From Terriglobia bacterium (GTDB lineage: Bacteria > Acidobacteriota > Terriglobia > Terriglobales > Acidobacteriaceae), in assembly GCA_020073165.1 (NCBI GenBank), contig JAIQFP010000017.1, positions 1 to 64,000 on the forward strand: a stretch of 64,000 bases of DNA, written 5' to 3'. Shown here in pieces: positions 1 to 64,000 of the stretch (positions are counted from its first letter, which is position 1; every line of letters begins with the position of its first letter). The notes beneath the pieces were generated by a model, which saw nothing but the letters and a program-made list of their open reading frames with translations, searched no databases and had not been told where the DNA came from. Made by a program: the position numbers and the translations under genes.

Positions 1-1
1 G

Positions 2-472
2 GATGCGGCGTCACGCGGATATTTGGCGGGATTTCCCGTGGTGGATTTTAGAGTGATCCTTTACGACGGGTCGTATCACGACGTGGATTCGAACGACATG
101 TCGTTTCAAATGGCCGGCCGCATCGCGTTCCGAAAAGCCATGGAGCAGGCCAAACCCACGCTGCTGGAGCCGGTCATGGTGGTGGAAATCACGGTGCCGG
201 ATGAATTCGCAGGCTCCATCATGGGCGACCTCAATAGCCGGCGCGGGCGCATTCAGGGCATGGACAACAAGGGCGGCAACACGGTAGTCAAAGCCGAAGT
301 GCCCATGGCCGAGATGCTGACCTATGGCGTCGATCTCACCGCGATGACGCAGGGCCGCGGCAGCTTCAACATGGAAATGCATCACTACGACGTGGTGCCG
401 GCACAGTTGCAGGAGAAGATCATCGAGAAAGCGAAGGCGGCGAGAGGGGAAGTGACGGAGGAGGAAGAGTAG
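2..472 (+). CDS. fusA: Elongation factor G, C-terminal part (cut by window edge)
   Basis: This is the 3' end of translation elongation factor G, the GTPase that drives ribosomal translocation. The frame is open from base 2, so the gene begins before the window. The visible 156 residues cover the end of domain IV and domain V: the stretch GYLAGFPVVDFRV, then SRRGRIQGMD and EMLTYGVDLTAMTQGRGSF, all hallmark EF-G sequences. It ends with an acidic EVTEEEE tail. The G domain is not visible, so paralogues (EF-G2) cannot be strictly excluded, but similarity to the canonical C-terminus is strong. Confidence 0.95.
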   Translation, partial: DAASRGYLAGFPVVDFRVILYDGSYHDVDSNDMSFQMAGRIAFRKAMEQAKPTLLEPVMVVEITVPDEFAGSIMGDLNSRRGRIQGMDNKGGNTVVKAEVPMAEMLTYGVDLTAMTQGRGSFNMEMHHYDVVPAQLQEKIIEKAKAARGEVTEEEE

Positions 473-518
473 GGATCGACGGTTTGCCCGCACAAGCGCA
501 AGAGAGTGGTGCTTTACT

Positions 519-911
519 CTACACGGTGCAGACTTCAATGTCCGTACGACCGAAATCTGTCCCCTTGGCCAGCAGCGGTTCACCAGACCACTTGGCGAGC
601 GCATAGGCGAAACAGTCTCCGAAATTGAGGGCCGCAGGATGGCGGCCTTTTCCGTATTTGCGCCAGGCTGAGCGTGCGACTTCGACTTGTTCGCCATCCA
701 CAGGGACGACTTGGAGATTGGCGCGAACTACAAAGAGATCGAACTCCCGCCCGGCTGCTTCTCCCCGCCGCGCCTCCAGCACAATCCCGGTCTCGAGCGC
801 ATTGGCGGCGGAGATCATCCGCACTTCCGCCTGAAGAATCAGATCGAGAAACGCTTGGCGCTCGGGCTCGGCCAGGAAAATGGCGAGCAAGGCGGAAGTG
901 TCGATGACCAT
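519..911 (-). CDS. vapC: VapC-type PIN-domain toxin
   Basis: A 130-residue PIN-domain protein, probably an RNase toxin of a type II toxin-antitoxin system. It starts MVIDTSALLAI, with the first PIN acidic residue at D4. The others appear as the E in NALETGIV, the D in NFGDCFAYALA and the D in GTDFGRTD, so the four-acid Mg-binding set is intact. Its ATG overlaps the stop of the upstream antitoxin gene by one base (TGATG), the usual coupling of vapB and vapC. VapC family members cleave tRNA or rRNA; the target here cannot be read from sequence. Confidence 0.92.
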   Translation of the reverse strand: MVIDTSALLAIFLAEPERQAFLDLILQAEVRMISAANALETGIVLEARRGEAAGREFDLFVVRANLQVVPVDGEQVEVARSAWRKYGKGRHPAALNFGDCFAYALAKWSGEPLLAKGTDFGRTDIEVCTV

Positions 912-1165
912 CAGCGCGGCATCCCGTGCTCGTCGTAGCCGAGAATCTCGTCTGCGGAACGAGCATCTAAGTCGGGCAGCATGTCAACGCGCCTAAGCAG
1001 GTCTTCCACTTGGCTGGCAAGGACCTGCCTGCGTCGCTTCGCCTTTAGTCGTTGGAAGCGCTCTTCGAGAGCTTTGCGGATAGCCTCGGTCAAGGACTCA
1101 CCGGTCTCGCTGGCAACTTGGCGAGCTAGGCGCTCGGCGTCGTCATTCTTGATGCTTAAGGGCAT
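911..1165 (-). CDS. vapB: VapB-type antitoxin
   Basis: An 84-residue protein of the Rv0623-like antitoxin family. The N-terminal half (MPLSIKNDDAERLARQVA) looks like a ribbon-helix-helix DNA-binding segment, and the basic middle plus acidic C-terminus (DEILGYDEHGMPR) would wrap the toxin. It is the first gene of the vapBC operon and overlaps vapC by one base. VapB proteins normally repress their own promoter, and a clean inverted repeat lies just upstream (1174-1195), which fits autoregulation. Confidence comes from size, position and the toxin partner. Confidence 0.88.
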   Translation of the reverse strand: MPLSIKNDDAERLARQVASETGESLTEAIRKALEERFQRLKAKRRRQVLASQVEDLLRRVDMLPDLDARSADEILGYDEHGMPR

Positions 1166-1173
1166 AATGCATT

Positions 1174-1203
1174 CTTATATACCACCCGATATAAGTATAT
1201 ACC
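1174..1203. promoter_or_regulatory. Probable VapBC operator between divergent genes
   Basis: The 45-bp gap between vapB (minus) and the VOC gene (plus) holds CTTATAT, an 8-bp spacer and ATATAAG, a perfect inverted repeat at 1174-1180 and 1189-1195. It overlaps an exact direct repeat TATATACC at 1176-1183 and 1196-1203, spaced 20 bp (about two helical turns). This AT-rich block also supplies the only plausible -10 elements for both genes. VapB binding is inferred from position. Confidence 0.7.
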
Positions 1204-1210
1204 AAAGGCT

Positions 1211-2158
1211 ATGAGAGGTCGATACTTCATCCAGAAGTGCTTGCAGTGTAATAGGTTGGTGGCGATCATGGTGATGGCGATCTTCTCGGCGGCCCAGACG
1301 CCCTCATCCAAGACTTCTATGCTACTCAAAGTAGACCATGCGACGGTGTGCTCGTCCGAATTGGATCCCATGCGGCAGGCGTTTGCCTCGGTTGGGCCGG
1401 TGACTGATTATGGAGGGCCCCACGCCAGCGTCACCCACATGGCGCTGCTGGGATTCGAGGATGGTTCGTATCTTGAGCTGATTGCTCCCCAGAGACCGGG
1501 CGTGACCGCCGGCTCCAACTGGGCAAAGTTCATGGCGGGAGACGCGGGCGCTTGCGCCTGGGCAGTCGGATCGCAGGAAATCAGCGCGGACGTTGAGCGA
1601 CTGAAGAAGGCAGGAGTGGGGGCCGACGGGCCGTTTGCCGGAAGCCGCAAGAAGCCGGACGGAACTCTGATCGAGTGGGAAACCGCTGGCGTCGGAACCG
1701 GCACGCCGGGAGCCACGCTGCCGTTCATGATCCAGGACAAGACGCCGCGAAATCTCCGGGTGCAACCGTCGGCGAGCGTCAAGGGAAGCGGGCTGACGGG
1801 AATCTCAATCGTCGTCCTCGGCGTGAAGGATCTTGACGCAGCGGTTGCGCTGTTCCGCAAGGCCTACGGCTGGCCGGCGCCGTCGATCGAAGAACACAAC
1901 GAGTTTGGCGCAAAGATGGCATACTTCTCCGGAACCCCGGTGGTGCTGGCAACCCCGTTCAATAAGGACTCCTGGTTGACCCGGCGTTTGCAGGACTTCG
2001 GTGAGAGTCCGGTGGCATACTTGCTCGGCACGACCGATCTCGGCGCGGCGACCAAACGCTACAGCCTTATAGCGCAAACCCAATGGTTCGGCAAAAAGCT
2101 GGCGTGGTTCGATGCGCGCAAATTAAAGGGGGTAAGATTGGCGGTGATCGCGCCGTGA
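1211..2158 (+). CDS. Exported VOC/glyoxalase-3-like protein
   Basis: A 315-residue protein resembling the Glyoxalase_3 branch of the vicinal-oxygen-chelate superfamily. After a basic and hydrophobic start (LVAIMVMAIFSAA, a possible signal peptide) come a first module opening LLKVDHATVCSSEL with GFEDGSYLELIAP near residues 40-90, and a second opening GLTGISIVVLGVKDLDAAVALF near residue 200. The two-module layout is typical of the fold, but substrate is unknown. The 1211 start was kept because it gives a complete signal sequence; ATG 1268 is an alternative. It overlaps the next gene by four bases (GTGA), suggesting co-transcription. Confidence 0.7.
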   Translation: MRGRYFIQKCLQCNRLVAIMVMAIFSAAQTPSSKTSMLLKVDHATVCSSELDPMRQAFASVGPVTDYGGPHASVTHMALLGFEDGSYLELIAPQRPGVTAGSNWAKFMAGDAGACAWAVGSQEISADVERLKKAGVGADGPFAGSRKKPDGTLIEWETAGVGTGTPGATLPFMIQDKTPRNLRVQPSASVKGSGLTGISIVVLGVKDLDAAVALFRKAYGWPAPSIEEHNEFGAKMAYFSGTPVVLATPFNKDSWLTRRLQDFGESPVAYLLGTTDLGAATKRYSLIAQTQWFGKKLAWFDARKLKGVRLAVIAP

Positions 2159-2769
2159 CTTTCTCCAGGCTGAGCTGGCGTCTGCTGTCTATGCTGCTGG
2201 TCGCCGCATTTCTTGTCTCCTGCCAGCGGCCTGCGAAACCAGACACGCGCGTGGAGGAAATGTATTTTCCGACCGACGGGGCGGTGGGGTTCGACATTCT
2301 CCCCGCGGGAAGCTCAGCAGGCGCACAGGGATGGTCGGCCACTTATACCGACCGGGACGGGAAGACCACTAAGTTTCAGATCGAACTCGGGCCTGCGACC
2401 GGCTCGAGCGACAAGAGCCCTGCAGTGTCTTCCGGGCAGGGCAAGTTCCTGGCGGAGACGGGATCGGATCCCATCCCTCTCCTAGAGAGCCTGAAGAAGA
2501 CCCTCCAGGCAAGACGCATGCCGCGGAACGTGCAGAAAGTGGACGTGCTGCCGTTCGACTATGTAGTGGTCGGTGAAAATCAATCGCGGTCGCCTAACGG
2601 CTTGAGTGGGAACCCAAAGGGCAATTGGACGTCCATGAAGATTTCCTTCGCCAAGGGCAAGGGCGAAGTTTTCCTAAACGTCAACCCGGTCATTCACAAA
2701 GCAGAATTCTCCATCAAGGACCCTGGTGAAGGCGAATTTGTGCTGGCCGAACTGGCGAAGGTCCTGTGA
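2155..2769 (+). CDS. Predicted lipoprotein of unknown function
   Basis: The GTG at 2155 overlaps the stop of the VOC gene as GTGA and yields a classic lipoprotein signal: MTFSRLSWRLLSMLLVAAF followed by the lipobox LVSC, so the mature N-terminus would be the cysteine near residue 25. An in-frame upstream ATG at 2083 would bury the signal peptide and is less likely. The mature domain of about 180 residues is soluble-looking and ends VLAELAKVL. I do not recognise a family. Tight coupling to the upstream gene suggests they act together at the envelope. Confidence 0.7.
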   Translation: MTFSRLSWRLLSMLLVAAFLVSCQRPAKPDTRVEEMYFPTDGAVGFDILPAGSSAGAQGWSATYTDRDGKTTKFQIELGPATGSSDKSPAVSSGQGKFLAETGSDPIPLLESLKKTLQARRMPRNVQKVDVLPFDYVVVGENQSRSPNGLSGNPKGNWTSMKISFAKGKGEVFLNVNPVIHKAEFSIKDPGEGEFVLAELAKVL

Positions 2770-2835
2770 TCGGCAACAGATCTTCCTGACAGTTTCATTG
2801 CATCGCGGACGCTTTCGCTTTACCATCGCCATAAC

Positions 2836-3879
2836 GTGGCCACTCTCAAGAACGTTCCCAACCTGAAAGAGCGGCTGGTGTCGGCGGCGCCGGTCGAGGA
2901 TGATTCTTCATTTGAATTGAAGCTGCGTCCGCAGCGGCTGGTGGAGTTCATCGGCCAAGCTAAAGTCAAAGAAAACCTAGCGGTGGCAATCGAGGCGGCG
3001 CGCTCGCGCGGCGAAGCGCTGGACCACGTGCTACTTTACGGCCCGCCAGGCCTGGGCAAGACCACGTTGGCTACAATCATCGCTAACGAGCTCGGCGCGC
3101 CCTTCCAGCAGACTTCCGGCCCGACGCTGCAAATCAAGGGCGACCTGACCGCGATCCTGACCAATGTTCGCGACAAACAGGTGCTGTTCATTGACGAGGT
3201 CCACCGCCTGCAGCCCGCGCTGGAGGAGATTCTCTATTCGGCACTGGAGGATTACAAGCTGGACATCATCATCGGGCAGGGCCCGGCAGCGCGAACCCAC
3301 ACCATGGACGTGAAGCCGTTTACGTTCGTAGGGGCAACGACTCGTGCAGGACTGCTGTCGTCGCCGCTGCGGTCACGTTTCGGGATTGTATTGCGGCTGG
3401 AGTTCTACAGCCACGAAGATTTGCGCATCATTGTGGAGCGCTCGGCCGACATTCTGGGGGTGGAGATCGATAGACCCGGGGCGCTGGAGATTGCCAGCCG
3501 CTCACGGGGCACGCCGCGCATTGCCAACCGCCTGCTGCGGCGGGTGCGCGACTATGCGCAAGTGCGGGGTGCGGGCAAGGTCGATGAACCGACGGCGCAA
3601 AAGGCCCTCCAGATGCTGGAAGTGGATCGCCACGGTTTCGATGAGATTGACCGCAAGCTGCTTCTGACCATAATCGAGAAATATCAGGGCGGGCCGGTCG
3701 GGGTAAATACGCTGGCTGCCGTGCTGGCCGAGGAGCCGGATGCGATTGAAGAAATCTACGAACCGTTCCTCATTCAGATTGGCTTCTTGAATCGGACGCC
3801 GCGAGGGCGGGTGGCTACTCATCTGGCATATGAGCATTTTGGGATCACTCCCAACCGCCGACAAAGCTCGCTGTTCTAG
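2836..3879 (+). CDS. ruvB: Holliday junction branch migration ATPase RuvB
   Basis: A 347-residue RuvB, the AAA+ motor that drives Holliday-junction branch migration together with RuvA. Walker A is GPPGLGKTT (about residues 69-77) and Walker [10 protein letters not shown] (about 115-123). The RuvB winged-helix C-terminus includes [20 protein letters not shown]. The start is GTG. Length matches the family. ruvA is 2.5 kb downstream on the same strand rather than adjacent, with an outer-membrane protein gene in between; ruvC is not in the window. Confidence 0.97.
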
Positions 3880-4023
3880 CACTCCGCAAACAAGCTCCCA
3901 GAGGATTTTCCAAAAACAGAACAAGTTCTGCCAGACCCATTGGAGTGTTGGGTTATGGTGTAGGCTCCTAGCGGAGCCGATCGGGCGCGGCGTACACCAT
4001 GGAAGAGAGCGGTTTTTGGTCTC

Positions 4024-6366
4024 GTGGCTAGGCGTTTAGAGATTCTGTTGGTTGCCGGCATGCTCTGCTCCCTGGTCGGCCGAGCCTGGTCCGCGCCTGC
4101 TCCTGAACATCAGCGGCAGCCACCGGGTTCCGCTGTGTCCACCCTCGTCATACCCCGCTTGGCGCGCGCTCCCGCTCTGGAAGATTTTCTCAGCATGCGG
4201 CCGGCGGGAGACGTCGCCCCGCGCATGGTAAGGGTCACCGGGTTCTTGCAACGCAATCCGCACGACGGGCAACCCGCCTCACAGCGCACGGAAGCGTACC
4301 TGGGGTACGACGCAAAAAACCTCTATGTGGTGTTTGTGTGCTTCGATGACCCGTCAAAGGTGCGGGCGCGCATGTCGCGGCGGGAAGACATCTTCAGTGA
4401 CGACAGCGTCGAGCTCATGCTGGACACGTTTCATGACCAGCGGCGCGCCTACGCGTTCCAGACCAACCCGCTGGGGGTGCAGTGGGACGCCATCTGGACA
4501 GAACAGGCCCACGAGGATATCAACGGCAACCTTACCAACTTTGATTCGTCGTTCGACACGGTCTGGGATTCGAAGGGCAGGCTCACGCATCAGGGGTATG
4601 TGGTGTGGATGGCGATCCCGTTCAAGAGCCTGCGCTTCTCTCCCGCGCAGCAGCAAAGCTGGGGAGTCATCCTGTACCGGGGCATTCTGCGGGAGAACGA
4701 AGACGATTTCTGGCCGCAGATTTCGCGGCGGGTGGAAGGACGCCTGAACCATGCGGCCACCGCCAAAGGGCTGGAAGGAATCTCCCCGGGACGAAACATG
4801 CAATTCATACCCTATGGCGTGCTGCGTTCGTTCCACGCGCTCGACACCATCAAGGATCCGGCGATGCCGTTATTCGACAATCGCACGGCGGAGTTTCGCG
4901 GAGGCCTAGATTCGAAGTTCATTCTGAAGGACAGCCTGGTGCTCGACTTGACCGCCAACCCGGACTTCAGCCAGGTGGAATCGGATGAGCCGCAGATCAC
5001 CGTCAACCAGCGCTTCGAGGTCTTCTTCCCGGAAAAGCGCCCGTTCTTCCTGGAGAACGCCGATTACTTCAAGACCCCGATTGATCTGTTTTTCACCCGC
5101 CGCATTGGCGATCCGCAGTTTGGGGCGCGGCTGACCGGGAAAGTGGGTCCGTATTCGCTGGGCATTCTGGCCTCCGATGATCGCGGGCCGGGGGACAGCG
5201 TGCCGAACAACAGTCCGATATCGGGGGACCGGGCGACTTTCGCCATCGCACGCGTCAGTCGCGACCTCTTCCGGCAATCCAGCGTGGGCGTGATCTATAC
5301 GGATTGGGAGTTTCCCGGGGCTGGCGCCTTCAACCGCATCGGCGGTGTGGACAGCCGCCTGAAGTTCAATCCCAACTGGACCGGCTCGTTCCAGGCGGTG
5401 GCCAGCTCGACCCAGAATGAGGACGGAAGCTACCAGGCTGGCCCGGCCTACAAGGCCGAGACCTCGTACACCAGCACTCATGTGGATTACACCGCGACCT
5501 ACAACGACATCAGCCCGGGCTTCACTACCACGCCGGGATTCGTGAACCGCGTGGACATCCGTGACCTGAGTAACAGTTTTGACTACCGCTTCCGGCCCAA
5601 GAGCGGACCGGTAACCTCATGGGGACCAGGAGTGTTTACTGACAACGTGTGGGCGCACGACGGCACCCGGCTGGATACCTACTACAGTCCCGGCCTGGCG
5701 GTTGGATTCAAAGGCCAGTCCTACCTCACGTTTACGCCCTACACCGAGTTTCGGGAACGGCTGCGGCCCTCCGACTTCCCGGCGCTCACCCAAAATCAGG
5801 ATTTCCACGAGCACAACAGCGCTGTCAACTTCGGGACCAGTTACCTGCCCAAGCTCACGGTGCAGGGCTATTACCAGTGGGGAGATGGAGTGAACTTTGT
5901 GCCCGCAGGCAATCAAGCACCGTTTCTCGCGAGCGCAGATACCGCCAATGTGCTGGTTTCCTTCCTGCCGGTCACGGCACTAAAAATCGACAACCTATAC
6001 CTGTTCAACCGGCTGCGCGACCGGGCGAGCGGGGCAGGCATTTTCGACAATCACATCTTGCGCAGCAAATGGAACTGGCAGTACAACCGCGCGCTTTCGT
6101 TCCGCCTCATCCTGCAATACACCGCGACGCTCGCCAATCCAGAGTTCACGATGCTCCAGACGACCAAGCAATTCAACGCGGATTTCCTGGTCACTTACCT
6201 GCTGCATCCGGGGACGGCGATTTACGTAGGCTACAACAGCGACCTGCAGAACTACGACCCGTCGCTAGCCTTGGATCCGATGGGGAACATCCTGCGCACC
6301 CGCAATGGGTACATCAATGACAGCCGCCAGTTCTTCGTGAAGGTATCGTATTTGTTCAGGTTTTGA
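4024..6366 (+). CDS. DUF5916 protein: CBM9-like domain plus outer-membrane barrel
   Basis: A 780-residue exported protein with a GTG start and the signal peptide LEILLVAGMLCSLVGRAWSAP. Residues of about 65-240 match the carbohydrate-binding-module-9-like fold (TEAYLGYDAKNLYVVFVCFDD, SDDSVELMLDTF), and the rest is the DUF5916 region (FEVFFPEKRPFFLENADYF) ending in a beta-barrel-like segment with terminal FFVKVSYLFRF. The final aromatic residue fits BAM-dependent outer-membrane insertion. The family is common in Acidobacteriota and Bacteroidota, its function is unknown, and a role in binding carbohydrate is only inferred. It separates ruvB from ruvA. Confidence 0.85.
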   Translation: MARRLEILLVAGMLCSLVGRAWSAPAPEHQRQPPGSAVSTLVIPRLARAPALEDFLSMRPAGDVAPRMVRVTGFLQRNPHDGQPASQRTEAYLGYDAKNLYVVFVCFDDPSKVRARMSRREDIFSDDSVELMLDTFHDQRRAYAFQTNPLGVQWDAIWTEQAHEDINGNLTNFDSSFDTVWDSKGRLTHQGYVVWMAIPFKSLRFSPAQQQSWGVILYRGILRENEDDFWPQISRRVEGRLNHAATAKGLEGISPGRNMQFIPYGVLRSFHALDTIKDPAMPLFDNRTAEFRGGLDSKFILKDSLVLDLTANPDFSQVESDEPQITVNQRFEVFFPEKRPFFLENADYFKTPIDLFFTRRIGDPQFGARLTGKVGPYSLGILASDDRGPGDSVPNNSPISGDRATFAIARVSRDLFRQSSVGVIYTDWEFPGAGAFNRIGGVDSRLKFNPNWTGSFQAVASSTQNEDGSYQAGPAYKAETSYTSTHVDYTATYNDISPGFTTTPGFVNRVDIRDLSNSFDYRFRPKSGPVTSWGPGVFTDNVWAHDGTRLDTYYSPGLAVGFKGQSYLTFTPYTEFRERLRPSDFPALTQNQDFHEHNSAVNFGTSYLPKLTVQGYYQWGDGVNFVPAGNQAPFLASADTANVLVSFLPVTALKIDNLYLFNRLRDRASGAGIFDNHILRSKWNWQYNRALSFRLILQYTATLANPEFTMLQTTKQFNADFLVTYLLHPGTAIYVGYNSDLQNYDPSLALDPMGNILRTRNGYINDSRQFFVKVSYLFRF

Positions 6367-6408
6367 CCCGCTCCCAGCGATCAACTACTAGCTGCCGGTG
6401 AACCCGGC

Positions 6409-6414
6409 TACAAT
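6409..6414 (+). promoter_or_regulatory. -10 element of a probably leaderless ruvA promoter
   Basis: TACAAT ends nine bases before the ruvA ATG at 6424, so transcription would start within about 0-3 bases of the start codon. No Shine-Dalgarno sequence precedes the ATG. Inferred from spacing only. Confidence 0.5.
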
Positions 6415-6423
6415 TGGCCTAGC

Positions 6424-7005
6424 ATGATTGCCCATCTGCGTGGACGATTGCTGGCCAAGCACCCCAACCAGGCCGTGGTTGAGACCGGTGGGGTGGGCTA
6501 CGAAGTGACCATTAGCGTCCCGACATTTTCTGATCTGCCGGCGGTGGGGAGCGAAGTGGCACTGCATGTTCATACGCACGTGCGCGAAGATCTGATCGCG
6601 CTCTACGGATTCTTGCGGCCCGCGGAAAAGCAACTGTTTGAAAAGCTGATCACGGTGAGTGGGATCGGCCCCAAGCTGGCCATCACCATCCTGAGTGGCA
6701 TGCCGGCCGACGAAATGGTGGGAGCGATTCGCGGCAATGATGTGGCACGGCTCACGCGTATTCCCGGGATCGGGAAAAAGACCGCCGAACGCATGGTGCT
6801 GGAGCTGCGCGACAAGTTGCCGGCCGAGGGCAAGGGAGAAGTAGCAGTGGCGCCCACGATGAGTACGACGGAGGAAGACGTGCTGTCGGCGCTGACCAAC
6901 CTCGGTTACCAGCGCGCGGCGGCGGAGCGGGCTCTGAACAGTGTCGCCCGCGACGGATCGTTCGAAACCATGTTCCGCGGAGCGCTGGCCGCTTTGTCAA
7001 AATAA
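6424..7005 (+). CDS. ruvA: Holliday junction DNA-binding protein RuvA
   Basis: A 193-residue RuvA that binds four-way junctions and loads RuvB. Domain I starts MIAHLRGRLL and carries VETGGVGYEV. Domain II has the two helix-hairpin-helix motifs (VSGIGPKLAITILSG and IPGIGKKTAERMVLEL), and the C-terminal domain III (EDVLSALTNLGYQRAAAERAL) contacts RuvB. Length is normal. Its own promoter appears to sit directly before the ATG, so it need not be co-transcribed with the DUF5916 gene. Confidence 0.96.
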   Translation: MIAHLRGRLLAKHPNQAVVETGGVGYEVTISVPTFSDLPAVGSEVALHVHTHVREDLIALYGFLRPAEKQLFEKLITVSGIGPKLAITILSGMPADEMVGAIRGNDVARLTRIPGIGKKTAERMVLELRDKLPAEGKGEVAVAPTMSTTEEDVLSALTNLGYQRAAAERALNSVARDGSFETMFRGALAALSK

Positions 7006-7015
7006 ACCGGCGCCG

Positions 7016-8392
7016 TCATTTCCCCACACAAAACGTGCTGAAGATCAGATTGAGGATGTCCTCGTTCGTGGTGGCCCCGGTTATTTCATCGAGCGGCCGC
7101 AATGCGTTGTAGAGATCGAGCAGCAGCATCTCGTGCGGAACCCGGTTGGGGACCGCGGCAGTCACGGCCTCGAGGGCAGTCAACGAGTCCCTGACCAGCC
7201 CCTGGTGCCGCAGGTTGGTGAGGAACCCAGTTTCGCTTTGAGCGCCGGAGTGTCCCCCCACGTGACGGAGGATTTCGTCTCGCAGCCCGGGAATTCCCTC
7301 CCCGGTGATTGCCGAGGTCTGCACTCGCGGCAACTGAGAACTGACCGCCGAGAACTGAGAACTTTTCACGTCAGACTTGTTTTCGACCACGATCGCGGGC
7401 CGTTGCGCCACTTGGTCGACGAGTTCCTGATCTTCACCGGTGATGGCCTGAGAAGAATCGAGCACCACCAGCACCAGGTCGGCGTCGGCAAAGGCCTCCA
7501 TGGACTTGCGGATGCCGATGCTTTCCGCTTCGTCGAGGGCGCGGCGGATACCCGCAGTGTCCACCAGCTTCACCGGGATCCCGCCGATGGCCACGGTTTC
7601 GCTGACCAGGTCCCGCGTAGTCCCCGGCGTGGCGGTCACGATGGCGCGGTCGCGCTCCACCAGGCGGTTGAACAGGCTCGACTTGCCGACGTTGGGGCGC
7701 CCCACGATGGCGAGCGTCAGGCCCTCGTGGACGATCTTGCCATAAGCAAAGGATGCGGCAAGTTCTTGAAGGGGTGCGCGGACAGCGGTGATTTGCTGAA
7801 GGATTTGATCGGCAGGAAGGACGGAGACGTCGTCCTCGGCGAAATCGATGCCGGCTTCCAGGCGCGCGATCAGTTCCACCAGCTTGGTCTTGATGGGCTG
7901 AAGGCGCCGGGAAAGTGCGCCTTCCAGTTGCTGGGCGGCGACTTTAGCCTGGTAAAGGGTCTGCGATTCGATCAGGTCACGGACGGCTTCGGCCTGGGTG
8001 AGGTCGATACGTCCATTGAGGAAGGCGCGCATGGTGAATTCGCCCGGCTCGGCCAAGCGTGCGCCGCGGGCCAGGGCCAACTCGACAATGTGGCGCAAGA
8101 CGACAGGAGAACCGTGGGCGGAGATTTCGACGATGTCGTCGGTGGTGTAGGAGTGCGGCTTGGCGAAGTAAATGACGACGATTTCGTCGATACGGGTTGC
8201 CGCGCCGGGCTGGTGATCATTGCCCGGTTCGACCAGTTCTCCGAATACTGCGCGCCCGGGTTCGAGGTCATGCTTCAACCGCAGCATGGGCTGTGCGATG
8301 GCGCGGGCCTCGGGGCCGGCGAGGCGAACCACGCCAATGCCACCGCGGCCCGGCGGGGTAGCAATGGCGACAATGGTGTCGTCGAGGTTCAC
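7016..8392 (-). CDS. mnmE: tRNA modification GTPase MnmE
   Basis: A 458-residue MnmE (TrmE), which with MnmG adds carboxymethylaminomethyl groups to U34 of certain tRNAs. The N-terminal tetrahydrofolate-binding domain starts DDTIVAIATPPGRGGIGVVR. The central G domain has GRPNVGKSS, GTTRD and a G4-like NKSD, and the C-terminus is the catalytic FCVGK (CxGK). A heptad repeat array lies inside the reading frame (7329-7363) and encodes an SSQFSAVSSQLP segment between the NKSD motif and SAITGEG. It ends 10 bases from ruvA, convergent. Confidence 0.97.
   Translation of the reverse strand: MNLDDTIVAIATPPGRGGIGVVRLAGPEARAIAQPMLRLKHDLEPGRAVFGELVEPGNDHQPGAATRIDEIVVIYFAKPHSYTTDDIVEISAHGSPVVLRHIVELALARGARLAEPGEFTMRAFLNGRIDLTQAEAVRDLIESQTLYQAKVAAQQLEGALSRRLQPIKTKLVELIARLEAGIDFAEDDVSVLPADQILQQITAVRAPLQELAASFAYGKIVHEGLTLAIVGRPNVGKSSLFNRLVERDRAIVTATPGTTRDLVSETVAIGGIPVKLVDTAGIRRALDEAESIGIRKSMEAFADADLVLVVLDSSQAITGEDQELVDQVAQRPAIVVENKSDVKSSQFSAVSSQLPRVQTSAITGEGIPGLRDEILRHVGGHSGAQSETGFLTNLRHQGLVRDSLTALEAVTAAVPNRVPHEMLLLDLYNALRPLDEITGATTNEDILNLIFSTFCVGK
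7329..7363. repeat. Heptad array inside mnmE (site 1)
   Basis: Five exact 7-base units on the plus strand: GGCAACT, GAGAACT, GACCGCC, GAGAACT, GAGAACT. Three are identical. The array is translated as part of MnmE on the minus strand. Its unit and even the order of its odd unit match the intergenic array at 27481-27515. Confidence 0.85.
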
Positions 8393-8419
8393 ACCGCGAT
8401 TTTACCGGGTGGCTGCGGA

Positions 8420-8752
8420 TCAGACACTGTTCCTTGCAAGTTCCCGCTTCGCAGTGCGACGGTAAACGAGAAAGTAGTAAAAGGATGCGGCCAGCCATCC
8501 CAGCCAGCCCAGAAGCACAAACCAAACCGCCCTCTTCAGGAACCCGGACGGGTCAAACCCGAACCAGAAGTACCACATCGCAACCCAAAGCAAGGCTGCG
8601 CCCGCGACCCCTGGCAAGAGCACGACGGTCAGCGCAACAGCAGAAAAGGCTCGTGGCACAGTTGTGCTCGAAGCTGACGCCAACAGAGCCATCCAGGTTG
8701 CAATCAGGGCGAAGCTCAGCAATGCACAAACAAAATAAATCCGTTGCGCCAT
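8420..8752 (-). CDS. Small polytopic membrane protein
   Basis: A 110-residue protein with three or four hydrophobic segments: IYFVCALLSFALIATWMALL, AFSAVALTVVLLPGVAGAALL, and AVWFVLLGWLGWLAASFYYF, with a basic C-terminal tail (YRRTAKRELARNSV). The start MAQRIYF at 8752 puts a membrane segment at the N-terminus; an upstream ATG at 8794 would add 14 residues. No family recognised. It lies just upstream of mnmE on the same strand (27-bp gap) and could be co-transcribed. Confidence 0.6.
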   Translation of the reverse strand: MAQRIYFVCALLSFALIATWMALLASASSTTVPRAFSAVALTVVLLPGVAGAALLWVAMWYFWFGFDPSGFLKRAVWFVLLGWLGWLAASFYYFLVYRRTAKRELARNSV

Positions 8753-8991
8753 CCGGCAGAGCAGCCAGCTCCGGGTGATGGGAAGGATCAGCATTGGTGC
8801 GGTAGGTTAGCATCGTGCCGCCAGTCTCGCCATTGAATTCAGTACATGCATCCAGTGTGATTGTCAGCCCAAGGCAGTCTTTGCAAATCCCCGCGACCGG
8901 CGCTACCCCCGGTACATCCAATCGCTCATCGCAGTGGCTTTTTCAACCAGGTTCTGTGGGCCAGCCCGAACCTTCCACAAGGAGCGCAGTG

Positions 8992-9516
8992 ATGTCAGCT
9001 ACGGATGAAGTACTGAACGCAAACCAAGGGTATTCCCGCGATTTCAATCTCGGTCATCTGCCCATGCCGCCGGCGCGCAAACTGGCGATCGTGGCCTGCA
9101 TGGACGCGCGACTGACCGTAGAACAGTTCCTAGGGCTCAAGACCGGTGAGGCGCACATCATTCGCAACGCCGGTGGGATCGTGACCGACGATGCTCTGCG
9201 CTCGCTGATCATTTCCCATCATCTGCTGGGCACTGAGGAGTTCCTCATTATCAATCACACTGACTGCGGCATGCTGACCTTCGAGGATGACGCGCTGCGC
9301 AGGCAGTTGGAGGAGAAAACCGGCACCGCAACCGTGGCGCCGGCGCACTTTCATGCCTTCGACAATATCGAGGAGAACGTGCGGCGACAGGTGAAGCGGC
9401 TCAAGTCGCATCCGTGGATCCCGAAGCATATCCCAGTGCGGGGATTCATCTATGACGTGAAGTCGGGACGGCTGAATGAAGTTGCCGTGGAGCTGGAAGC
9501 GCAAAAAGCGGGATGA
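8992..9516 (+). CDS. Beta-class carbonic anhydrase
   Basis: A 174-residue zinc enzyme interconverting CO2 and bicarbonate. The zinc ligands and catalytic pair are visible: C and D/R in VACMDARLT, and the H and C in NHTDCGM. The family sequence HIIRNAGGIVTDDALRSL is also present. The start at 8992 is chosen because AAGGAG lies 7 bases upstream; the frame is open further 5' to 8815 without support. This plus-strand gene interrupts the otherwise minus-strand mnmE-jag-yidC cluster, so it is probably a separate insertion into that conserved block. Confidence 0.93.
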   Translation: MSATDEVLNANQGYSRDFNLGHLPMPPARKLAIVACMDARLTVEQFLGLKTGEAHIIRNAGGIVTDDALRSLIISHHLLGTEEFLIINHTDCGMLTFEDDALRRQLEEKTGTATVAPAHFHAFDNIEENVRRQVKRLKSHPWIPKHIPVRGFIYDVKSGRLNEVAVELEAQKAG

Positions 9517-9582
9517 ACCGTAGCGGTCGTGGCTACCGGGATTGGGCTTGGCGGTAAGGGCAGCTTCCTGAATGCCAGCTCA

Positions 9583-10119
9583 TTACGGAATAGTCTTTCG
9601 CGCCGGCTTGCCTGCGGGTCGATAGTTCTTGGGAAAGACCACGACCGAGCGGCGCAGGCCTTCGCCCTGACTTTCGGTGTGCAAGTCCTCATAGTCCCGC
9701 AGAGCGAGGTGAAGGATGCGGCGCTCGCGCGACGACATGGGCGCGAACTGGTAGGGAATGCCGCTTTTGCGGACTTTCTCGGCGGCCACGCTGGCCGCCA
9801 TGCGCAGCTCTTCCAGGCGCATAGCGCGCTGGTTCATGCAGTCGAAGGACACCTTCTCATGCTCATTGCCGGGAAGGCGGAGCATCTCCAGCGCCAGCAG
9901 TTCGAGAGAGCGCAGCAGTTCGCCGCCACGTTCCAGAAGCAAAGGCGAGTCGGGACCTGAGAGTTCCACCAGGATTTCCGGGCGTTCCCAGTCGCGCTCC
10001 TCGGCGAGCGGCGGGTCCACGGTGATGCGGTATTTGATGCGCAGGCCGCCCTGGGTTACGACCCCGCGCAGCAGTTCGTCGATTTTCTTGGCGGCGGCGA
10101 TTTTGTCGGGAATCGGCAT
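9583..10119 (-). CDS. jag: Jag/KhpB-like R3H-domain RNA-binding protein
   Basis: A 178-residue protein with the Jag layout: a KH-like middle domain (about residues 25-95, VELSGPDSPLLLERGGELL) and a C-terminal R3H domain (about 105-165) with the motif PMSSRERRILHLALRD. Jag/KhpB proteins bind RNA and are typically encoded beside yidC, as here. The short N-terminal Jag_N domain seems absent or very reduced. yidC starts upstream on the same strand with a heptad hairpin array filling the gap, so expression coupling may depend on that element. Confidence 0.9.
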   Translation of the reverse strand: MPIPDKIAAAKKIDELLRGVVTQGGLRIKYRITVDPPLAEERDWERPEILVELSGPDSPLLLERGGELLRSLELLALEMLRLPGNEHEKVSFDCMNQRAMRLEELRMAASVAAEKVRKSGIPYQFAPMSSRERRILHLALRDYEDLHTESQGEGLRRSVVVFPKNYRPAGKPARKTIP

Positions 10120-10123
10120 GAGT

Positions 10124-10186
10124 CAGCCTTCAACCATCAGCCTTCGGCCATCAGCGGGCTAAACCAAATCTGATGGCCGAGGGTTG
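10124..10186. repeat. Heptad array hairpin between yidC and jag (site 9)
   Basis: Plus-strand units CAGCCTT, CAACCAT, CAGCCTT, CGGCCAT, CAGCGGG run from 10124 to 10158. The complementary units ATGGCCG and AGGGTTG follow at 10173-10186. An 11-bp perfect stem joins 10144-10154 with 10170-10180 over a 15-nt loop. It occupies nearly the whole gap between the yidC stop and the jag start, so the transcript would carry it. Confidence 0.8.
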
Positions 10187-10192
10187 AAACCG

Positions 10193-11932
10193 TCATTTGT
10201 CTTTCTTCTTCGCCCGCTTCAGCATCATCTCGCGCATTTCGCGGCCCAGCTTGGTCTTGTTCATGACAGCCTGTTGCGCGATGGCAATCAGGTTGCCCTC
10301 CGACCAGTAGAGGCACAGCCCGGCGGCCAGGTTCCAGCTGATGACGCCCAACATCAGCGGCATCAGGAGGTTCATCATCTTCTGCTGCGCCGGGTCCATG
10401 CCGGCCTGGGGCGTCATGCGCTGAGTGAACAGCATCGTGATAATAATGGCGATGGGCAGGATGTGCCACGGATCGGCGGAGGACAAGTCGCGGATCCACA
10501 GCCAGTGCGCATGCCGCAGGTCGATGGCCACTCCCAGCATGCGGTAGTATGCGAACAGGAACGGCATCTGGATCAACAGCGGCAGGCAGCCGCCTACCGG
10601 GCTCACACCTTCCTGCTTCATCAGCGCACCGATCTCCGTGTTCATCTCCTGCCGGCGGGGATCGCGCAAACTGTACTTCTTGTATTTCTCCTTGATGGAG
10701 TTCATCTGCGGCTGGATCTTCTGCATCTTCAGCGCCGACTTCATGCTGGAGATGCGCAGCGGCATCAGTGCCAGGTTGATGATCAGGGTCTGGATGGCGA
10801 TGGCCCAACCCCAATTACCCACCATCTTCTCGTAGGTCCACCGCAGCCAAACGAAGAGCGGACGGGAGATCACCCCCAGCCAGCCAAAATCCACCAACTG
10901 GCGCAGATCGGGATCCACGTTCGAGGGTAGGCCCGCGACGGGTACCGACTCGAGCACGTTTAGGACTTTGGGACCAACGAACAGGCGCCCGACGGTAGGG
11001 CCGTGCAGGTTGCCCACCGCTGCGCCCAGCACGTCGACTTTGGTGGTCTCCTGCGGTTTCTGCGGGTCTTTGGGGATGTCGATCTGGTTATGCAGGGTGA
11101 CCATGGCCGCAGCCTGCGCGTCTTCGGGCAGGAACACCGCGGCAAAATACTGGTCCGCCACGCCCGCCCAGTTGAACGGCCCCTGCACCGTTGCACCGCC
11201 GCCCACTTTCTTGACAGCGACACGCTCGACATTGCTGCCGTTCTGATACTCGACCAGGGTCGCGGCGTAGGAAGCAATGCTGGTCTCGTCGCCGAAGCCC
11301 GACGGCCACATGGGGAAGGCAGTGACCTGGCTTCCCTTGGACACGACCGAAACTTCGACATGCACCACGTAAGTATGGTCGAAACGTAAGGTCTTGTGGA
11401 CCGCGACATCTTGATCGGCGTATTCGAAGGTGATCTCCGCGGGGGCTTTTTGTGCACCCTCGCTGGAGGCGACGTACAGCACCGAGTTCAGCTTGTTACG
11501 CAGAGTCTCGTCGTACGCCCAGACCGAAAGCGGATAGCCGTATCTTGCCGCGGCCAGCTGGTTGACCAGTTCCAGGGGCTTGCCGTCGTCGTCGTCAAAT
11601 TTCTTCAGAATCCATGACTTCACCTGTCCGCCCCGGTTGGTGAAAGTAATCCGATAGAGATCGTTCTCGATGACGGTCTCAGCCTCCGACGAGGCCTGCT
11701 TGATGACCCCCGCGGGCGGTGTGGGAACCTGCGCCTGCACGGTTGGGACGGGATTGCTCGGCTGCACCGGTTGAGGCTGGGTTTCGGTCTGCTTCTGAGG
11801 CGGTGGAGGTTGAGGTAGATACTTCTTCAGCAGCGGCTGGAACAACAAAATGACCAGAAAGGTGAGCGCAAACACAAGGAGCAGCCGGCGCTCCATGCCG
11901 GGATCTTGTTGAGGATTGGGAAAGTCTGGCAA
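10193..11932 (-). CDS. yidC: Membrane protein insertase YidC
   Basis: A 579-residue YidC/Oxa1 insertase that places proteins in the inner membrane with or without SecYEG. It has an N-terminal membrane anchor (LLLVFALTFLVILLFQPLL), a Pro/Gln-rich linker, the large periplasmic beta domain typical of Gram-negative YidC (about residues 75-350), and the conserved 60KD_IMP domain (WGWAIAIQTLIINLALMPL, GCLPLLIQMPFLFAYYRML). The C-terminus KRAKKKDK is basic and could touch ribosomes. It lies four bases downstream of yidD, so the two are one operon. Confidence 0.97.
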   Translation of the reverse strand: MPDFPNPQQDPGMERRLLLVFALTFLVILLFQPLLKKYLPQPPPPQKQTETQPQPVQPSNPVPTVQAQVPTPPAGVIKQASSEAETVIENDLYRITFTNRGGQVKSWILKKFDDDDGKPLELVNQLAAARYGYPLSVWAYDETLRNKLNSVLYVASSEGAQKAPAEITFEYADQDVAVHKTLRFDHTYVVHVEVSVVSKGSQVTAFPMWPSGFGDETSIASYAATLVEYQNGSNVERVAVKKVGGGATVQGPFNWAGVADQYFAAVFLPEDAQAAAMVTLHNQIDIPKDPQKPQETTKVDVLGAAVGNLHGPTVGRLFVGPKVLNVLESVPVAGLPSNVDPDLRQLVDFGWLGVISRPLFVWLRWTYEKMVGNWGWAIAIQTLIINLALMPLRISSMKSALKMQKIQPQMNSIKEKYKKYSLRDPRRQEMNTEIGALMKQEGVSPVGGCLPLLIQMPFLFAYYRMLGVAIDLRHAHWLWIRDLSSADPWHILPIAIIITMLFTQRMTPQAGMDPAQQKMMNLLMPLMLGVISWNLAAGLCLYWSEGNLIAIAQQAVMNKTKLGREMREMMLKRAKKKDK

Positions 11933-11936
11933 ATTT

Positions 11937-12221
11937 TTACCGTACGTCGATCAGATGTGTTGGTCGGGAGGCACAGCAAGCTGCGTTTCTACCCTTCACG
12001 ACCGGGTCGTAGCCACCCTTGACGAAGGGGTGACAACGAAGCACGCGCCATGCTGCCATCAGGCTGCCACGGATCGCCCCGTAGCGATCCACCGCTTCCA
12101 TGGCGTATTCGGAGCAGGTCGGCACGTACCGGCACGCGGGCAGAAACATGGGCGAGACGGCCCACTTGTACGCCCGCAGCAGGTACAGCACGCTTGCCCT
12201 GGCGATGTTCTTCATCTGCAA
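11937..12221 (-). CDS. yidD: Membrane insertion efficiency factor YidD
   Basis: A 94-residue YidD, a small membrane-associated factor acting with YidC. The conserved core is LLRAYKWAVSPMFLPACRYVPTCSEYA followed by GAIRGSLMAAWRVLRCHPF, with the three family cysteines. The C-terminal tail beyond KGGYDP is not conserved-looking: it is encoded by an AGCAAGCTGCGTTTCT-type sequence that also recurs near 21640, so a dispersed repeat may have replaced the original 3' end. Seven bases separate it from rnpA. Confidence 0.94.
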   Translation of the reverse strand: MQMKNIARASVLYLLRAYKWAVSPMFLPACRYVPTCSEYAMEAVDRYGAIRGSLMAAWRVLRCHPFVKGGYDPVVKGRNAACCASRPTHLIDVR

Positions 12222-12228
12222 AACACCC

Positions 12229-12636
12229 TCACCGTTTCTCCACCGACTTCTGGATTACCTCAAAGGCCCGGCTGACTTCCCTTTCCACGTCGGCAAAGTC
12301 CGCAGTCAGCAACGATTTCTTCGGGTTAATCACTACGTCCACCGCGGCGCTTTCCGCCGGACGACGCAGCCGGACCGCCTCGCGCAGCCGCCGCTTCATG
12401 CGATTGCGCTGGACCGCGCCGCCCAGCACGCGTCCCACGGTGAATCCCACCCGCAGGCCTTCACCTTCCGCACGCGCCAGGTAAAACACAGTCATGTGGG
12501 CGGCAAAGTGACGCCGGCCCTGCTTATACACGCGTTCGAAGTCGGCATGCCGGAGCAAGCGCACGCTGCGGGGAAAGCTGACCCGCCGGCCGGAACCGGA
12601 CACATCGCTGCTGCCATTCGGAGCGCTGGCGCTCAC
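12229..12636 (-). CDS. rnpA: Ribonuclease P protein component
   Basis: A 135-residue RnpA, the protein subunit of RNase P that matures tRNA 5' ends. The conserved core reads RLLRHADFERVYKQGRR, then VGFTVGRVLGGAVQRNRMKRRLREAVR, where the RNR motif binds RNA. About 20 residues before FPRSVRLLR are low-complexity and may not be translated. It sits between rpmH and yidD in the standard bacterial order. Confidence 0.95.
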   Translation of the reverse strand: MSASAPNGSSDVSGSGRRVSFPRSVRLLRHADFERVYKQGRRHFAAHMTVFYLARAEGEGLRVGFTVGRVLGGAVQRNRMKRRLREAVRLRRPAESAAVDVVINPKKSLLTADFADVEREVSRAFEVIQKSVEKR

Positions 12637-12688
12637 AACTCACGATCCAAACTCAGGTTGCCCGCCATTTCCGGGAAAAGGGAGACGC

Positions 12689-12844
12689 CTACTCACGGAA
12701 GCCGGGCTTCACCGAAACCCGCTTGCGACCTTTGGCACGCCGGCGGGAGATGACCGCGCGTCCGCTCTTGGTCTTCATGCGCGTACGAAAGCCGTGCGTC
12801 TTCGAGCGGTGACGCCGGTTGGGTTGGAATGTGCGCTTGGGCAT
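12689..12844 (-). CDS. rpmH: 50S ribosomal protein L34
   Basis: A 51-residue L34 read on the minus strand, starting [20 protein letters not shown], continuing [20 protein letters not shown] and ending [11 protein letters not shown]. It is very basic and matches the whole L34 signature (KRTFQPN, HGFRxRM, GRxVxxRRRxKGR). It is the first gene of the rpmH-rnpA-yidD-yidC operon, which is divergent from dnaA across the putative origin. Confidence 0.97.
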
Positions 12845-12932
12845 TGAGAAATACCTGCTCCTGATTCAAATCCATCGCGTAAGTGCGAATGAGAAGTATA
12901 AATGACGCGCGGCGGGCGGGCAAACAGTACCA

Positions 12933-13004
12933 AGTTGCGAGTTGCAGGTTGCGAGCGAGCCAGTTGTGCTCTTGCTCGCAACTCGCAACTGAAAACTCAC
13001 AACT
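12933..13004. repeat. Inverted heptad array pair near oriC (site 2)
   Basis: Left array: AGTTGCG, AGTTGCA, GGTTGCG, AGCGAGC (12933-12960), then AGTTGTG at 12962. Right array: CGCAACT, CGCAACT, GAAAACT, CACAACT (12977-13004). The right units are the complement of the left consensus AGTTNNN, so the two arrays can pair as a hairpin with a short loop. Confidence 0.8.
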
Positions 13005-13101
13005 GGCATGCACCACTCACGCTGCAGTTACAACTTCGCTACTTGACAGAAACTTTGCTTCGGGTTCTGAATACTCGCGCAGAAAAAAATGAGCGCCGAA
13101 G

Positions 13102-13134
13102 TTTTCCACACGGCAAAAAATTTTGTGCTACTAT
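13102..13134 (+). promoter_or_regulatory. DnaA box and -10 of the dnaA promoter
   Basis: TTTTCCACA (13102-13110) matches the consensus TTWTNCACA. It lies where a -35 would fall relative to TACTAT at 13129-13134. DnaA bound there would cover the promoter, fitting the autorepression known for dnaA genes. The leader to the ATG is about 140 nt. Confidence 0.5.
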
Positions 13135-13283
13135 GCGGCTCTGTCCAGCTAACAGATAGTTTTCTGATCCCAGCGCAACCGCCCCGCAGTAAAGAGGCTG
13201 CTCTGCTGGAAATGAACGCTTTCTATTCTGCAACATTTTGATCGGGGCGCTGACCAGCCACAGCCGCCCGCTAAGAAAATCTT

Positions 13284-14660
13284 ATGTCTGTCCCGAGCCC
13301 AAGTCTCACGCCCAATCCGTGGAATCGCATCCTGGATGCGCTGGAAAAAAAGGTTAACCGGCACTCCTACGACACCTGGCTGAAGCCCACCCGTTACAGT
13401 CACGCCAGCGGCGGGATTCTCTTCATTCGCGTGCCTACAGCCGAGTTCCAGCACGTGGGGGACAAGTATGCCGACCTGATCCAGGAAGCCATCGACAATC
13501 TCGGCCTCGAGTACCAGGATGTGAAGTTTGTCACGCCGGAGGATGATCCCGCTGCCACCCCGGTGCGGCACGACGGTGGTCTTACCGTGCACGCGGGAGC
13601 CGCGGCCCATCCGCAACAGTCGCGTTTTGACTGGGACGGGGCGGCGCAACTGAATCCGCGCTACACCTTCGACGCCTTTGTCATTGGCAGCGGCAACCAG
13701 TTCGCGCAGGCGGCGTGCCAGGCGGTGGCCGAACGCCCTTCCAAAGCCTACAACCCGCTCTTCCTGTACGGCGGCGTGGGCATGGGGAAGACCCACCTGA
13801 TGCAGGCCATCGGGCATGAGATCAAGCGACGGCTGCCGCAGGCGGCCATCTGCTACGTCTCCAGCGAGAAGTTCACCAACGAGATGATCAACTCGCTGCG
13901 TTACGACAAGATGACCACTTTCCGCGACAAGTTCCGTGGCGTAGACGTGCTGCTGGTGGACGATATTCAGTTCCTGGCCCAGAAAGAGCGCACCCAGGAA
14001 GAATTCTTCCACACCTTCAACGCGCTGCACGAGTCCATGAAGCAGATCGTGATCGCCAGCGACCGTCCGCCCAAAGAGCTGGCGGAGATCGAAGACCGCC
14101 TGCGCAGCCGCTTTGAGTGGGGACTGATCGCCGACATCCAGCCTCCCGACCTTGAGACCAAGGTCGCGATTCTTCAGAAGAAGTCCGAGCAGGAAAAGGT
14201 CACGTTGCCGACCGACGTGGCCCTCTACATCGCTTCCAACATTCGCTCCAACGTCCGCGAACTGGAAGGGGCGCTTATCCGCCTGGTCGCCCACTCTTCC
14301 CTGATCGGCGCCGAAATTACCCTCCCCTATACCCAGCAGGTGCTCAAGAACTTCATCGATTCACAGGCCCGGAAGGTCACGATTGAGTCCATCCAGAAAG
14401 CCGTGGCTGAGCAATTTGGGCTGCGCCTGGTGGAGATCAAGGCCAAAAACAACTCGCGGGCCATCGTCTATCCCCGGCAGATTGCCATGTACCTGGCCAA
14501 GCATTTGACTGAGGCCTCACTGCCGGAGATCGGACGCCAATTTGGCGGCAAGCACCACACCACCGTGCTGCACTCCGTAGAAAAGATCGATGAGGTTCGC
14601 AAAGGCGACAAGGATTTGAACAGGCTGCTCAATAAACTGACGGAGCAATTGGGCGGGTGA
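13284..14660 (+). CDS. dnaA: Chromosomal replication initiator DnaA
   Basis: A 458-residue DnaA, the AAA+ initiator that melts oriC. Domain I starts at NPWNRILDALEKKVNRHSYDTWLKP. Domain III has Walker A GGVGMGKTH and Walker B VLLVDDIQFL, with the sensor-region sequence EDRLRSRFEWGL. The C-terminal DNA-binding domain IV ends with the DnaA signature LPEIGRQFGGKHHTTVLHSVEK. The linker domain II is short. dnaN follows on the same strand after a 344-bp gap. Confidence 0.98.
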   Translation: MSVPSPSLTPNPWNRILDALEKKVNRHSYDTWLKPTRYSHASGGILFIRVPTAEFQHVGDKYADLIQEAIDNLGLEYQDVKFVTPEDDPAATPVRHDGGLTVHAGAAAHPQQSRFDWDGAAQLNPRYTFDAFVIGSGNQFAQAACQAVAERPSKAYNPLFLYGGVGMGKTHLMQAIGHEIKRRLPQAAICYVSSEKFTNEMINSLRYDKMTTFRDKFRGVDVLLVDDIQFLAQKERTQEEFFHTFNALHESMKQIVIASDRPPKELAEIEDRLRSRFEWGLIADIQPPDLETKVAILQKKSEQEKVTLPTDVALYIASNIRSNVRELEGALIRLVAHSSLIGAEITLPYTQQVLKNFIDSQARKVTIESIQKAVAEQFGLRLVEIKAKNNSRAIVYPRQIAMYLAKHLTEASLPEIGRQFGGKHHTTVLHSVEKIDEVRKGDKDLNRLLNKLTEQLGG

Positions 14661-15004
14661 ATTGCGGCTGCCACGCAGATTTCCACTCAGCGGTAGAGTC
14701 TTCCTTGGTGATCTCTGTGGAGTTGGTGTGGAAGCTGTGAAACATCTGGAATAACTGGCGAGGGCGTACCGGATATGCGGTTCGATTCGCCTCATGCGAC
14801 CCTGATTTTGGACACGAGGGAAGTCGCCAGAAGCTAAAGGCTTATAGGGAGTTGGGTCAGATTTCCACTTTTCCCTGCTCCCTACTGTTACTACTGGTTT
14901 TATAGGTTTTTCTTTTGATATAAGGGAGTATCAGAAGTAGCGCCGCATGACGGGAGAATTGGGTTATGCCGGTAGAAGCCATTGCTGCGACAAGCACCAC
15001 CACC
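14661..15004. other. dnaA-dnaN intergenic region with near-DnaA-box motifs
   Basis: No gene. The 12-mer CAGATTTCCACT occurs twice (14676-14687 and 14858-14869), and TGTGGAGTT and TGTGGAAGC lie near 14716-14736. These are imperfect DnaA boxes. A T-rich stretch around 14885-14930 could be an unwinding element and also supplies the dnaN promoter. It is a second candidate for oriC sequences. Confidence 0.4.
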
Positions 15005-16120
15005 ATGGAGATCACGGTCAGCAAGTTTGAGCTGTTGCGCGAGCTCACGGCGACCCAAGGGGTAGTGGAGCGTAAGACGACTATCCCGATCCTGTCGAAT
15101 TATTTGTTCGAAGCTGCCGGCGACAAGCTCTCGCTGACTGCAACCGACCTGGACTTGAGTCTTCGTACCTCCTGTGTTGCCAAGGTAAAGAAGGAGGGCG
15201 CCTGTACCATCCCCGCACGAAAGTTGCACGATTACGTAAAGCTGCTTCCTGATGCCGATATCACCATTAAACTTCTGGAGAACCACTGGGTCAGCATTCG
15301 CTGTGGACGGTCAAATACGAAGATGGTCGGCATGGCGCGCTCGAATTTCCCCAGCTTGCCGGCGTTTCCGACTGCGGGCGTGGTGAAGATCCCCGCCCAG
15401 GTGCTGCGCGGGATGATCGCCAAGACCGGCTTCGCCATTGCCAGCGAAGAATCGCGCTACACCCTGAACGGCGCGCTGATGGTGCTGAAGCCCGAGTCCA
15501 TCACGATGGTCGCCACCGACGGCCACAGGCTGGCGCACATCGAGCGGGGTGGAGAGAAGTTTGAAGGCATCTCGGGCGAGATGAAGACGCTTGTCCCCAA
15601 GAAGGCCATGGACGAGCTCAAGTCGCTCCTTGATGCGACTGACGTCGAAGTGATTGAGTTCGCCAAAGACGAATCCACGCTGTACTTCCGCATTGGCTCG
15701 CGGCTGCTGACCTCGCGCCAACTCACCGGCCAATTCCCCAACTTCGAGGCTGTGCTGCCCAAGGACAACAACAAGAGCATCACGCTGCATGGCGAAGAGT
15801 TGAGCCAGGCGATCTCCCGTGTGGCCCAGTTTGCCGACGAGCGCTCCCGCGCCGTCCGGTTAAAGCTGGAGAAGGGTGAGCTGAAGCTGTCTGCCTCTTC
15901 CACCGAGACCGGCGAGTCCGAAGATTCCCTTGAAATCGACTACAACGGCGATACCCTCACTATCGGCTTCAACGCCCAGTACATCATTGATTTCCTGAAA
16001 GCGGTAGGCGCCGGTGACGTAAAGCTGGAGCTGAAGGATCCGCAGTCCGCCGGACAGCTGCGCCCCGCGGACGTCGAGGAGTACAAGTACCGGTATATTG
16101 TGATGCCGATGAGGATTTGA
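15005..16120 (+). CDS. dnaN: DNA polymerase III beta clamp
   Basis: A 371-residue sliding clamp that tethers polymerase III to DNA. The start MEITVSKFELLRELTATQG at 15005 matches the usual N-terminus; an upstream ATG at 14966 would add 13 non-conserved residues. Three clamp folds are visible, with NYLFEAAGDKLSLTATDLDL in the first and VATDGHRLAHIE in the second. The C-terminal hydrophobic cleft segment YRYIVMPMRI ends the protein, as in the family. Confidence 0.97.
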   Translation: MEITVSKFELLRELTATQGVVERKTTIPILSNYLFEAAGDKLSLTATDLDLSLRTSCVAKVKKEGACTIPARKLHDYVKLLPDADITIKLLENHWVSIRCGRSNTKMVGMARSNFPSLPAFPTAGVVKIPAQVLRGMIAKTGFAIASEESRYTLNGALMVLKPESITMVATDGHRLAHIERGGEKFEGISGEMKTLVPKKAMDELKSLLDATDVEVIEFAKDESTLYFRIGSRLLTSRQLTGQFPNFEAVLPKDNNKSITLHGEELSQAISRVAQFADERSRAVRLKLEKGELKLSASSTETGESEDSLEIDYNGDTLTIGFNAQYIIDFLKAVGAGDVKLELKDPQSAGQLRPADVEEYKYRYIVMPMRI

Positions 16121-16152
16121 GGCCGATTTTGGTAATCCCTAAGCACACTGGC

Positions 16153-16355
16153 TTCGTATCAGGGCATGCCTTTAGGCGTGCCGCAAGAATCACGAAATAG
16201 AAATCGGCTTTAGCCGCTGCCGCACCTTCCGCGATACGTCATTTCCATATCTTCTGCTCACCTTAGGATTCAAGGTGGGGCACGCCACAGCGGCTGAAGC
16301 CGGTCTCATCGCGCCGCTGAAGCCGGCACGCCTAAAAGGCGTGCCCTGATACGAA
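16153..16355. repeat. MITE-like nested inverted repeat downstream of dnaN
   Basis: Outer arms of about 30 bp (16153-16182 and 16325-16355) are complementary with one mismatch and one 1-bp gap; both contain GGCGTGCC and CGTATCAGGGCA. Inner arms at 16205-16219 and 16288-16302 (CGGCTTTAGCCGCTG versus CAGCGGCTGAAGCCG) are complementary with one mismatch. A third small stem lies at 16260-16277. There is no coding capacity. The form suggests a non-autonomous dispersed element. Confidence 0.75.
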
Positions 16356-16478
16356 CCTGTCGGACAAATCCTGCGAGACTTGACGGCATCAAACCCGGGG
16401 CGTTCCGTTACGCCAATGTCCTTGACCTCGTCCCTCCCCCCGCCGTACATTGGCCGCGACCGTCAGGAGGAGCGTCCT

Positions 16479-16895
16479 ATGCTCAGCGGATTCAAGCAAT
16501 TCATTCTTCGCGGCAACGTGGTGGACATGGCTGTGGGCGTGGTGATTGGCGCGGCTTTCGCCGGGGTGGTCGGGGCTTTCACCAAGGACCTGTTGACGCC
16601 GTTCATCGCTGCCATCGTGGGCAAGCCGGATTTCTCGGCCATTAGCTTCACCATCAACGGCAGCGTGTTTGCCCTGGGCGACTTCATCAATGCCCTGGTG
16701 TCGTTCCTGCTGGTGGCGGCGGCGGTGTACTTCTTCGTGGTGACGCCAATCAATGCCCTGGTCGCGCGCATGCGCAAGGCCCCGGCGCCAGCTGATCCGA
16801 CGACCAAGAAGTGTCCGGAATGCAAGATGGAGATTCCGATCGACGCGCGGCGCTGCGCGCATTGCACGTCGCAGATGGCGGCCCAGGCAGCGTAA
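16479..16895 (+). CDS. mscL: Large-conductance mechanosensitive channel MscL with zinc-ribbon tail
   Basis: A 138-residue MscL, the emergency valve that opens under membrane tension. Start 16479 is preceded by AGGAGG at 16465. The N-terminal amphipathic helix and TM1 are GFKQFILRGNVVDMAVGVVIGAAF, and TM2 is ALVSFLLVAAAVYFFVV. After the channel comes a four-cysteine zinc ribbon CPECKMEIPIDARRCAHC, an extra tail seen in a subset of MscL proteins. Confidence 0.95.
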   Translation: MLSGFKQFILRGNVVDMAVGVVIGAAFAGVVGAFTKDLLTPFIAAIVGKPDFSAISFTINGSVFALGDFINALVSFLLVAAAVYFFVVTPINALVARMRKAPAPADPTTKKCPECKMEIPIDARRCAHCTSQMAAQAA

Positions 16896-16920
16896 CGCTG
16901 CCCCCATCTCGTCCTGTAAC

Positions 16921-17586
16921 ATGGGCGGGATGGGTTTCCGTCCTTGCAGCTCCGGCATTTTCCTCCTGCTGCTGGCAGTTATGCCTGCCCTCGGGCAAGG
17001 TACGCACATCAGCGCGCAAGCCTCCTCCAAGCCCCAAGCGCGCCAAACATGCTCTCCCGACCCCGGTGCTATCGCCGACGGCGTGTACCGAAACTCGTCC
17101 TTTGCTTTTTCCTACAAGCTTCCCTTCGGCTGGGTGGAGCGCACCGCGCAGATGCAGGAGGGCAGCGAGCCGGGGAAATCGCAGCTTCTGCTGGCTGTCT
17201 TCGAGCGCCCGCCTGAGGCCGCGGGCGACACGGTCAACTCGGCCGTCATCATGGCGGCCGAAAGCGTGGATTTGTACCCCGGCCTGAAGTATGCCGCGGA
17301 CTATTTCGCCCCGCTCACTGAGCTGACCACCGGCAAGGGCTTCAAGGTGGTGAATGAGCCGTACGAGGTCTCCGTGAGCGGCAAGCAGATGGTGCGTGGG
17401 GATTTCACGAAAGACGCCCCGGCCTTGAGCATGTATCAGACGTCGCTGGTCGCGCTGGCGAAGGGCTGCGTGTTGTCGGTTACCTTCCTCGGCGTTGATG
17501 AGGATGAAGTGGACCAGTTAATCGATGGCTTGAGCTTCAGTGGCAGCACAAAAACCACCAAGCCGAAGCCTGCCGCGAAACCCTGA
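16921..17586 (+). CDS. Exported protein of unknown function
   Basis: A protein of about 221 residues with a signal peptide (GIFLLLLAVMPALGQG) and a soluble domain beginning YRNSSFAFSYKLPFGWVER, a layout seen in small acidobacterial exported proteins of the PsbP/DUF1795-like shape; I do not assign a family. ATG 16921 and ATG 16930 are both possible starts. The open frame extends back into mscL, but that part has no signal sequence and overlaps a real gene. Confidence 0.6.
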   Translation: MGGMGFRPCSSGIFLLLLAVMPALGQGTHISAQASSKPQARQTCSPDPGAIADGVYRNSSFAFSYKLPFGWVERTAQMQEGSEPGKSQLLLAVFERPPEAAGDTVNSAVIMAAESVDLYPGLKYAADYFAPLTELTTGKGFKVVNEPYEVSVSGKQMVRGDFTKDAPALSMYQTSLVALAKGCVLSVTFLGVDEDEVDQLIDGLSFSGSTKTTKPKPAAKP

Positions 17587-20524
<2,938 letters not shown>

Positions 20525-20539
20525 CCTGCTCGTGTGTGG

Positions 20540-20559
20540 GGCGGGCACTCCTGCCCGCC
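20540..20559. terminator. Hairpin downstream of gyrB
   Basis: GGCGGGCA and TGCCCGCC pair perfectly around a CTCC loop, 16 bases after the gyrB stop. There is no clear U-tract, so it may be a weak terminator or a dispersed palindrome. Confidence 0.45.
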
Positions 20560-20643
20560 AAGCCCCAACAGAAAACATAGCCGCTCGGATTTTTTCTCCG
20601 CAAGTACTGATACCAGGCTCGTTCTCCGCACAAGGAGAACGTC

Positions 20644-21627
20644 ATGTCCACGCTCACAGCGTCGCTCAAAGACACAAGCAAATTATGGATTTGGGTCGGC
20701 GGCGGGGTTGCGCTCACACTGATTTTGGTGGCAATCAGCATACCCAACCTGAATCGCGCAAGAATACCGGCAGATCACTTCGCGGCACAGCTCCAGCCGT
20801 ACCAGGAGGCCGACTCGCTGGGAAAACATGCGCCGTTCTCGGCGCAGGTGGCGGGTGGCGCGATAGCCGGACGAGTCTCAACCTCGGCTGCCCAGCCCAC
20901 CGACCGCAAGATTGTCCGCACCAGCTCCATGGAACTGATGGTCAGCAGCCCCGCTGAGGCGGCGGAGAAAATTCGCGTTTTCGCCGGGAGCCTGGGCGGA
21001 TACGTAGAGACGGCGCAAATCAACAGCAGCCAGGATGCGCCCGGCGCCACCATCACCATCCGCGTGCCGGCGGCGCGGCTGGAAGACGCCAAGGCGGAGC
21101 TCCGGAGAATGGCTGTCAAGGTGAATAGCGAGAAGACGGACGCGCAGGATGTGACCAAGCAGTACGTGGACCTGCAGGCCCGCATCCGCAACCTGCAGGC
21201 ACAAGAGGAGCAGTACTTCGAAATCATGCGGAGCGCCAGGAAAGTCCAGGACATGCTCGATGTGAGCGAGAAGCTGAGCGAAGTCCGCGGCGAAATTGAG
21301 CAGCAGCAGGCGGAATTCGCTACCCTCTCCAAGCAAGTGGAGACGGTGGCGATCACAGTATCCCTGCTGCCCCAGCCTCTGCCCGAGAGCTTCAGCCTGA
21401 ACTGGAAGCCCCTGCACCAATTGCAGATCGCGGGACGGGACGCATTGGAAGGCATTGCCGACTACGCCAGCACCATGGCGGCAGTGGTTCTCTATATGCC
21501 GGTCATCATGCTCTGGATCGGAACCGTCGGGTTGGGCGTTTTCGTCAGCTGGCGCGTACTGCGCTGGGTGGGGCGCATGCTCTCCGCCTTCTCCACGCCG
21601 GGTGCTCCCACTACCCAGCCCAGCTAG
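20644..21627 (+). CDS. DUF4349 membrane protein
   Basis: A 327-residue protein with an N-terminal TM segment (LWIWVGGGVALTLILVAISI), a DUF4349 domain (about residues 90-260) and a C-terminal hairpin of two hydrophobic segments (AAVVLYMPVIMLWIGTVGLG, GVFVSWRVLRWV). The middle contains a coiled-coil stretch rich in Q and E (VDLQARIRNLQAQEEQYFEI). The family is thought to be an envelope protein; its exact function is unknown. CAAGGAG precedes the start. A terminator follows it. Confidence 0.82.
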   Translation: MSTLTASLKDTSKLWIWVGGGVALTLILVAISIPNLNRARIPADHFAAQLQPYQEADSLGKHAPFSAQVAGGAIAGRVSTSAAQPTDRKIVRTSSMELMVSSPAEAAEKIRVFAGSLGGYVETAQINSSQDAPGATITIRVPAARLEDAKAELRRMAVKVNSEKTDAQDVTKQYVDLQARIRNLQAQEEQYFEIMRSARKVQDMLDVSEKLSEVRGEIEQQQAEFATLSKQVETVAITVSLLPQPLPESFSLNWKPLHQLQIAGRDALEGIADYASTMAAVVLYMPVIMLWIGTVGLGVFVSWRVLRWVGRMLSAFSTPGAPTTQPS

Positions 21628-21639
21628 CTCTCGAGGCCG

Positions 21640-21665
21640 AGACGCAGCAAGCTGCGTCTTTCTCC
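21640..21665 (+). terminator. Intrinsic terminator after the DUF4349 gene
   Basis: AGACGCAGC, a 2-base turn and GCTGCGTCT form a 9-bp stem at 21640-21659, followed by TTCTCC. The core sequence also occurs in the yidD 3' end, so this palindrome is a repeated element serving as a terminator. Confidence 0.65.
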
Positions 21666-21803
21666 TGGTTACCCTGCGATTACCTCTGTGCGCCCGTGTC
21701 CCTTGCGGGTAGCCGCGTTGCGCAAGTTTCCTCTACCCCAACGTTCTCTCAACAGGACCGGAACCCTCCTCCTTCCTGTCCAGAACACAAAGGGGAAACT
21801 GAA

Positions 21804-23300
21804 ATGAAGAAACTACTGCTGATTTTGTGGTGTCTGGGTTCGCTGGCGTGGGGACAGGAGAAGGCCGCCGGTGACGACAACGCTCCGGCGCTGACCATCT
21901 ACAACCAGAATTTCTTTGTGGCCCGCGAGCGCCTGCCGATGGAGCTGCGCGCCGGCGTCAACCAGGTCGCGTTTGCCGGCATCGCGGCCCATCTGGAACC
22001 GGATTCGGTGATCCTGCGCGATCCCAACGGCCGCGCGCTGCAGATCCTGGAGCAGAACTATCGCAACGATCCCATCTCGCAGGAACTGCTGCTGTCGTTC
22101 TACGAAGGCAAGACCATTGATTTCCTGGTGCAGCACGGCGAGAAGCAGGAACTCGTGAAGGGCAGGATCGTGCGCAGTGGCTATGTCCCGAGCGCGGCCT
22201 ATGCCAACGGATATCCGCAGCCCGGCTATGGACAGCCCATTATCGAGATCGACGGCGTGCTGCGCTTCGGATTGCCCGGCCAGCCGATGTTCCCCGCGCT
22301 CACCGGCGACTCGATCCTGAAGCCCACGCTGAGCTGGCTGATCGAGACCAACGATCCGGGGAAGTTCGACGCCGAAGTTTCCTACGTCAGCGGTGGCATG
22401 AGCTGGCAGGCGGATTACAACCTGGTGGTGTCCGACAAGTCGAACGGCAAGTTTGATGTGCTCGACATGATCGGCTGGGTCACCATGCAGAACCAGAGCG
22501 GCAAGACCTTTGAGAACGCGCGCATCAAGCTGCTGGCAGGGGATGTGAACAAGATCCAGCCGGGCACGGTCGGCGGGCGCGTGTATGCCGCGGAATCCAA
22601 GGCCATGATGAACGATGCAATGCAACCCGTCGTGCGCGAGAAGTCATTCGACGAATTCCACCTCTACACCCTGGAGCGTCCGACCACGCTGCGCGACCAG
22701 CAGACCAAGCAGGTGGAGTTTGTGCGGTCCACTGGAATACACGCGCAGCGTCTCTACGTCTACGACGGCGCGCAAGTGGGGCAATACGGCTACTACAGCC
22801 CCGAGCAGGTCCGCAACGACCAGAGCTACGGCACGCTATCGAACCCCAAAGTGTGGGTGATGGAGGAGTTCAAGAACGCGGAAACCAATCATCTCGGCAT
22901 CCCGCTGCCCAAGGGCAAGCTGCGCTTCTACCGCCGCGACACCGATGGGCACCTTGAGTTCGTCGGCGAGAACCAGATCGACCACACGCCCAAAGACGAA
23001 ACCATCCGCGTGTATACCGGAAACGCCTTCGATGTGGTGGGCGAGCGCAAGCGTACCAACATCCGGGTGGACTCGAATCACAACTGGATGGAGGAGTCAT
23101 TCGAAATCCGGGTGCGCAATCACAAGAAAGAGCCGGTGAACGTGCGCGTGGTGGAGCACCTGTACCGCTGGACCACCTGGAAGCTGATCGAGCAGTCGTA
23201 CCCCGCACACAAGATGGATGCGCAGACGACGGAGTTTCCCATCACCGTGGCCCCGGATGGGGAGCAGGTCGTGACCTACACGGTGCACTACTCGTGGTAG
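21804..23300 (+). CDS. DUF4139 exported protein
   Basis: A 498-residue protein with a clean signal peptide (MKKLLLILWCLGSLAWGQ) and the DUF4139 beta-rich fold, with segments such as SYVSGGMSWQADYNLVV, VTMQNQSGKTFENARIKLLAGD and ENQIDHTPKDETIRVYTGNAFD. It ends VTYTVHYSW. The start at 21804 follows AGGGGAAA; the frame is open upstream to 21696 without support. The function of the family is unknown. It directly follows the DUF4349 gene, but a terminator lies between them. Confidence 0.82.
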   Translation: MKKLLLILWCLGSLAWGQEKAAGDDNAPALTIYNQNFFVARERLPMELRAGVNQVAFAGIAAHLEPDSVILRDPNGRALQILEQNYRNDPISQELLLSFYEGKTIDFLVQHGEKQELVKGRIVRSGYVPSAAYANGYPQPGYGQPIIEIDGVLRFGLPGQPMFPALTGDSILKPTLSWLIETNDPGKFDAEVSYVSGGMSWQADYNLVVSDKSNGKFDVLDMIGWVTMQNQSGKTFENARIKLLAGDVNKIQPGTVGGRVYAAESKAMMNDAMQPVVREKSFDEFHLYTLERPTTLRDQQTKQVEFVRSTGIHAQRLYVYDGAQVGQYGYYSPEQVRNDQSYGTLSNPKVWVMEEFKNAETNHLGIPLPKGKLRFYRRDTDGHLEFVGENQIDHTPKDETIRVYTGNAFDVVGERKRTNIRVDSNHNWMEESFEIRVRNHKKEPVNVRVVEHLYRWTTWKLIEQSYPAHKMDAQTTEFPITVAPDGEQVVTYTVHYSW

Positions 23301-23370
23301 AGAGCAGGACTGCTGAGGTCGCAGGGGAGCTGTCGGCGGTGGTGCAGTTTGCCCGAACCGCCTGTGATGA

Positions 23371-23495
23371 CGTCATCCCGAAACCTGGCGCAGTTCAGCC
23401 GGGTGAGGGATCTGGCGCGTGGCGGCTAGGCGCTGAGGGCGGGCACCGCGCCACTGCACGCCTGATCCTTCGCCCGCGGCGGGCTCAGGATGACG
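23371..23495. repeat. CATCC-ended MITE-like repeat, copy 1
   Basis: Ends are CGTCATCCCGA (23371-23381) and TCAGGATGACG (23485-23495), inverted with one mismatch. The inside carries GATCCTTCGCCCGC near the right end. Copies with the same ends lie at 35027-35138, and a half copy at 45217-45252. Confidence 0.7.
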
Positions 23496-23519
23496 CCCGT
23501 AATTGTTGTTGGGATTGCT

Positions 23520-23554
23520 TATCAATCAACAATCGTCAATCAAGAATCGCCAAT
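23520..23554. repeat. Heptad array at the CPBP gene 3' end (site 4)
   Basis: Five units: TATCAAT, CAACAAT, CGTCAAT, CAAGAAT, CGCCAAT, all ending in AAT. It ends three bases from the stop of the minus-strand CPBP gene. The complement of the array at 53123-53157 uses the same consensus NNNCAAT. Confidence 0.8.
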
Positions 23555-23557
23555 TCC

Positions 23558-24523
23558 TCATCCCGGATACTTCGCTTGCGGATAAACCCGGTCAAACGCC
23601 GCCCAGGTCAGGGCAATGATCACGAACAGAAGCACGCTACCTTCGGGACCGACCGATCCTCCGGTCAGCCAGGGTGCCCCGTGAAACGACGAGTTGAGTA
23701 AGTGGCCGGGCGAGACCCCGCCGCTGTCAGGCACGGAGTAGAGGTAACTTTCGCCCCAATCCCACGAGGCATGGAAGCCCACAGCAAACCAAAGATTGCC
23801 GGTGCGGCGAAGGGTGAGGCAGAAGAAGAATCCGATGACCGCCGCGCCCAGAATGCCGATCCAGACCTCGCCCTGATTGGAAAGATGGATGGCACCGAAC
23901 AGGGCAGACATCAGGATGGCGGCCGGCCAGAAGCCCATGCCTTGAGTCAGAGTGAAGAGGGTATATCCACGTGATACGAATTCTTCCCCCAAGCCCACCA
24001 ACAAGAAGAACAGGGCATAAAAAGCCGCGAACTTCAGAATCCGCGTGCCGTGGATGGCCAGTCCACCGAAGTAGAAGATTCCGGCGGCACGCATGATGAA
24101 CATCAGCACGGTGAGGGACGCGATTCCCCACACCATGCCGACCCAGAACTGCTTGCCGAATGCGAGGCGAGGCGGCAGTCCGTAGGCGTCAAACGGACGC
24201 TTTTCGAAGCGAGCCATGATCAGGGCTGCGGCCACCGCAGCGATCAAGATCTCGACTTCTACGATCATGCTGTTCCAGAGCAGGAGGCGCGGATGCCAGA
24301 AGTGGCGCACCGTGGCAAGGAGCGCCACGATCGTCATGCCCATCACCAGGTAAAGCAGGAGGCGCCATGGGACGCGCAAGCCATCGGGGCCGAGGAAGAT
24401 GGTGTGCAGTGGATGAGCGGACAAGCGCGGCGGTGGTATCAGGCCGGGTTCGAGCGCGGTGGGTGGCCGTGATTGCAGATTCTCCTCTGGTACAGGAGGC
24501 GGGCTCTGTCTCGGTTCGTCCAT
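23558..24523 (-). CDS. CPBP-family intramembrane protease
   Basis: A 321-residue polytopic membrane protein of the CPBP (Abi/CAAX-like) family. Family motifs are in order: GEEFVSRG (the EExxxR motif), LFGAIHL and FHASWDWG, which supply the glutamate and histidine residues of the membrane glutamic peptidase. About eight hydrophobic segments span residues 70-300. The start MDEPRQS is chosen at 24523; upstream ATG 24619 would add a non-membrane tail. Substrate unknown. It is divergent from the next gene, 54 bp away. Confidence 0.9.
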   Translation of the reverse strand: MDEPRQSPPPVPEENLQSRPPTALEPGLIPPPRLSAHPLHTIFLGPDGLRVPWRLLLYLVMGMTIVALLATVRHFWHPRLLLWNSMIVEVEILIAAVAAALIMARFEKRPFDAYGLPPRLAFGKQFWVGMVWGIASLTVLMFIMRAAGIFYFGGLAIHGTRILKFAAFYALFFLLVGLGEEFVSRGYTLFTLTQGMGFWPAAILMSALFGAIHLSNQGEVWIGILGAAVIGFFFCLTLRRTGNLWFAVGFHASWDWGESYLYSVPDSGGVSPGHLLNSSFHGAPWLTGGSVGPEGSVLLFVIIALTWAAFDRVYPQAKYPG

Positions 24524-24577
24524 CGCAGAAGTTTCCGGATTGCTCCCCGGACATGGTAAAACACTCGCCTTCCCCTG

Positions 24578-25816
24578 ATGGGCGGATTTTTCACACGCGA
24601 ACGCTTTGGCCGGCCGCAAGCTCTGGCGGGATTGCTGCTGCTGGCGCTGTTCGCCCAGTGCCTATGGCTGGTGAACCGCAAACTACAGCATCCCAGAACC
24701 GACAGTGGCGAGGGATTTCGCATTCGCGAAGGCTGGCGACAGTGGAAAGGCGGGCAGATCGCGGGCACTGCGCATCCCGAGCGTCAGGCTGCGGCTGGCG
24801 AGGAAGCGGCTCCTTTTGACTTCGCCCGCAACGGCGGCTATGACCCGAATCATTCGCCAATGTGGTACCTGATCGCGTCGGCGCCATTGTTGCCTTGGCC
24901 ACAAGCGCAGCAGGAGACCCTTCCGTACCGGGGATGGCTGGCGCAAGCCCCGTACCTGGTGTTTGCGCTGCTGCTGGGCGCTTCGTTGTGGTACGTGGCG
25001 CGGCGGCTGTACGGCAATGCGGGCGGCTACATCGCCCTGACCCTGTATTGTTTTTCTCCCGGCATCCTGCGGGCCAGCGCGGGATGGCTTGCCCAACCCG
25101 AGGTGGGCGCCGCCTGGGGGGCGTTTGGCGCGATCTTTACCGCCATCGCGGTGGCCCACACGCTCTACGCGCCGCGCGAGGTGGTGCTATGGAACTGGCG
25201 GCGCATCGTGCTATTGGGGCTCTCACTGTCCCTGGCGGTCGGTTCGCAATTCTCCCTGGTGATTCTGGCTCCGGCGGCGCTGGCCTTCATGTTGTACGTG
25301 GCCCCCACGCGGCGAGCCGCAGCGCTGGCAATCTGGGCTGCAGGCTGTGGGCTGGCGCTAGTGTTCCTCTATGCGTCGTATTTCTTCCACGCGGAGGCGT
25401 TCTGGCAGGGGATGCGGCACGCTCACTTTTTCGAAACTACTTGGCGGGCGTTCGCGATGCCAGGCGCATACCGGGAACTCGTGCCCCAGTTGGTAGCCAA
25501 CAGTCCGGCACTGGTTCTTGGAGTGCCGGCCGCATTGGCGGCGTACATCGCGTGGCCCCGCGCCCGCTATTTTGGTAACACTGCACCGTTGCTGGTGGCG
25601 CTATTGTTTCTGCTGCTCGGCTTGCTCGCCCCGCATTACCCCGGTCTCGGGTTTCGGCTGATGGCGGTGCCGTTCCTGTTCGTATTTGTCGCCGGCGTGA
25701 GCGCGGATCTGCTGGAGACCACATACCGCAGCCTAGTGCAGGCCTGCGTGTGGGGACTGCTCACTGCCTATGCCTTGTGGAACCTAATGGAGCTGGCGCG
25801 GGTGGGGCGGGGGTGA
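24578..25816 (+). CDS. Polytopic membrane protein, glycosyltransferase-39-like
   Basis: A 412-residue integral membrane protein with about ten hydrophobic segments, starting GFFTRERFGRPQALAGLLLLAL. Its first loop contains DPNHSPMWYLIASAPL, where an acidic residue near membrane helix 1 and the NHSP motif recall dolichyl-phosphate-mannose-type (GT39/PMT) transferases. That assignment is from layout only; no catalytic motif is certain. GTAAAA upstream near 24556 is a possible -10. It shares a divergent promoter region with the CPBP gene. Confidence 0.6.
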   Translation: MGGFFTRERFGRPQALAGLLLLALFAQCLWLVNRKLQHPRTDSGEGFRIREGWRQWKGGQIAGTAHPERQAAAGEEAAPFDFARNGGYDPNHSPMWYLIASAPLLPWPQAQQETLPYRGWLAQAPYLVFALLLGASLWYVARRLYGNAGGYIALTLYCFSPGILRASAGWLAQPEVGAAWGAFGAIFTAIAVAHTLYAPREVVLWNWRRIVLLGLSLSLAVGSQFSLVILAPAALAFMLYVAPTRRAAALAIWAAGCGLALVFLYASYFFHAEAFWQGMRHAHFFETTWRAFAMPGAYRELVPQLVANSPALVLGVPAALAAYIAWPRARYFGNTAPLLVALLFLLLGLLAPHYPGLGFRLMAVPFLFVFVAGVSADLLETTYRSLVQACVWGLLTAYALWNLMELARVGRG

Positions 25817-26051
25817 CGGTGCAGTGATTTGCCGGAACTTTGCTCACAGACTGGCCGTATCCCCGTCTGAGACGCAGGAGATCTGAGCGTCGGCACGTCC
25901 TAACCGGGCCCGCATTTTCAGGCACTTAGTCTCGCTGCGTGCCGGTTCCCGGCACGGGTCCGGAAACCGAAGTAATTCTCTTCGGTTACGCAACTTTCCT
26001 CCTCCCGGAGAATTCTAATGAGTAGGGAAGTTTGCTCGGGGAGGGCGCGCC
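25817..26051. other. Intergenic region with small hairpins
   Basis: About 235 bp without a gene. It contains GTGCCGG-TTC-CCGGCAC near 25938-25954, and AACCGAAG with CTTCGGTT near 25967-25987, either of which could end transcription of the upstream membrane-protein gene. I recognise no known RNA motif. Confidence 0.35.
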
Positions 26052-26069
26052 ATGGATAGGGAACTGCGG

Positions 26070-26075
26070 TATGAT
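26070..26075 (+). promoter_or_regulatory. -10 element of a probably leaderless promoter
   Basis: TATGAT ends six bases before ATG 26082, with no Shine-Dalgarno sequence, which would place the transcription start at the start codon. Confidence 0.45.
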
Positions 26076-26081
26076 GCGGGT

Positions 26082-26819
26082 ATGAAGCGGCTGATTCTGG
26101 CTACAGTCGTGGTATTTGGGCTGGTCCTGGTACCGGCACTCGCAGCACAAATCAACGGTGTGCCGGCCTCGGTCACCTCCATAGGGTTTGGCGGCCACTT
26201 CAATCAGCCCCAGGGAATCCCTGCCAGCGTCACGTCGATCGGTCCTCTGGGATTGGTGCCGAACGGTACCTTCTTTCCTCCGAACTGCTGCATCAATCCA
26301 CTGTTTCCGGTGAATCCGAATCCGCCCTTGTTCCCGCATCATCATCATCGTGACCGCGATCATGATCGTGATCGGAACCAGTTCCTTCAGGGAGGGGTGG
26401 CGGTTTACCCAGTACCCTATGCAGTTCCCTATGCTGTTCCGGTCGAGGACACCTCAGTCGAGGAGCCGGAGGACTATAGCGGCGGGCCAACCATCTTTGA
26501 CCGGCGGGGTCCGGGTACGGCTTACCGTGACGAACTCTATTCTGAGGGGCCGCCGCGGAATGAGCGGGCTGCCGAAGCAGCGCCCGAGCCTGTAGCGGTG
26601 CCAGCCGAGACGCCCGTCGCCGACCAGCCCAAGACGGTGCTGGTGTTCAAAGATGGCCACCAGGCCGAGGTGGAGAACTACGCCATTGTGGGCGACACGC
26701 TCTACGACTTGTCGGAGGGACGGCGCCACAAGATCCCGCTCTCCGATCTGGATCTGACCGCCACTGCACGCCAGAATGACGACCGCGGCATTGACTTCAA
26801 GGTGCCGCCCACAAAGTGA
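26082..26819 (+). CDS. Exported acidobacterial protein, tandem paralogue A
   Basis: A 245-residue secreted protein with signal peptide MKRLILATVVVFGLVLVPALAAQ. It has two copies of PASVTSIG near the N-terminus, a His/Asp/Arg-rich patch (HHHHRDRDHDRDRN), a tyrosine- and proline-rich repeat (AVYPVPYAVPYAVPV) and a C-terminal domain VLVFKDGHQAEVENYAIV ... DDRGIDFKVP. That last domain recurs in the next gene. The function is unknown. The -10 lies directly before the start. An upstream in-frame ATG at 26052 is unlikely. Confidence 0.68.
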   Translation: MKRLILATVVVFGLVLVPALAAQINGVPASVTSIGFGGHFNQPQGIPASVTSIGPLGLVPNGTFFPPNCCINPLFPVNPNPPLFPHHHHRDRDHDRDRNQFLQGGVAVYPVPYAVPYAVPVEDTSVEEPEDYSGGPTIFDRRGPGTAYRDELYSEGPPRNERAAEAAPEPVAVPAETPVADQPKTVLVFKDGHQAEVENYAIVGDTLYDLSEGRRHKIPLSDLDLTATARQNDDRGIDFKVPPTK

Positions 26820-26827
26820 ATTAATCT

Positions 26828-27478
26828 ATGCGTAAGCGCTGGGTGATCGCGCTTCTTGCTGCTGCGGTTCTCCTGCCAGCTGCCAGCGCCCAGATCGGTG
26901 GTGGCGTGAACCCTCCCGCACTGACCGCTGTGGGTACAGGATTTCCTATCCCCGGTGCACAGCCGCCTTTTGTCCCACACCGTGCAATCTTTCTGGGCAC
27001 GCCTTTCTTGTTTCCCGACTATGCCGTGGAGCCCGTCGTGGTACAGGCCCCGCAGCCGCAGATTGTTGTGGTGCAGCAGCCTGCCGCTCCGCAAACAACG
27101 GACGCTGTCAAACCCGGGCCACTGCTGATTGAATGGCAAGGTGACCGTTACGTGCGGGTGACCGGGAACGAGAATCGTTCGACTCCCGCCCAACCGGATT
27201 ACGCCGCCACCTCCATCCACCGGGCTGCTCCGGCCACTGAGCGGGATATGCCGCCCGCGGTGCTGGTCTATCGCGATGGGAGCAGGGAGGAAGTGCGCGA
27301 CTACGCGATTATCCGCGGCGTGATGTATGCCCACGGTGACTACTGGAAGGACGGATACTGGACGAAGCAGATTCAGCTTTCCGCCCTGGACATCCCCGCG
27401 ACTCTCGACGCCAACCAGCAGCGCGGCGTGAGGTTCATCCTGCCCGCCGGTCCCAACGAAGTCGTGACCCGGCCGTAG
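26828..27478 (+). CDS. Exported acidobacterial protein, tandem paralogue B
   Basis: A 216-residue secreted protein with signal peptide RWVIALLAAAVLLPAASAQ. It shares the C-terminal pattern of its neighbour: VLVYRDGSREEVRDYAII, then LDIPATLDANQQRGVRFILP. The middle contains a valine/proline/glutamine-rich linker. Eight bases separate it from the preceding gene, so the pair is likely co-transcribed and arose by tandem duplication and divergence. Role unknown; a cell-envelope or matrix role is a guess. Confidence 0.66.
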   Translation: MRKRWVIALLAAAVLLPAASAQIGGGVNPPALTAVGTGFPIPGAQPPFVPHRAIFLGTPFLFPDYAVEPVVVQAPQPQIVVVQQPAAPQTTDAVKPGPLLIEWQGDRYVRVTGNENRSTPAQPDYAATSIHRAAPATERDMPPAVLVYRDGSREEVRDYAIIRGVMYAHGDYWKDGYWTKQIQLSALDIPATLDANQQRGVRFILPAGPNEVVTRP

Positions 27479-27480
27479 TC

Positions 27481-27515
27481 AGCAGCTGAGAACCGAGAAC
27501 TGACATCCGAGAACT
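27481..27515. repeat. Heptad array downstream of paralogue B (site 3)
   Basis: Five units: AGCAGCT, GAGAACC, GAGAACT, GACATCC, GAGAACT. It starts two bases after the gene's stop. Unit sequence and order resemble the array inside mnmE (GAGAACT with one GACNNCC unit). Confidence 0.8.
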
Positions 27516-27620
27516 GCCTGTCATCCAAACCACCTGCGGAGTTTTTGGCGCTGCCGCAAACGCCCGGCCTGGAAGCACTGGAGGAACCTCCCAAGGCAGC
27601 AATAATCCGCCTTGGCATGG

Positions 27621-27626
27621 TATAAT
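27621..27626 (+). promoter_or_regulatory. -10 element upstream of gyrA
   Basis: TATAAT is a perfect -10 hexamer in the 258-bp gap before gyrA, giving a leader of about 140 nt. No convincing -35 is seen. Confidence 0.5.
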
Positions 27627-27773
27627 TTGTCTTGTCCCGGAACTACTTAACATCCTGTAAATGCAATCATTTACCGATGTCTCGCCGGCCTACGGACTGA
27701 AGCAGGCGCAAGCCCAAACCCTGTGCGTCTCGGGCGGAGAAATCGCAATTGCCGAAAGACAGAGAGCTGAAAA

Positions 27774-30431
27774 ATGGCTGACGAAAACAATCCCCAACTC
27801 CCACTAACTCCTCCTGGCGGAGGCGATGGCGGCGGCCCCGGCGCGGCCAACATTCAACCCGTCAATATTGAAGAGGAGATGCGGCGGTCGTATCTCGACT
27901 ATTCCATGTCGGTGATCATCGGCCGCGCTCTGCCCGACGTGCGCGACGGATTGAAACCCGTGCACCGCCGCATCCTTTACGCCATGCACGACATGGGATT
28001 GCTGCACAACCGCAAGCACAGTAAATGCGCCGGCGTAGTGGGCGAGTTGCTGAAGAAATACCATCCCCATGGCGATGGTGCAGTTTACGACGCACTGGTG
28101 CGCCTGGCGCAGCCGTGGAGCTTGCGCTACCCGCTGATTGATGGTCAGGGCAATTTCGGTTCGGTTGATGGCGATCCCCCTGCGGCGTATCGATACACCG
28201 AGTGCCGCATGGCGCGCATCGCGGAAGAGATGCTGGCCGACATCGACAAGGATGCGGTCGATTTCGTGCCGAACTTCGACGAACAGACGGAAGAGCCAAC
28301 CGTGCTTCCGGCGCGCATTCCCAACCTGCTGATCAATGGTTCCAACGGAATCGCGGTCGGCATGGCGACCAATATCCCACCGCACAACTTGACCGAGATT
28401 GTTGACGCCACCATCACGCTGGTGAACAATCCGGCGGCCACACTGCCTGAGATTTTGAAATTTGTGCAGGGACCGGACTTCCCCACCGCCGGCATCATCC
28501 ACGGCAAAGGCGGGATCCTCGAGGCGTACAAGAACGGCCGCGGCCGCTTCATGATGCGCGCCAAGGCCGCGATCGAGACCTTCAACAAGGACCGGCAGGC
28601 CATCGTCATCACTGAGATTCCCTACCAGGTTAACAAGGCGCGCCTGGTCGAACGCATTGCGCAATTGGTGAACGACAAGGTGGTGGACGACATCTCCGAC
28701 ATCCGCGACGAAAGTGATCGCGACGGTATGCGCATCGTGGTCGAGCTGAAGCGCGGCGGTGAGCCGCAACTGGTGCTCAACCAGCTGTTCAAGCACACCC
28801 CCATGCAGGAGAGTTTCAGCATGATTTTCCTGGCCGTGGTGAATGGACAGCCCAAAGAGATGGGCCTGGTCCAGGCCATCAAGCACTTCATTGATCACCG
28901 CGTGGACGTAGTCCGCCGCCGCACTGCCTTCCTGTTGATGAAGGCCAAAGAGCGCGAACACATCTTAGAAGGCTATCTGACTGCGCTCGATCACCTCGAC
29001 AATGTCATTACGATCATCCGGGCCAGCGTCAACCGCGCCGACGCCCGCGAGAACCTGGTCCAGTATTTTGCCGGCAAGAAGATTGACATCAACACCATCG
29101 GCCGTGCCCCCAAGCTCAATCCCGAGAAGCCATTTACGGCGATCCAGGCAGAAGCAATTCTCGAATTGCAGTTGCACCGCCTGACCAAGTTGTCAATCGA
29201 TGAGATCAGCAAAGAGCTGGCGCAGGTCCGGGAGAACATTACCGAGTACGAGTCCATCCTCGCCTCAGAGAAAAAGCTGCGTGGCGTGATCGTGAAAGAG
29301 CTGGAAGAAGTAAAGAAGCAGTACGGCGACGAACGCCGCACAGTGATACAGGATGAAGCGGCCGAAATAGAGCTTGAAGACCTAATCGCCGACGAGCAGG
29401 TGGCGGTCACCGTCAGCCACGGCGGCTATTTCAAACGGACGGCGATTTCCACCTATCGCAACCAGCGGCGCGGGGGACAGGGCCGCATGGGCATGAAGAC
29501 GCGCGACGAGGATTTCGTCGAGCATCTCTTCATCGCATCCACGCACGCCTACATCCTGATCTTCACCAACACCGGACGCGTCTACTGGCTGAAGGTCTAC
29601 GAAATTCCCGACGTGGGCGCCGCCGGCAAGGGCAAACATGTGGGCAACCTGGTTGCTCTGCAGCCGGGCGAAACCGTGCGCACCATGCTCGCCGTCCGCG
29701 ACCTGGAGGAAGAAGGCAGGTATGTTTTCTTCGCCACCCGCAACGGCACGGTCAAGAAGACCGAGGTGAAGGACTTCTCACACGTCATGTCGCGCGGCAT
29801 CATCGCCATCAACATCGAGAAGGGCGACGAACTGGTGGCGGCTTCGCTGACCGATGGCAACCAGATCATTTTCCTCGCCTCGCACGACGGCCAAGCCATC
29901 CGCTTCGACGAAAATGATGTGCGCTCTATGGGCCGCAACGCCACCGGCGTGCGCGGCATGAACCTGGACGAGAAAGACTACATCGTCGGCATGGCCACCA
30001 CGCTGAAGCCGGAGGTGAAAGCCGAAGTGGAGAAGGGCGCGAAGAAGTCCGAGGACGTGGCCCCCGAGGTCGCGGACCTGGTGCCGGAAAAAGGCTCGCT
30101 CATCCTCTCGGTCACCGAAAACGGATACGGCAAGCGCACTCCCGCCGACGAATACCGCCTGACCAACCGCGGCGGCAAGGGCGTGATCAACGTCAAGACT
30201 ACGGAACGTAACGGCAAAGTGGTGGGCATCTCACAGGTGAGCGAGAAGTCCGAAGTGATGCTGATCAGCCAGTACGGCAAGATCATCCGCATCGAGTCGA
30301 AGTTCATCCGCGAATCCGGACGCTCAGCCCAGGGCGTGCGCCTGCTGAATATCGAAGCCGGAGACCGGGTGGCGGCGGCGGTGGTGATCCCTCCGGAAGA
30401 GGAGAATGGGAACGGGGGGCTGATTCAGTAA
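27774..30431 (+). CDS. gyrA: DNA gyrase subunit A
   Basis: An 885-residue GyrA. The breakage-reunion domain has SMSVIIGRALPDVRDGLKPV, the catalytic tyrosine in AAYRYTECRMA, and a quinolone region HPHGDGAVYDALVRLAQ with Gly at the position of E. coli Ser83. The C-terminal pinwheel contains the GyrA-box QRRGGQG, so it should introduce negative supercoils rather than act as a plain topoisomerase IV. gyrB is 7 kb upstream on the same strand. Ends in an acidic segment (PPEEENGNGG). Confidence 0.97.
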   Translation: MADENNPQLPLTPPGGGDGGGPGAANIQPVNIEEEMRRSYLDYSMSVIIGRALPDVRDGLKPVHRRILYAMHDMGLLHNRKHSKCAGVVGELLKKYHPHGDGAVYDALVRLAQPWSLRYPLIDGQGNFGSVDGDPPAAYRYTECRMARIAEEMLADIDKDAVDFVPNFDEQTEEPTVLPARIPNLLINGSNGIAVGMATNIPPHNLTEIVDATITLVNNPAATLPEILKFVQGPDFPTAGIIHGKGGILEAYKNGRGRFMMRAKAAIETFNKDRQAIVITEIPYQVNKARLVERIAQLVNDKVVDDISDIRDESDRDGMRIVVELKRGGEPQLVLNQLFKHTPMQESFSMIFLAVVNGQPKEMGLVQAIKHFIDHRVDVVRRRTAFLLMKAKEREHILEGYLTALDHLDNVITIIRASVNRADARENLVQYFAGKKIDINTIGRAPKLNPEKPFTAIQAEAILELQLHRLTKLSIDEISKELAQVRENITEYESILASEKKLRGVIVKELEEVKKQYGDERRTVIQDEAAEIELEDLIADEQVAVTVSHGGYFKRTAISTYRNQRRGGQGRMGMKTRDEDFVEHLFIASTHAYILIFTNTGRVYWLKVYEIPDVGAAGKGKHVGNLVALQPGETVRTMLAVRDLEEEGRYVFFATRNGTVKKTEVKDFSHVMSRGIIAINIEKGDELVAASLTDGNQIIFLASHDGQAIRFDENDVRSMGRNATGVRGMNLDEKDYIVGMATTLKPEVKAEVEKGAKKSEDVAPEVADLVPEKGSLILSVTENGYGKRTPADEYRLTNRGGKGVINVKTTERNGKVVGISQVSEKSEVMLISQYGKIIRIESKFIRESGRSAQGVRLLNIEAGDRVAAAVVIPPEEENGNGGLIQ

Positions 30432-30587
30432 CTGGATGCTGCGGTGAGTCGCGCGAGCGGCCACCGCACCCTGCCCCTTCCAGCCGATGCGCTGCCGCTT
30501 CCTCGCATTGACGCCATCCCCAATTCCCCCTAAGATGGCTCGTCCCAGGTTCCCCCAAAACGCCCGGGCGCAAGCCCCAAACCAACA

Positions 30588-33242
30588 ATGATCGGCACAA
30601 CGCTTTCCCACTACCGGATTGTGGAATTGCTGGGCGGTGGTGGTATGGGTGTGGTCTACAAGGCGGAAGACACGGCGCTGGGGCGCTTTGTCGCCTTGAA
30701 GTTCCTGCCCGATGAGGCTTCCCAGGACCCCCAGGCCCTGGAGCGTTTCCGGCGTGAGGCGCGGGCGGCCTCGTCGCTGAACCATCCCAACATCTGCACC
30801 ATCCATGAAATTGGCCAGCACGAGGGGCGCTATTTCATCGTGATGGAGTGCCTCAGCGGGCAGACCCTGAAGCATTTGATTCAGGGCAAACCGCTGGAGC
30901 TGGAACCGTTGTTGAACCTCGGCATTGAAGTGGCCGACGCGCTCGATGCCGCGCACAGCAAGGGCATCGTGCACCGCGACATCAAGCCCGCGAACATTTT
31001 TGTCACCGACCGCGGCCACGCCAAGGTTCTCGATTTCGGTTTGGCCAAGATTGCGCGCGCCAGCCAGGCGTCGAGCGGGGAGTCGCAAACCCGGGCGGAC
31101 GGGAGCAACCTGGATCTGACCAGTCCCGGGACTGCCGTGGGCACGGTGGCCTACATGTCACCCGAGCAGTTACGCGGAAAGGAACTGGACGGGCGCACTG
31201 ATCTGTTCTCCTTCGGGGTGGTACTTTATGAAATGGCCACCGGGACAGTCCCGTTTCGCGGAGAGACTTCGGCAGTCATTACGGATGCCATTCTCAACCG
31301 CGCGCCAACTACGGCCACGCGGCTGAACCCCGAGCTTCCGCCCAAGCTGGAAGAGACCATCAGCAAGGCACTGGAGAAAGATCGCGACCTGCGCTGCCAG
31401 ACGGCGGCCGAGATGCGCGCCGATCTGAAGCGGTTGAAGCGATCAATCGATTCATCGCGCACGTCGGTAGTTGCGGAACCCAGTCGGGCTGAGTCGTCGG
31501 CGAGGCGAGCGTCAGCGCCAGTTGCAACGTCCAGCAAGCCCGCTGTGCCGCGCGTGGTTTTCGCTGTCGGCATCCTGGTGGCTTTGGCTGCCGGTCTGTT
31601 TGGCGGCAAAATGTTTTTCACACCGCCGCCCGCACAACCTCCGCTTTACCGGCAGCTGACATTTCGTCGTGGCAGCATTCGTTCTGCACGCTTTGCTCCC
31701 GATGGTCAGACCATCCTTTACAGCGCCGCCTGGCAAGGCGGGCCAGTGGACGTGTTTACCGCGCGTCCCGAGGCTCCTGAGGCGCGCTCCATGGGTCTCA
31801 ATCGAACCCAGTTGGCGTCGGTGTCCTCCACCTCCGAGATGGCGGTGCTGCTGAACAGCAAAGCCATCGGCACCTGGGTGAACATGGGGACGCTGGCGCG
31901 GGCTCCGCTGGTGGGAGGCGCGCCGCGCGAAGTGCTGGAGCAGGTGCAGTGGGCGGACTGGGCGGCGGACGGAAACGGGCTTATGGTGGTGCGCAATTTT
32001 GGTGGCCGCAACCGCCTGGAATTCCCGATTGGAAAATCGTTGTACGAGACCGGCGGCTGGATCGGCCATCCTCGCGTCTCTCCCAAGGGAGACCGCATCG
32101 CGTTCATTGACCATCCCATTCAGGGCGATGACAGCGGTTCGCTCGCGGTCGTAGATCTGGCGGGAAACAGGAAGTCCCTCTCGGGCGAGTGGTACACCAT
32201 TCAGGGGCTGGCATGGTCTCCTGACGGGAACGAGGTCTGGTTTACGGCCAGCAAGTCAGGCGTGGACCGCACACTCTACGCGGTTACGCTGGATGGCAAA
32301 GAGCGCATGGTGTTGCGTCTGCCCGGCGCGCTCATGCTATTTGACATCTGGAAGGATGGCCGGGTGCTGATGATGCGCGCCAGTTGGCGTCGGGAACTGA
32401 TTGGCATGACTGCCGACGATCCCAAACAGCATGATCTTTCCTGGCTGGATTACACCTATCCCGCGGGTCTTTCCGCGGATGGCAAAACGCTGCTGTTTGA
32501 CGAAGAAGGCGGCGGCGGCTCGCTGGCGTATTCCAAGTCCGGCGGGTTGTCCTACGCCGTGTACATTCGCAAGACCGACGGCTCGCCCGCTGTCCTGCTC
32601 GGCGAAGGTGGAGCGGTGTCTCTGTCTCCGGACGGGAAATCGGTGATCGCCCAGACGCAGGATTCCCCGTCCCAACTTAGGTTGCTGACCACGGGGGCAG
32701 GCGAGGCGAAGGACCTGACCAAAGACAATGTCAATCACTCCTGGGCACACTGGTTTCCCGACGGCAAGCGCGTCTTATTCTCGGGGAACGAGCCAGGCAA
32801 AGGAGTGCGGTTATACGTCTTCGATCCGGCTTCCGGCAAGAGCGAGCCGATCACGCCGGAAGGGGTGAATGGCACGGCGTTTGTGATTTCTCCTGACTCG
32901 CAGCTGGTGGCTGGAATCGGTCCCGACCAGAAAGGCTATCTCTATCCGGTTGCCGGTGGCGAGCCGCGCGTGATCTCCGGACTCAATCCCGGAGAACAGC
33001 CGATCACCTTCAGTACCGACGGCGGCTCTCTCTACATTTACCAGCCTGGCGAACTGCCTGCCCGGGTCGATCGCCTCGATGTGCGCACCGGGCAACGCAC
33101 GCTTTGGAAAGAACTCATGCCCTCCGATCCCGCCGGAGTCGAGACCATCGGACCGATCCTGATGACGCCCGACGCCAAGACCTGCGTCTTTGGCTATCAC
33201 CGCATGCTTGCTGATCTGTACCTGGTCGAGGGACTCAAGTAA
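30588..33242 (+). CDS. Ser/Thr protein kinase with PD40/TolB-like propeller
   Basis: An 884-residue membrane-anchored kinase. The cytoplasmic kinase domain (about residues 8-290) has the glycine loop [10 protein letters not shown], catalytic lysine K38 (VALKFLP), HRDIKPANI (129-136) and DFGLAK (149-154). A single TM helix ([18 protein letters not shown], about 322-340) is followed by an exported WD40/PD40-like beta propeller with repeated PDGKSV and SPDG motifs. The architecture is a hallmark of Acidobacteriota. The propeller presumably senses an extracellular signal; this is inference. Confidence 0.93.
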
Positions 33243-33263
33243 GTACGTGCACGGAGATGGAAG

Positions 33264-33725
33264 ATGCTTCCCTACAGCCTCGAGCATATCTGCTCCTATA
33301 GCGCCAAATTGCAGAATCCCCCAGAGGTCATTGGTCCCGTAGCCGAAGGGCTGCGGGTCAACTTTTATGTCACTAGCGGCGAAGTCACTGGCCCGAAGAT
33401 TCGAGGCATCGTGCGTCCGGTCGGCGGGGACTGGCTCACCATTCGCACCGATGGGATTGCCCTTCTTGACGTCCGCGCGACCATCGAAACCCACGATCAG
33501 GCGCTCATCTACATTGCGTACACAGGCGTTGGGGATATGGGAGAAGACGGCCATCGCAATTTCCTGAAGGGTGTACTGCCCCCGAAGCTGCCGTTGCGGG
33601 TGGTGCCACGCTTCCAGACCTCGCATCCAGCGTATTTGTGGCTCAACCGTTTGCAGTGTCTCAATATCGGGGAAGCGGACCTGGAGCGCTTTGAAGTGCG
33701 ATATGACACTTATGCGGTCCGGTGA
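33264..33725 (+). CDS. DUF3237 protein
   Basis: A 153-residue soluble protein of the DUF3237 family. It begins [40 protein letters not shown] and carries the family pattern [23 protein letters not shown] and [11 protein letters not shown]. The function is unknown; some members are near aromatic catabolism genes. It follows the kinase stop by 21 bases on the same strand, so they may be co-transcribed. The protein ends [11 protein letters not shown], as usual for the family. Confidence 0.85.
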
Positions 33726-33759
33726 TGTCACGTGAAAAGGCCCGCGTGCCCACCCAGTT

Positions 33760-34896
33760 CTAGTTCAGCCCGGGATCTCCTGGCATGGGATGCGTAGCTT
33801 CCTCCGCGTGCGGCACCAGTTGCTGATAGACAGCGTTGGGCACAGCGGTCTGCCAGTAGCCCGCAGTCTTGGCGAATCCCACGATCCCGAAGAACAGGGC
33901 GGCGATGCCGGCGGCCATTGCCCATGCGGGCATGGTGCGCGGGCGCGGCGCGGGCAATGACATCTGTAGCGCGCCTTGGGCCGGGCAGACGGCGACGCAC
34001 TCCAGGCATCCTGTGCACTCGGCAGATTTGATCGTCACCAGCTTGTCCACCGGCAGCGCCGAGGGGCACGCTTTGGCGCACTTCGCGCAATCAATGCAGG
34101 CCGAAGCCTCGCGCCGGATGCGCAGCGGGCTGAACAGCGATGTCAGGCCAAGCAGCGCGCCGTAGGGGCACAGGTAGCGGCACCAGAAATTCTGCACGAA
34201 CACCGACGCCAGCATCAGCACGCCGATCACGATCAGGCCGGTCTCTCCGATAAAGCGGAAGAAGTTCAGCATCTTCACGTCGGCGATCACGCCGTAGGGG
34301 CTGCGCATGAAGCCATTGATCGCATCGGCCGACATGGTGGAAACTGCCCACACGAAGAATCCCAGCAGCAGGTACTTCAGTCCGCGTAAAGGGATGTCGA
34401 ACCAGCGCGGCAGATGAAAGCTGCAGCGGAAGAGTTTTTGTCCTGTGCGCCACAGGTATTCCGAAATCGTGCCCACCGGGCACAGCCAACTGCAGAACGC
34501 CTTGCGGAACAGAAATGCAATCGCCGCAAAGGTGATCAGCAGGAACATGGCCGCGGGATGCAGGGCAGGCACGTGTCCGGTGAGCAGCCAGTACTTGAAG
34601 TTCATCATGCCGGCGATGGGAAGATAGCCTTCCACTCCGGCGGGCCGCGCGACAGGTGACGCCGCAGCGCCGGTTTCGAAGTGGCGCACCCAGAGATAAA
34701 ACGTGCGGCCCAGGTAAAGGTTCAGCAGCAGGAAGGCAAACTGGAAACTGCGACGCAGCGCTTGCGAATAATCGCGCTCGGTGCGGCGGACCAGTTTCTT
34801 CTTCGCCTGCTTGGGTTTTGGAGCCGCCGGCTGCGGGGTCGGAGGAAGCAGCGGCGGCAGTTCGGGAATGATTTCGGTATGAAGTTGGGTTGCCAT
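33760..34896 (-). CDS. NapH/CcoG-like membrane polyferredoxin
   Basis: A 378-residue integral membrane iron-sulfur protein. The N-terminus is a Pro/Lys-rich cytoplasmic tail; at least five TM segments follow, with the two CxxxCP motifs (FCSWLCPVGT and WCRYLCPYGA) that mark the NapH/YccM/CcoG group. Two ferredoxin clusters follow: CIDCAKCAKACP and CTGCLECVAVCP. It likely passes electrons at the membrane to a reductase or oxidase maturation system, but no partner enzyme is adjacent. A CRP/FNR-like palindrome lies 48 bases upstream of the start. Confidence 0.9.
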   Translation of the reverse strand: MATQLHTEIIPELPPLLPPTPQPAAPKPKQAKKKLVRRTERDYSQALRRSFQFAFLLLNLYLGRTFYLWVRHFETGAAASPVARPAGVEGYLPIAGMMNFKYWLLTGHVPALHPAAMFLLITFAAIAFLFRKAFCSWLCPVGTISEYLWRTGQKLFRCSFHLPRWFDIPLRGLKYLLLGFFVWAVSTMSADAINGFMRSPYGVIADVKMLNFFRFIGETGLIVIGVLMLASVFVQNFWCRYLCPYGALLGLTSLFSPLRIRREASACIDCAKCAKACPSALPVDKLVTIKSAECTGCLECVAVCPAQGALQMSLPAPRPRTMPAWAMAAGIAALFFGIVGFAKTAGYWQTAVPNAVYQQLVPHAEEATHPMPGDPGLN

Positions 34897-34943
34897 AGCC
34901 TCACCAAACCACTCCCAGCCTATCCGCCGATCTCACCGGGCGC

Positions 34944-34959
34944 TGTGACTTAAATCACG
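34944..34959. promoter_or_regulatory. CRP/FNR-like operator
   Basis: TGTGA, six bases (CTTAAA), TCACG: this matches the CRP-type palindrome TGTGA-N6-TCACA in 9 of 10 fixed positions. It lies about 48 bp before the polyferredoxin ATG, a normal place for an activator site on a redox gene. The regulator is not in the window. Confidence 0.6.
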
Positions 34960-35026
34960 GGGGTAGCCTGTTCGGTGGGGTCGTTGCAACCTTATGGGAA
35001 CGCAGGTCTTATGCTCTAAAAGCCGG

Positions 35027-35138
35027 CGTCATCCTGAGCCCGAGAGGGCGAAGGATCCGGCGTGCGGCGGCAGTCTGCCGGTGTGCGAGGGTGATGCCGC
35101 CGCGCGCAGGGTCCCTCGCCTGGCGGCTCGGGATGACG
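35027..35138. repeat. CATCC-ended MITE-like repeat, copy 2
   Basis: Ends CGTCATCCTGA (35027-35037) and TCGGGATGACG (35128-35138) are inverted with one mismatch. The interior has GGGCGAAGGATCCGGCG. It lies between the divergent polyferredoxin and cyclase genes. Confidence 0.7.
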
Positions 35139-35177
35139 CCTTTCTGAAGGAGGTAGGAATTGCTACTCTAAACCGTC

Positions 35178-35831
35178 ATGATCATCGATCTCAGTCACCG
35201 CCTGGAGCCGGGGATGCCGTCGTATCCGGGACTGCCCGTGCCGAAGTTTCACACCTTCTTGACGCATGGCGACGCGGCGAAGCATGCGCACTATGCGCCG
35301 GGCACCAGCTTTCAGATTGCTTCCTACGAACTCGGCGGCAACACCGGCACCTACGTGGATGCACCCTTCCATCGCTACCCCGACGGCGCCGACCTGGCCG
35401 ATGTGCCGTTGGAGCGCCTGGTGGATCTGCCGGGTGCGTTGATTGCCGCGCCGGAAGACGGCGCCATTGAAGCCAGAGTCTTTGCCGGTGTGGCGCTGCG
35501 GGGGAAGGCGGTGCTGGTACACACCGGGTGGGCGAAGCACTGGGGTTCGAGTGGATACTTTCGCTCGGGACCGTTCCTCACGGCGGCAGCTTGCGAGCAC
35601 CTGGTGCACGCCGGCGCAGAGCTGGTGGGAATTGACTGCGCCAACATTGACAACATGCAGGACCCAGCGCGTCCGGCGCATTCCATCCTGCTGAAGGCGG
35701 GCATTCCGATCGTGGAGCACCTGCGCGGATTAGAGCAGCTGAGCGGGCGAAATTTCCGCTTCTTCGCGGCGCCACCTGCGATTCGGGGAGGGACTTCGTT
35801 TCCGGTGCGGGCGTTGGCGGTTTGCGAGTAG
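35178..35831 (+). CDS. Cyclase/kynurenine-formamidase-like protein
   Basis: A 217-residue member of the cyclase (arylformamidase) superfamily. The region GGNTGTYVDAPFHRYPDGADL aligns with the family motif HxGTHxDxPxH, but the two metal-ligand histidines appear as N and Y; the aspartate and last histidine remain. Downstream parts such as LVHTGWAKHWG and VGIDCANIDNM are typical. The enzyme may use a different metal site or be a divergent subfamily; the substrate cannot be told. A TACTCT hexamer just before the start suggests a leaderless transcript. Confidence 0.78.
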   Translation: MIIDLSHRLEPGMPSYPGLPVPKFHTFLTHGDAAKHAHYAPGTSFQIASYELGGNTGTYVDAPFHRYPDGADLADVPLERLVDLPGALIAAPEDGAIEARVFAGVALRGKAVLVHTGWAKHWGSSGYFRSGPFLTAAACEHLVHAGAELVGIDCANIDNMQDPARPAHSILLKAGIPIVEHLRGLEQLSGRNFRFFAAPPAIRGGTSFPVRALAVCE

Positions 35832-35867
35832 GGCTGGCCGAACCTGGCTCGTAATTGTGCCGTTCTT

Positions 35868-36010
35868 GGCAAGCGTTGGTGAAGTGGCGATGTTACGCCA
35901 ACGACCGGGTAATTTCCGGTTAGCCAACCGCCCGGAGGCTGACTTGATAAGTCGATATGAGCGGGTTTGTCGGTACTAATCCGACGGACGAAACCGGTCG
36001 AGCGACATAG
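35868..36010. other. Hairpin-rich convergent intergenic region
   Basis: Between convergent genes lies a chain of small palindromes: TGGCG/CGCCA, GGTT/AACC, GACTT-GAT-AAGTC (35941-35953), and a compound stem GGTTT-GTCGG ... CCGAC-AAACC (35964-35995). It could be a bidirectional terminator or a small RNA; nothing matches a known family firmly. Confidence 0.4.
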
Positions 36011-36033
36011 GATGTCACATTTGACGTTCGAGC

Positions 36034-38688
36034 TTATTTTTGCGCCTGCTGGTCAGGGGACCAGCCGATTACCATCCTGATTTCAGTCGGGTTCGCTTGC
36101 TCGGATCGAGTCATCACAAATGTCTGACCATCCGGAGTGACATCGTACCCGTCGACTGAACCACCACGGTCGAACTTGCGGTCGAACAACTCAACCGGCT
36201 TGGCCGCACCGAACGTGGGCTGAATCTGCACCGCCGCACTCATCATCTTCGTACCGTTGCGGTAAACAATCTCGCGACCATTTCGCACCCAGCGCGGCTG
36301 CTCGCCCCCGTTGGCGGAGACTTGCCAGCGGCCTCCGGGCCCGGGCACCGGTTCCACGTAGATCTCCGAGCCGCCGGATTCGTTCGAGGCGTAAGCCATC
36401 CAGCGGCCATCGGGTGAGAGCGTGCCTTGCCGCTCCGCCGCCGGAGTTTGCTTGAAAGGGCGCATTTCGTATTGATGCCCCAGGCCAAGGAGCCACAAGT
36501 CCGCGCTGGTCGCGGGGTCATTTACCATGACCGCGGCGTAGCCGCCTGCCACCGACGTAAGGTGGCTGCTGATTGCAGTCTCGCGGACCAACTGCGGCGG
36601 TGAACTGCCATCGGCAGCGACACGATAAATGCCGCGTTTTTGCGTGGCGCCAACAGAATCAAAGAGCAAGTCCTTGCCATCTGGTGTCCAGACCGGAGCA
36701 TTGTTGAGCGCGCCATTGGCGACAATATGCATCACGGCCCCAGGGTCGCGCTCATAAACCGCAAGTTCTTGTGCGTTCATGTGCTGAATCGCAACCGCGA
36801 TCCGCTTTCCGTCTGGTGAAATCGCTGGATCGATGTAGCCGGCTGCCGGGATATCGAGCTTTTGCTCCACTCCACTGCGATTCACCAGGTAAAGATTGCG
36901 CAGAAAGTTGCCGACCTGACCGGGTGCGTACGCCAGTACACCGTTCCCGGATGCGCCCGCTTGCCCGACAAAGTTGTCTTCCATCACTCCCGCTGCCACT
37001 TGGACGGCACTCCCCTGGACCGCGATCTTGTGCGCGTCAAAAGGGATCGCCCATATCGCGCCCGCCCAGTAGTACAGCAGTTGGTCGTCCATAAAGGACG
37101 GGGCCTGCGCGTTGTTGAGCACGGTTCGCACCTCGCCCGAAGACAACTTCACCGCCATGACCCGCCTCGCGGCCCCGTAGTAGTCGGTAAAAATAATCCA
37201 GTCGCCCCCCGCCGCCCACGCTGGCCCTTGCGGGTAGAGAGGTTCCTTGGAGACCATCGGTACCCTCTGCAGAGTGCCACCCGCCGCCGGCACTGTGGCC
37301 AGACCATAACTGGGAACCGCCACCACGATGACGTCCTGCGGCGTCCAAGTCCCTCCGAAGAACGTGGGCAGTTCACAGATGAGCGCCGGGTTGCCCCCGT
37401 CCGACGCAACCTTCTTGAGCTTTCCCTGACTGAAGAAGGCCAGCCAATTACCGTTTGGAGAGAAAAACGGAAATGTTGCCCCTTCCGAGTCCGGTATTTG
37501 CGTGGAATCAAACTGATCGAGGCGCCGGACGTAGAGGTGGGACACGCCGTTCTCCGCCGCCACGTATGCCAAGTGCTTGCCCTCGGGCGAGACCATTAGC
37601 GCTAGCGTGGTATCCACAGCCAAGTCGTGTCCTGGAGGCAGCACGATGCTGAAGCGGGTGGTTCCGACCGTTCCGCCTGCAGGCTGGCTGCCCGTGCCCT
37701 TGAAGAACAATAGCGCGATCACGATTAGGGCGATGGCCGTCAACCCGATGATCAGTCCCTTGCGTTGCCAGGGTCGTGGCTCTGTTCGTGGCAGTGGCAC
37801 CGCCGCACCGCCCGTTTGCAACAAGCAACTCAATTGCAGCTTCACATCCTGTGCGGTTTGAAAACGCTCGTCCGGATCTTTCGCCAGACAGGCGCGAATT
37901 ACGTAATCCAACGAAGAAGACGAAGCCGGCTGAACCGAGATCAACGGAAGCGGTTCCTGGTGAAGAATTGCCGAAGCCACCGAGAGGTGTGACTTTCCGG
38001 AGAATGCACGGGTGCCGGTAGCCATTTCGTATAACACCGCGCCCAAGGCAAATATGTCACTGCGGGCATCCGCTTCCTTGCCTTCAACTTGCTCGGGAGA
38101 CATGTAGTGAATCGTGCCTACAATCGCCCCGACGCTACTGATCGGGGGAGCTGGACTCTGCATCGTGGCGGTCTCCGCTCCGGATGAGGATGGCGCGATT
38201 ACGCCGTTCACGACTGACGGCTTGGCCAACCCAAAATCCATCAGCTTGGCGCCGCTCTTGGTCAGCATGATGTTTGCAGGCTTAAGGTCGCGGTGAACGA
38301 CGCCCAGGCGATGGGCTTTGGCCAGGGCATCGCTGATTTCCACGCCTGTCTTAAGCACCTCATTGAGGGGCATGGGGCCTCTTAACAATCGCTGGGCCAG
38401 AGTTTCTCCTTCCAGCAGCTCCATTACCAGAAACTCAACACCTGCCTGCGAGCCCACGTCATACAAATGGCAGATGTGCGGATGCGTGACCGATGAGAGG
38501 GTCTTGGCCTCACGCTCGAACCGGCTCTTCAGTTCTGAATTAGACGACAGATGGGAAGGCAGTATCTTGATCGCGACGGAGCGCTCCAAGCGAGTGTCGC
38601 GGGCGCGGTAAACCTCACCCATGCCGCCGGCACCGAGAGCTGAGACGATCTGGTAAGGACCGAGCCTGGTCCCCGCGGACAGGTCCAT
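36034..38688 (-). CDS. Ser/Thr protein kinase with PD40/TolB-like propeller
   Basis: An 884-residue kinase of the same architecture and length as the one at 30588. The kinase domain has GAGGMGEVY (about 19-27), K41 (VAIKILP), HRDLKPANIM (132-141) and DFGLAK (151-156), then an activation-segment MSPEQ. A TM helix (GLIIGLTAIALIVIALLFF) lies near residue 320, followed by an exported propeller with SPDGKRI, TPDGKDL and SPDGRWM repeats. A TATAAT on its strand (38700-38705) sits 11 bases before the ATG. Confidence 0.93.
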   Translation of the reverse strand: MDLSAGTRLGPYQIVSALGAGGMGEVYRARDTRLERSVAIKILPSHLSSNSELKSRFEREAKTLSSVTHPHICHLYDVGSQAGVEFLVMELLEGETLAQRLLRGPMPLNEVLKTGVEISDALAKAHRLGVVHRDLKPANIMLTKSGAKLMDFGLAKPSVVNGVIAPSSSGAETATMQSPAPPISSVGAIVGTIHYMSPEQVEGKEADARSDIFALGAVLYEMATGTRAFSGKSHLSVASAILHQEPLPLISVQPASSSSLDYVIRACLAKDPDERFQTAQDVKLQLSCLLQTGGAAVPLPRTEPRPWQRKGLIIGLTAIALIVIALLFFKGTGSQPAGGTVGTTRFSIVLPPGHDLAVDTTLALMVSPEGKHLAYVAAENGVSHLYVRRLDQFDSTQIPDSEGATFPFFSPNGNWLAFFSQGKLKKVASDGGNPALICELPTFFGGTWTPQDVIVVAVPSYGLATVPAAGGTLQRVPMVSKEPLYPQGPAWAAGGDWIIFTDYYGAARRVMAVKLSSGEVRTVLNNAQAPSFMDDQLLYYWAGAIWAIPFDAHKIAVQGSAVQVAAGVMEDNFVGQAGASGNGVLAYAPGQVGNFLRNLYLVNRSGVEQKLDIPAAGYIDPAISPDGKRIAVAIQHMNAQELAVYERDPGAVMHIVANGALNNAPVWTPDGKDLLFDSVGATQKRGIYRVAADGSSPPQLVRETAISSHLTSVAGGYAAVMVNDPATSADLWLLGLGHQYEMRPFKQTPAAERQGTLSPDGRWMAYASNESGGSEIYVEPVPGPGGRWQVSANGGEQPRWVRNGREIVYRNGTKMMSAAVQIQPTFGAAKPVELFDRKFDRGGSVDGYDVTPDGQTFVMTRSEQANPTEIRMVIGWSPDQQAQK

Positions 38689-38888
38689 AACAGGCGCGAA
38701 TTATAACGCAATTGACCATTCTGGACGATTCGGCTTTGCGCATCGAAGTAGCTGTTGAATATGCGATTTCACCACCTAGACTCGTTCGGCCTGTCGCCTC
38801 ATTTGTCCCTTGTCCGCCGGGACGGCGGCGCTGCGGCAGGGCTGACCTTAAGTTCCGCGTGTTAAAATCACCACAGTCGTTTCCAAAG

Positions 38889-40025
38889 ATGCTCCCAGAC
38901 GTACAAAACCTGATGGACTTGCAGCAGGCTGACCGGGAGATCCTGCGCCTGAAAGACGAAATCGCCGCCCTGCCCAAGCGGGTGGCCGCCATCGAAGAGA
39001 AGCTGGCGGAGACCAAGGCCATCCTGGAGAACGCCAAAACCGCTGTCAAAGCCGACGAAGCCGCCCGCCGCAAGTACGAAACCGCCATCACCGACTTGCA
39101 GCAGAAGATCTCCAAGTACCGCGACCAGTCCCTCGACGTCAAGACCAACGAGCAGTACAAGGCGCTGCTGCACGAGATCCAGTTTGCCGAGCAGGAAATC
39201 CGGGGCAACGAGGACAAAATTCTGGAGTTGATGGTCAACGCCGAGACTCGCGAGAAAGCCGTCAAGGCCGCGGAAGCGGAACTAAAAGAAGAGATGGCGG
39301 AGATCGAGAAAGAAAAAGCCGAGGCCCGCGAGCGCACCGCCGAAGACGAAAAGCAACTGGCCGAGTGGAATGCCAAGCGCGACAAGGCGCGAGCTGCGGT
39401 GGATGCCGACCTGCTCCGCCACTACGATCGCGTGTCAAAATTCCGCGGCACGGGGCTAGCCGAAGCACGCGCGCAGAAGTGCATGGGATGCCAGGTGATG
39501 CTGCGGCCACAGACTTACAACGAGATACGCAGCGGGAATATCCTCATGTGCGAGTCCTGCCAGAGGGTGCTGTACTTTGACCCCGCGCACGAGGCGGCGG
39601 CGGAGCCTTCCACCGCGCCCCACCATCGCCGGCGGGCGCGTCCCAAGAGCGATGCGCCTCAAGCATGGTTCTACCGCTCCGAGTACGGCGAGCACGGCGA
39701 GGTCTTCCTTGGATTCGTCAACGACTCGGACACCTCCAGCCGCCGGGTGTATGACTTCAATACCGGGCGCCAGATCGGCGACATCCTGGTTCGCGAGGGG
39801 AAGTACGCTCTCGCCTTTCCCGAAGATCTCACCGATGCCATCCGCCTGAATGGAAGCTGGGAGGCGGACGAAATGGAAGAATGGGGCGCGGAAATGCCGA
39901 CGCCTGCGCTGGATGTGCTCCATGCCGACCTGCAAGCCGCCCGTTCCGATGCCGCTAAAGGTCGCGGCTCTGTCAAGCACGAGTCCGCGGAAACAGTTCC
40001 GTCGGAGCACCCGGCAGCGAGCTAG
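38889..40025 (+). CDS. Coiled-coil protein with C4 zinc ribbon (DUF164-like)
   Basis: A 378-residue protein. Residues 1-180 form a long coiled coil (MDLQQADREILRLKDEIAAL ... EAELKEEMAEIEKEKAEA). A C4 zinc ribbon follows with CMGCQVMLRPQTYNEI and CESCQRVLYF, as in the zf-RING_7/DUF164 family. The last 150 residues hold an acidobacterial extension (WFYRSEYGEHGEVFLGFVN). Some relatives are linked to flagella or to nucleic-acid processing; function here is not known. The start at 38889 matches the conserved N-terminus. Confidence 0.82.
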   Translation: MLPDVQNLMDLQQADREILRLKDEIAALPKRVAAIEEKLAETKAILENAKTAVKADEAARRKYETAITDLQQKISKYRDQSLDVKTNEQYKALLHEIQFAEQEIRGNEDKILELMVNAETREKAVKAAEAELKEEMAEIEKEKAEARERTAEDEKQLAEWNAKRDKARAAVDADLLRHYDRVSKFRGTGLAEARAQKCMGCQVMLRPQTYNEIRSGNILMCESCQRVLYFDPAHEAAAEPSTAPHHRRRARPKSDAPQAWFYRSEYGEHGEVFLGFVNDSDTSSRRVYDFNTGRQIGDILVREGKYALAFPEDLTDAIRLNGSWEADEMEEWGAEMPTPALDVLHADLQAARSDAAKGRGSVKHESAETVPSEHPAAS

Positions 40026-40079
40026 CGCTCCAGTTCCAGTCATTCATCGCTACCCTTCTCGCGGGTTTAAGATTCCCTC

Positions 40080-41276
40080 ATGCCTAAGCGATCCATCGTC
40101 TCTGTAGCCGGACTGCCCATCGTGAAAGTCTCTCGCCGGGGGGCAAGCCGTCTGCAAGACGGACATGTGTGGGTTTACCGGTCGGACATTTCGGTGGACG
40201 CAGTTCCTCCGGGCGCGCTGGTGAGCGTGGCCGACGAACGGGGGAAAGTTCTGGGTACGGCGCTCTACAGCAGCTCCTCGCAAATCGCCATTCGCATGAT
40301 CTCGCGCGACGCCGTGAGCGACCTGGGCAGCCTGCTGCGGGAGCGCATCCAGGCGGCGATTGCCTACCGCGAGCGGGTGGTGCGGGACACAGACGCTTAT
40401 CGCGTGGTGTTCAGCGAGGCCGACCTTCTCCCCGGGCTGATTGTGGATCGCTACAACGACCTGCTTTCCCTGCAGGTGCTCACCCAGGCGATGGACGCCG
40501 AGCCGGTGCGGCAGACCGTCGTCTCCGAGCTGGACCAGCGGCTGCAGCCTGCGGCCATCGCTGAGCGTGTCGATCCTCGCGTGCGAGAGCTGGAGCAGCT
40601 TCCGCCGCGTTCTTCGGGGCTGATTCACGGCGAGAAGAGCAGCACGGTTTTTTCCATGAACGGTGTCCGGTTCCACTATGACGCGCTCCAGGGTCAGAAA
40701 ACTGGGGCGTTCCTCGATCAGCGCGAGAACTATGCCGCGGCGGCGCAATACGCTCGAGGTGAAGCCTTGGATGTCTTCTGCTACCAGGGCGGCTTCGCGC
40801 TGCACCTGGCGCCGCATTGCTCGACCGTGACCGGAGTGGACAGCTCGCGTCCGGCACTCGAAATGGCGGAGCAGAATGCGGCGCTGAACGGACAGGAGAT
40901 CGAGTGGATCGAGGGCAACGCCTTTGACCTGCTCAAGGACTACGCTGGCGCGGGGCGGCAGTACGACACCGTGATCCTGGATCCTCCGGCGTTCGCCAAG
41001 AGCAAGCGCACCCTGGAGACGGCATTGCGCGGCTACAAAGAGCTGAACCTGCGGGCGCTGAAGATGCTGCGACCGGGGGGAATCCTGGTGAGCTGCTCGT
41101 GCTCCTATCACGTGAGCTTGGCGGACTTTGTCGCCGTGCTCGCCAGCGCGGCCAGCGACGCGCACAAGACGATGCGGGTGGTGGAGGTCCGAGGTCAGGC
41201 GAAAGACCACCCGGTCATGTTGAATGTGCCGGAAACCGGCTACCTGAAAGCTGTCGTGGTCAACGCAAGTAACTGA
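40080..41276 (+). CDS. RlmI-like SAM-dependent rRNA methyltransferase with PUA domain
   Basis: A 398-residue enzyme. An N-terminal PUA domain (about residues 10-90, GASRLQDGHVWVYRSDI) precedes a Rossmann methyltransferase with ALDVFCYQGGFALHLA (motif I), TGVDSSRPALEMAEQNAALN, and the catalytic-loop DTVILDPPAFAKSKR. A cysteine-containing SCSCSYHVS segment is also typical. RlmI methylates C1962 of 23S rRNA; related RlmKL-like proteins are possible. TAAGAT at 40068-40073 lies six bases before the ATG, suggesting a leaderless mRNA. Confidence 0.88.
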   Translation: MPKRSIVSVAGLPIVKVSRRGASRLQDGHVWVYRSDISVDAVPPGALVSVADERGKVLGTALYSSSSQIAIRMISRDAVSDLGSLLRERIQAAIAYRERVVRDTDAYRVVFSEADLLPGLIVDRYNDLLSLQVLTQAMDAEPVRQTVVSELDQRLQPAAIAERVDPRVRELEQLPPRSSGLIHGEKSSTVFSMNGVRFHYDALQGQKTGAFLDQRENYAAAAQYARGEALDVFCYQGGFALHLAPHCSTVTGVDSSRPALEMAEQNAALNGQEIEWIEGNAFDLLKDYAGAGRQYDTVILDPPAFAKSKRTLETALRGYKELNLRALKMLRPGGILVSCSCSYHVSLADFVAVLASAASDAHKTMRVVEVRGQAKDHPVMLNVPETGYLKAVVVNASN

Positions 41277-41285
41277 AAAAGCATA

Positions 41286-41325
41286 GCATATATGCATTGA
41301 CAATAATGCACTCAAGTTTTATGCT
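41286..41325 (+). promoter_or_regulatory. Strong promoter with overlapping palindromes before hsp20
   Basis: TTGACA (41297-41302), 17 bases, TATGCT (41320-41325): an almost ideal sigma-70 promoter. The palindrome TGCATT-GACAAT-AATGCA (41293-41310) covers the -35, and GCATATATGC (41286-41295) abuts it. These look like repressor sites. A HAIR or CIRCE element is not present, although ACTCAAG at 41310-41316 resembles one HAIR half. Confidence 0.7.
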
Positions 41326-41400
41326 TCTAATACGCTAATTAGATCATCTGAGCAAGCGAAGGAAGCCATCTACCCAGATCTCAGAGGAGGAAGTAAAGTT

Positions 41401-41892
41401 ATGACAGTTTTGACCCGTTGGGAGCCTTTCCGTGAGTTCACCACCCTGCAGGACCGCATGAACCGGTTGCTCCGGGACACGTTCGTACCTGAGGGCCGGG
41501 AGGAATCGTTAACCACCACCGGCTTTGCCCCGCTCGTGGATGTCTACGAGGACGAGCACAATATCACGCTGAAGATTGAAGTCCCGGGCATCGACGAGAA
41601 GGACATTGATGTCCGCATCGAGGACAACACTCTGACCGTGCATGGCGAGCGCAAGTTCGAGAAGGAAGAGAAAGAGGAGAACTACCGCCGCATCGAGCGG
41701 CAGTACGGGAGCTTCACTCGCACCTTCACTCTGCCCACCACGGTGGACGCGGACAAGGTGTCGGCTCACTACGACAAGGGCGTGCTGAAGATCGCCCTGG
41801 CCAAGAAAGCCGAAGCTAAGCCCAAGCAGATCAAGGTCCATGTAGGCGGTGAGAAGACCCTGGAAGGCAAGGGCCCGAGCAAAGCGGCGTAA
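41401..41892 (+). CDS. Small heat shock protein, Hsp20/IbpA family
   Basis: A 163-residue alpha-crystallin-type chaperone that holds unfolding proteins. The N-terminal arm (WEPFREFTTLQDRMNRLLRD) leads into the crystallin domain (about residues 40-135) with the IEVPGIDEKDIDVRIEDNTL and ADKVSAHYDKGVLKIALAKK segments; the family motif is GVLxI. The C-terminal tail is Lys-rich with PKQIKVH. AGAGGAGG lies 9 bases before the ATG. clpB follows 200 bp downstream, fitting a joint heat-stress role. Confidence 0.93.
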   Translation: MTVLTRWEPFREFTTLQDRMNRLLRDTFVPEGREESLTTTGFAPLVDVYEDEHNITLKIEVPGIDEKDIDVRIEDNTLTVHGERKFEKEEKEENYRRIERQYGSFTRTFTLPTTVDADKVSAHYDKGVLKIALAKKAEAKPKQIKVHVGGEKTLEGKGPSKAA

Positions 41893-41910
41893 GCCAGCAT
41901 GACGACGTAG

Positions 41911-41950
41911 GGGCGGACGCCCTCGTCCGCCCAGCCGAGCAAAGCTCGGC
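41911..41950. terminator. Two tandem hairpins after hsp20
   Basis: GGGCGGACG-CCCT-CGTCCGCCC (9-bp perfect stem, 41911-41932) followed by GCCGAGC-AAA-GCTCGGC (41934-41950). There is no U-tract, so these may be dispersed palindromes used as terminator or mRNA stabiliser. Confidence 0.5.
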
Positions 41951-41992
41951 AGTTGTAGACTCAGCGGGAGGCGGCAGAGTTGACCGCCTCCC

Positions 41993-42072
41993 GTTAATTT
42001 TGTAATCGGCTAATTTGAAAGCCCCAGCAGGCGGGGCTTGCAATTACCAAATTACCCGATTACACAATTACC
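41993..42072. repeat. Octad inverted array pair upstream of clpB (site 8)
   Basis: Left units GTTAATTT, TGTAATCG, GCTAATTT (41993-42016); a hairpin AAGCCCC-N7-GGGGCTT (42019-42039); right units CAATTACC, AAATTACC, CGATTACA, CAATTACC (42041-42072). The right array is the complement of the left pattern. The unit is 8, not 7, bases. The element ends just before the clpB Shine-Dalgarno TGGAG. Confidence 0.8.
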
Positions 42073-42085
42073 AAATGGAGTTTCT

Positions 42086-44725
42086 ATGCCCATTCGTTGG
42101 GACAAATTTACGGTGAAGTCGCAGGAGGCGGTGCAGCGGGCGAACGAGCTCGCGTCGGAGCACGGCAATCCTGAGCTGCTGCCGGTGCACCTGCTGGCGG
42201 CGCTGGTGGAGGACAAGGAAGGCATTGTGCCGCCAGTGCTGGAGAAGATCGGCATTGGAGCGCAGGCGATCCTGCACGAGACCTATCGCGAGATCGAGAA
42301 GCTACCGAAAGTGTCAGGCGGCGCAGCACAAGCCACTCTTTCCGCCGCCGTGAACCAGCTTCTGGAGCGCGCTTTCAAGGAAGCCGACAATTTCAAGGAC
42401 GAATATATTTCCACCGAGCACCTGCTGCTCGCTATTACTCAACTGAAGAACGACGCACAGCAGATCCTCGCCCGCCAAGGCGCAACCTACGACGCTATCC
42501 TGAAGGCGTTGACTTCCGTCCGCGGTTCACAGCGCATTACCGACCAGAATCCTGAGGCCAAGTACCAGGCGCTGGAGCGCTATGCCCGTGATCTGACCGA
42601 GCAGGCGCGGCGGGGCAAGCTCGATCCGGTGATCGGGCGCGACGAAGAAATTCGGCGGGTGGTGCAGGTGCTGTCGCGGCGCACCAAGAACAATCCGGTG
42701 CTGATCGGAGAGCCCGGCGTGGGCAAGACTGCGATTGTGGAAGGCCTGGCGCAGCGTATTGTTTCCGGCGACGTGCCCGAGGCGTTGAAGAACAAGCGGG
42801 TGGTCGCGCTCGACCTGGGTGCGATGCTGGCCGGAGCCAAGTATCGTGGCGAGTTCGAAGATCGTTTGAAGGCAGTTCTGAAGGAAATCGAGGACTCCCA
42901 GGGACAGATCGTCCTGTTCATTGACGAGTTGCACACGCTGGTTGGGGCGGGTGCGGCCGAGGGAGCGATTGATGCTTCCAACATGTTGAAGCCGGCCCTG
43001 GCCCGCGGGGAACTGCGCGCGATTGGCGCGACCACGCTCAACGAATACCGCAAGTACATCGAGAAGGATGCCGCGCTGGAGCGGCGCTTTCAGATCGTCT
43101 TCGTGGGTGAGCCCAACGTCGAGGACACCATCGCGATTCTCCGTGGCTTGAAAGAGAAATACGAGGTGCACCACGGGGTGCGCATCAAGGATTCAGCGAT
43201 TGTGGCGGCGGCAACGCTGTCGCACCGCTATATCTCTGACCGCTTTCTGCCGGACAAGGCGATTGACCTGATTGACGAGGCGGCAGCTTCGTTGCGCATC
43301 CAGATTGATTCTCTGCCGACCGATATTGACCAACTCGAACGCCGGGCCACACAGCTCGAGATCGAAAAGCAGGCTTTGAAGAAGGAAGACGACCCCAACT
43401 CGAAGGAACGCTTGCGCGCCATTGACAAGGAGTTGGCCGAGGTCCGCGAAAAGTCAAACGCACTGAAAGCCAATTGGAAGCGGGAAAAGGAACTGATTGC
43501 CCGCTCGCGGGCCCTCAAAGAAAAGATCGAGCAGTTGAAGATCGAAGAGCAGGCCGAGGAGCGCAAGGGAAACCTGCAGCGCGTCGCGGAGATTCGCTAC
43601 GGGCTGTTGCGGCAGGCAGAAGAGGAACTGAACAAGCTCACGACCCAGATGGATGGCAAGGGCCAGGCACGCATGCTGAAGGAGGAAGTGGACGAAGAGG
43701 ACATAGCCCGCATCGTCTCCAAGTGGACCGGCATTCCGGTGTCGAAGATGCTGGAGGGCGAGGTCAAGAAGCTGATCAACATGGAAGACCGGCTGCGGCT
43801 GCGCGTGGTGGGGCAGGATGCGGCGCTGGAGCGGGTGGCGAACGCCATCCGCCGTTCGCGCGCGGGCTTGAGCGATCCCAAGCGTCCTATCGGATCGTTC
43901 ATCTTTCTGGGGCCGACGGGCGTGGGCAAGACCGAACTGGCGCGGGCGCTGGCGGAGTTTCTGTTCGACGATGAGCACTCCATGGTGCGCATCGACATGT
44001 CGGAGTACATGGAAAAGCACGCCGTGTCGCGGATGATCGGCGCGCCCCCGGGATATGTGGGTTACGAAGAGGGCGGGCAGCTCACCGAGCAGGTGCGGCG
44101 GAGGCCGTATGCAGTGGTGCTGTTCGATGAGATCGAGAAGGCGCATCCGGATGTGTTCAACATCCTGCTGCAGATCATGGACGACGGGCGCCTAACCGAC
44201 GGCAAAGGCCGCAAGGTGGACTTCCGCAATACGGTCATCATCATGACCTCGAACATCGGGTCAGCGTACCTGCAAGCCGAGAACATGCGGACTGCGGACG
44301 AGTTCGAGCAGGCCAGCAAGCAGGTGATGAACGCCCTGCACGGGCACTTCAAGCCGGAGTTTCTGAACCGGGTGGACGACATCATTGTGTTCAGCCCGCT
44401 GGGCAAGGAACAACTGGTGAAAATCATCGAGCTACGGCTGGAAGATGTGCGGCGGTTGCTGGCAGATCGCAAGATCTCGCTCGAGCTGACGGATGCAGCC
44501 AAAGACCTGCTGTTCACCGAGGGCTTCGACCCGAACTTCGGGGCGCGTCCGCTGAAGCGGGCGATCCAGAAGCTGGTGCAGGATCCGCTGGCGCTGAAGA
44601 TCCTCGATGGCGAGGTGCTGCACGGCGATCACGTGGTGGTGGACGCCGACAAGAAAGCCGGGAAGATGAGGTTTGCAGTCAGCGAGAGGGTAGGCGAGAA
44701 GAAACCGGCCAAGACTCGCCAGTAA
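42086..44725 (+). CDS. clpB: Protein disaggregase ClpB
   Basis: An 879-residue Hsp100 that pulls proteins out of aggregates with DnaK. It has the N-domain double repeat ([31 protein letters not shown]), NBD1 with Walker A GEPGVGKT, the long coiled-coil middle domain (about residues 400-530, rich in K/E) and NBD2 with GPTGVGKT and the [11 protein letters not shown] sensor region. The start MPIRWDKFT follows TGGAG; the frame upstream is open only because of the octad repeat and would encode [11 protein letters not shown]. Confidence 0.96.
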
Positions 44726-44731
44726 ACGGGC

Positions 44732-44756
44732 AGGGACAGCCGAGGCGGCTGTCCCT
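44732..44756. terminator. Bidirectional hairpin between clpB and the DUF-like membrane gene
   Basis: AGGGACAGCCG-AGG-CGGCTGTCCCT forms an 11-bp perfect stem at 44732-44756 between convergent genes. It overlaps the stop of the minus-strand gene by two bases. A U-tract is poor on the plus side (ACGTGATTTT). Confidence 0.6.
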
Positions 44757-45183
44757 ACGTGATTTTGGGTGGCTTCCGGAACTGTTCCGCCACCGGCTCC
44801 TGGTAGAGATAGAACACGATCATCACCCGCAGGACTACCCCCACCGCCCCCCAAGCCAGCCTGCCCATCTGAAAACCAACTACGCTGCTGGACACGCCGG
44901 GGACCAGCAGGACGACCCCTAGCATGGCAACGATGATGGCGATCCAGCGCGCCCAGTTGTTCAGCCGCAACAGGCCTAGACCAACGGCCGCTCCGACCGC
45001 ACCCACAAGCAGGAACATGTAGGGGCCGGCGACTTCCAGGCCTCCGAGCAGAAAGCTTGCACTAGTAAGCGACATGGTGTCGGGCCGGAGCAGCAAGAGG
45101 GTCCCCGTGACAAGAAGATAGGTAGCCGCGAGGAGGAAAGTGGCGGCGATGAGGTTGACGCCGTTAGGTCGCGGAATCGTCAG
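44755..45183 (-). CDS. Small acidobacterial membrane protein with a likely CTG start
   Basis: A 142-residue membrane protein if read from the CTG at 45181-45183, giving the N-terminus (M)TIPRPNGVNLIAATFLLAA, which I recognise as the usual start of this small acidobacterial family. An AGAGG lies six bases before the CTG. The best standard start, TTG at 45096, would cut away the first membrane helix. About four hydrophobic segments (for example YMFLLVGAVGAAVGLGLL and WIAIIVAMLGVVLLVPGVSS) follow. Function unknown. Alternative: start codon mutated and gene decaying. Confidence 0.65.
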   Translation of the reverse strand: MTIPRPNGVNLIAATFLLAATYLLVTGTLLLLRPDTMSLTSASFLLGGLEVAGPYMFLLVGAVGAAVGLGLLRLNNWARWIAIIVAMLGVVLLVPGVSSSVVGFQMGRLAWGAVGVVLRVMIVFYLYQEPVAEQFRKPPKIT

Positions 45184-45216
45184 AACGCGCCTCTAACATC
45201 CTGGTTGTGCGCGCCG

Positions 45217-45252
45217 GGTCCTTCGGCGGCTGGGGGCCGCCTCAGGATGACG
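45217..45252. repeat. CATCC-ended repeat, right half only (copy 3)
   Basis: The sequence GGTCCTTCGGCGG ... CCTCAGGATGACG (45217-45252) corresponds to the right part of the element at 23371-23495. No left end is seen near it. Confidence 0.6.
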
Positions 45253-45258
45253 CCAGCC

Positions 45259-46731
45259 TTATTTATATTTCTGCTCTGCCACCGTGGTCACCACGTCAAA
45301 CAGAATTCGGAAGCCTCGCCGCACTTCCTCCACCCGGATGCGCTCGTCGTTGCCGTGTTCGGTGTTGCCTTCGTCCTCGGTGGCGGTGTAGGGACAAAAA
45401 CCATAAGCCTCGATACCCAGCGGCCGGTAGCGCTGGTTCTCGGTATAGCCGCTGGTCAGGCGGGGAACTACCGGAGTTCCAGGGAAGTAGTGCTCGGTCA
45501 CTTGGCGGATGGCGCTGTACAACTCGGTGTTCGTGGGCGATGAATTGGCCACACGAAACTCTGTGAGCTCCGGCTCGACGGTGACGTTGGGATCATTCAC
45601 CACGCGGCGGATGGTTTCCAGGAACTCTTTGGGATTTGCCCCGGGCAGCAGGCGGACGTCCAGGTTGGCCCAGGCTTCCGGAGGGATGACGTTGGTCTGC
45701 TGGGAGCCGCCCAGCATGGTTAGTGAGATGGTATCGCGCAATAGAAAGTTCAGCGAGTCGTCGCGCCCTACCTCCTCTTGAAAATTCTTGTCGCGCAGAG
45801 CGTCCCGGATATTGCGAAACTGCTTGGCGCGCGCTGACGGCTCGTAAGGCGCCATGTCACGAAAATATTCCTGCACCACGGGCAGCAGCCGCAACGGCGG
45901 CTGGTAAGCAAGAATGCGGTTGAGCGCCTCGACCAGGCGGTTGGGAGCAGAGTCGTCAATGGGGCGCGAAGCGTGTCCCGGACGACCGTGCGCCACCACG
46001 TGCAGCCAGAAAGGCGTCTTCTCGCCCACATCTACGCCGACGTATTTCACGTGCGTGCCTTCGAGCAGGTTCTCGCCACCTTCGTTGATGAGGAACGCGG
46101 CGTTACCCAGCAGCTCACGCTGGTGGGCGATGAACCAATCCGTCCCAGTGCCGTCGGCTTCCTCGTCGCTCACCGCGAGAAAGATCACATCACGATTGAG
46201 CGCTACCTTCTCCCGCTTCAACATCACCATGACGACCAATTGCGCCAGGCCCTCGCTCTTCATGTCCTGGGCGCCGCGGCCGAAGATGGAATCCCCAATT
46301 ACGGCGGCGCTGAAGGGTGGGGCTTTCCAATGGGAAGCATCGCTGGTGACCACGTCCATGTGGTTGAGCAGGATGATGGGGCGCTGGGCGTCGGCGGTGG
46401 TATGAGGGACTCTCGCCCAAAGGTCGGCGCGCCCCGGGGCATAGTCGAAAACACGGGTCTCGATTCCTTCGTCAGCGAGAATCTTCCTGAAGAAGGCTGC
46501 CGCGCGCGCCTCGTTCCCGGGCGGGTTGGTGGTGTCGATCCGCAGGTACTCCCGCTCCCATTGCAGAGCCAGGTCGGAATACTGCTGCAGGCGATCTGCC
46601 GGAACGCTGGCTGAGGCAAGCCCCGGCTTCGGCTGGGCGTGGGCTGCAGAGCTAGAGGTAGAGAACATGAGTGCGAATAGGACCACAAACCACACGCCAA
46701 TGTGGCGACCACTTAGATCGGCTTTGGGCAT
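45259..46731 (-). CDS. Exported M20-family metallopeptidase
   Basis: A 490-residue zinc peptidase of the M20 (ArgE/DapE/carboxypeptidase) family with signal peptide (IGVWFVVLFALMFSTSSSAA). Metal ligands are visible in LNHMDVV, IFGRGAQDMKSEG, DEEADGTG and near the C-terminal NTEHGNDERI. The dimerisation lid domain lies at about residues 210-340. The start at 46731 follows GGAGGTGG; the frame extends upstream to 46788 without a ribosome site. It would cleave peptides outside or in the periplasm; substrate unknown. Confidence 0.9.
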   Translation of the reverse strand: MPKADLSGRHIGVWFVVLFALMFSTSSSAAHAQPKPGLASASVPADRLQQYSDLALQWEREYLRIDTTNPPGNEARAAAFFRKILADEGIETRVFDYAPGRADLWARVPHTTADAQRPIILLNHMDVVTSDASHWKAPPFSAAVIGDSIFGRGAQDMKSEGLAQLVVMVMLKREKVALNRDVIFLAVSDEEADGTGTDWFIAHQRELLGNAAFLINEGGENLLEGTHVKYVGVDVGEKTPFWLHVVAHGRPGHASRPIDDSAPNRLVEALNRILAYQPPLRLLPVVQEYFRDMAPYEPSARAKQFRNIRDALRDKNFQEEVGRDDSLNFLLRDTISLTMLGGSQQTNVIPPEAWANLDVRLLPGANPKEFLETIRRVVNDPNVTVEPELTEFRVANSSPTNTELYSAIRQVTEHYFPGTPVVPRLTSGYTENQRYRPLGIEAYGFCPYTATEDEGNTEHGNDERIRVEEVRRGFRILFDVVTTVAEQKYK

Positions 46732-47088
46732 TCCACCTCCTGGTTGGCTTCCGGGTAACGCCGAACTTTTTATATCAGGTTTTGCCAAATTTACCCTGAG
46801 CGTGGATTTTGTACCCCCGCCGGCCTCGGCGGAGAGCTACAATGTTGTTGCATCCTAAGGGGTTAACTTTTCAGCGGTTTGGCACTTGACCTGTTATAGA
46901 CAGGGTGGGTGCCGGTACGACTGGGCACCGATAGTTCCAGTTTCCCGGTCCTGCGCCGCGTCAGCGCAGGGGCACTGCCCGAAACAGGCATGCCGTTCGA
47001 CCAGAGGGACGCAATTAAATATCACGCAACACGCCGCAAGGCGTGTGGAGTGGAGCTCCCAAGCTCCACCCACTCGGAGGAAGTGGAA
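46732..47088 (+). promoter_or_regulatory. Promoter and long leader of the OmpA gene
   Basis: TACAAT at 46838-46843 could be a -10, giving a leader of about 240 nt to ATG 47089. The leader includes the hairpin TGGAGCT-CCC-AAGCTCCA just before the Shine-Dalgarno GGAGG. I recognise no riboswitch. No coding gene is supported in this stretch. Confidence 0.4.
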
Positions 47089-47988
47089 ATGAAGAATCGT
47101 TTATTCGTAGCGCTGCTCTTGGCCGTTGTTCTCGCTGTGCCGGCCTTGGCGCAGCAGACCAGCTCGACCACCAAGGACCAATCGGCCCAACCTGCCGCCA
47201 GCCAGCCCACGACCACGGCCGACCAGAGTGCCACGACTCAGAGCGCCACCGGCAAACCGCTGCAACCGCCGGCTCATGAAGGCTTCTGGGGCCATCTGAA
47301 TCCGTTCGCCCGCAAGAAGTATGTGCAGCGCCAGACCCAGCCCATCCGGGACCGCCTGAACGAACTGGATGAGTTGACCGCGTCGAACAGCAAGATGATC
47401 AAGGATGTGGATTCGCGCGCGCAGCAGGGCATCCAATTGGCTTCGGCCAAGGCTAACGAAGCCGACCAGCATGCGATCGATGCCGGCAACAAGGCCCAGA
47501 TGGCGCAGCAGACGGCCACCCAGGCCAATACCCGTCTCACCACGGTGGAGCAGGTGGTAGGCAACATCGATCAGTACAAAGCGACTACCCAAACCGAGAT
47601 TCGTTTCCGTCCCGGCCAAAGCGTACTGAGCAAGAACGCCAAGGCCGCACTGGATGACATGGCCACACCGCTGAAGGACCAGCGCGGCTACATCATCGAA
47701 GTGCAGGGCTTCTCCTCCGGTCACGGCCAGGCCGCGATTGCGACCTCGCAGAAGATGGCCGACTCGGTGGTGCGCTACCTGGTGCTCAACCACGAGATCC
47801 CGGTGTACCGGATCTACGTGGTGGGCATGGGCAATGCTCCGACGCCGAACGCCGAGGAGAGCTCCAAGAAGCACGTCAGCGGTGGCCGCGTGGAAATCAG
47901 CCTGTTGAAGAACGATCTGGAGCAACTGGCTGCGACCTCTGCCCCGGCCGTTCCGGCGAGCACGCAGCAGCAGGAACCGCCGAAATAA
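47089..47988 (+). CDS. OmpA-family peptidoglycan-associated protein
   Basis: A 299-residue envelope protein. Signal peptide MKNRLFVALLLAVVLAVPALAQQ, then a low-complexity Thr/Gln/Ser linker, a coiled-coil region with ASAKANEADQHAIDAGNKAQMAQQT (about 100-150) and a C-terminal OmpA domain (about 165-270) with TEIRFRPGQSVLSKNAKAAL and VVGMGNAPTPNA. OmpA domains bind peptidoglycan and tie the outer membrane to the wall. The start is set by GGAGGAAGTGGAA; a frame open upstream to 46909 lacks this. A strong terminator follows it. Confidence 0.88.
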   Translation: MKNRLFVALLLAVVLAVPALAQQTSSTTKDQSAQPAASQPTTTADQSATTQSATGKPLQPPAHEGFWGHLNPFARKKYVQRQTQPIRDRLNELDELTASNSKMIKDVDSRAQQGIQLASAKANEADQHAIDAGNKAQMAQQTATQANTRLTTVEQVVGNIDQYKATTQTEIRFRPGQSVLSKNAKAALDDMATPLKDQRGYIIEVQGFSSGHGQAAIATSQKMADSVVRYLVLNHEIPVYRIYVVGMGNAPTPNAEESSKKHVSGGRVEISLLKNDLEQLAATSAPAVPASTQQQEPPK

Positions 47989-48030
47989 GTTAGGACGACG
48001 GGCTACCGCCCGCACGCCCTCCCCCAGAGA

Positions 48031-48056
48031 GCCTCTTGCGCAAGCAAGAGGCTTTT
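48031..48056 (+). terminator. Intrinsic terminator after the OmpA gene
   Basis: GCCTCTTGC-GCAA-GCAAGAGGC forms a perfect 9-bp stem (48031-48052) followed by TTTTCTGTTT, a textbook Rho-independent terminator. Confidence 0.88.
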
Positions 48057-48062
48057 CTGTTT

Positions 48063-48217
48063 GGCCGTAGCGCTGGCGTCTCGCCGGCCACCCGGGAACC
48101 ACGATCTAGGTCCGGACGGTACTCCGTGGTATGGCGCTATCCGACCGAGGACTGCTTTGCACGTCGTCCAGCGGAGGGTGGCTTCCTCATGGCCGGCGGG
48201 ACGCCGGCGCTACGGCC
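48063..48217. repeat. MITE-like inverted repeat upstream of the permease
   Basis: Arms of 28 bp at 48063-48090 and 48190-48217 are complementary with two mismatches; both contain GGCCGTAGCG and CGCCGGCCA. The 155-bp element carries no gene and ends about 40 bp before the permease start, so it lies in the promoter region. Confidence 0.75.
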
Positions 48218-48239
48218 ACTCCGGTGCTACAGCGCACCG

Positions 48240-48245
48240 TATAAT
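48240..48245 (+). promoter_or_regulatory. -10 element of the permease promoter
   Basis: TATAAT, nine bases before ATG 48255, with no Shine-Dalgarno sequence. The transcript would be leaderless or have only a few bases. It lies right of the inverted repeat. Confidence 0.55.
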
Positions 48246-48254
48246 GGCCCACCC

Positions 48255-49568
48255 ATGGCCAGTACCTCCACCGCGACCAAGTCTGCCATCCGCAAGGCCG
48301 GACTCTTCTTCTTCGTCTGGGTGATGTTCTCCTATTGCACCGGGGGCCCATTTGGGCTGGAGGACATGGTCACCACCTCAGGTCCGGGTATGACGCTGAT
48401 CTATCTGCTGGTGCTGCCACTGTTCTGGTGCATCCCGGTATCGCTGGTTTCGGCCGAACTCACCACCGCCATGCCGGTCGAGGGCGGCTTCTATCGTTGG
48501 GCACGAGCGGGATTCGGCGACTTCTGGGGATTCCTTGCGGGGTGGTGGAACTGGTGCGCGTCATTCCTGCTGGGCGCGGCGTATGCCGTGCAGTTCTCTG
48601 ATTACCTCGGCTTCTACTTCCCGCAATTGACGGGGTGGAGGCATTACATCGTCTCCCTGGTGATTGTGGCCGTCATCACGTGGATTAATGTGCGGGGCAT
48701 CCAGGCAGCAGGGAAATTTGCCACCGCGCTGGAAATTTTCATTCTGCTGCCCGTGCTGGTGCTGAGCGCGATCGGGCTAGCGCATTGGAAGCACAATCCC
48801 TTCGTTCCGCTGGTTCCTCCGCATAAGCCGTCATTTGGCGTATTCGGCGTGGGCCTGGCGCTGGGATTGTGGCTCTACTCCGGCTATGAGCAGATGTCTA
48901 CGGTGGCGGAAGAAGTGGAGAACCCACAACGCAGTTACCCGCTGGCGCTGGCCATCGTGGTGCCCATGTCGATCGCGGTCTACTTCCTACCGACGCTGGC
49001 TTCGCTGGCAGCGCTGGGCAACTGGCAGAGCTGGCACACCCGTTATTTTTCGGATGCAGCGCAACTGGTCGGTGGTCCATGGTTGGGCGCTTGGATGACG
49101 CTCGCCGCGATGGTAACCAACATCGCACTGCTGAATGGAACCATCCTCGCCTCTACCCGCATGCCCTTCGCTATGGCCGAAGATGGATATCTGCCCCACG
49201 CCCTGACCCAGAAGCATCCCCGTTATGGCACACCTTGGATTGCGATCATCGCTTCGGCCGTGGTGTACGGGGTGCTGGCGCAGCAGAACCTTTTGCAGAT
49301 CATTGTTGTGTACAACTGGCTGCGCATTGCGACCACGGTGTTGACCGTGCTTTCGGCATGGAAGCTGCGACGCAAGCATCCCGACATGAGCCGCCCTTTC
49401 GTGATTCCGTGGCGCCGCAAGGGTCTGTACTATGCCGTCGCCGCGCCCCTAATCATGAGCGCAGTGGCGCTGCTGGGAAGCGATCGCTACGGACTGATCT
49501 GGGGGCCCGTGGCGCTGGCGCTCGGTCCGGTTGCGTATTGGGTGATCCGGCAGAAGATCAAAATCTGA
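48255..49568 (+). CDS. APC-superfamily amino-acid/polyamine permease
   Basis: A 437-residue transporter with about 12 TM segments of the APC fold. Near the N-terminus is FGLEDMVTTSGPGMTL, the unwound helix 1 region, and ELTTAMPVEGGFYRWARAGFG, the conserved helix 2-loop 2 signature. It could move amino acids or polyamines by proton symport. The two FAD oxidases converging on its 3' end suggest a joint catabolic role. The frame is open upstream through the inverted repeat, but the ATG after TATAAT is the better start. Confidence 0.88.
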   Translation: MASTSTATKSAIRKAGLFFFVWVMFSYCTGGPFGLEDMVTTSGPGMTLIYLLVLPLFWCIPVSLVSAELTTAMPVEGGFYRWARAGFGDFWGFLAGWWNWCASFLLGAAYAVQFSDYLGFYFPQLTGWRHYIVSLVIVAVITWINVRGIQAAGKFATALEIFILLPVLVLSAIGLAHWKHNPFVPLVPPHKPSFGVFGVGLALGLWLYSGYEQMSTVAEEVENPQRSYPLALAIVVPMSIAVYFLPTLASLAALGNWQSWHTRYFSDAAQLVGGPWLGAWMTLAAMVTNIALLNGTILASTRMPFAMAEDGYLPHALTQKHPRYGTPWIAIIASAVVYGVLAQQNLLQIIVVYNWLRIATTVLTVLSAWKLRRKHPDMSRPFVIPWRRKGLYYAVAAPLIMSAVALLGSDRYGLIWGPVALALGPVAYWVIRQKIKI

Positions 49569-49569
49569 T

Positions 49570-50868
49570 TCAGCTTACCCAGTCGAGAAACTTGTAGTAC
49601 ATCCCGGCAAACGGCAGAAACCAGGGCCGGCCGTTGTACAGACCCAGCGGCGCACCCGGGAAGGGAATGCCGACGAAAGGATTGTCCGGTTTTTCTCCCG
49701 CAATCAGTTCGGCCATCTTCTGTCCCTGCCAGGTGGCCATGGCGACCCCGTGGCCGGCGTAGCCGAGGGCGTAGTAAATGCCGTCCATCTGCCCGGCGTG
49801 GGGCATGATGTCAAACGCGAAATCGAGCGTGCCACCCCAGACGTAGTCCACTTTGATTTCGCGCAACTGCGGGTACACATCAATCATGCCGCGGCGCAGG
49901 ATCTCCGCGCTCTGGCGAATGGAACTCTCGGTTTCCGGAAAGAAGGCGGCGCGCCCGCCGAAGAGCATGCGGCGATCTGGCGTCAGCCGGTAGTAGTAAA
50001 GATAATTCTTGGAGTCGTAAATCATGCGGTTGCGGGGGCTGAGTTCGCGGGCCAGGGCTTCTGACAGAACTTCGGTGGCGATGATGTAGGAGCCAATGGG
50101 AATGATCTTCTTGCGCAGGGCCGGGGTGGCAGGGCCGGTGTAGCCACTGGTGGCGACCAATACATGGCGGGCCCAAAATGCGCCGCGGGACGTGGTCAGG
50201 CGCCAGCCCGGGGCTCCCTGGCGCACCTCGCTCTCGGCCCTTTCGACACATGTGTTCTCGAAGATTGACGCGCCGGCGCGTATCGCCGCCTGCGCCAGCC
50301 CAGCGACGTACTGCGCTGGATTCAGGCCCGCGCTGACTTCATCCACCATGCCTCCGTAATAGATGGATGAGCCGATCTCCGTTTCCAGTTCATGGCGAGG
50401 CACGATGCGCAAGTGATGATTGCACTCGCGGGCGATGACTTCGACCTGGCGGGCGTAAGCGTCGAAGTGCTTCTGCTTGCAGGCGACCTCCAGGTGACCG
50501 CAGCGGGAAAAGTCGCAAGCAATATTTTCTTCGCGGACCAGCCGCTCTACGCAGTCGATGGAGGCCAGCGACGCGGCATACATGCGCTGGGTGCGGTCGC
50601 GTCCATACATGGAGATGAGCTTATTCACACCGAGCTTGAGGCCGGTCAGCACCATGCCACCGTTGCGCGAACTGGCGCCCCAGCCGACGGTCTCTGCTTC
50701 GAGCACGGCGACCTTGGCGCCTTTCTTCGCCAGGGTGCGCGCCGCTGACAACCCGGTAAAGCCCGCTCCGATCACCGCGACTTCGGCGCTCTCAAACAGC
50801 GGCTGCGCCGGATCGGACTTCGGCATCTCTGCCGTGGTCAACCAGTAGTTGTGTTCCCGGATGCTCAT
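49570..50868 (-). CDS. FAD-dependent oxidoreductase, PuuB/DAO family
   Basis: A 432-residue flavoprotein of the DAO superfamily, similar in size to gamma-glutamylputrescine oxidase PuuB. The FAD-binding motif is VAVIGAGFTGLSAARTLAKKG with the SRNGG loop at about residue 65. C-terminal GYAGHGVAMATWQGQKMAELI closes the FAD site. It begins MSIREHNYWLTTAE, like PuuB-type enzymes. Together with the permease and the next oxidase it may oxidise an imported amine or amino acid; the substrate is inferred, not shown. Confidence 0.88.
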   Translation of the reverse strand: MSIREHNYWLTTAEMPKSDPAQPLFESAEVAVIGAGFTGLSAARTLAKKGAKVAVLEAETVGWGASSRNGGMVLTGLKLGVNKLISMYGRDRTQRMYAASLASIDCVERLVREENIACDFSRCGHLEVACKQKHFDAYARQVEVIARECNHHLRIVPRHELETEIGSSIYYGGMVDEVSAGLNPAQYVAGLAQAAIRAGASIFENTCVERAESEVRQGAPGWRLTTSRGAFWARHVLVATSGYTGPATPALRKKIIPIGSYIIATEVLSEALARELSPRNRMIYDSKNYLYYYRLTPDRRMLFGGRAAFFPETESSIRQSAEILRRGMIDVYPQLREIKVDYVWGGTLDFAFDIMPHAGQMDGIYYALGYAGHGVAMATWQGQKMAELIAGEKPDNPFVGIPFPGAPLGLYNGRPWFLPFAGMYYKFLDWVS

Positions 50869-50883
50869 CTCTCTTCGATTCCT

Positions 50884-52038
50884 CTATAGCACGGCAGTCT
50901 CGTGAATCGTCCTGCCCTCCGCAAAGCGAGCCAAGTCCAGCAGCTTGGCATCAATCAATGAAGTCTTTCCGGCCAGAATCAGGTCGGACAAAATCTTCCC
51001 CGTCGCCGGGGCGTGCATCACGCCGTGCCCACTGAATCCATTGGCCAGAAAGAATCCCGGCGCACCTGGTGCCTCGCCCAGGATGGGATGATGGTCCGGC
51101 GTCATCTCGTACAAACCAGCCCAGGCGCGCTTTGGATTCACTGCCAGGTTCTCAAACACCGGCACCCGGTCTGCCGCGCGGGTCAGTATCTTCTCGATGA
51201 ATGACGGTTCGAAATCGGTCTTGTATCCCGGGGTTTCTTCGGGATCGTTCCAGGCCAGCAGAAATCCCAATGCTTCTGGCCGGAAATGAAATCCATTCGA
51301 CATATCAATGATCATCGGCGCGGAGTGCGGGAATTGATCGAAAGGCTCGGTGGGGACCAGCATGCGACGGAGCGGTTCTACCGGGAGGTCAACGCCAACC
51401 ATCTTGGCGATTGACGCCGCCCAGGCTCCCGCCGCGTTGACCACATGCCTGACTGACACCTTTCCTCTTGTCGTTTCCACAACAAACGCCCCATGATCTT
51501 GCTGAATGGCCGAGACCGCCGTGTTCTTCCATAGCCTGGCCCCGTGATCTGCGGCCCAAGTCATGAATCCGATCATCGCGCTATAAGGATCAACGAACCC
51601 ATCGGTCGCGCAGAAACTTCCGCCCAGGATGTCGTCTGCCCGCAGTTGGGGGAACATGCTGCGAATCTCGTCGCCGCTCACCATGCGGACGTTCTTCAAT
51701 CCCAGCGCAATTTGCTTCTCCTGGTTGGTGCGGAGGTAGGCCAGGTGTTTGTCACTGGTCGCGCAGAACAGGTACCCCTGGGGCCGGTAGTCGCACGGGT
51801 GCCCCAGACGCTCCTCGAAGCTGGCATAAAAAGGAATCGAGTACAGCGACATCTGGATATTCACCGGCGTGGAGAACTGGGCCCGTACCCCGCCCATGCT
51901 CTTGCCTGTCGATCCTTTGCCCTGAGCCGTGTCCCGCTCGATGACCAGAACATCTTTGCAGCCCGCCGCGGTCAGGTGGTAGGCAATGCTCGACCCGACA
52001 ATTCCTCCGCCGATGATGACGACTTCTGCTGTCTGCAT
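50884..52038 (-). CDS. FAD-dependent oxidoreductase, sarcosine-oxidase-beta-like
   Basis: A 384-residue DAO-family flavoprotein. The start MQTAEVVIIGGGIVGSSIAYHL gives a GxGxxG FAD motif at the N-terminus; in-frame codons upstream to 52173 do not look like protein. The SMGGVRAQF and NGFSGHGVMHAPATGKILSDL regions are typical of sarcosine/glycine oxidase-like and heterotetrameric sarcosine-oxidase beta subunits. It is upstream of the PuuB-like gene by 15 bases, so the two form an operon. Confidence 0.88.
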   Translation of the reverse strand: MQTAEVVIIGGGIVGSSIAYHLTAAGCKDVLVIERDTAQGKGSTGKSMGGVRAQFSTPVNIQMSLYSIPFYASFEERLGHPCDYRPQGYLFCATSDKHLAYLRTNQEKQIALGLKNVRMVSGDEIRSMFPQLRADDILGGSFCATDGFVDPYSAMIGFMTWAADHGARLWKNTAVSAIQQDHGAFVVETTRGKVSVRHVVNAAGAWAASIAKMVGVDLPVEPLRRMLVPTEPFDQFPHSAPMIIDMSNGFHFRPEALGFLLAWNDPEETPGYKTDFEPSFIEKILTRAADRVPVFENLAVNPKRAWAGLYEMTPDHHPILGEAPGAPGFFLANGFSGHGVMHAPATGKILSDLILAGKTSLIDAKLLDLARFAEGRTIHETAVL

Positions 52039-52192
52039 GAATCCGCCGTGGCGCCGGTGTCCCGCTGGCCAAAGGAGAACCATGCATTGTAGTGCAATGG
52101 CACAACCAGATGCTCTCCGCTGTCCGGCTGAACGACGCACGCAAACCACCGGTAACCTTGAACCAGGATGCATGGAAAACTAAACTTGAGTC

Positions 52193-53119
52193 ATGCACGA
52201 CCACGCCAGCCACAGTGAGAACAATGGCCCTTCGCGGGTGCTGCGCATCTCGCTGGTCGTAACCCTGGGCTACATTGTGCTGCTGGTGGTCGCCGGCATC
52301 CGCGCCCATTCGCTGGCGCTGCTCTCGGAAGCCGGGCACAATCTCTCGGACTTCTTCGCCCTGCTACTTTCCCTGTTCGCCGTGTACCTGCAGGCGCGGC
52401 CGCCGAGTTCCACCAAGACCTACGGCTACCATCGCGCCGGAGTGCTGGCCGCGCTGGTGAATGCCCTGTCGCTGGTGGTGGTGGCGTTCCTGATTTTCTA
52501 CGAGGCGTTCCGCCGGCTGCAGAATCCGGGGCATGTGCATGCCGGCGTCATGATCGGCGTGGCGGCGGCCGGCGTGGTCATGAACGGCGTGATTGCCCTG
52601 CTCCTCTACCGCTCCGGGCGCGATGTCAACATTCGCAGCGCCTTCCTGCACGAGATCGGCGATACCGTCTCCACCGCAGCCGTGATTGTGGGTGGCTGGG
52701 CCATTCTCGCTACCGGGCATGATTGGATTGACTCCGCGCTCTCGGTGGGAATTGGCGCGCTGATCTTGTGGTCCGCCTTCGGCATCGTGCGCGAGACCCT
52801 CAACATCCTGCTCGAAGGCACCCCGCGAGGCATGAAAATCGACCGAATTGAAGCCGCGATTCGCTCGATCGAGGGCGTGAATGATGTCCACGACCTGCAC
52901 GTGTGGAGCATCGGTTCGGAGAGCCACGCCCTTTCCACGCATATCACAATTGCCGACATCCCACCGTCGGTCAGCGAGCGCATTCTTCGAGACGTGAAAG
53001 AAAAACTCCATCAGGACTTCCGCATCGACCACACTACGATTCAGTTCGAGCACGCCGAGTGTGAAGTAGCGCATGGATGCGTGATGCCGGTGGGGGAAGG
53101 AGAGGGACACAGCCACTAG
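52193..53119 (+). CDS. Cation diffusion facilitator (zinc-type) exporter
   Basis: A 308-residue CDF-family metal/proton antiporter of the inner membrane. It has six TM segments with the metal-site residues in SEAGHNLSDF (helix 2) and HEIGDT (helix 5), and the cytoplasmic C-terminal domain (about 205-300) VNDVHDLHVWSIGSESHALSTHI. N-terminal and C-terminal His-rich ends (HDHASHSEN, HSH) fit zinc binding. TAAACT at 52181-52186 lies six bases before the ATG, suggesting a leaderless mRNA. Confidence 0.92.
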   Translation: MHDHASHSENNGPSRVLRISLVVTLGYIVLLVVAGIRAHSLALLSEAGHNLSDFFALLLSLFAVYLQARPPSSTKTYGYHRAGVLAALVNALSLVVVAFLIFYEAFRRLQNPGHVHAGVMIGVAAAGVVMNGVIALLLYRSGRDVNIRSAFLHEIGDTVSTAAVIVGGWAILATGHDWIDSALSVGIGALILWSAFGIVRETLNILLEGTPRGMKIDRIEAAIRSIEGVNDVHDLHVWSIGSESHALSTHITIADIPPSVSERILRDVKEKLHQDFRIDHTTIQFEHAECEVAHGCVMPVGEGEGHSH

Positions 53120-53122
53120 CCG

Positions 53123-53157
53123 ATTGAAGATTGTTGATTTGTGATTGTTGATTCAGG
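53123..53157. repeat. Heptad array between the CDF and ligase genes (site 5)
   Basis: Five units: ATTGAAG, ATTGTTG, ATTTGTG, ATTGTTG, ATTCAGG. It begins four bases after the CDF stop and lies before the ligase stop (convergent). The complement of the unit is CAACAAT, the same as site 4. Confidence 0.8.
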
Positions 53158-53179
53158 CGCGACAGGCACATTTCAACCT

Positions 53180-54880
53180 TCAATTCTTTTGATGTTCGTA
53201 AAGCTCCCGCGCCCTCTCGATCGTATCGGCGTCTTCCGGCAGTTTGTCGGTACGTATCCGCACAATCCGCGGGAAGCGCAGCGCGAAGCCGCTCTCGTGC
53301 CGGTCGGACCGCATCATGTTGTTGAAGGCCACTTCCAGCACGATCTTCGGCTCGACGATCAGGCGGAAGCCCTGGTCTTCTACGGTGTGCTCCAGGAACC
53401 ACTTGCTCATCTCCGCGATCTCGGCATCGGTGAGGCCAGAGTAAGCCTTGCCGATGTTCACCAGGCGATCGCCGTCCCAGACCGCGAACGTGTAGTCGCT
53501 GAGCACTCCGATGCGCTTCCCGTGACCGTACTCAACCGCCTTCACGACTACGTCGAGTGTGGCCAGTTCGCGCTTCAGCTTCAGCCAGGATTTGCCGCGC
53601 TTGCCGGGAGTGTAGGCCGACTCGGGATCTTTGATCATCAAGCCCTCATTGCCGCGGGCCTGCGCGGCTTCGAAAAGTTGATCGAGCTCTTCAGGTGATG
53701 CGGCTTGAAATACAGGCGCACGGATCACCAGCGCTGGCGCAGTTTGCTCCTCGGAGTCGAATGTCAGCCGGCCTTGTGCGCCTGGGGGCCGCACTTTCAC
53801 GGCCTTTCTCGGCCCTGACAGTAACTCATCGAGAATCTTTCCCCGCTCGCGCAGCGGACGGTCAATCAGCAGGTCGCCTCCGGCGTAGAGCAGGTCGAAC
53901 ACCAGATAGGCCACAGGTACCCGCCGGATCATCTCGTCACTGACCTTCTTGCGCCCTAATCGCTGCTGCAGGGCACTGAAGGGAACCGCTCTCCCGGTTT
54001 CGCCGGCCAGGTAGCTCCAGGCCACAATCTCGCCGTCGAGGATGGCGTCCTGCGGCAGTCCGGCCAGCGCGTCGGGCAATTCGGGGAAGGATTCGGTGAT
54101 CTCGTCGCGGGTGCGAGAAAAAATCCGCACCTCGCCACCGGCAAAATGCGCCTGGGCGCGGATGCCGTCGTACTTGTCCTCGACCGCAGCGTTCTCGAAA
54201 TAGCTGAGGGCCTCTTCGGCGGACTCCGCCGGGCTGGCCAGCATGAAGCCCAAGGGGTGGAACAACCGCATCTGCGCCTGCGCCAGCCGGCCATCAGCAG
54301 CGAGTTTGAGCGTCTCGCCGATATCGCCCAGCAGCATATTGGCACGCTGCACTTCAGTCAGAGTCCCGCTGTAGGCCTTCGCGATGGCCTCTTCGACCAG
54401 GCTCTCCTTCAAGCCGATGCGCAGGTCTCCCGTCATGGTCTTGATGATGTACTTGGCCTCAAGCGGCGTGACTTGCGAGAGCAGATCACGAACCAGCGCA
54501 CCCTTGGCGGCTGGGCCCCGAGCGGCTGCAATCTGCCGGAATTTCTCCTGCACTTCGGTCGCGCCCAGTTCTGAGCCACCGGATCGCGCAGGCAGCACCT
54601 CTGCGGCGACCGCCCCCAAATCTCCGTGGCGGCGGTAGGCCGCGGTGAGTTCATGCTCGGTTTTTCCGGAAAGCTCCGAGACCGTTCGCCACAGGAGCGC
54701 TCCACCAACCTGGAGGGTGGTTTCCTCCCACACAGGGAAAGGCCGGCCGGAGAGGAACACGGCGGAGACAGCGGCATCCCCCGGCGTGCGTGACTTGAGG
54801 TAGTCGGCAACGACGGCGGTCTTCTCCAGCTTCTTGGTGGTGCCGGCGACGCGCTCGCAGGCTTCAGCTAGTTTTTCCAT
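53180..54880 (-). CDS. ATP-dependent DNA ligase
   Basis: A 566-residue ligase of the archaeal/eukaryotic ATP-dependent type, which seals nicks with a covalent lysyl-AMP. The N-terminal DNA-binding domain (about 1-215) precedes motif I EDKYDGIRAQ with catalytic K236, the nucleotidyltransferase motifs ILDGEIVAW and YLVFDLLYAGG, the LMIKDPESAY region and an OB domain at the C-terminus. Bacterial replication uses NAD-dependent LigA, so this is probably a repair ligase. No Ku or polymerase domain is adjacent. Confidence 0.93.
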   Translation of the reverse strand: MEKLAEACERVAGTTKKLEKTAVVADYLKSRTPGDAAVSAVFLSGRPFPVWEETTLQVGGALLWRTVSELSGKTEHELTAAYRRHGDLGAVAAEVLPARSGGSELGATEVQEKFRQIAAARGPAAKGALVRDLLSQVTPLEAKYIIKTMTGDLRIGLKESLVEEAIAKAYSGTLTEVQRANMLLGDIGETLKLAADGRLAQAQMRLFHPLGFMLASPAESAEEALSYFENAAVEDKYDGIRAQAHFAGGEVRIFSRTRDEITESFPELPDALAGLPQDAILDGEIVAWSYLAGETGRAVPFSALQQRLGRKKVSDEMIRRVPVAYLVFDLLYAGGDLLIDRPLRERGKILDELLSGPRKAVKVRPPGAQGRLTFDSEEQTAPALVIRAPVFQAASPEELDQLFEAAQARGNEGLMIKDPESAYTPGKRGKSWLKLKRELATLDVVVKAVEYGHGKRIGVLSDYTFAVWDGDRLVNIGKAYSGLTDAEIAEMSKWFLEHTVEDQGFRLIVEPKIVLEVAFNNMMRSDRHESGFALRFPRIVRIRTDKLPEDADTIERARELYEHQKN

Positions 54881-54968
54881 GAATCGCTACTCGGCAACCT
54901 CAAGAAACAGGGCTACTTACACCCCGCCTCTGCCATCCTAAATGAACCCGGACCTGTGATACCCTTAC

Positions 54969-55994
54969 ATGTTGGTACGTCGGTCCCGGAAAGATCATCC
55001 AATCAATATGCGATTCCTGCGAACATGGCTGCGCTTCCTCGCTGCGGTACAGCTCCTGCCCGCCTTGGAGGGCGGCGAGGAGACCCTGGTCGGCGGGCAA
55101 GCCGTGCTCGAGGGCGTCATGATGCGCTCCCCGCACGCCTGGGCGATCGCCTGCCGCAAGCCAACCGGAGAGTTATCCACGCACAGCGAGCCCCTGGAGC
55201 GGCCTTCCGACAAGCATAAATGGATGGCCTGGCCGGTGGTGCGCGGCGTCATCACTCTCGGCCACGCCATGGGTCTGGGGTTCAAGGCCCTGCGATTTTC
55301 GGCGAACGTTGCGCTGGATGAGATTCCGGCGAACGACAAAGGCAAGAAGCTGGAAGTGAGTGGGTGGGTGGCTGCGGTGAACGTCATTTTTTCGCTCGGC
55401 TTTTTCATCTTTATGTATAAGTACCTGCCGCTGGTGGCGGCGACCGAACTTAAGCGGGTGAACCCCCTGTTTGGCGAGCAGATCATCTTCAACCTGGTGG
55501 ATGGCCTCATCCGCATCGCCCTGTTCCTGCTGTTTATCTGGGGGATTTCGCTGTGGCGTGACATTCGCCGCGTGTACGAGTACCACGGCGCCGAGCACAA
55601 GACGGTATATGCGTTTGAAAACGGTGATCCGCTGGAGACCAGCGCGGTACAGAAGTACTCCACCTTCCATCCGCGCTGCGGCACCAGTTTCCTGATGACG
55701 GTGATGATCATCTCGATCCTGGTGTACATGGCGATCCCGGTGACCACGTTCTGGGCGCGGTTTGCGATTCGCATCGCGCTACTGCCGGTGATTGCGGGAG
55801 TGTCGTACGAGATCATTCGCTTCGCCGCCAAGCACCGCGGATCGCTGTTCGCTATGATGACCGCTCCCGGACTGTGGCTGCAGCGCATTACCACTCAGCC
55901 TCCCTCGGACGACCAGGCCGAGTGCGCGATAGTGGCGCTGGACCAGGCCATGGTGCTGGAGAAACAGCACGGTGGCGAACTGGTCATTGCCTAG
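54969..55994 (+). CDS. DUF1385 membrane protein
   Basis: A 341-residue protein of the DUF1385 family, found next to prfA/prmC/rpmE in many phyla. Signature segments are LVGGQAVLEGVMMRSPHAWA near the N-terminus, YHGAEHKTVYAFENGDPL and HPRCGTSFLM. Four or more TM segments lie in residues 130-280. The function is unknown. The start at 54969 is only six bases after TGATAC, suggesting a leaderless transcript; an internal ATG at 55008 is an alternative. It is directly followed by the S23 cassette and then prfA. Confidence 0.85.
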   Translation: MLVRRSRKDHPINMRFLRTWLRFLAAVQLLPALEGGEETLVGGQAVLEGVMMRSPHAWAIACRKPTGELSTHSEPLERPSDKHKWMAWPVVRGVITLGHAMGLGFKALRFSANVALDEIPANDKGKKLEVSGWVAAVNVIFSLGFFIFMYKYLPLVAATELKRVNPLFGEQIIFNLVDGLIRIALFLLFIWGISLWRDIRRVYEYHGAEHKTVYAFENGDPLETSAVQKYSTFHPRCGTSFLMTVMIISILVYMAIPVTTFWARFAIRIALLPVIAGVSYEIIRFAAKHRGSLFAMMTAPGLWLQRITTQPPSDDQAECAIVALDQAMVLEKQHGGELVIA

Positions 55995-55999
55995 CACCC

Positions 56000-56520
56000 G
56001 TCGCTGGTCGTTTGTCGTTCGTCGTTGGCTGACACCTCCTTAGCCCAGGTCATCCATCACATACAGGTAACCAGCGACACGCTAGAAGTCATGATGGAGG
56101 TTTTCACATGCCATCATCATTTAGGGATTTGCGGGTTTGGCAGGAAGCTATGAAACTGGCTTCAGAAATCTATCGGACAACAGCGGCCTTTCCGAGGCAC
56201 GAGTTGTACGGCCTGAGTCAACAGATGCGGCGGGCAGTGGTTTCGGTGCCCAGCAACATAGCGGAGGGGAAGGGGCATCGCTCCAATCGCGAGTTCACAC
56301 ACTTTCTGCTTCATGCCAGAGGCTCGCTCCTTGAACTACAGACTCAGATGCTCATCGCAGAGGATTTACAATACCTCTCGAAAGAGAGGATGCAGAAATT
56401 AGGCGAGCAAGCCGACCGCATCGCCCGCGGCCTGAACGGCCTCATCAACTCAATTGGTGAGAAAGCCGCTTGATTGTGGTGGGCAAAGGCACGAACAACA
56501 AACGACCAACGACCAACGAC
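56000..56520. mobile_element. Putative S23 cassette bounded by inverted heptad arrays (sites 6 and 7)
   Basis: Left array: GTCGCTG, GTCGTTT, GTCGTTC, GTCGTTG (56000-56027). Right array: GAACAAC, AAACGAC, CAACGAC, CAACGAC (56493-56520), exactly four units and the complement of the left consensus GTCGTTN. The only gene between is an S23 four-helix-bundle gene. The cassette separates DUF1385 from prfA. Movement is inferred from symmetry; target-site duplication is not apparent. Confidence 0.45.
56108..56473 (+). CDS. S23-type four-helix-bundle protein
   Basis: A 121-residue protein of the four-helix-bundle family related to the 23S rRNA intervening-sequence ORF and to the Avd accessory protein of diversity-generating retroelements. 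Family hallmarks: FRDLRVWQEAMKLASEIYRTT, LSQQMRRAVVSVPSNIAEG, SNREFTHFLLHARGSLLELQTQ, ending RIARGLNGLINSI. A good Shine-Dalgarno GGAGG is seven bases before the ATG. No reverse transcriptase or variable repeats are nearby. It is enclosed by inverted heptad arrays. Confidence 0.9.
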   Translation: MPSSFRDLRVWQEAMKLASEIYRTTAAFPRHELYGLSQQMRRAVVSVPSNIAEGKGHRSNREFTHFLLHARGSLLELQTQMLIAEDLQYLSKERMQKLGEQADRIARGLNGLINSIGEKAA

Positions 56521-56527
56521 GGATCTC

Positions 56528-57607
56528 ATGTTTGAACGTTTAAACCAACTTGAAGCCCGCTACGACGAACTGACGCAGGCCCTTGCCTCGCCCGACATCA
56601 TGAATGACTCGGGCCGATACCAGAAGACTGCCAAGGCGCACAGCGAAATCGCCCCCGCGGTCGAGAAATATCGCGAGTACAAGGACCTGAAGCAGGGGAT
56701 CGCCGAGAGCCGGGCGGTGCTTGCCGACGAGAAAGATCCCGACATGCGCGCCTACGCGCAGGAAGAACTCGACAAGCTCGAAGCCCGCGTGGCCACCGTG
56801 GAAGAAGAACTGAAGGTGCTGCTGTTGCCCAAGGATCCCAACGACGAAAAGGATGTGATCCTGGAAATCCGCGCCGGCACCGGGGGAGACGAGGCCACGC
56901 TATTCGCTGCGGAAATGTTCCGCATGTATACCCGTTACGCGGAAACCCAGCGCTGGAAGGTCGAGGTGCTTTCGACTTCCGAGTCTTCGGTTGGCGGTTT
57001 GAAAGAAGTAATCGCGATGATTCAAGGGCAACGCGTCTACTCCCGCATGAAATATGAAAGCGGAGTCCATCGCGTGCAGCGGGTGCCGGCTACCGAGCAG
57101 CAGGGACGTGTGCATACGTCGGCGGTCACTGTCGCCGTGCTGCCCGAAGCCGAAGAAGTGGACGTGAAGATCGAAGCCAAAGATCTGCGCATAGATACCT
57201 TCTGCTCCTCGGGCCCCGGCGGTCAGTCGGTGAACACGACCTACTCAGCGGTGCGTATTACCCACATTCCGACCAATACCGTGGTGAGCTGCCAGGACGA
57301 GAAATCGCAGATCAAGAATCGCGAAAAGGGCATGCGCGTCCTGCGTTCCCGCCTCTACGAGATGGAGATGCAGAAACAGCAGGAAGCGCTGGCGAAAGAA
57401 CGTAAGACCATGGTGGGCTCCGGCGACCGCAGCGAGAAGATCCGCACCTACAATTTCCCGCAAAACCGGGTCACCGACCACCGCATTGGCCTGACCATTC
57501 ACCAGTTGCAGGAGGTAATGGACGGCAAACTCGGGCCACTGCTCGAGGCCCTGGTCACCCACTACCAGGCCGAGAAGCTGAAACAGGAAACGGCCAGCGT
57601 GGGATAA
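56528..57607 (+). CDS. prfA: Peptide chain release factor 1
   Basis: A 359-residue RF1 that reads UAA/UAG stop codons. It starts [19 protein letters not shown], carries the recognition motif PAT ([14 protein letters not shown]), and the GGQ motif in [13 protein letters not shown] (about residue 236). The ATG is seven bases after the right heptad array, leaving no clear Shine-Dalgarno, so the array may influence translation start. An in-frame 18-codon extension upstream is encoded by the repeat and is not conserved-looking. Confidence 0.96.
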
Positions 57608-57657
57608 GGAGAGTCTTGCGTTCAGACTTCCCCGTGTCTCTGTGGTGAAATAGTCTG

Positions 57658-58497
57658 GTGCTCCTCCGCGATGTCCTCAATTCCGCCATTGACCGCCTGA
57701 CTACCGCTCACGTCGGCTCGCCGCGGATGAATGCCGAGGTGCTGCTCATGTTCGTGCTCGGCTGCGATCGAGCCTTCCTTTACGCCCATCCCGAGCGACA
57801 GCTCACCCTCGAGGAAAACGCCGGGTATGACGAAGCACTGGAGCAGCGTGCCCGGGGCGTGCCATCGCAGTACATCGTCGGACACCAGGAATTTTGGGGG
57901 ATGGACTTCATCGTGACGCCGGCAGTCCTCATCCCGCGTCCGGAGACCGAGCACGTCATCGAAACCGTGTTGCCGTTGGTGCAGGGGCTGGGCAAGCCCA
58001 AAATTGCGGACGTCGGCACCGGGTCAGGTTGCATCGCCATCGTCCTCGCCAGCGAACTGCCACAGGCAGAAATTCACGCTACCGAGATTTCCCCCGAAGC
58101 CCTCGAAATCACCCGCGCCAATGCCGCTCGGCACCAGCTTGAACACCGGATCCATTTCCACCACACTGACTTGTTGCAAGGACTCGAATCCGGAGACTTT
58201 GATTTTGTCGTTTCCAACCCTCCCTACGTGGGCGAATCTGAAGAGGACCAGGTTCAGCTCGAAGTGCGCAAGTTTGAGCCGCGTAGCGCGGTATTCGCGG
58301 GGCCTAGTGGACTGGAAGTGATTAAGCGCTTGATTCCACAGGCACAGCGCGCGCTCAAGTCCGGCGGATGCCTGGTCATGGAAATCAGCGGGACGATCGC
58401 GCCGGAAGTGCAGCGGTTATTAAGCGGCTGGAAGGATGCGCGGATTACGGATGATTTGCAGGGCATCCCTCGCGTGGCTTCCGCGCGCAAGCCCTGA
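57658..58497 (+). CDS. prmC: Release factor glutamine methyltransferase PrmC
   Basis: A 279-residue enzyme that methylates the glutamine of the GGQ motif in release factors. It has the N-terminal helical domain, the SAM motif IADVGTGSGCIAIVLASELP, and the catalytic NPPY in VVSNPPYVGESEED. The start is GTG 57658. It follows prfA, the usual partner, with 50 bp between that contain a TCTCTGTGGTGAAATAG sequence seen elsewhere as a repeat, and TAGTCT just before the GTG. Confidence 0.95.
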   Translation: MLLRDVLNSAIDRLTTAHVGSPRMNAEVLLMFVLGCDRAFLYAHPERQLTLEENAGYDEALEQRARGVPSQYIVGHQEFWGMDFIVTPAVLIPRPETEHVIETVLPLVQGLGKPKIADVGTGSGCIAIVLASELPQAEIHATEISPEALEITRANAARHQLEHRIHFHHTDLLQGLESGDFDFVVSNPPYVGESEEDQVQLEVRKFEPRSAVFAGPSGLEVIKRLIPQAQRALKSGGCLVMEISGTIAPEVQRLLSGWKDARITDDLQGIPRVASARKP

Positions 58498-59045
58498 CCG
58501 GTGTCCAGTCGCGCGTGACATGCACCATGCCAGCCAGAATGATTCCTTGCTTACCTCCTGCTCACCCACTGGTTCTCACGCCCAGCGTCTGCCTATGAAA
58601 AACCTTGCACAACTAGCGCATGTAGTACTGGCGAAGGTTTTGTCAAAAGGAAACGTTCGGCTCTAGAAATTGCTGCTGCCCTGGACTACAATCCTCCGCG
58701 ATTTGCGACCAGACTTGGGGACAGTTTATCTCTCCTGGCGACAGACACCCTCCGGCGCAGCCTGGTCGAAGGACCGCCGTCAGGTTCGCGACCTCAGATC
58801 CGGTAAGGCACCCGCACCAACCGGCAAGAGCCCCGGCATCCCGGCCAAGCAAAACGTAGTCGAAACAGAAGGCCGGCCGTTGCGGCTGGGCATTCACATG
58901 GACCTGAAAAACCGGCGCTGTATTGTTAGGAAAGAGTGTTGCCCGGCCGTCTTGCACTAGGCGAACTGCAGTCAGGAGCGGGGAAATGCACAAGAGGCCG
59001 TATTCCAGTCCGCCGTTCGAAGAATGAACTATACGAGGAGAAGAC
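58498..59045. other. Long non-coding region upstream of the kelch gene
   Basis: About 550 bp with no convincing gene. TACAAT at 58687-58692 is a plausible -10, giving a leader of about 350 nt before ATG 59046, with GC-rich inverted segments around 58790-58880. I recognise no riboswitch class. A normal Shine-Dalgarno (CGAGGAG) precedes the ATG, unlike many genes here. Confidence 0.35.
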
Positions 59046-60479
59046 ATGAAGGTGTTGCGAACACTCGGAGTCGCAGTTGTGGTCTTGCTGCCCTTGCTTG
59101 GGGCTGCGGGGGCGCAGTCATGGCAACCGCTGGTGAACGAGCCTACGTTCAACGCTAGTACTGCCCTGTTGCTGACCGACGGTACGGTCATGGTCCACGA
59201 GGAAGGTGCCCTGCATTGGTGGAAGCTGACCCCCGACATCAATGGTAATTACCTCAACGGAACCTGGTCCCAGCAGGCTTCCTTGCCTTCTAATTACAGC
59301 CCTCTCTATTACGCTTCCGCGGTTCTCCCGGACGGACGACTCATCGTGGAGGGCGGAGAGTACAACTTCGGTCAGTTCGCTTGGACCAACCTGGGGGCGA
59401 TTTACGACCCCCTGGCTAACAAGTGGACAGCGGTGAATCCTCCCAGCGGGTGGGCCAATATCGGCGATGCGCAGAGCGCGATTCTGCCCAACGGCACGTT
59501 CATGCTGGCCAATGCCCTGAGCAGCCAGCAGGCCCTGCTGAATGCCACGACGCTGACGTGGACTTCCACCGGAACCGGCAAGTTTGACGGCAACGACGAG
59601 GAGGGATGGGAACTGCTGCCCAGCGGAATCCTGCTGACGGTGGACGCGAACAGCAGTGATCCTACCCACTCCGAGAAATACAGCCCTAAGATGGGCAAGT
59701 GGATCAGCGCCGGAAGCACCATCGTTCCGCTGGCCGATCCCGGCTCGCACGAGATTGGACCGGCAGTTTTGCGGCCGGATGGAACCGTGTTTGCCATGGG
59801 TGGCACCGCGCACACCGCCATCTACAACACTGCCACCGGCGCCTGGACTGCGGGCCCAGACTTCCCCAAAGCGGGCGGCCAGCAACTCGACATGGCCGAC
59901 GCGCCGGCAGCCTTGTTGCCCAATGGCCACGTGCTCTGTGACACCAGCCCAGGAGTCTTCCAGAATGGCGTGCGCTTTTTCGAGTTCGACGGCACCAAGT
60001 TCATTTCCGAACCTGGAACCCCGGATGCGAGGTCCAACACCTCCTTCGAAGGCCGCATGCTGGTCCTTCCCACCGGCCAGATTCTGTTTGCCGACGGCAC
60101 CAGGGATATAGAGCTCTACACCCCGGTGGGGAATCCGGATCCTTCGTGGGCGCCCACCATCCACAGCTTCCCGAGCACCATCACGCGCGGCAGCTCCTTC
60201 ATCCTGTCGGGTACCCAGCTCAACGGGCTGTCGCAAGGGGCGATGTACGGGGATGACGCGCAGATGGCTACCAACTACCCACTGGTGCGGATCACCAATC
60301 AAGCCACGGGGCACGTTTTCCACGCTCGCACGCACGATCACAGCACGATGTCGGTTGCCCGCGGACAGCGCGGCTCGACCCACGTCGATGTGGGCAGCAA
60401 CGTGGAGACCGGCCCGGCCAACCTCGAAGTGGTCACCAACGGGATCGCGTCTACCCCGGTGACGGTTACTGTGCAGTAA
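59046..60479 (+). CDS. Secreted kelch-type beta-propeller protein
   Basis: A 477-residue secreted protein with signal peptide [22 protein letters not shown]. Six or so kelch-like repeats follow (LLLTDGTVMVHEEGALHWWKL; SAVLPDGRLIVEGGEYNFG; PAVLRPDGTVFAMGGTAHTA; ALLPNGHVLCDTSPGV), then a C-terminal Ig/IPT-like domain near residues 380-477 with SFPSTITRGSSFILSGTQLNG. The arrangement recalls galactose-oxidase-like propellers, but the catalytic Cys-Tyr pair and copper ligands are not evident. A terminator follows. Confidence 0.8.
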   Translation: MKVLRTLGVAVVVLLPLLGAAGAQSWQPLVNEPTFNASTALLLTDGTVMVHEEGALHWWKLTPDINGNYLNGTWSQQASLPSNYSPLYYASAVLPDGRLIVEGGEYNFGQFAWTNLGAIYDPLANKWTAVNPPSGWANIGDAQSAILPNGTFMLANALSSQQALLNATTLTWTSTGTGKFDGNDEEGWELLPSGILLTVDANSSDPTHSEKYSPKMGKWISAGSTIVPLADPGSHEIGPAVLRPDGTVFAMGGTAHTAIYNTATGAWTAGPDFPKAGGQQLDMADAPAALLPNGHVLCDTSPGVFQNGVRFFEFDGTKFISEPGTPDARSNTSFEGRMLVLPTGQILFADGTRDIELYTPVGNPDPSWAPTIHSFPSTITRGSSFILSGTQLNGLSQGAMYGDDAQMATNYPLVRITNQATGHVFHARTHDHSTMSVARGQRGSTHVDVGSNVETGPANLEVVTNGIASTPVTVTVQ

Positions 60480-60502
60480 GACACGTCCGAAGTCGCAAAG
60501 AA

Positions 60503-60532
60503 AAGGACGGGCCCAAAGCCCGTCCTTATTTG
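60503..60532 (+). terminator. Intrinsic terminator after the kelch gene
   Basis: AAGGACGGGC-CCAAA-GCCCGTCCTT is a 10-bp perfect stem at 60503-60527 followed by ATTTGTT. Confidence 0.8.
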
Positions 60533-60646
60533 TTGGTCGTAATTGTTCCGCTAGCAGCGGAACTTCAGGCTGCCGCTTGCTGCGCGGAAACCGCGGACTG
60601 ATAACGACGGTAGACAGCCGCCCTCAGCCGCCCAAACCCGGCGCCT

Positions 60647-63600
60647 TTAGAACGTCACCCGCACGCCCAATTGCGCCGCAAACGGAATCCCCACCGTTGT
60701 CCCGGGGCCAAAGAAGTCGCCTAGCGCGCCGGCCGGCTTCCTCAACTGATTGAGGCTGGTGATCGGAATCAGAGTGGTGCAGTCCGCGTTTCCACAGAGG
60801 TCCGTCACGTTGCCGCCGATCTGATCGGGAGGCGCACCTAAGGCGGCGATATCCGCCACATAGTTGTTCGAGGGATTGTTTCGGTTGAAGAGATTGATGA
60901 ACTCGACAAAGGGCATGACCGACAAGCGGTCGCCCACCTTGATCGGGCGGGCCACCCGCAGATCCATTTGCACAAAGGGCGTCCCGCGGAATTGATCGAG
61001 GCTAGTCTTGACACCGTTGATGATGGCGCGATTATCGCCATCGCCCAGGGTGAAGGGCCGCGCACTTTCGATTTGAGTCAAGGTGGAAACCTCAAACCCG
61101 AGCGGCGCATGCACGATGCCTGCCAGCACGAAGCGGTGACGGACGTCTTCTCCCGAGGGGCCATAGTCGCCCGGCGCAAACGCGTTCAGCGGGTCGCACA
61201 CGCCGTTGACGTAATCGAACAACTCACCCACATTGCAACCCCAGGTTTTGGCGCTGGCCAGAGTGTAATGCGCAGTCAGGTTGAGCCGGCTCATGTTTCC
61301 CTGCAACCGGATCGTCATCGCGTCATAGCTGGAGCGATTGTCGGTCTTGTAGACGTCGACGTTGGGGACGAAGTCCGCCTGTTCTGTGCCGTCGGGGAGG
61401 GGGAGCGGGGTGAACAGGCTGGTGCCACCGGCGAAGGGATACGCGCGGTAAGCGTGCACGCCATTCTCGTGAGTCCAGTCCGCACTTAGCGTCCAGTGCT
61501 CGTTGAACGCATGCTGTATGCCGGCGCTGGCATGCAGCGCGTACGGCGTCTTGTAGTGCGGATCGATGATGGCCCCTTGCCCCCCAAAATTTGCGCCCGG
61601 AAGGCACCCGGAGTTATCCACCTCCGGATTCGTCGGATCAGTGCAGGGACCAGGCGCTGCATTGACCGCCTGGAACGCTCCGACCCATCCGTTCTGCGCC
61701 AGGTCGTTGTAGTAGAGGCCAATGCCAGCGCGGATCACCGTGTTCTCGCTCCGCCCCGGTGAGTACACGATTCCCAGCCGCGGCCCGAACTCGCTTCGAT
61801 AGTCGTGCGGGGCACTGTTGATCAGCGGAATCTGCAGCGCCTTCAACGTCAAGTACGCCGGGTTTTGCAGCTGATTGCGGCCCGACCCGGTGAACAGCCC
61901 GAACGTCGTGTCGTAACGCAATCCGTAGTTCACGGTGAGGTGCGACGTCACGCGCCATGAATCCTGCGCGTACAGCCCCAGTCTTTGGATGTTCTGGGAG
62001 AAGGTGCCGTCCCCGGCCGGGGTTGCGGTACAAACGATGTTCGGATCGGGCAGCGGGCTGAGGCAGGTCGGGTCAAAGTAGAACTGCGACGGATCGGCGG
62101 CATAGAAGCTGGGGTTGTTCGGATATTGGATCAGCGCTTCCTCGGTGCCGGAAAGCGCGCCGCTCAACACGGGCTCGTGAATAAAGTTGATACCGAACTT
62201 CGTCGCGTGCCGGCCTGAAGCGTGGCTCACGTCGTAGCGGAACTGGTATTTCTCCTGATTGCGCAGGACGGGAAACGCGGTGATCGGCGTAGCGAACTGG
62301 TTATCGCCGAAGGTCTCGAACCCGGAGATCGTCTGAAACGTGGCGCTGAAGGGAAAAGCCAGCGCGAAGCCGAGGTAACCATTCCGCGATTCGGTGTGGT
62401 GCAAGTAGCTGGCGTCGAAGGTAAACGATCCCAGCCAAGTCGGGCTGAACGCGTAGGTGTTGCTGACGACCAGGTTCAGATAGTTCGATCCGGAGGTAGC
62501 GCCGGTCGAGGGCAGGGTCGCCTGCTGCACCAGGTCGTTGTTGGTCGTGTAGTTGTCGATGGCGGCGCGCGCGAACCATTGCGACTTAGGGGATTGCGAC
62601 CAGTCGAGGCGCAGCATCCCCATCGCATCGCGGAACGGTACCTTCAGGTTGTTGGGTACCGCGATTGAGGCCACTCCCCGGGGCTGCCCCTCCAGGTTCG
62701 TACCCGTGATCAGTCCCTGCTCCGCCAGCGACGCCAGGGCATTGAACTCCGAGAGACTGTCCGGGCTATAGGCAATGCTGGCGTTCTCGTGGACGTACTC
62801 CAGCGAAGCGAAAAGCCACAGCTTGTCCTGCTTGATCGGCCCGCCCAGCGTGGCGACGTAGTTCTGCCGCGAGAACGGCTGCTTCGGCGTGGGGGGCGGG
62901 TTGTCAATCGGGTAGCGCGCGTTCAGCGATGCCGCGCGCTCGTAAAACGCCCCGCTGCCGTGCCAGGTGTTGGTCCCGTGTTTGGTGGTGATCACCACCG
63001 AGCCGCCCACTGTCCGTCCGGTATCGGCGTCCTCCTGCGAGGTACGCACCGCGAATTCCTGGATTGCGTCGGCGGAGAAGTTCTGCAGGAACCCACCGAT
63101 GTAGTCGTCCGAGTTGTCGCCGCCATCCACCGACAAATCAACGTTCAGCCCTGAGCTTCCGCCAAATGAAACCGCCGTAATGCGGGCCTTGGTGGGATCG
63201 GAGGGCTCAACCGGTTCCGTGCCCGGAACCAGATATGCGATGTTGGCGAAGCTGCGGTGAGCCAACGGGATCGTGTCCAGATCGTTGGCGGTGACCGCTC
63301 CCTGATGCACGGCACTGGCGGTGTCAATCGGTTCGGTGGTAATGGACGAAGCCACGCCCCGAACGTTTACCGTCTGGGTCACCGCCTGTGGTTTCAGTGT
63401 GACTGAGAGGTCCCGCACCGTGCTGACCACGACGTCCACGTTGGCCTCGGCATCCGCAAAGCCTTTGGCGCTGACCACCACGTGGTAGGCGCCCGGCAGC
63501 AGACCTTCGATGCGGAACTCTCCCCGGGCATTGGTGAGTGCGTCCCTCACCACGTCCGAGCCCTGGGCCCGCACCACGATCTTCGCCGACAAGACCCGCC

Positions 63601-63736
63601 CGCCGCTGGCATCTTGTACCTCGCCGCGTAGCGCGCCCCGCGGGTTTTGGGCCAGCGCCGGAAGGGCCAGTTGCGAAACAACAGCCAAAGTGAAACAGAC
63701 AAGCGACCAGAGAGCGACTAACCGATGGAATGGCAT
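60647..63736 (-). CDS. Oar-like TonB-dependent receptor with carboxypeptidase-regulatory domain
   Basis: A 1029-residue outer-membrane receptor. Signal peptide (VCFTLAVVSQLALPALAQ), a carboxypeptidase-regulatory-like domain (about 33-115, GALRGEVQDASGGRVLSAKI and GEFRIEGLLPGAYHVVVSA), a plug domain (about 120-270, DLDTIPLAHRSFANIAYLVPG) and a long beta barrel that ends in FAAQLGVRVTF. Such receptors are very numerous in Acidobacteriota and take up large substrates via TonB. The substrate is unknown. No surface lipoprotein partner is adjacent. Confidence 0.9.
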   Translation of the reverse strand: MPFHRLVALWSLVCFTLAVVSQLALPALAQNPRGALRGEVQDASGGRVLSAKIVVRAQGSDVVRDALTNARGEFRIEGLLPGAYHVVVSAKGFADAEANVDVVVSTVRDLSVTLKPQAVTQTVNVRGVASSITTEPIDTASAVHQGAVTANDLDTIPLAHRSFANIAYLVPGTEPVEPSDPTKARITAVSFGGSSGLNVDLSVDGGDNSDDYIGGFLQNFSADAIQEFAVRTSQEDADTGRTVGGSVVITTKHGTNTWHGSGAFYERAASLNARYPIDNPPPTPKQPFSRQNYVATLGGPIKQDKLWLFASLEYVHENASIAYSPDSLSEFNALASLAEQGLITGTNLEGQPRGVASIAVPNNLKVPFRDAMGMLRLDWSQSPKSQWFARAAIDNYTTNNDLVQQATLPSTGATSGSNYLNLVVSNTYAFSPTWLGSFTFDASYLHHTESRNGYLGFALAFPFSATFQTISGFETFGDNQFATPITAFPVLRNQEKYQFRYDVSHASGRHATKFGINFIHEPVLSGALSGTEEALIQYPNNPSFYAADPSQFYFDPTCLSPLPDPNIVCTATPAGDGTFSQNIQRLGLYAQDSWRVTSHLTVNYGLRYDTTFGLFTGSGRNQLQNPAYLTLKALQIPLINSAPHDYRSEFGPRLGIVYSPGRSENTVIRAGIGLYYNDLAQNGWVGAFQAVNAAPGPCTDPTNPEVDNSGCLPGANFGGQGAIIDPHYKTPYALHASAGIQHAFNEHWTLSADWTHENGVHAYRAYPFAGGTSLFTPLPLPDGTEQADFVPNVDVYKTDNRSSYDAMTIRLQGNMSRLNLTAHYTLASAKTWGCNVGELFDYVNGVCDPLNAFAPGDYGPSGEDVRHRFVLAGIVHAPLGFEVSTLTQIESARPFTLGDGDNRAIINGVKTSLDQFRGTPFVQMDLRVARPIKVGDRLSVMPFVEFINLFNRNNPSNNYVADIAALGAPPDQIGGNVTDLCGNADCTTLIPITSLNQLRKPAGALGDFFGPGTTVGIPFAAQLGVRVTF

Positions 63737-64000
63737 ATGTGTTAGTTTGGGACGGTAATAGACAAGTCATCCGCCGACGCCCACGGCGGGTGCTCAAACT
63801 TGAGTGTGATTCTTCAAGGAGGATTCCTTGCCGAATCGCGTTTCAGCCTAGCGAAACAGGGGAACTACTACCAATGTTCGTAGAGTCCTGGGATGTAGAC
63901 TTTTGTCTCCTTGTGATTCCTTTCCGGGTTCGGTAGCATGCCCTGTCCTCATCTCCGCCGGGACACCCCGGTTGACATACACAAATTCAGTGTCCAGTGA
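63737..64000. other. Upstream region of the TonB receptor gene
   Basis: Non-coding to the window edge as far as visible. CTCAA-AC-TTGAG (63793-63804) and CAAGGA-GGAT-TCCTTG (63815-63830) are short palindromes that could be operators of the receptor. No gene is supported here. Confidence 0.35.

Follow-up and report, generated by a model that had tools for sequence, protein, structure and literature searches.

The window analyzed here is a stretch of 64,000 nucleotides from a Terriglobia bacterium of the family Acidobacteriaceae. Within the window, a gene for an S23 (23S_rRNA_IVP) protein of 121 amino acids (56108..56473, plus strand) is located between a DUF1385 gene (54969..55994, plus strand) and prfA, which encodes peptide chain release factor 1 (56528..57607, plus strand). 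Two tandem arrays of a 7-nt unit surround the S23 gene in inverted orientation. The left array (56000..56027, minus strand) starts after a gap of 5 bp behind the DUF1385 stop and consists of GTCGCTG, GTCGTTT, GTCGTTC and GTCGTTG, corresponding to the consensus GTCGTTN or, on the minus strand, NAACGAC. The right array (56493..56520, plus strand) consists of the NAACGAC units GAACAAC, AAACGAC, CAACGAC and CAACGAC. The first-pass annotation had described four units of one consensus on each side, which is correct, with one unit on each side carrying a mismatch. It had also placed the right array seven bases in front of the prfA ATG and named S23 as the sole enclosed gene. Both statements were borne out, as 7 bp separate the array end at 56520 from the prfA start at 56528 and no other gene was seen between the arrays. 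When positions 55990-56535 are folded in silico, the two arms are predicted to pair, with a z-score of -4.8 for the whole stretch. An Rfam search of positions 54500-58500 returned nothing above the gathering score, and further NAACGAC arrays above threshold were absent from the rest of the window and from the reversed window.

Profile searches assign the enclosed protein to the S23 family (PF05635, E=3.4e-39, 133.8 bits with a cut-off of 33.8; TIGR02436, 126.5 bits with a cut-off of 24), and AF2 predicts a four-helix bundle for it (pLDDT 94.2). The nearest solved relatives of the model are XCC0516 (2gsc, E 4e-8, TM 0.86) and BT_0352 (2rld). DGR Avd structures (4dwl, 8ub7 and 8ub8) are more distant matches with TM-scores of about 0.8. 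Although the protein resembles DGR Avd and bAvd in its fold and by a weak sequence match, it stays below the curated cut-offs of the bAvd and DivGenRetAVD models (PF22296, 27.6 bits with a cut-off of 40; NF033474, 27.9 bits with a cut-off of 80), and no reverse transcriptase is found among its direct neighbors, DUF1385 and prfA. S23/IVP proteins are common and structures have been solved; no function is assigned to them in the literature searched, and we know of no catalytic motif in S23. Judging from the substitutions between the prfA-linked genes of the window's own genome (G000) and of a genome of the same genus (G049), the window S23 is under purifying selection (dN 0.046, dS 0.33, dN/dS 0.14). 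For the solved relative 2gsc, a homopentamer built from four-helix bundles has been described (PMC4990558).

S23 matches were found in 87 of 120 genomes belonging to the GTDB family of the window, with up to 11 per genome. From these, 102 different S23 genes were collected, a set that leans to high-scoring matches (the best per genome, then genes hand-picked from the listed matches), and two without 200 bp of flank were dropped. In the remaining 100 loci, the left 300 bp were compared with the reverse complement of the right 300 bp. At a threshold score of 14, inverted matching flanks were detected at 78 of the 100 genes, mostly as arrays in which a single unit of about 7 nt, specific to the locus, is repeated, and 22 loci stayed below this score. 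Controls reached the same threshold in 1 of 100 cases in direct orientation, in 14 of 600 cross-locus comparisons and in 3 of 137 ORFs from the same loci; these three ORFs, scoring 16 or more, harbor no heptads. The tandem score at lag 7 was 13.0/11.8 for S23 flanks versus 5.7/5.2 for controls; it was also raised at lags 14 and 21 and flat at other lags. A stricter test, demanding a period of 7, 8, 9 or 14 on both sides at a score of 11, was passed by 46 of 101 loci. Of the 79 loci above threshold, 69 have arms of about 3-5 units. Units vary from locus to locus (e.g. AGTTCTC, AGCAGTC, AGTACCC and GTCGTCA), periods of 6, 8 or 9 occur at a few loci, and a few others lack a clear tandem unit. Inverted matching flanks, mostly heptad arrays that share one unit left and right, were thus found at most S23 genes of related acidobacterial genomes, in agreement with the expectation. 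Simple repeats generated by ordinary slippage would lie beside S23 genes by accident, and related sequences indeed vary in array length by entire units (7 bp at one site of G000 and G049, 14 bp between the plasmid loci L218 and L331). However, this explanation is extremely improbable, as the inverted-flank controls and the comparison with Y1 transposase loci described below contradict it and the units are common to whole genomes. Two S23 ORFs, one of them with just 64 amino acids, were located upstream of the ETF-QO gene at one locus (L183 in G021), one with a 7-nt and the other with a 9-nt unit. Three further loci (L066, L076 and L169) show S23 with inverted flanks and hardly any tandem unit, and their ends are possibly not heptad arrays.

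The array unit was compared with the sequence of the enclosed protein. Protein identity and unit similarity are correlated among 79 S23 genes (Mantel r=0.333, p=0.0005), also when the prfA-linked copies are left out (n=70, r=0.303, p=0.0005). The unit is shared in 86% of the 7 cross-genome pairs with at least 70% S23 identity, compared with about 2% of pairs below 50%. Among the right arms of 12 prfA loci, the one belonging to the locus itself took first or second place at no more than 7 loci, with a mean arm match of 22.6 within loci versus 17.2 across loci. Genomes also contain many S23-less arrays of the unit of their resident S23, as observed for NAACGAC and AGTAC. NAACGAC matches number 31-161 in the 15 genomes with a located prfA-linked S23 and reach 31 in 10 of the other 105 genomes, some of which may also have a linked S23, as linkage was judged partly by coordinates among the matches listed. 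Two genomes, G100 (90% complete) and G037 (53%), have 25 and 18 NAACGAC matches, respectively, yet no S23 match. For AGTAC, a near-palindromic unit whose sites were partly counted on both strands, four genomes had been named beforehand from their S23 arrays, and these rank first (G075, 187 sites), second (G119, 148), fifth (G091, 58) and sixth (G001, 55) among the 120 genomes. G108 (100) and G029 (69) also rank high, and no AGTAC-type array was seen at the S23 loci read in these genomes (8 of 10 and 2 of 5, respectively). By the Mantel correlation, the unit tracks the S23 protein, as expected if S23 recognizes the array, and S23 presumably binds it.

In the window's own genome, AACGACNAACGACNAACGAC with up to 2 mismatches yielded 43+50 matches compared with 3+4 for the pattern read backwards, overlapping matches being included in such counts. 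The stretches around these matches harbor 39 array sites, commonly of three or four units, which comprise 17 inverted pairs (the window locus included) and 22 solo arrays. Hence the unit is not limited to the window site. Among the 39 sites, an S23 gene lies between NAACGAC arrays only at the window locus, and the two other S23 genes of this genome have other units. Simple chance is ruled out as the origin of the arrays by the reversed-pattern and control-ORF tests. When five hairpins chosen by hand were folded as RNA, they gave better folds than shuffled sequences (z -3.6 to -9.8). In 16 hairpins the arms match each other no better than they match the arms of other hairpins (p=0.95), which indicates one family whose perfect pairing is not maintained; stem maintenance therefore finds no support. 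The hairpin cores are mostly unrelated, with one related-looking pair (L044/L051) among 13 compared, which rules out that they are copies of one transposon core. Two NAACGAC sites are comparable between G000 and G049. Both are occupied in both genomes, one of them in a degenerate form in G049, so that these sites give no sign of array movement between the two. A TGACGAC hairpin of G049 is represented in G000 by a one-arm stub, and a search with L047 in G049 gave a 68% match over 649 bp plus short repeats and nothing more. A dispersed repeat of about 45 bp in G049 (L126, 1171-1217), with matches of 83-94% at several sites of the window's genome, belongs to another repeat family.

Dispersed inverted repeats tied to a gene are known from the RAYT/REPIN system, which is similar in that inverted doublets form hairpins and the repeat type follows the lineage (PMC3116915, as far as described there). 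The 17 inverted pairs among the 39 sites examined correspond to such doublets. In contrast to RAYTs, S23 is not a Y1/HUH transposase, no Y1 gene was seen inside the window element, and the ends of S23 elements are tandem heptads instead of REP palindromes. Nevertheless, S23 might be a mere passenger, and a Y1 transposase of the RAYT/TIRYT type or some other enzyme acting in trans might move the arrays. Y1_Tnp matches are present in 106 of the 120 family genomes, the window's own genome having 6, and Koribacter has been described as carrying Y1 genes flanked by TIRs (PMC3733652). However, none of 20 Y1 loci picked from the match list in 19 genomes (L299-L318) contains heptads, whereas 17 have another inverted repeat on both sides, mostly a REP sequence of the AGCCC.. 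type. Heptad arrays are thus ruled out as RAYT repeats for these 20 loci, and S23/heptad and Y1/REP look like parallel systems in one host family. Furthermore, the unit follows the S23 sequence, G106 (69% complete) has 81 array matches and no Y1 match, and a passenger would not be expected to be one and the same gene in several phyla. A passenger role of S23 is therefore quite unlikely.

The age of the chromosomal copies can be judged at two host sites. The first is prfA, for which 33 loci were considered (the 30 best prfA matches and L140, L145 and L174, added for their known S23), with the junction unscored in L113, L119 and L121. S23 is located behind DUF1385 in 12 of the 33 loci, and DUF1385 adjoins prfA without S23 in 18, of which 16 have a junction of 69-132 bp. 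Most S23-bearing loci have the right array a few bp before the prfA ATG, and solo arrays by the prfA start are kept in some S23-less loci (e.g. L101, L103, L104, L108 and L118). All 12 prfA-linked S23 proteins sampled fall in one clade (support 98/91), so that the window copy represents an old insertion with losses; as far as the tree tells, it is inherited vertically between DUF1385 and prfA, with losses, and a recent insertion at prfA is ruled out. The proposed insertion into a conserved DUF1385-prfA pair was thus not a recent event. At L105 and L117, S23-less AGTTCTC arrays occupy both edges of the DUF1385-prfA intergenic region, around a promoter-like TTACAAT/TTAGAAT.

The second site lies between the genes for ETF-alpha and ETF-QO, where 30 loci were examined. 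This junction holds 0-26 bp in seven loci and an intergenic stretch of 439-940 bp with S23 in six genomes (G049, G024, G010, G022, G003 and G027, the last with S23 in opposite orientation), and G018 has a truncated remnant. In G049 the stretch measures 472 bp, with an array directly after the stop TAG and an end just before the ATG, compared with 9 bp in G000, and the flanks of the two are 86-90% identical. The 9-bp spacer of G000 is similar to the first array unit and may represent a scar. Seven of eight ETF-site S23 proteins form one clade (support 97/86). As the prfA and ETF copies group by locus, most acidobacterial S23 copies look old.

Closely related sequences with and without the unit were found in Nostocales plasmids. 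For a first plasmid junction, six of ten records covering most of the flank were read. Tolypothrix PCC 7601, Nostoc carneum and N. linckia harbor empty alleles, in which AAAAAGTAA is followed by 13 bp and the ATG. Trichormus variabilis ATCC 29413 and Scytonema NIES-4073 harbor filled alleles with TAA (or GTAA) on both sides of the S23 element. The flanks of filled and empty alleles are 97.4-98.4% identical, and Nostoc C052 pE shows a truncated remnant at the junction that carries the S23 element in T. variabilis. A second backbone, present in nine Nostoc plasmid records, contains two junctions. Junction A is filled in three records, measures 3 bp in five and contains 199 bp of other sequence in one, and two of the filled alleles have TTCTA repeated, a duplication that is uncertain because TTCTA resembles the array unit. 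The inserts of two filled alleles are 99.5% identical with flanks of 91.7-92.5% identity, so that the insert seems to have been gained after the backbones diverged. Junction B contains a different S23 element, with ATG repeated on both sides, in one record and at most 4 bp in the other eight. These alleles suggest that the unit moves. Empty sites with clean junctions, which the first-pass annotation had named as support for mobility, thus exist in plasmids and at the ETF junction.

Nostocales plasmids also contain a non-coding satellite. When a short piece of array from the T. variabilis element was used as query, further plasmids were matched, including nine listed short matches without an annotated feature. 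Four of these loci were read. Three have similar arrays at the ends of an element that measures about 185 bp and has a conserved non-coding core, the fourth being a solo array. Satellite copies with heptad ends and an apparently structured core are located at L336 698-876, L337 698-881, L339 698-881, L326 1132-1317, L340 61-243 and L341 61-247. With partial matches included, a 203-bp satellite query matched 112 places in 47 plasmid records, and 29 records contain at least 80% of the query in one place. Conservation of the core distinguishes these satellites from the G000 hairpins with their mostly unrelated cores. An Rfam search with L336-L339 gave no match up to E=1, and compensating changes keep the pairing at 7 of 60 predicted pairs in an alignment of just six copies. 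In Nostoc N6 a 182-bp satellite copy, which has the same ends as the S23 element, interrupts an S23 gene found without this interruption in ATCC 53789 pNsp_a. In Calothrix NIES-22, a further copy has an ORF annotated as RarA on either side.

These observations bear on the possibility that S23 is a host post-transcriptional regulator, with the arrays as its sites in mRNA leaders and trailers, duplicated and kept for regulation without being mobile. Vertical inheritance of S23 at the prfA and ETF sites, purifying selection at prfA, the position of the right array shortly before the prfA ATG and the folding of the five hairpin transcripts would all agree with such a role. However, the filled and empty plasmid alleles and the nested insertion into the S23 gene of Nostoc N6 indicate movement; moreover, a genome may contain up to 11 S23 genes, those sampled differ in unit, and S23 also occurs in cas operons and on plasmids. 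Immobile regulatory sites are thus an unlikely explanation.

The architecture is not confined to the acidobacterial family. All 12 plasmid S23 loci read (from 30 records) have inverted matching flanks with scores of 14-31; nine are cyanobacterial, and the others are from Azospirillum, Gemmatirosa (with an 8-nt unit) and Riemerella, which adds three other phyla and one proteobacterium. The matching units on both sides predicted for S23 genes elsewhere were therefore also found here. A Phycisphaerae locus scores 31 and a Halomonas locus 14. In a scan of named genomes, which partly overlaps the family set and leaves L247 unscored, 20 of 28 scored loci reach 14, one of them (L250) not with heptads. 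Phage records gave no S23 match, and one scan of viral contigs gave none that was confirmed. Thus several phyla have S23-plus-array units, S23 lineages differ in their unit, and the elements typically measure about 420-650 bp.

Comparison of sequences establishes the architecture, the fact that it goes with S23 rather than with the neighboring genes or Y1, the correlation of unit and protein, the dispersed S23-less arrays and the plasmid alleles with and without the unit. On this basis, an S23 gene within inverted arrays of about 7 nt probably represents a widespread class of mobile element similar to RAYT/REPIN, in which S23 would read the arrays and of which the window locus is one copy. The compact element with heptad ends that had been suggested for the window locus is supported in its architecture and possible mobility by its recurrence (78/100 and 12/12) and by the empty plasmid sites, although the window copy itself is not recent; nothing points to the RNA-guided insertion suggested along with it. 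In the proposed mechanism, the S23 ring would read the array with one heptad per subunit, in which case 4-5 units would wrap one ring. No recombinase was seen inside the S23 element, and S23 may mark the element ends for a joining enzyme that would be supplied in trans. The S23-less hairpins would be non-autonomous dependants, as REPINs are of RAYTs. Insertion is mostly at stop/start junctions in the sites read, where it would do the least harm. If S23 reads tandem heptads, its function becomes testable at once, since each gene carries its own presumed target.

The closest described counterpart is the intervening sequence (IVS) of the Coxiella burnetii 23S rRNA gene, which contains an S23p ORF preceded by heptamers (GACAGAT) in tandem, has a terminal stem of 28 bp, and is called selfish with mobility proposed (PMC4990558). 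Both the IVS and the window element enclose one S23 ORF within terminal inverted repeats, and the 28-nt arms of the window correspond in length to the IVS stem. In contrast to the IVS, the window unit lies between the protein genes DUF1385 and prfA, outside a 16S or 23S rRNA gene, and its heptads form the ends on both sides and have dispersed S23-less copies. Intergenic 7-nt tandem arrays near starts and stops have also been reported in other bacteria. TAACTGA arrays are described in Beggiatoaceae (PMC4679880), and GGGAATC and GGGGA(C/T)T arrays in Xanthomonas and Nostoc, respectively, are found on the antisense strand near the start and on the sense strand near the stop, with an inverted pair pictured (PMC4692102). 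In the available text of these two papers, the heptamers are tied to no gene, in contrast to the arrays described here, and neither S23 nor 'four helix' occurs as a term. The solved S23 protein XCC0516 is from Xanthomonas campestris, in which GGGAATC arrays abound. In the literature covered, which includes few subscription papers and no preprints, no link of S23 to heptad arrays as element ends was found save the Coxiella heptamers.

A wider reading is more tentative, and we regard it as possible rather than probable. S23 proteins may be sequence-specific readers of heptads in tandem, with one heptad per ring subunit and an own heptad per lineage, and may define a recombinase-less mobile class from Acidobacteriota to Cyanobacteriota that inserts at stop/start junctions and has non-coding satellites whose core is structured. 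The Beggiatoaceae, Xanthomonas and Nostoc heptamers and the 23S rRNA IVS may all derive from this class. If S23 proteins do read heptads, rRNA intervening sequences, intergenic heptamers and S23 genes in cas operons would belong to one mobile class without a recognized transposase. With respect to cas loci, 18 23S_rRNA_IVP genes have been reported there as an associated function (PMC3936711). On plasmids of Pseudanabaena galeata (L213, 1992-2351) and Anabaena sp. 90 (L216, 1989-2357), S23 is located between cas6 and cas4 in type I-D CRISPR operons. Both genes have heptad arrays on both sides, so that some S23 genes in cas operons may be inserted elements and not cas genes.
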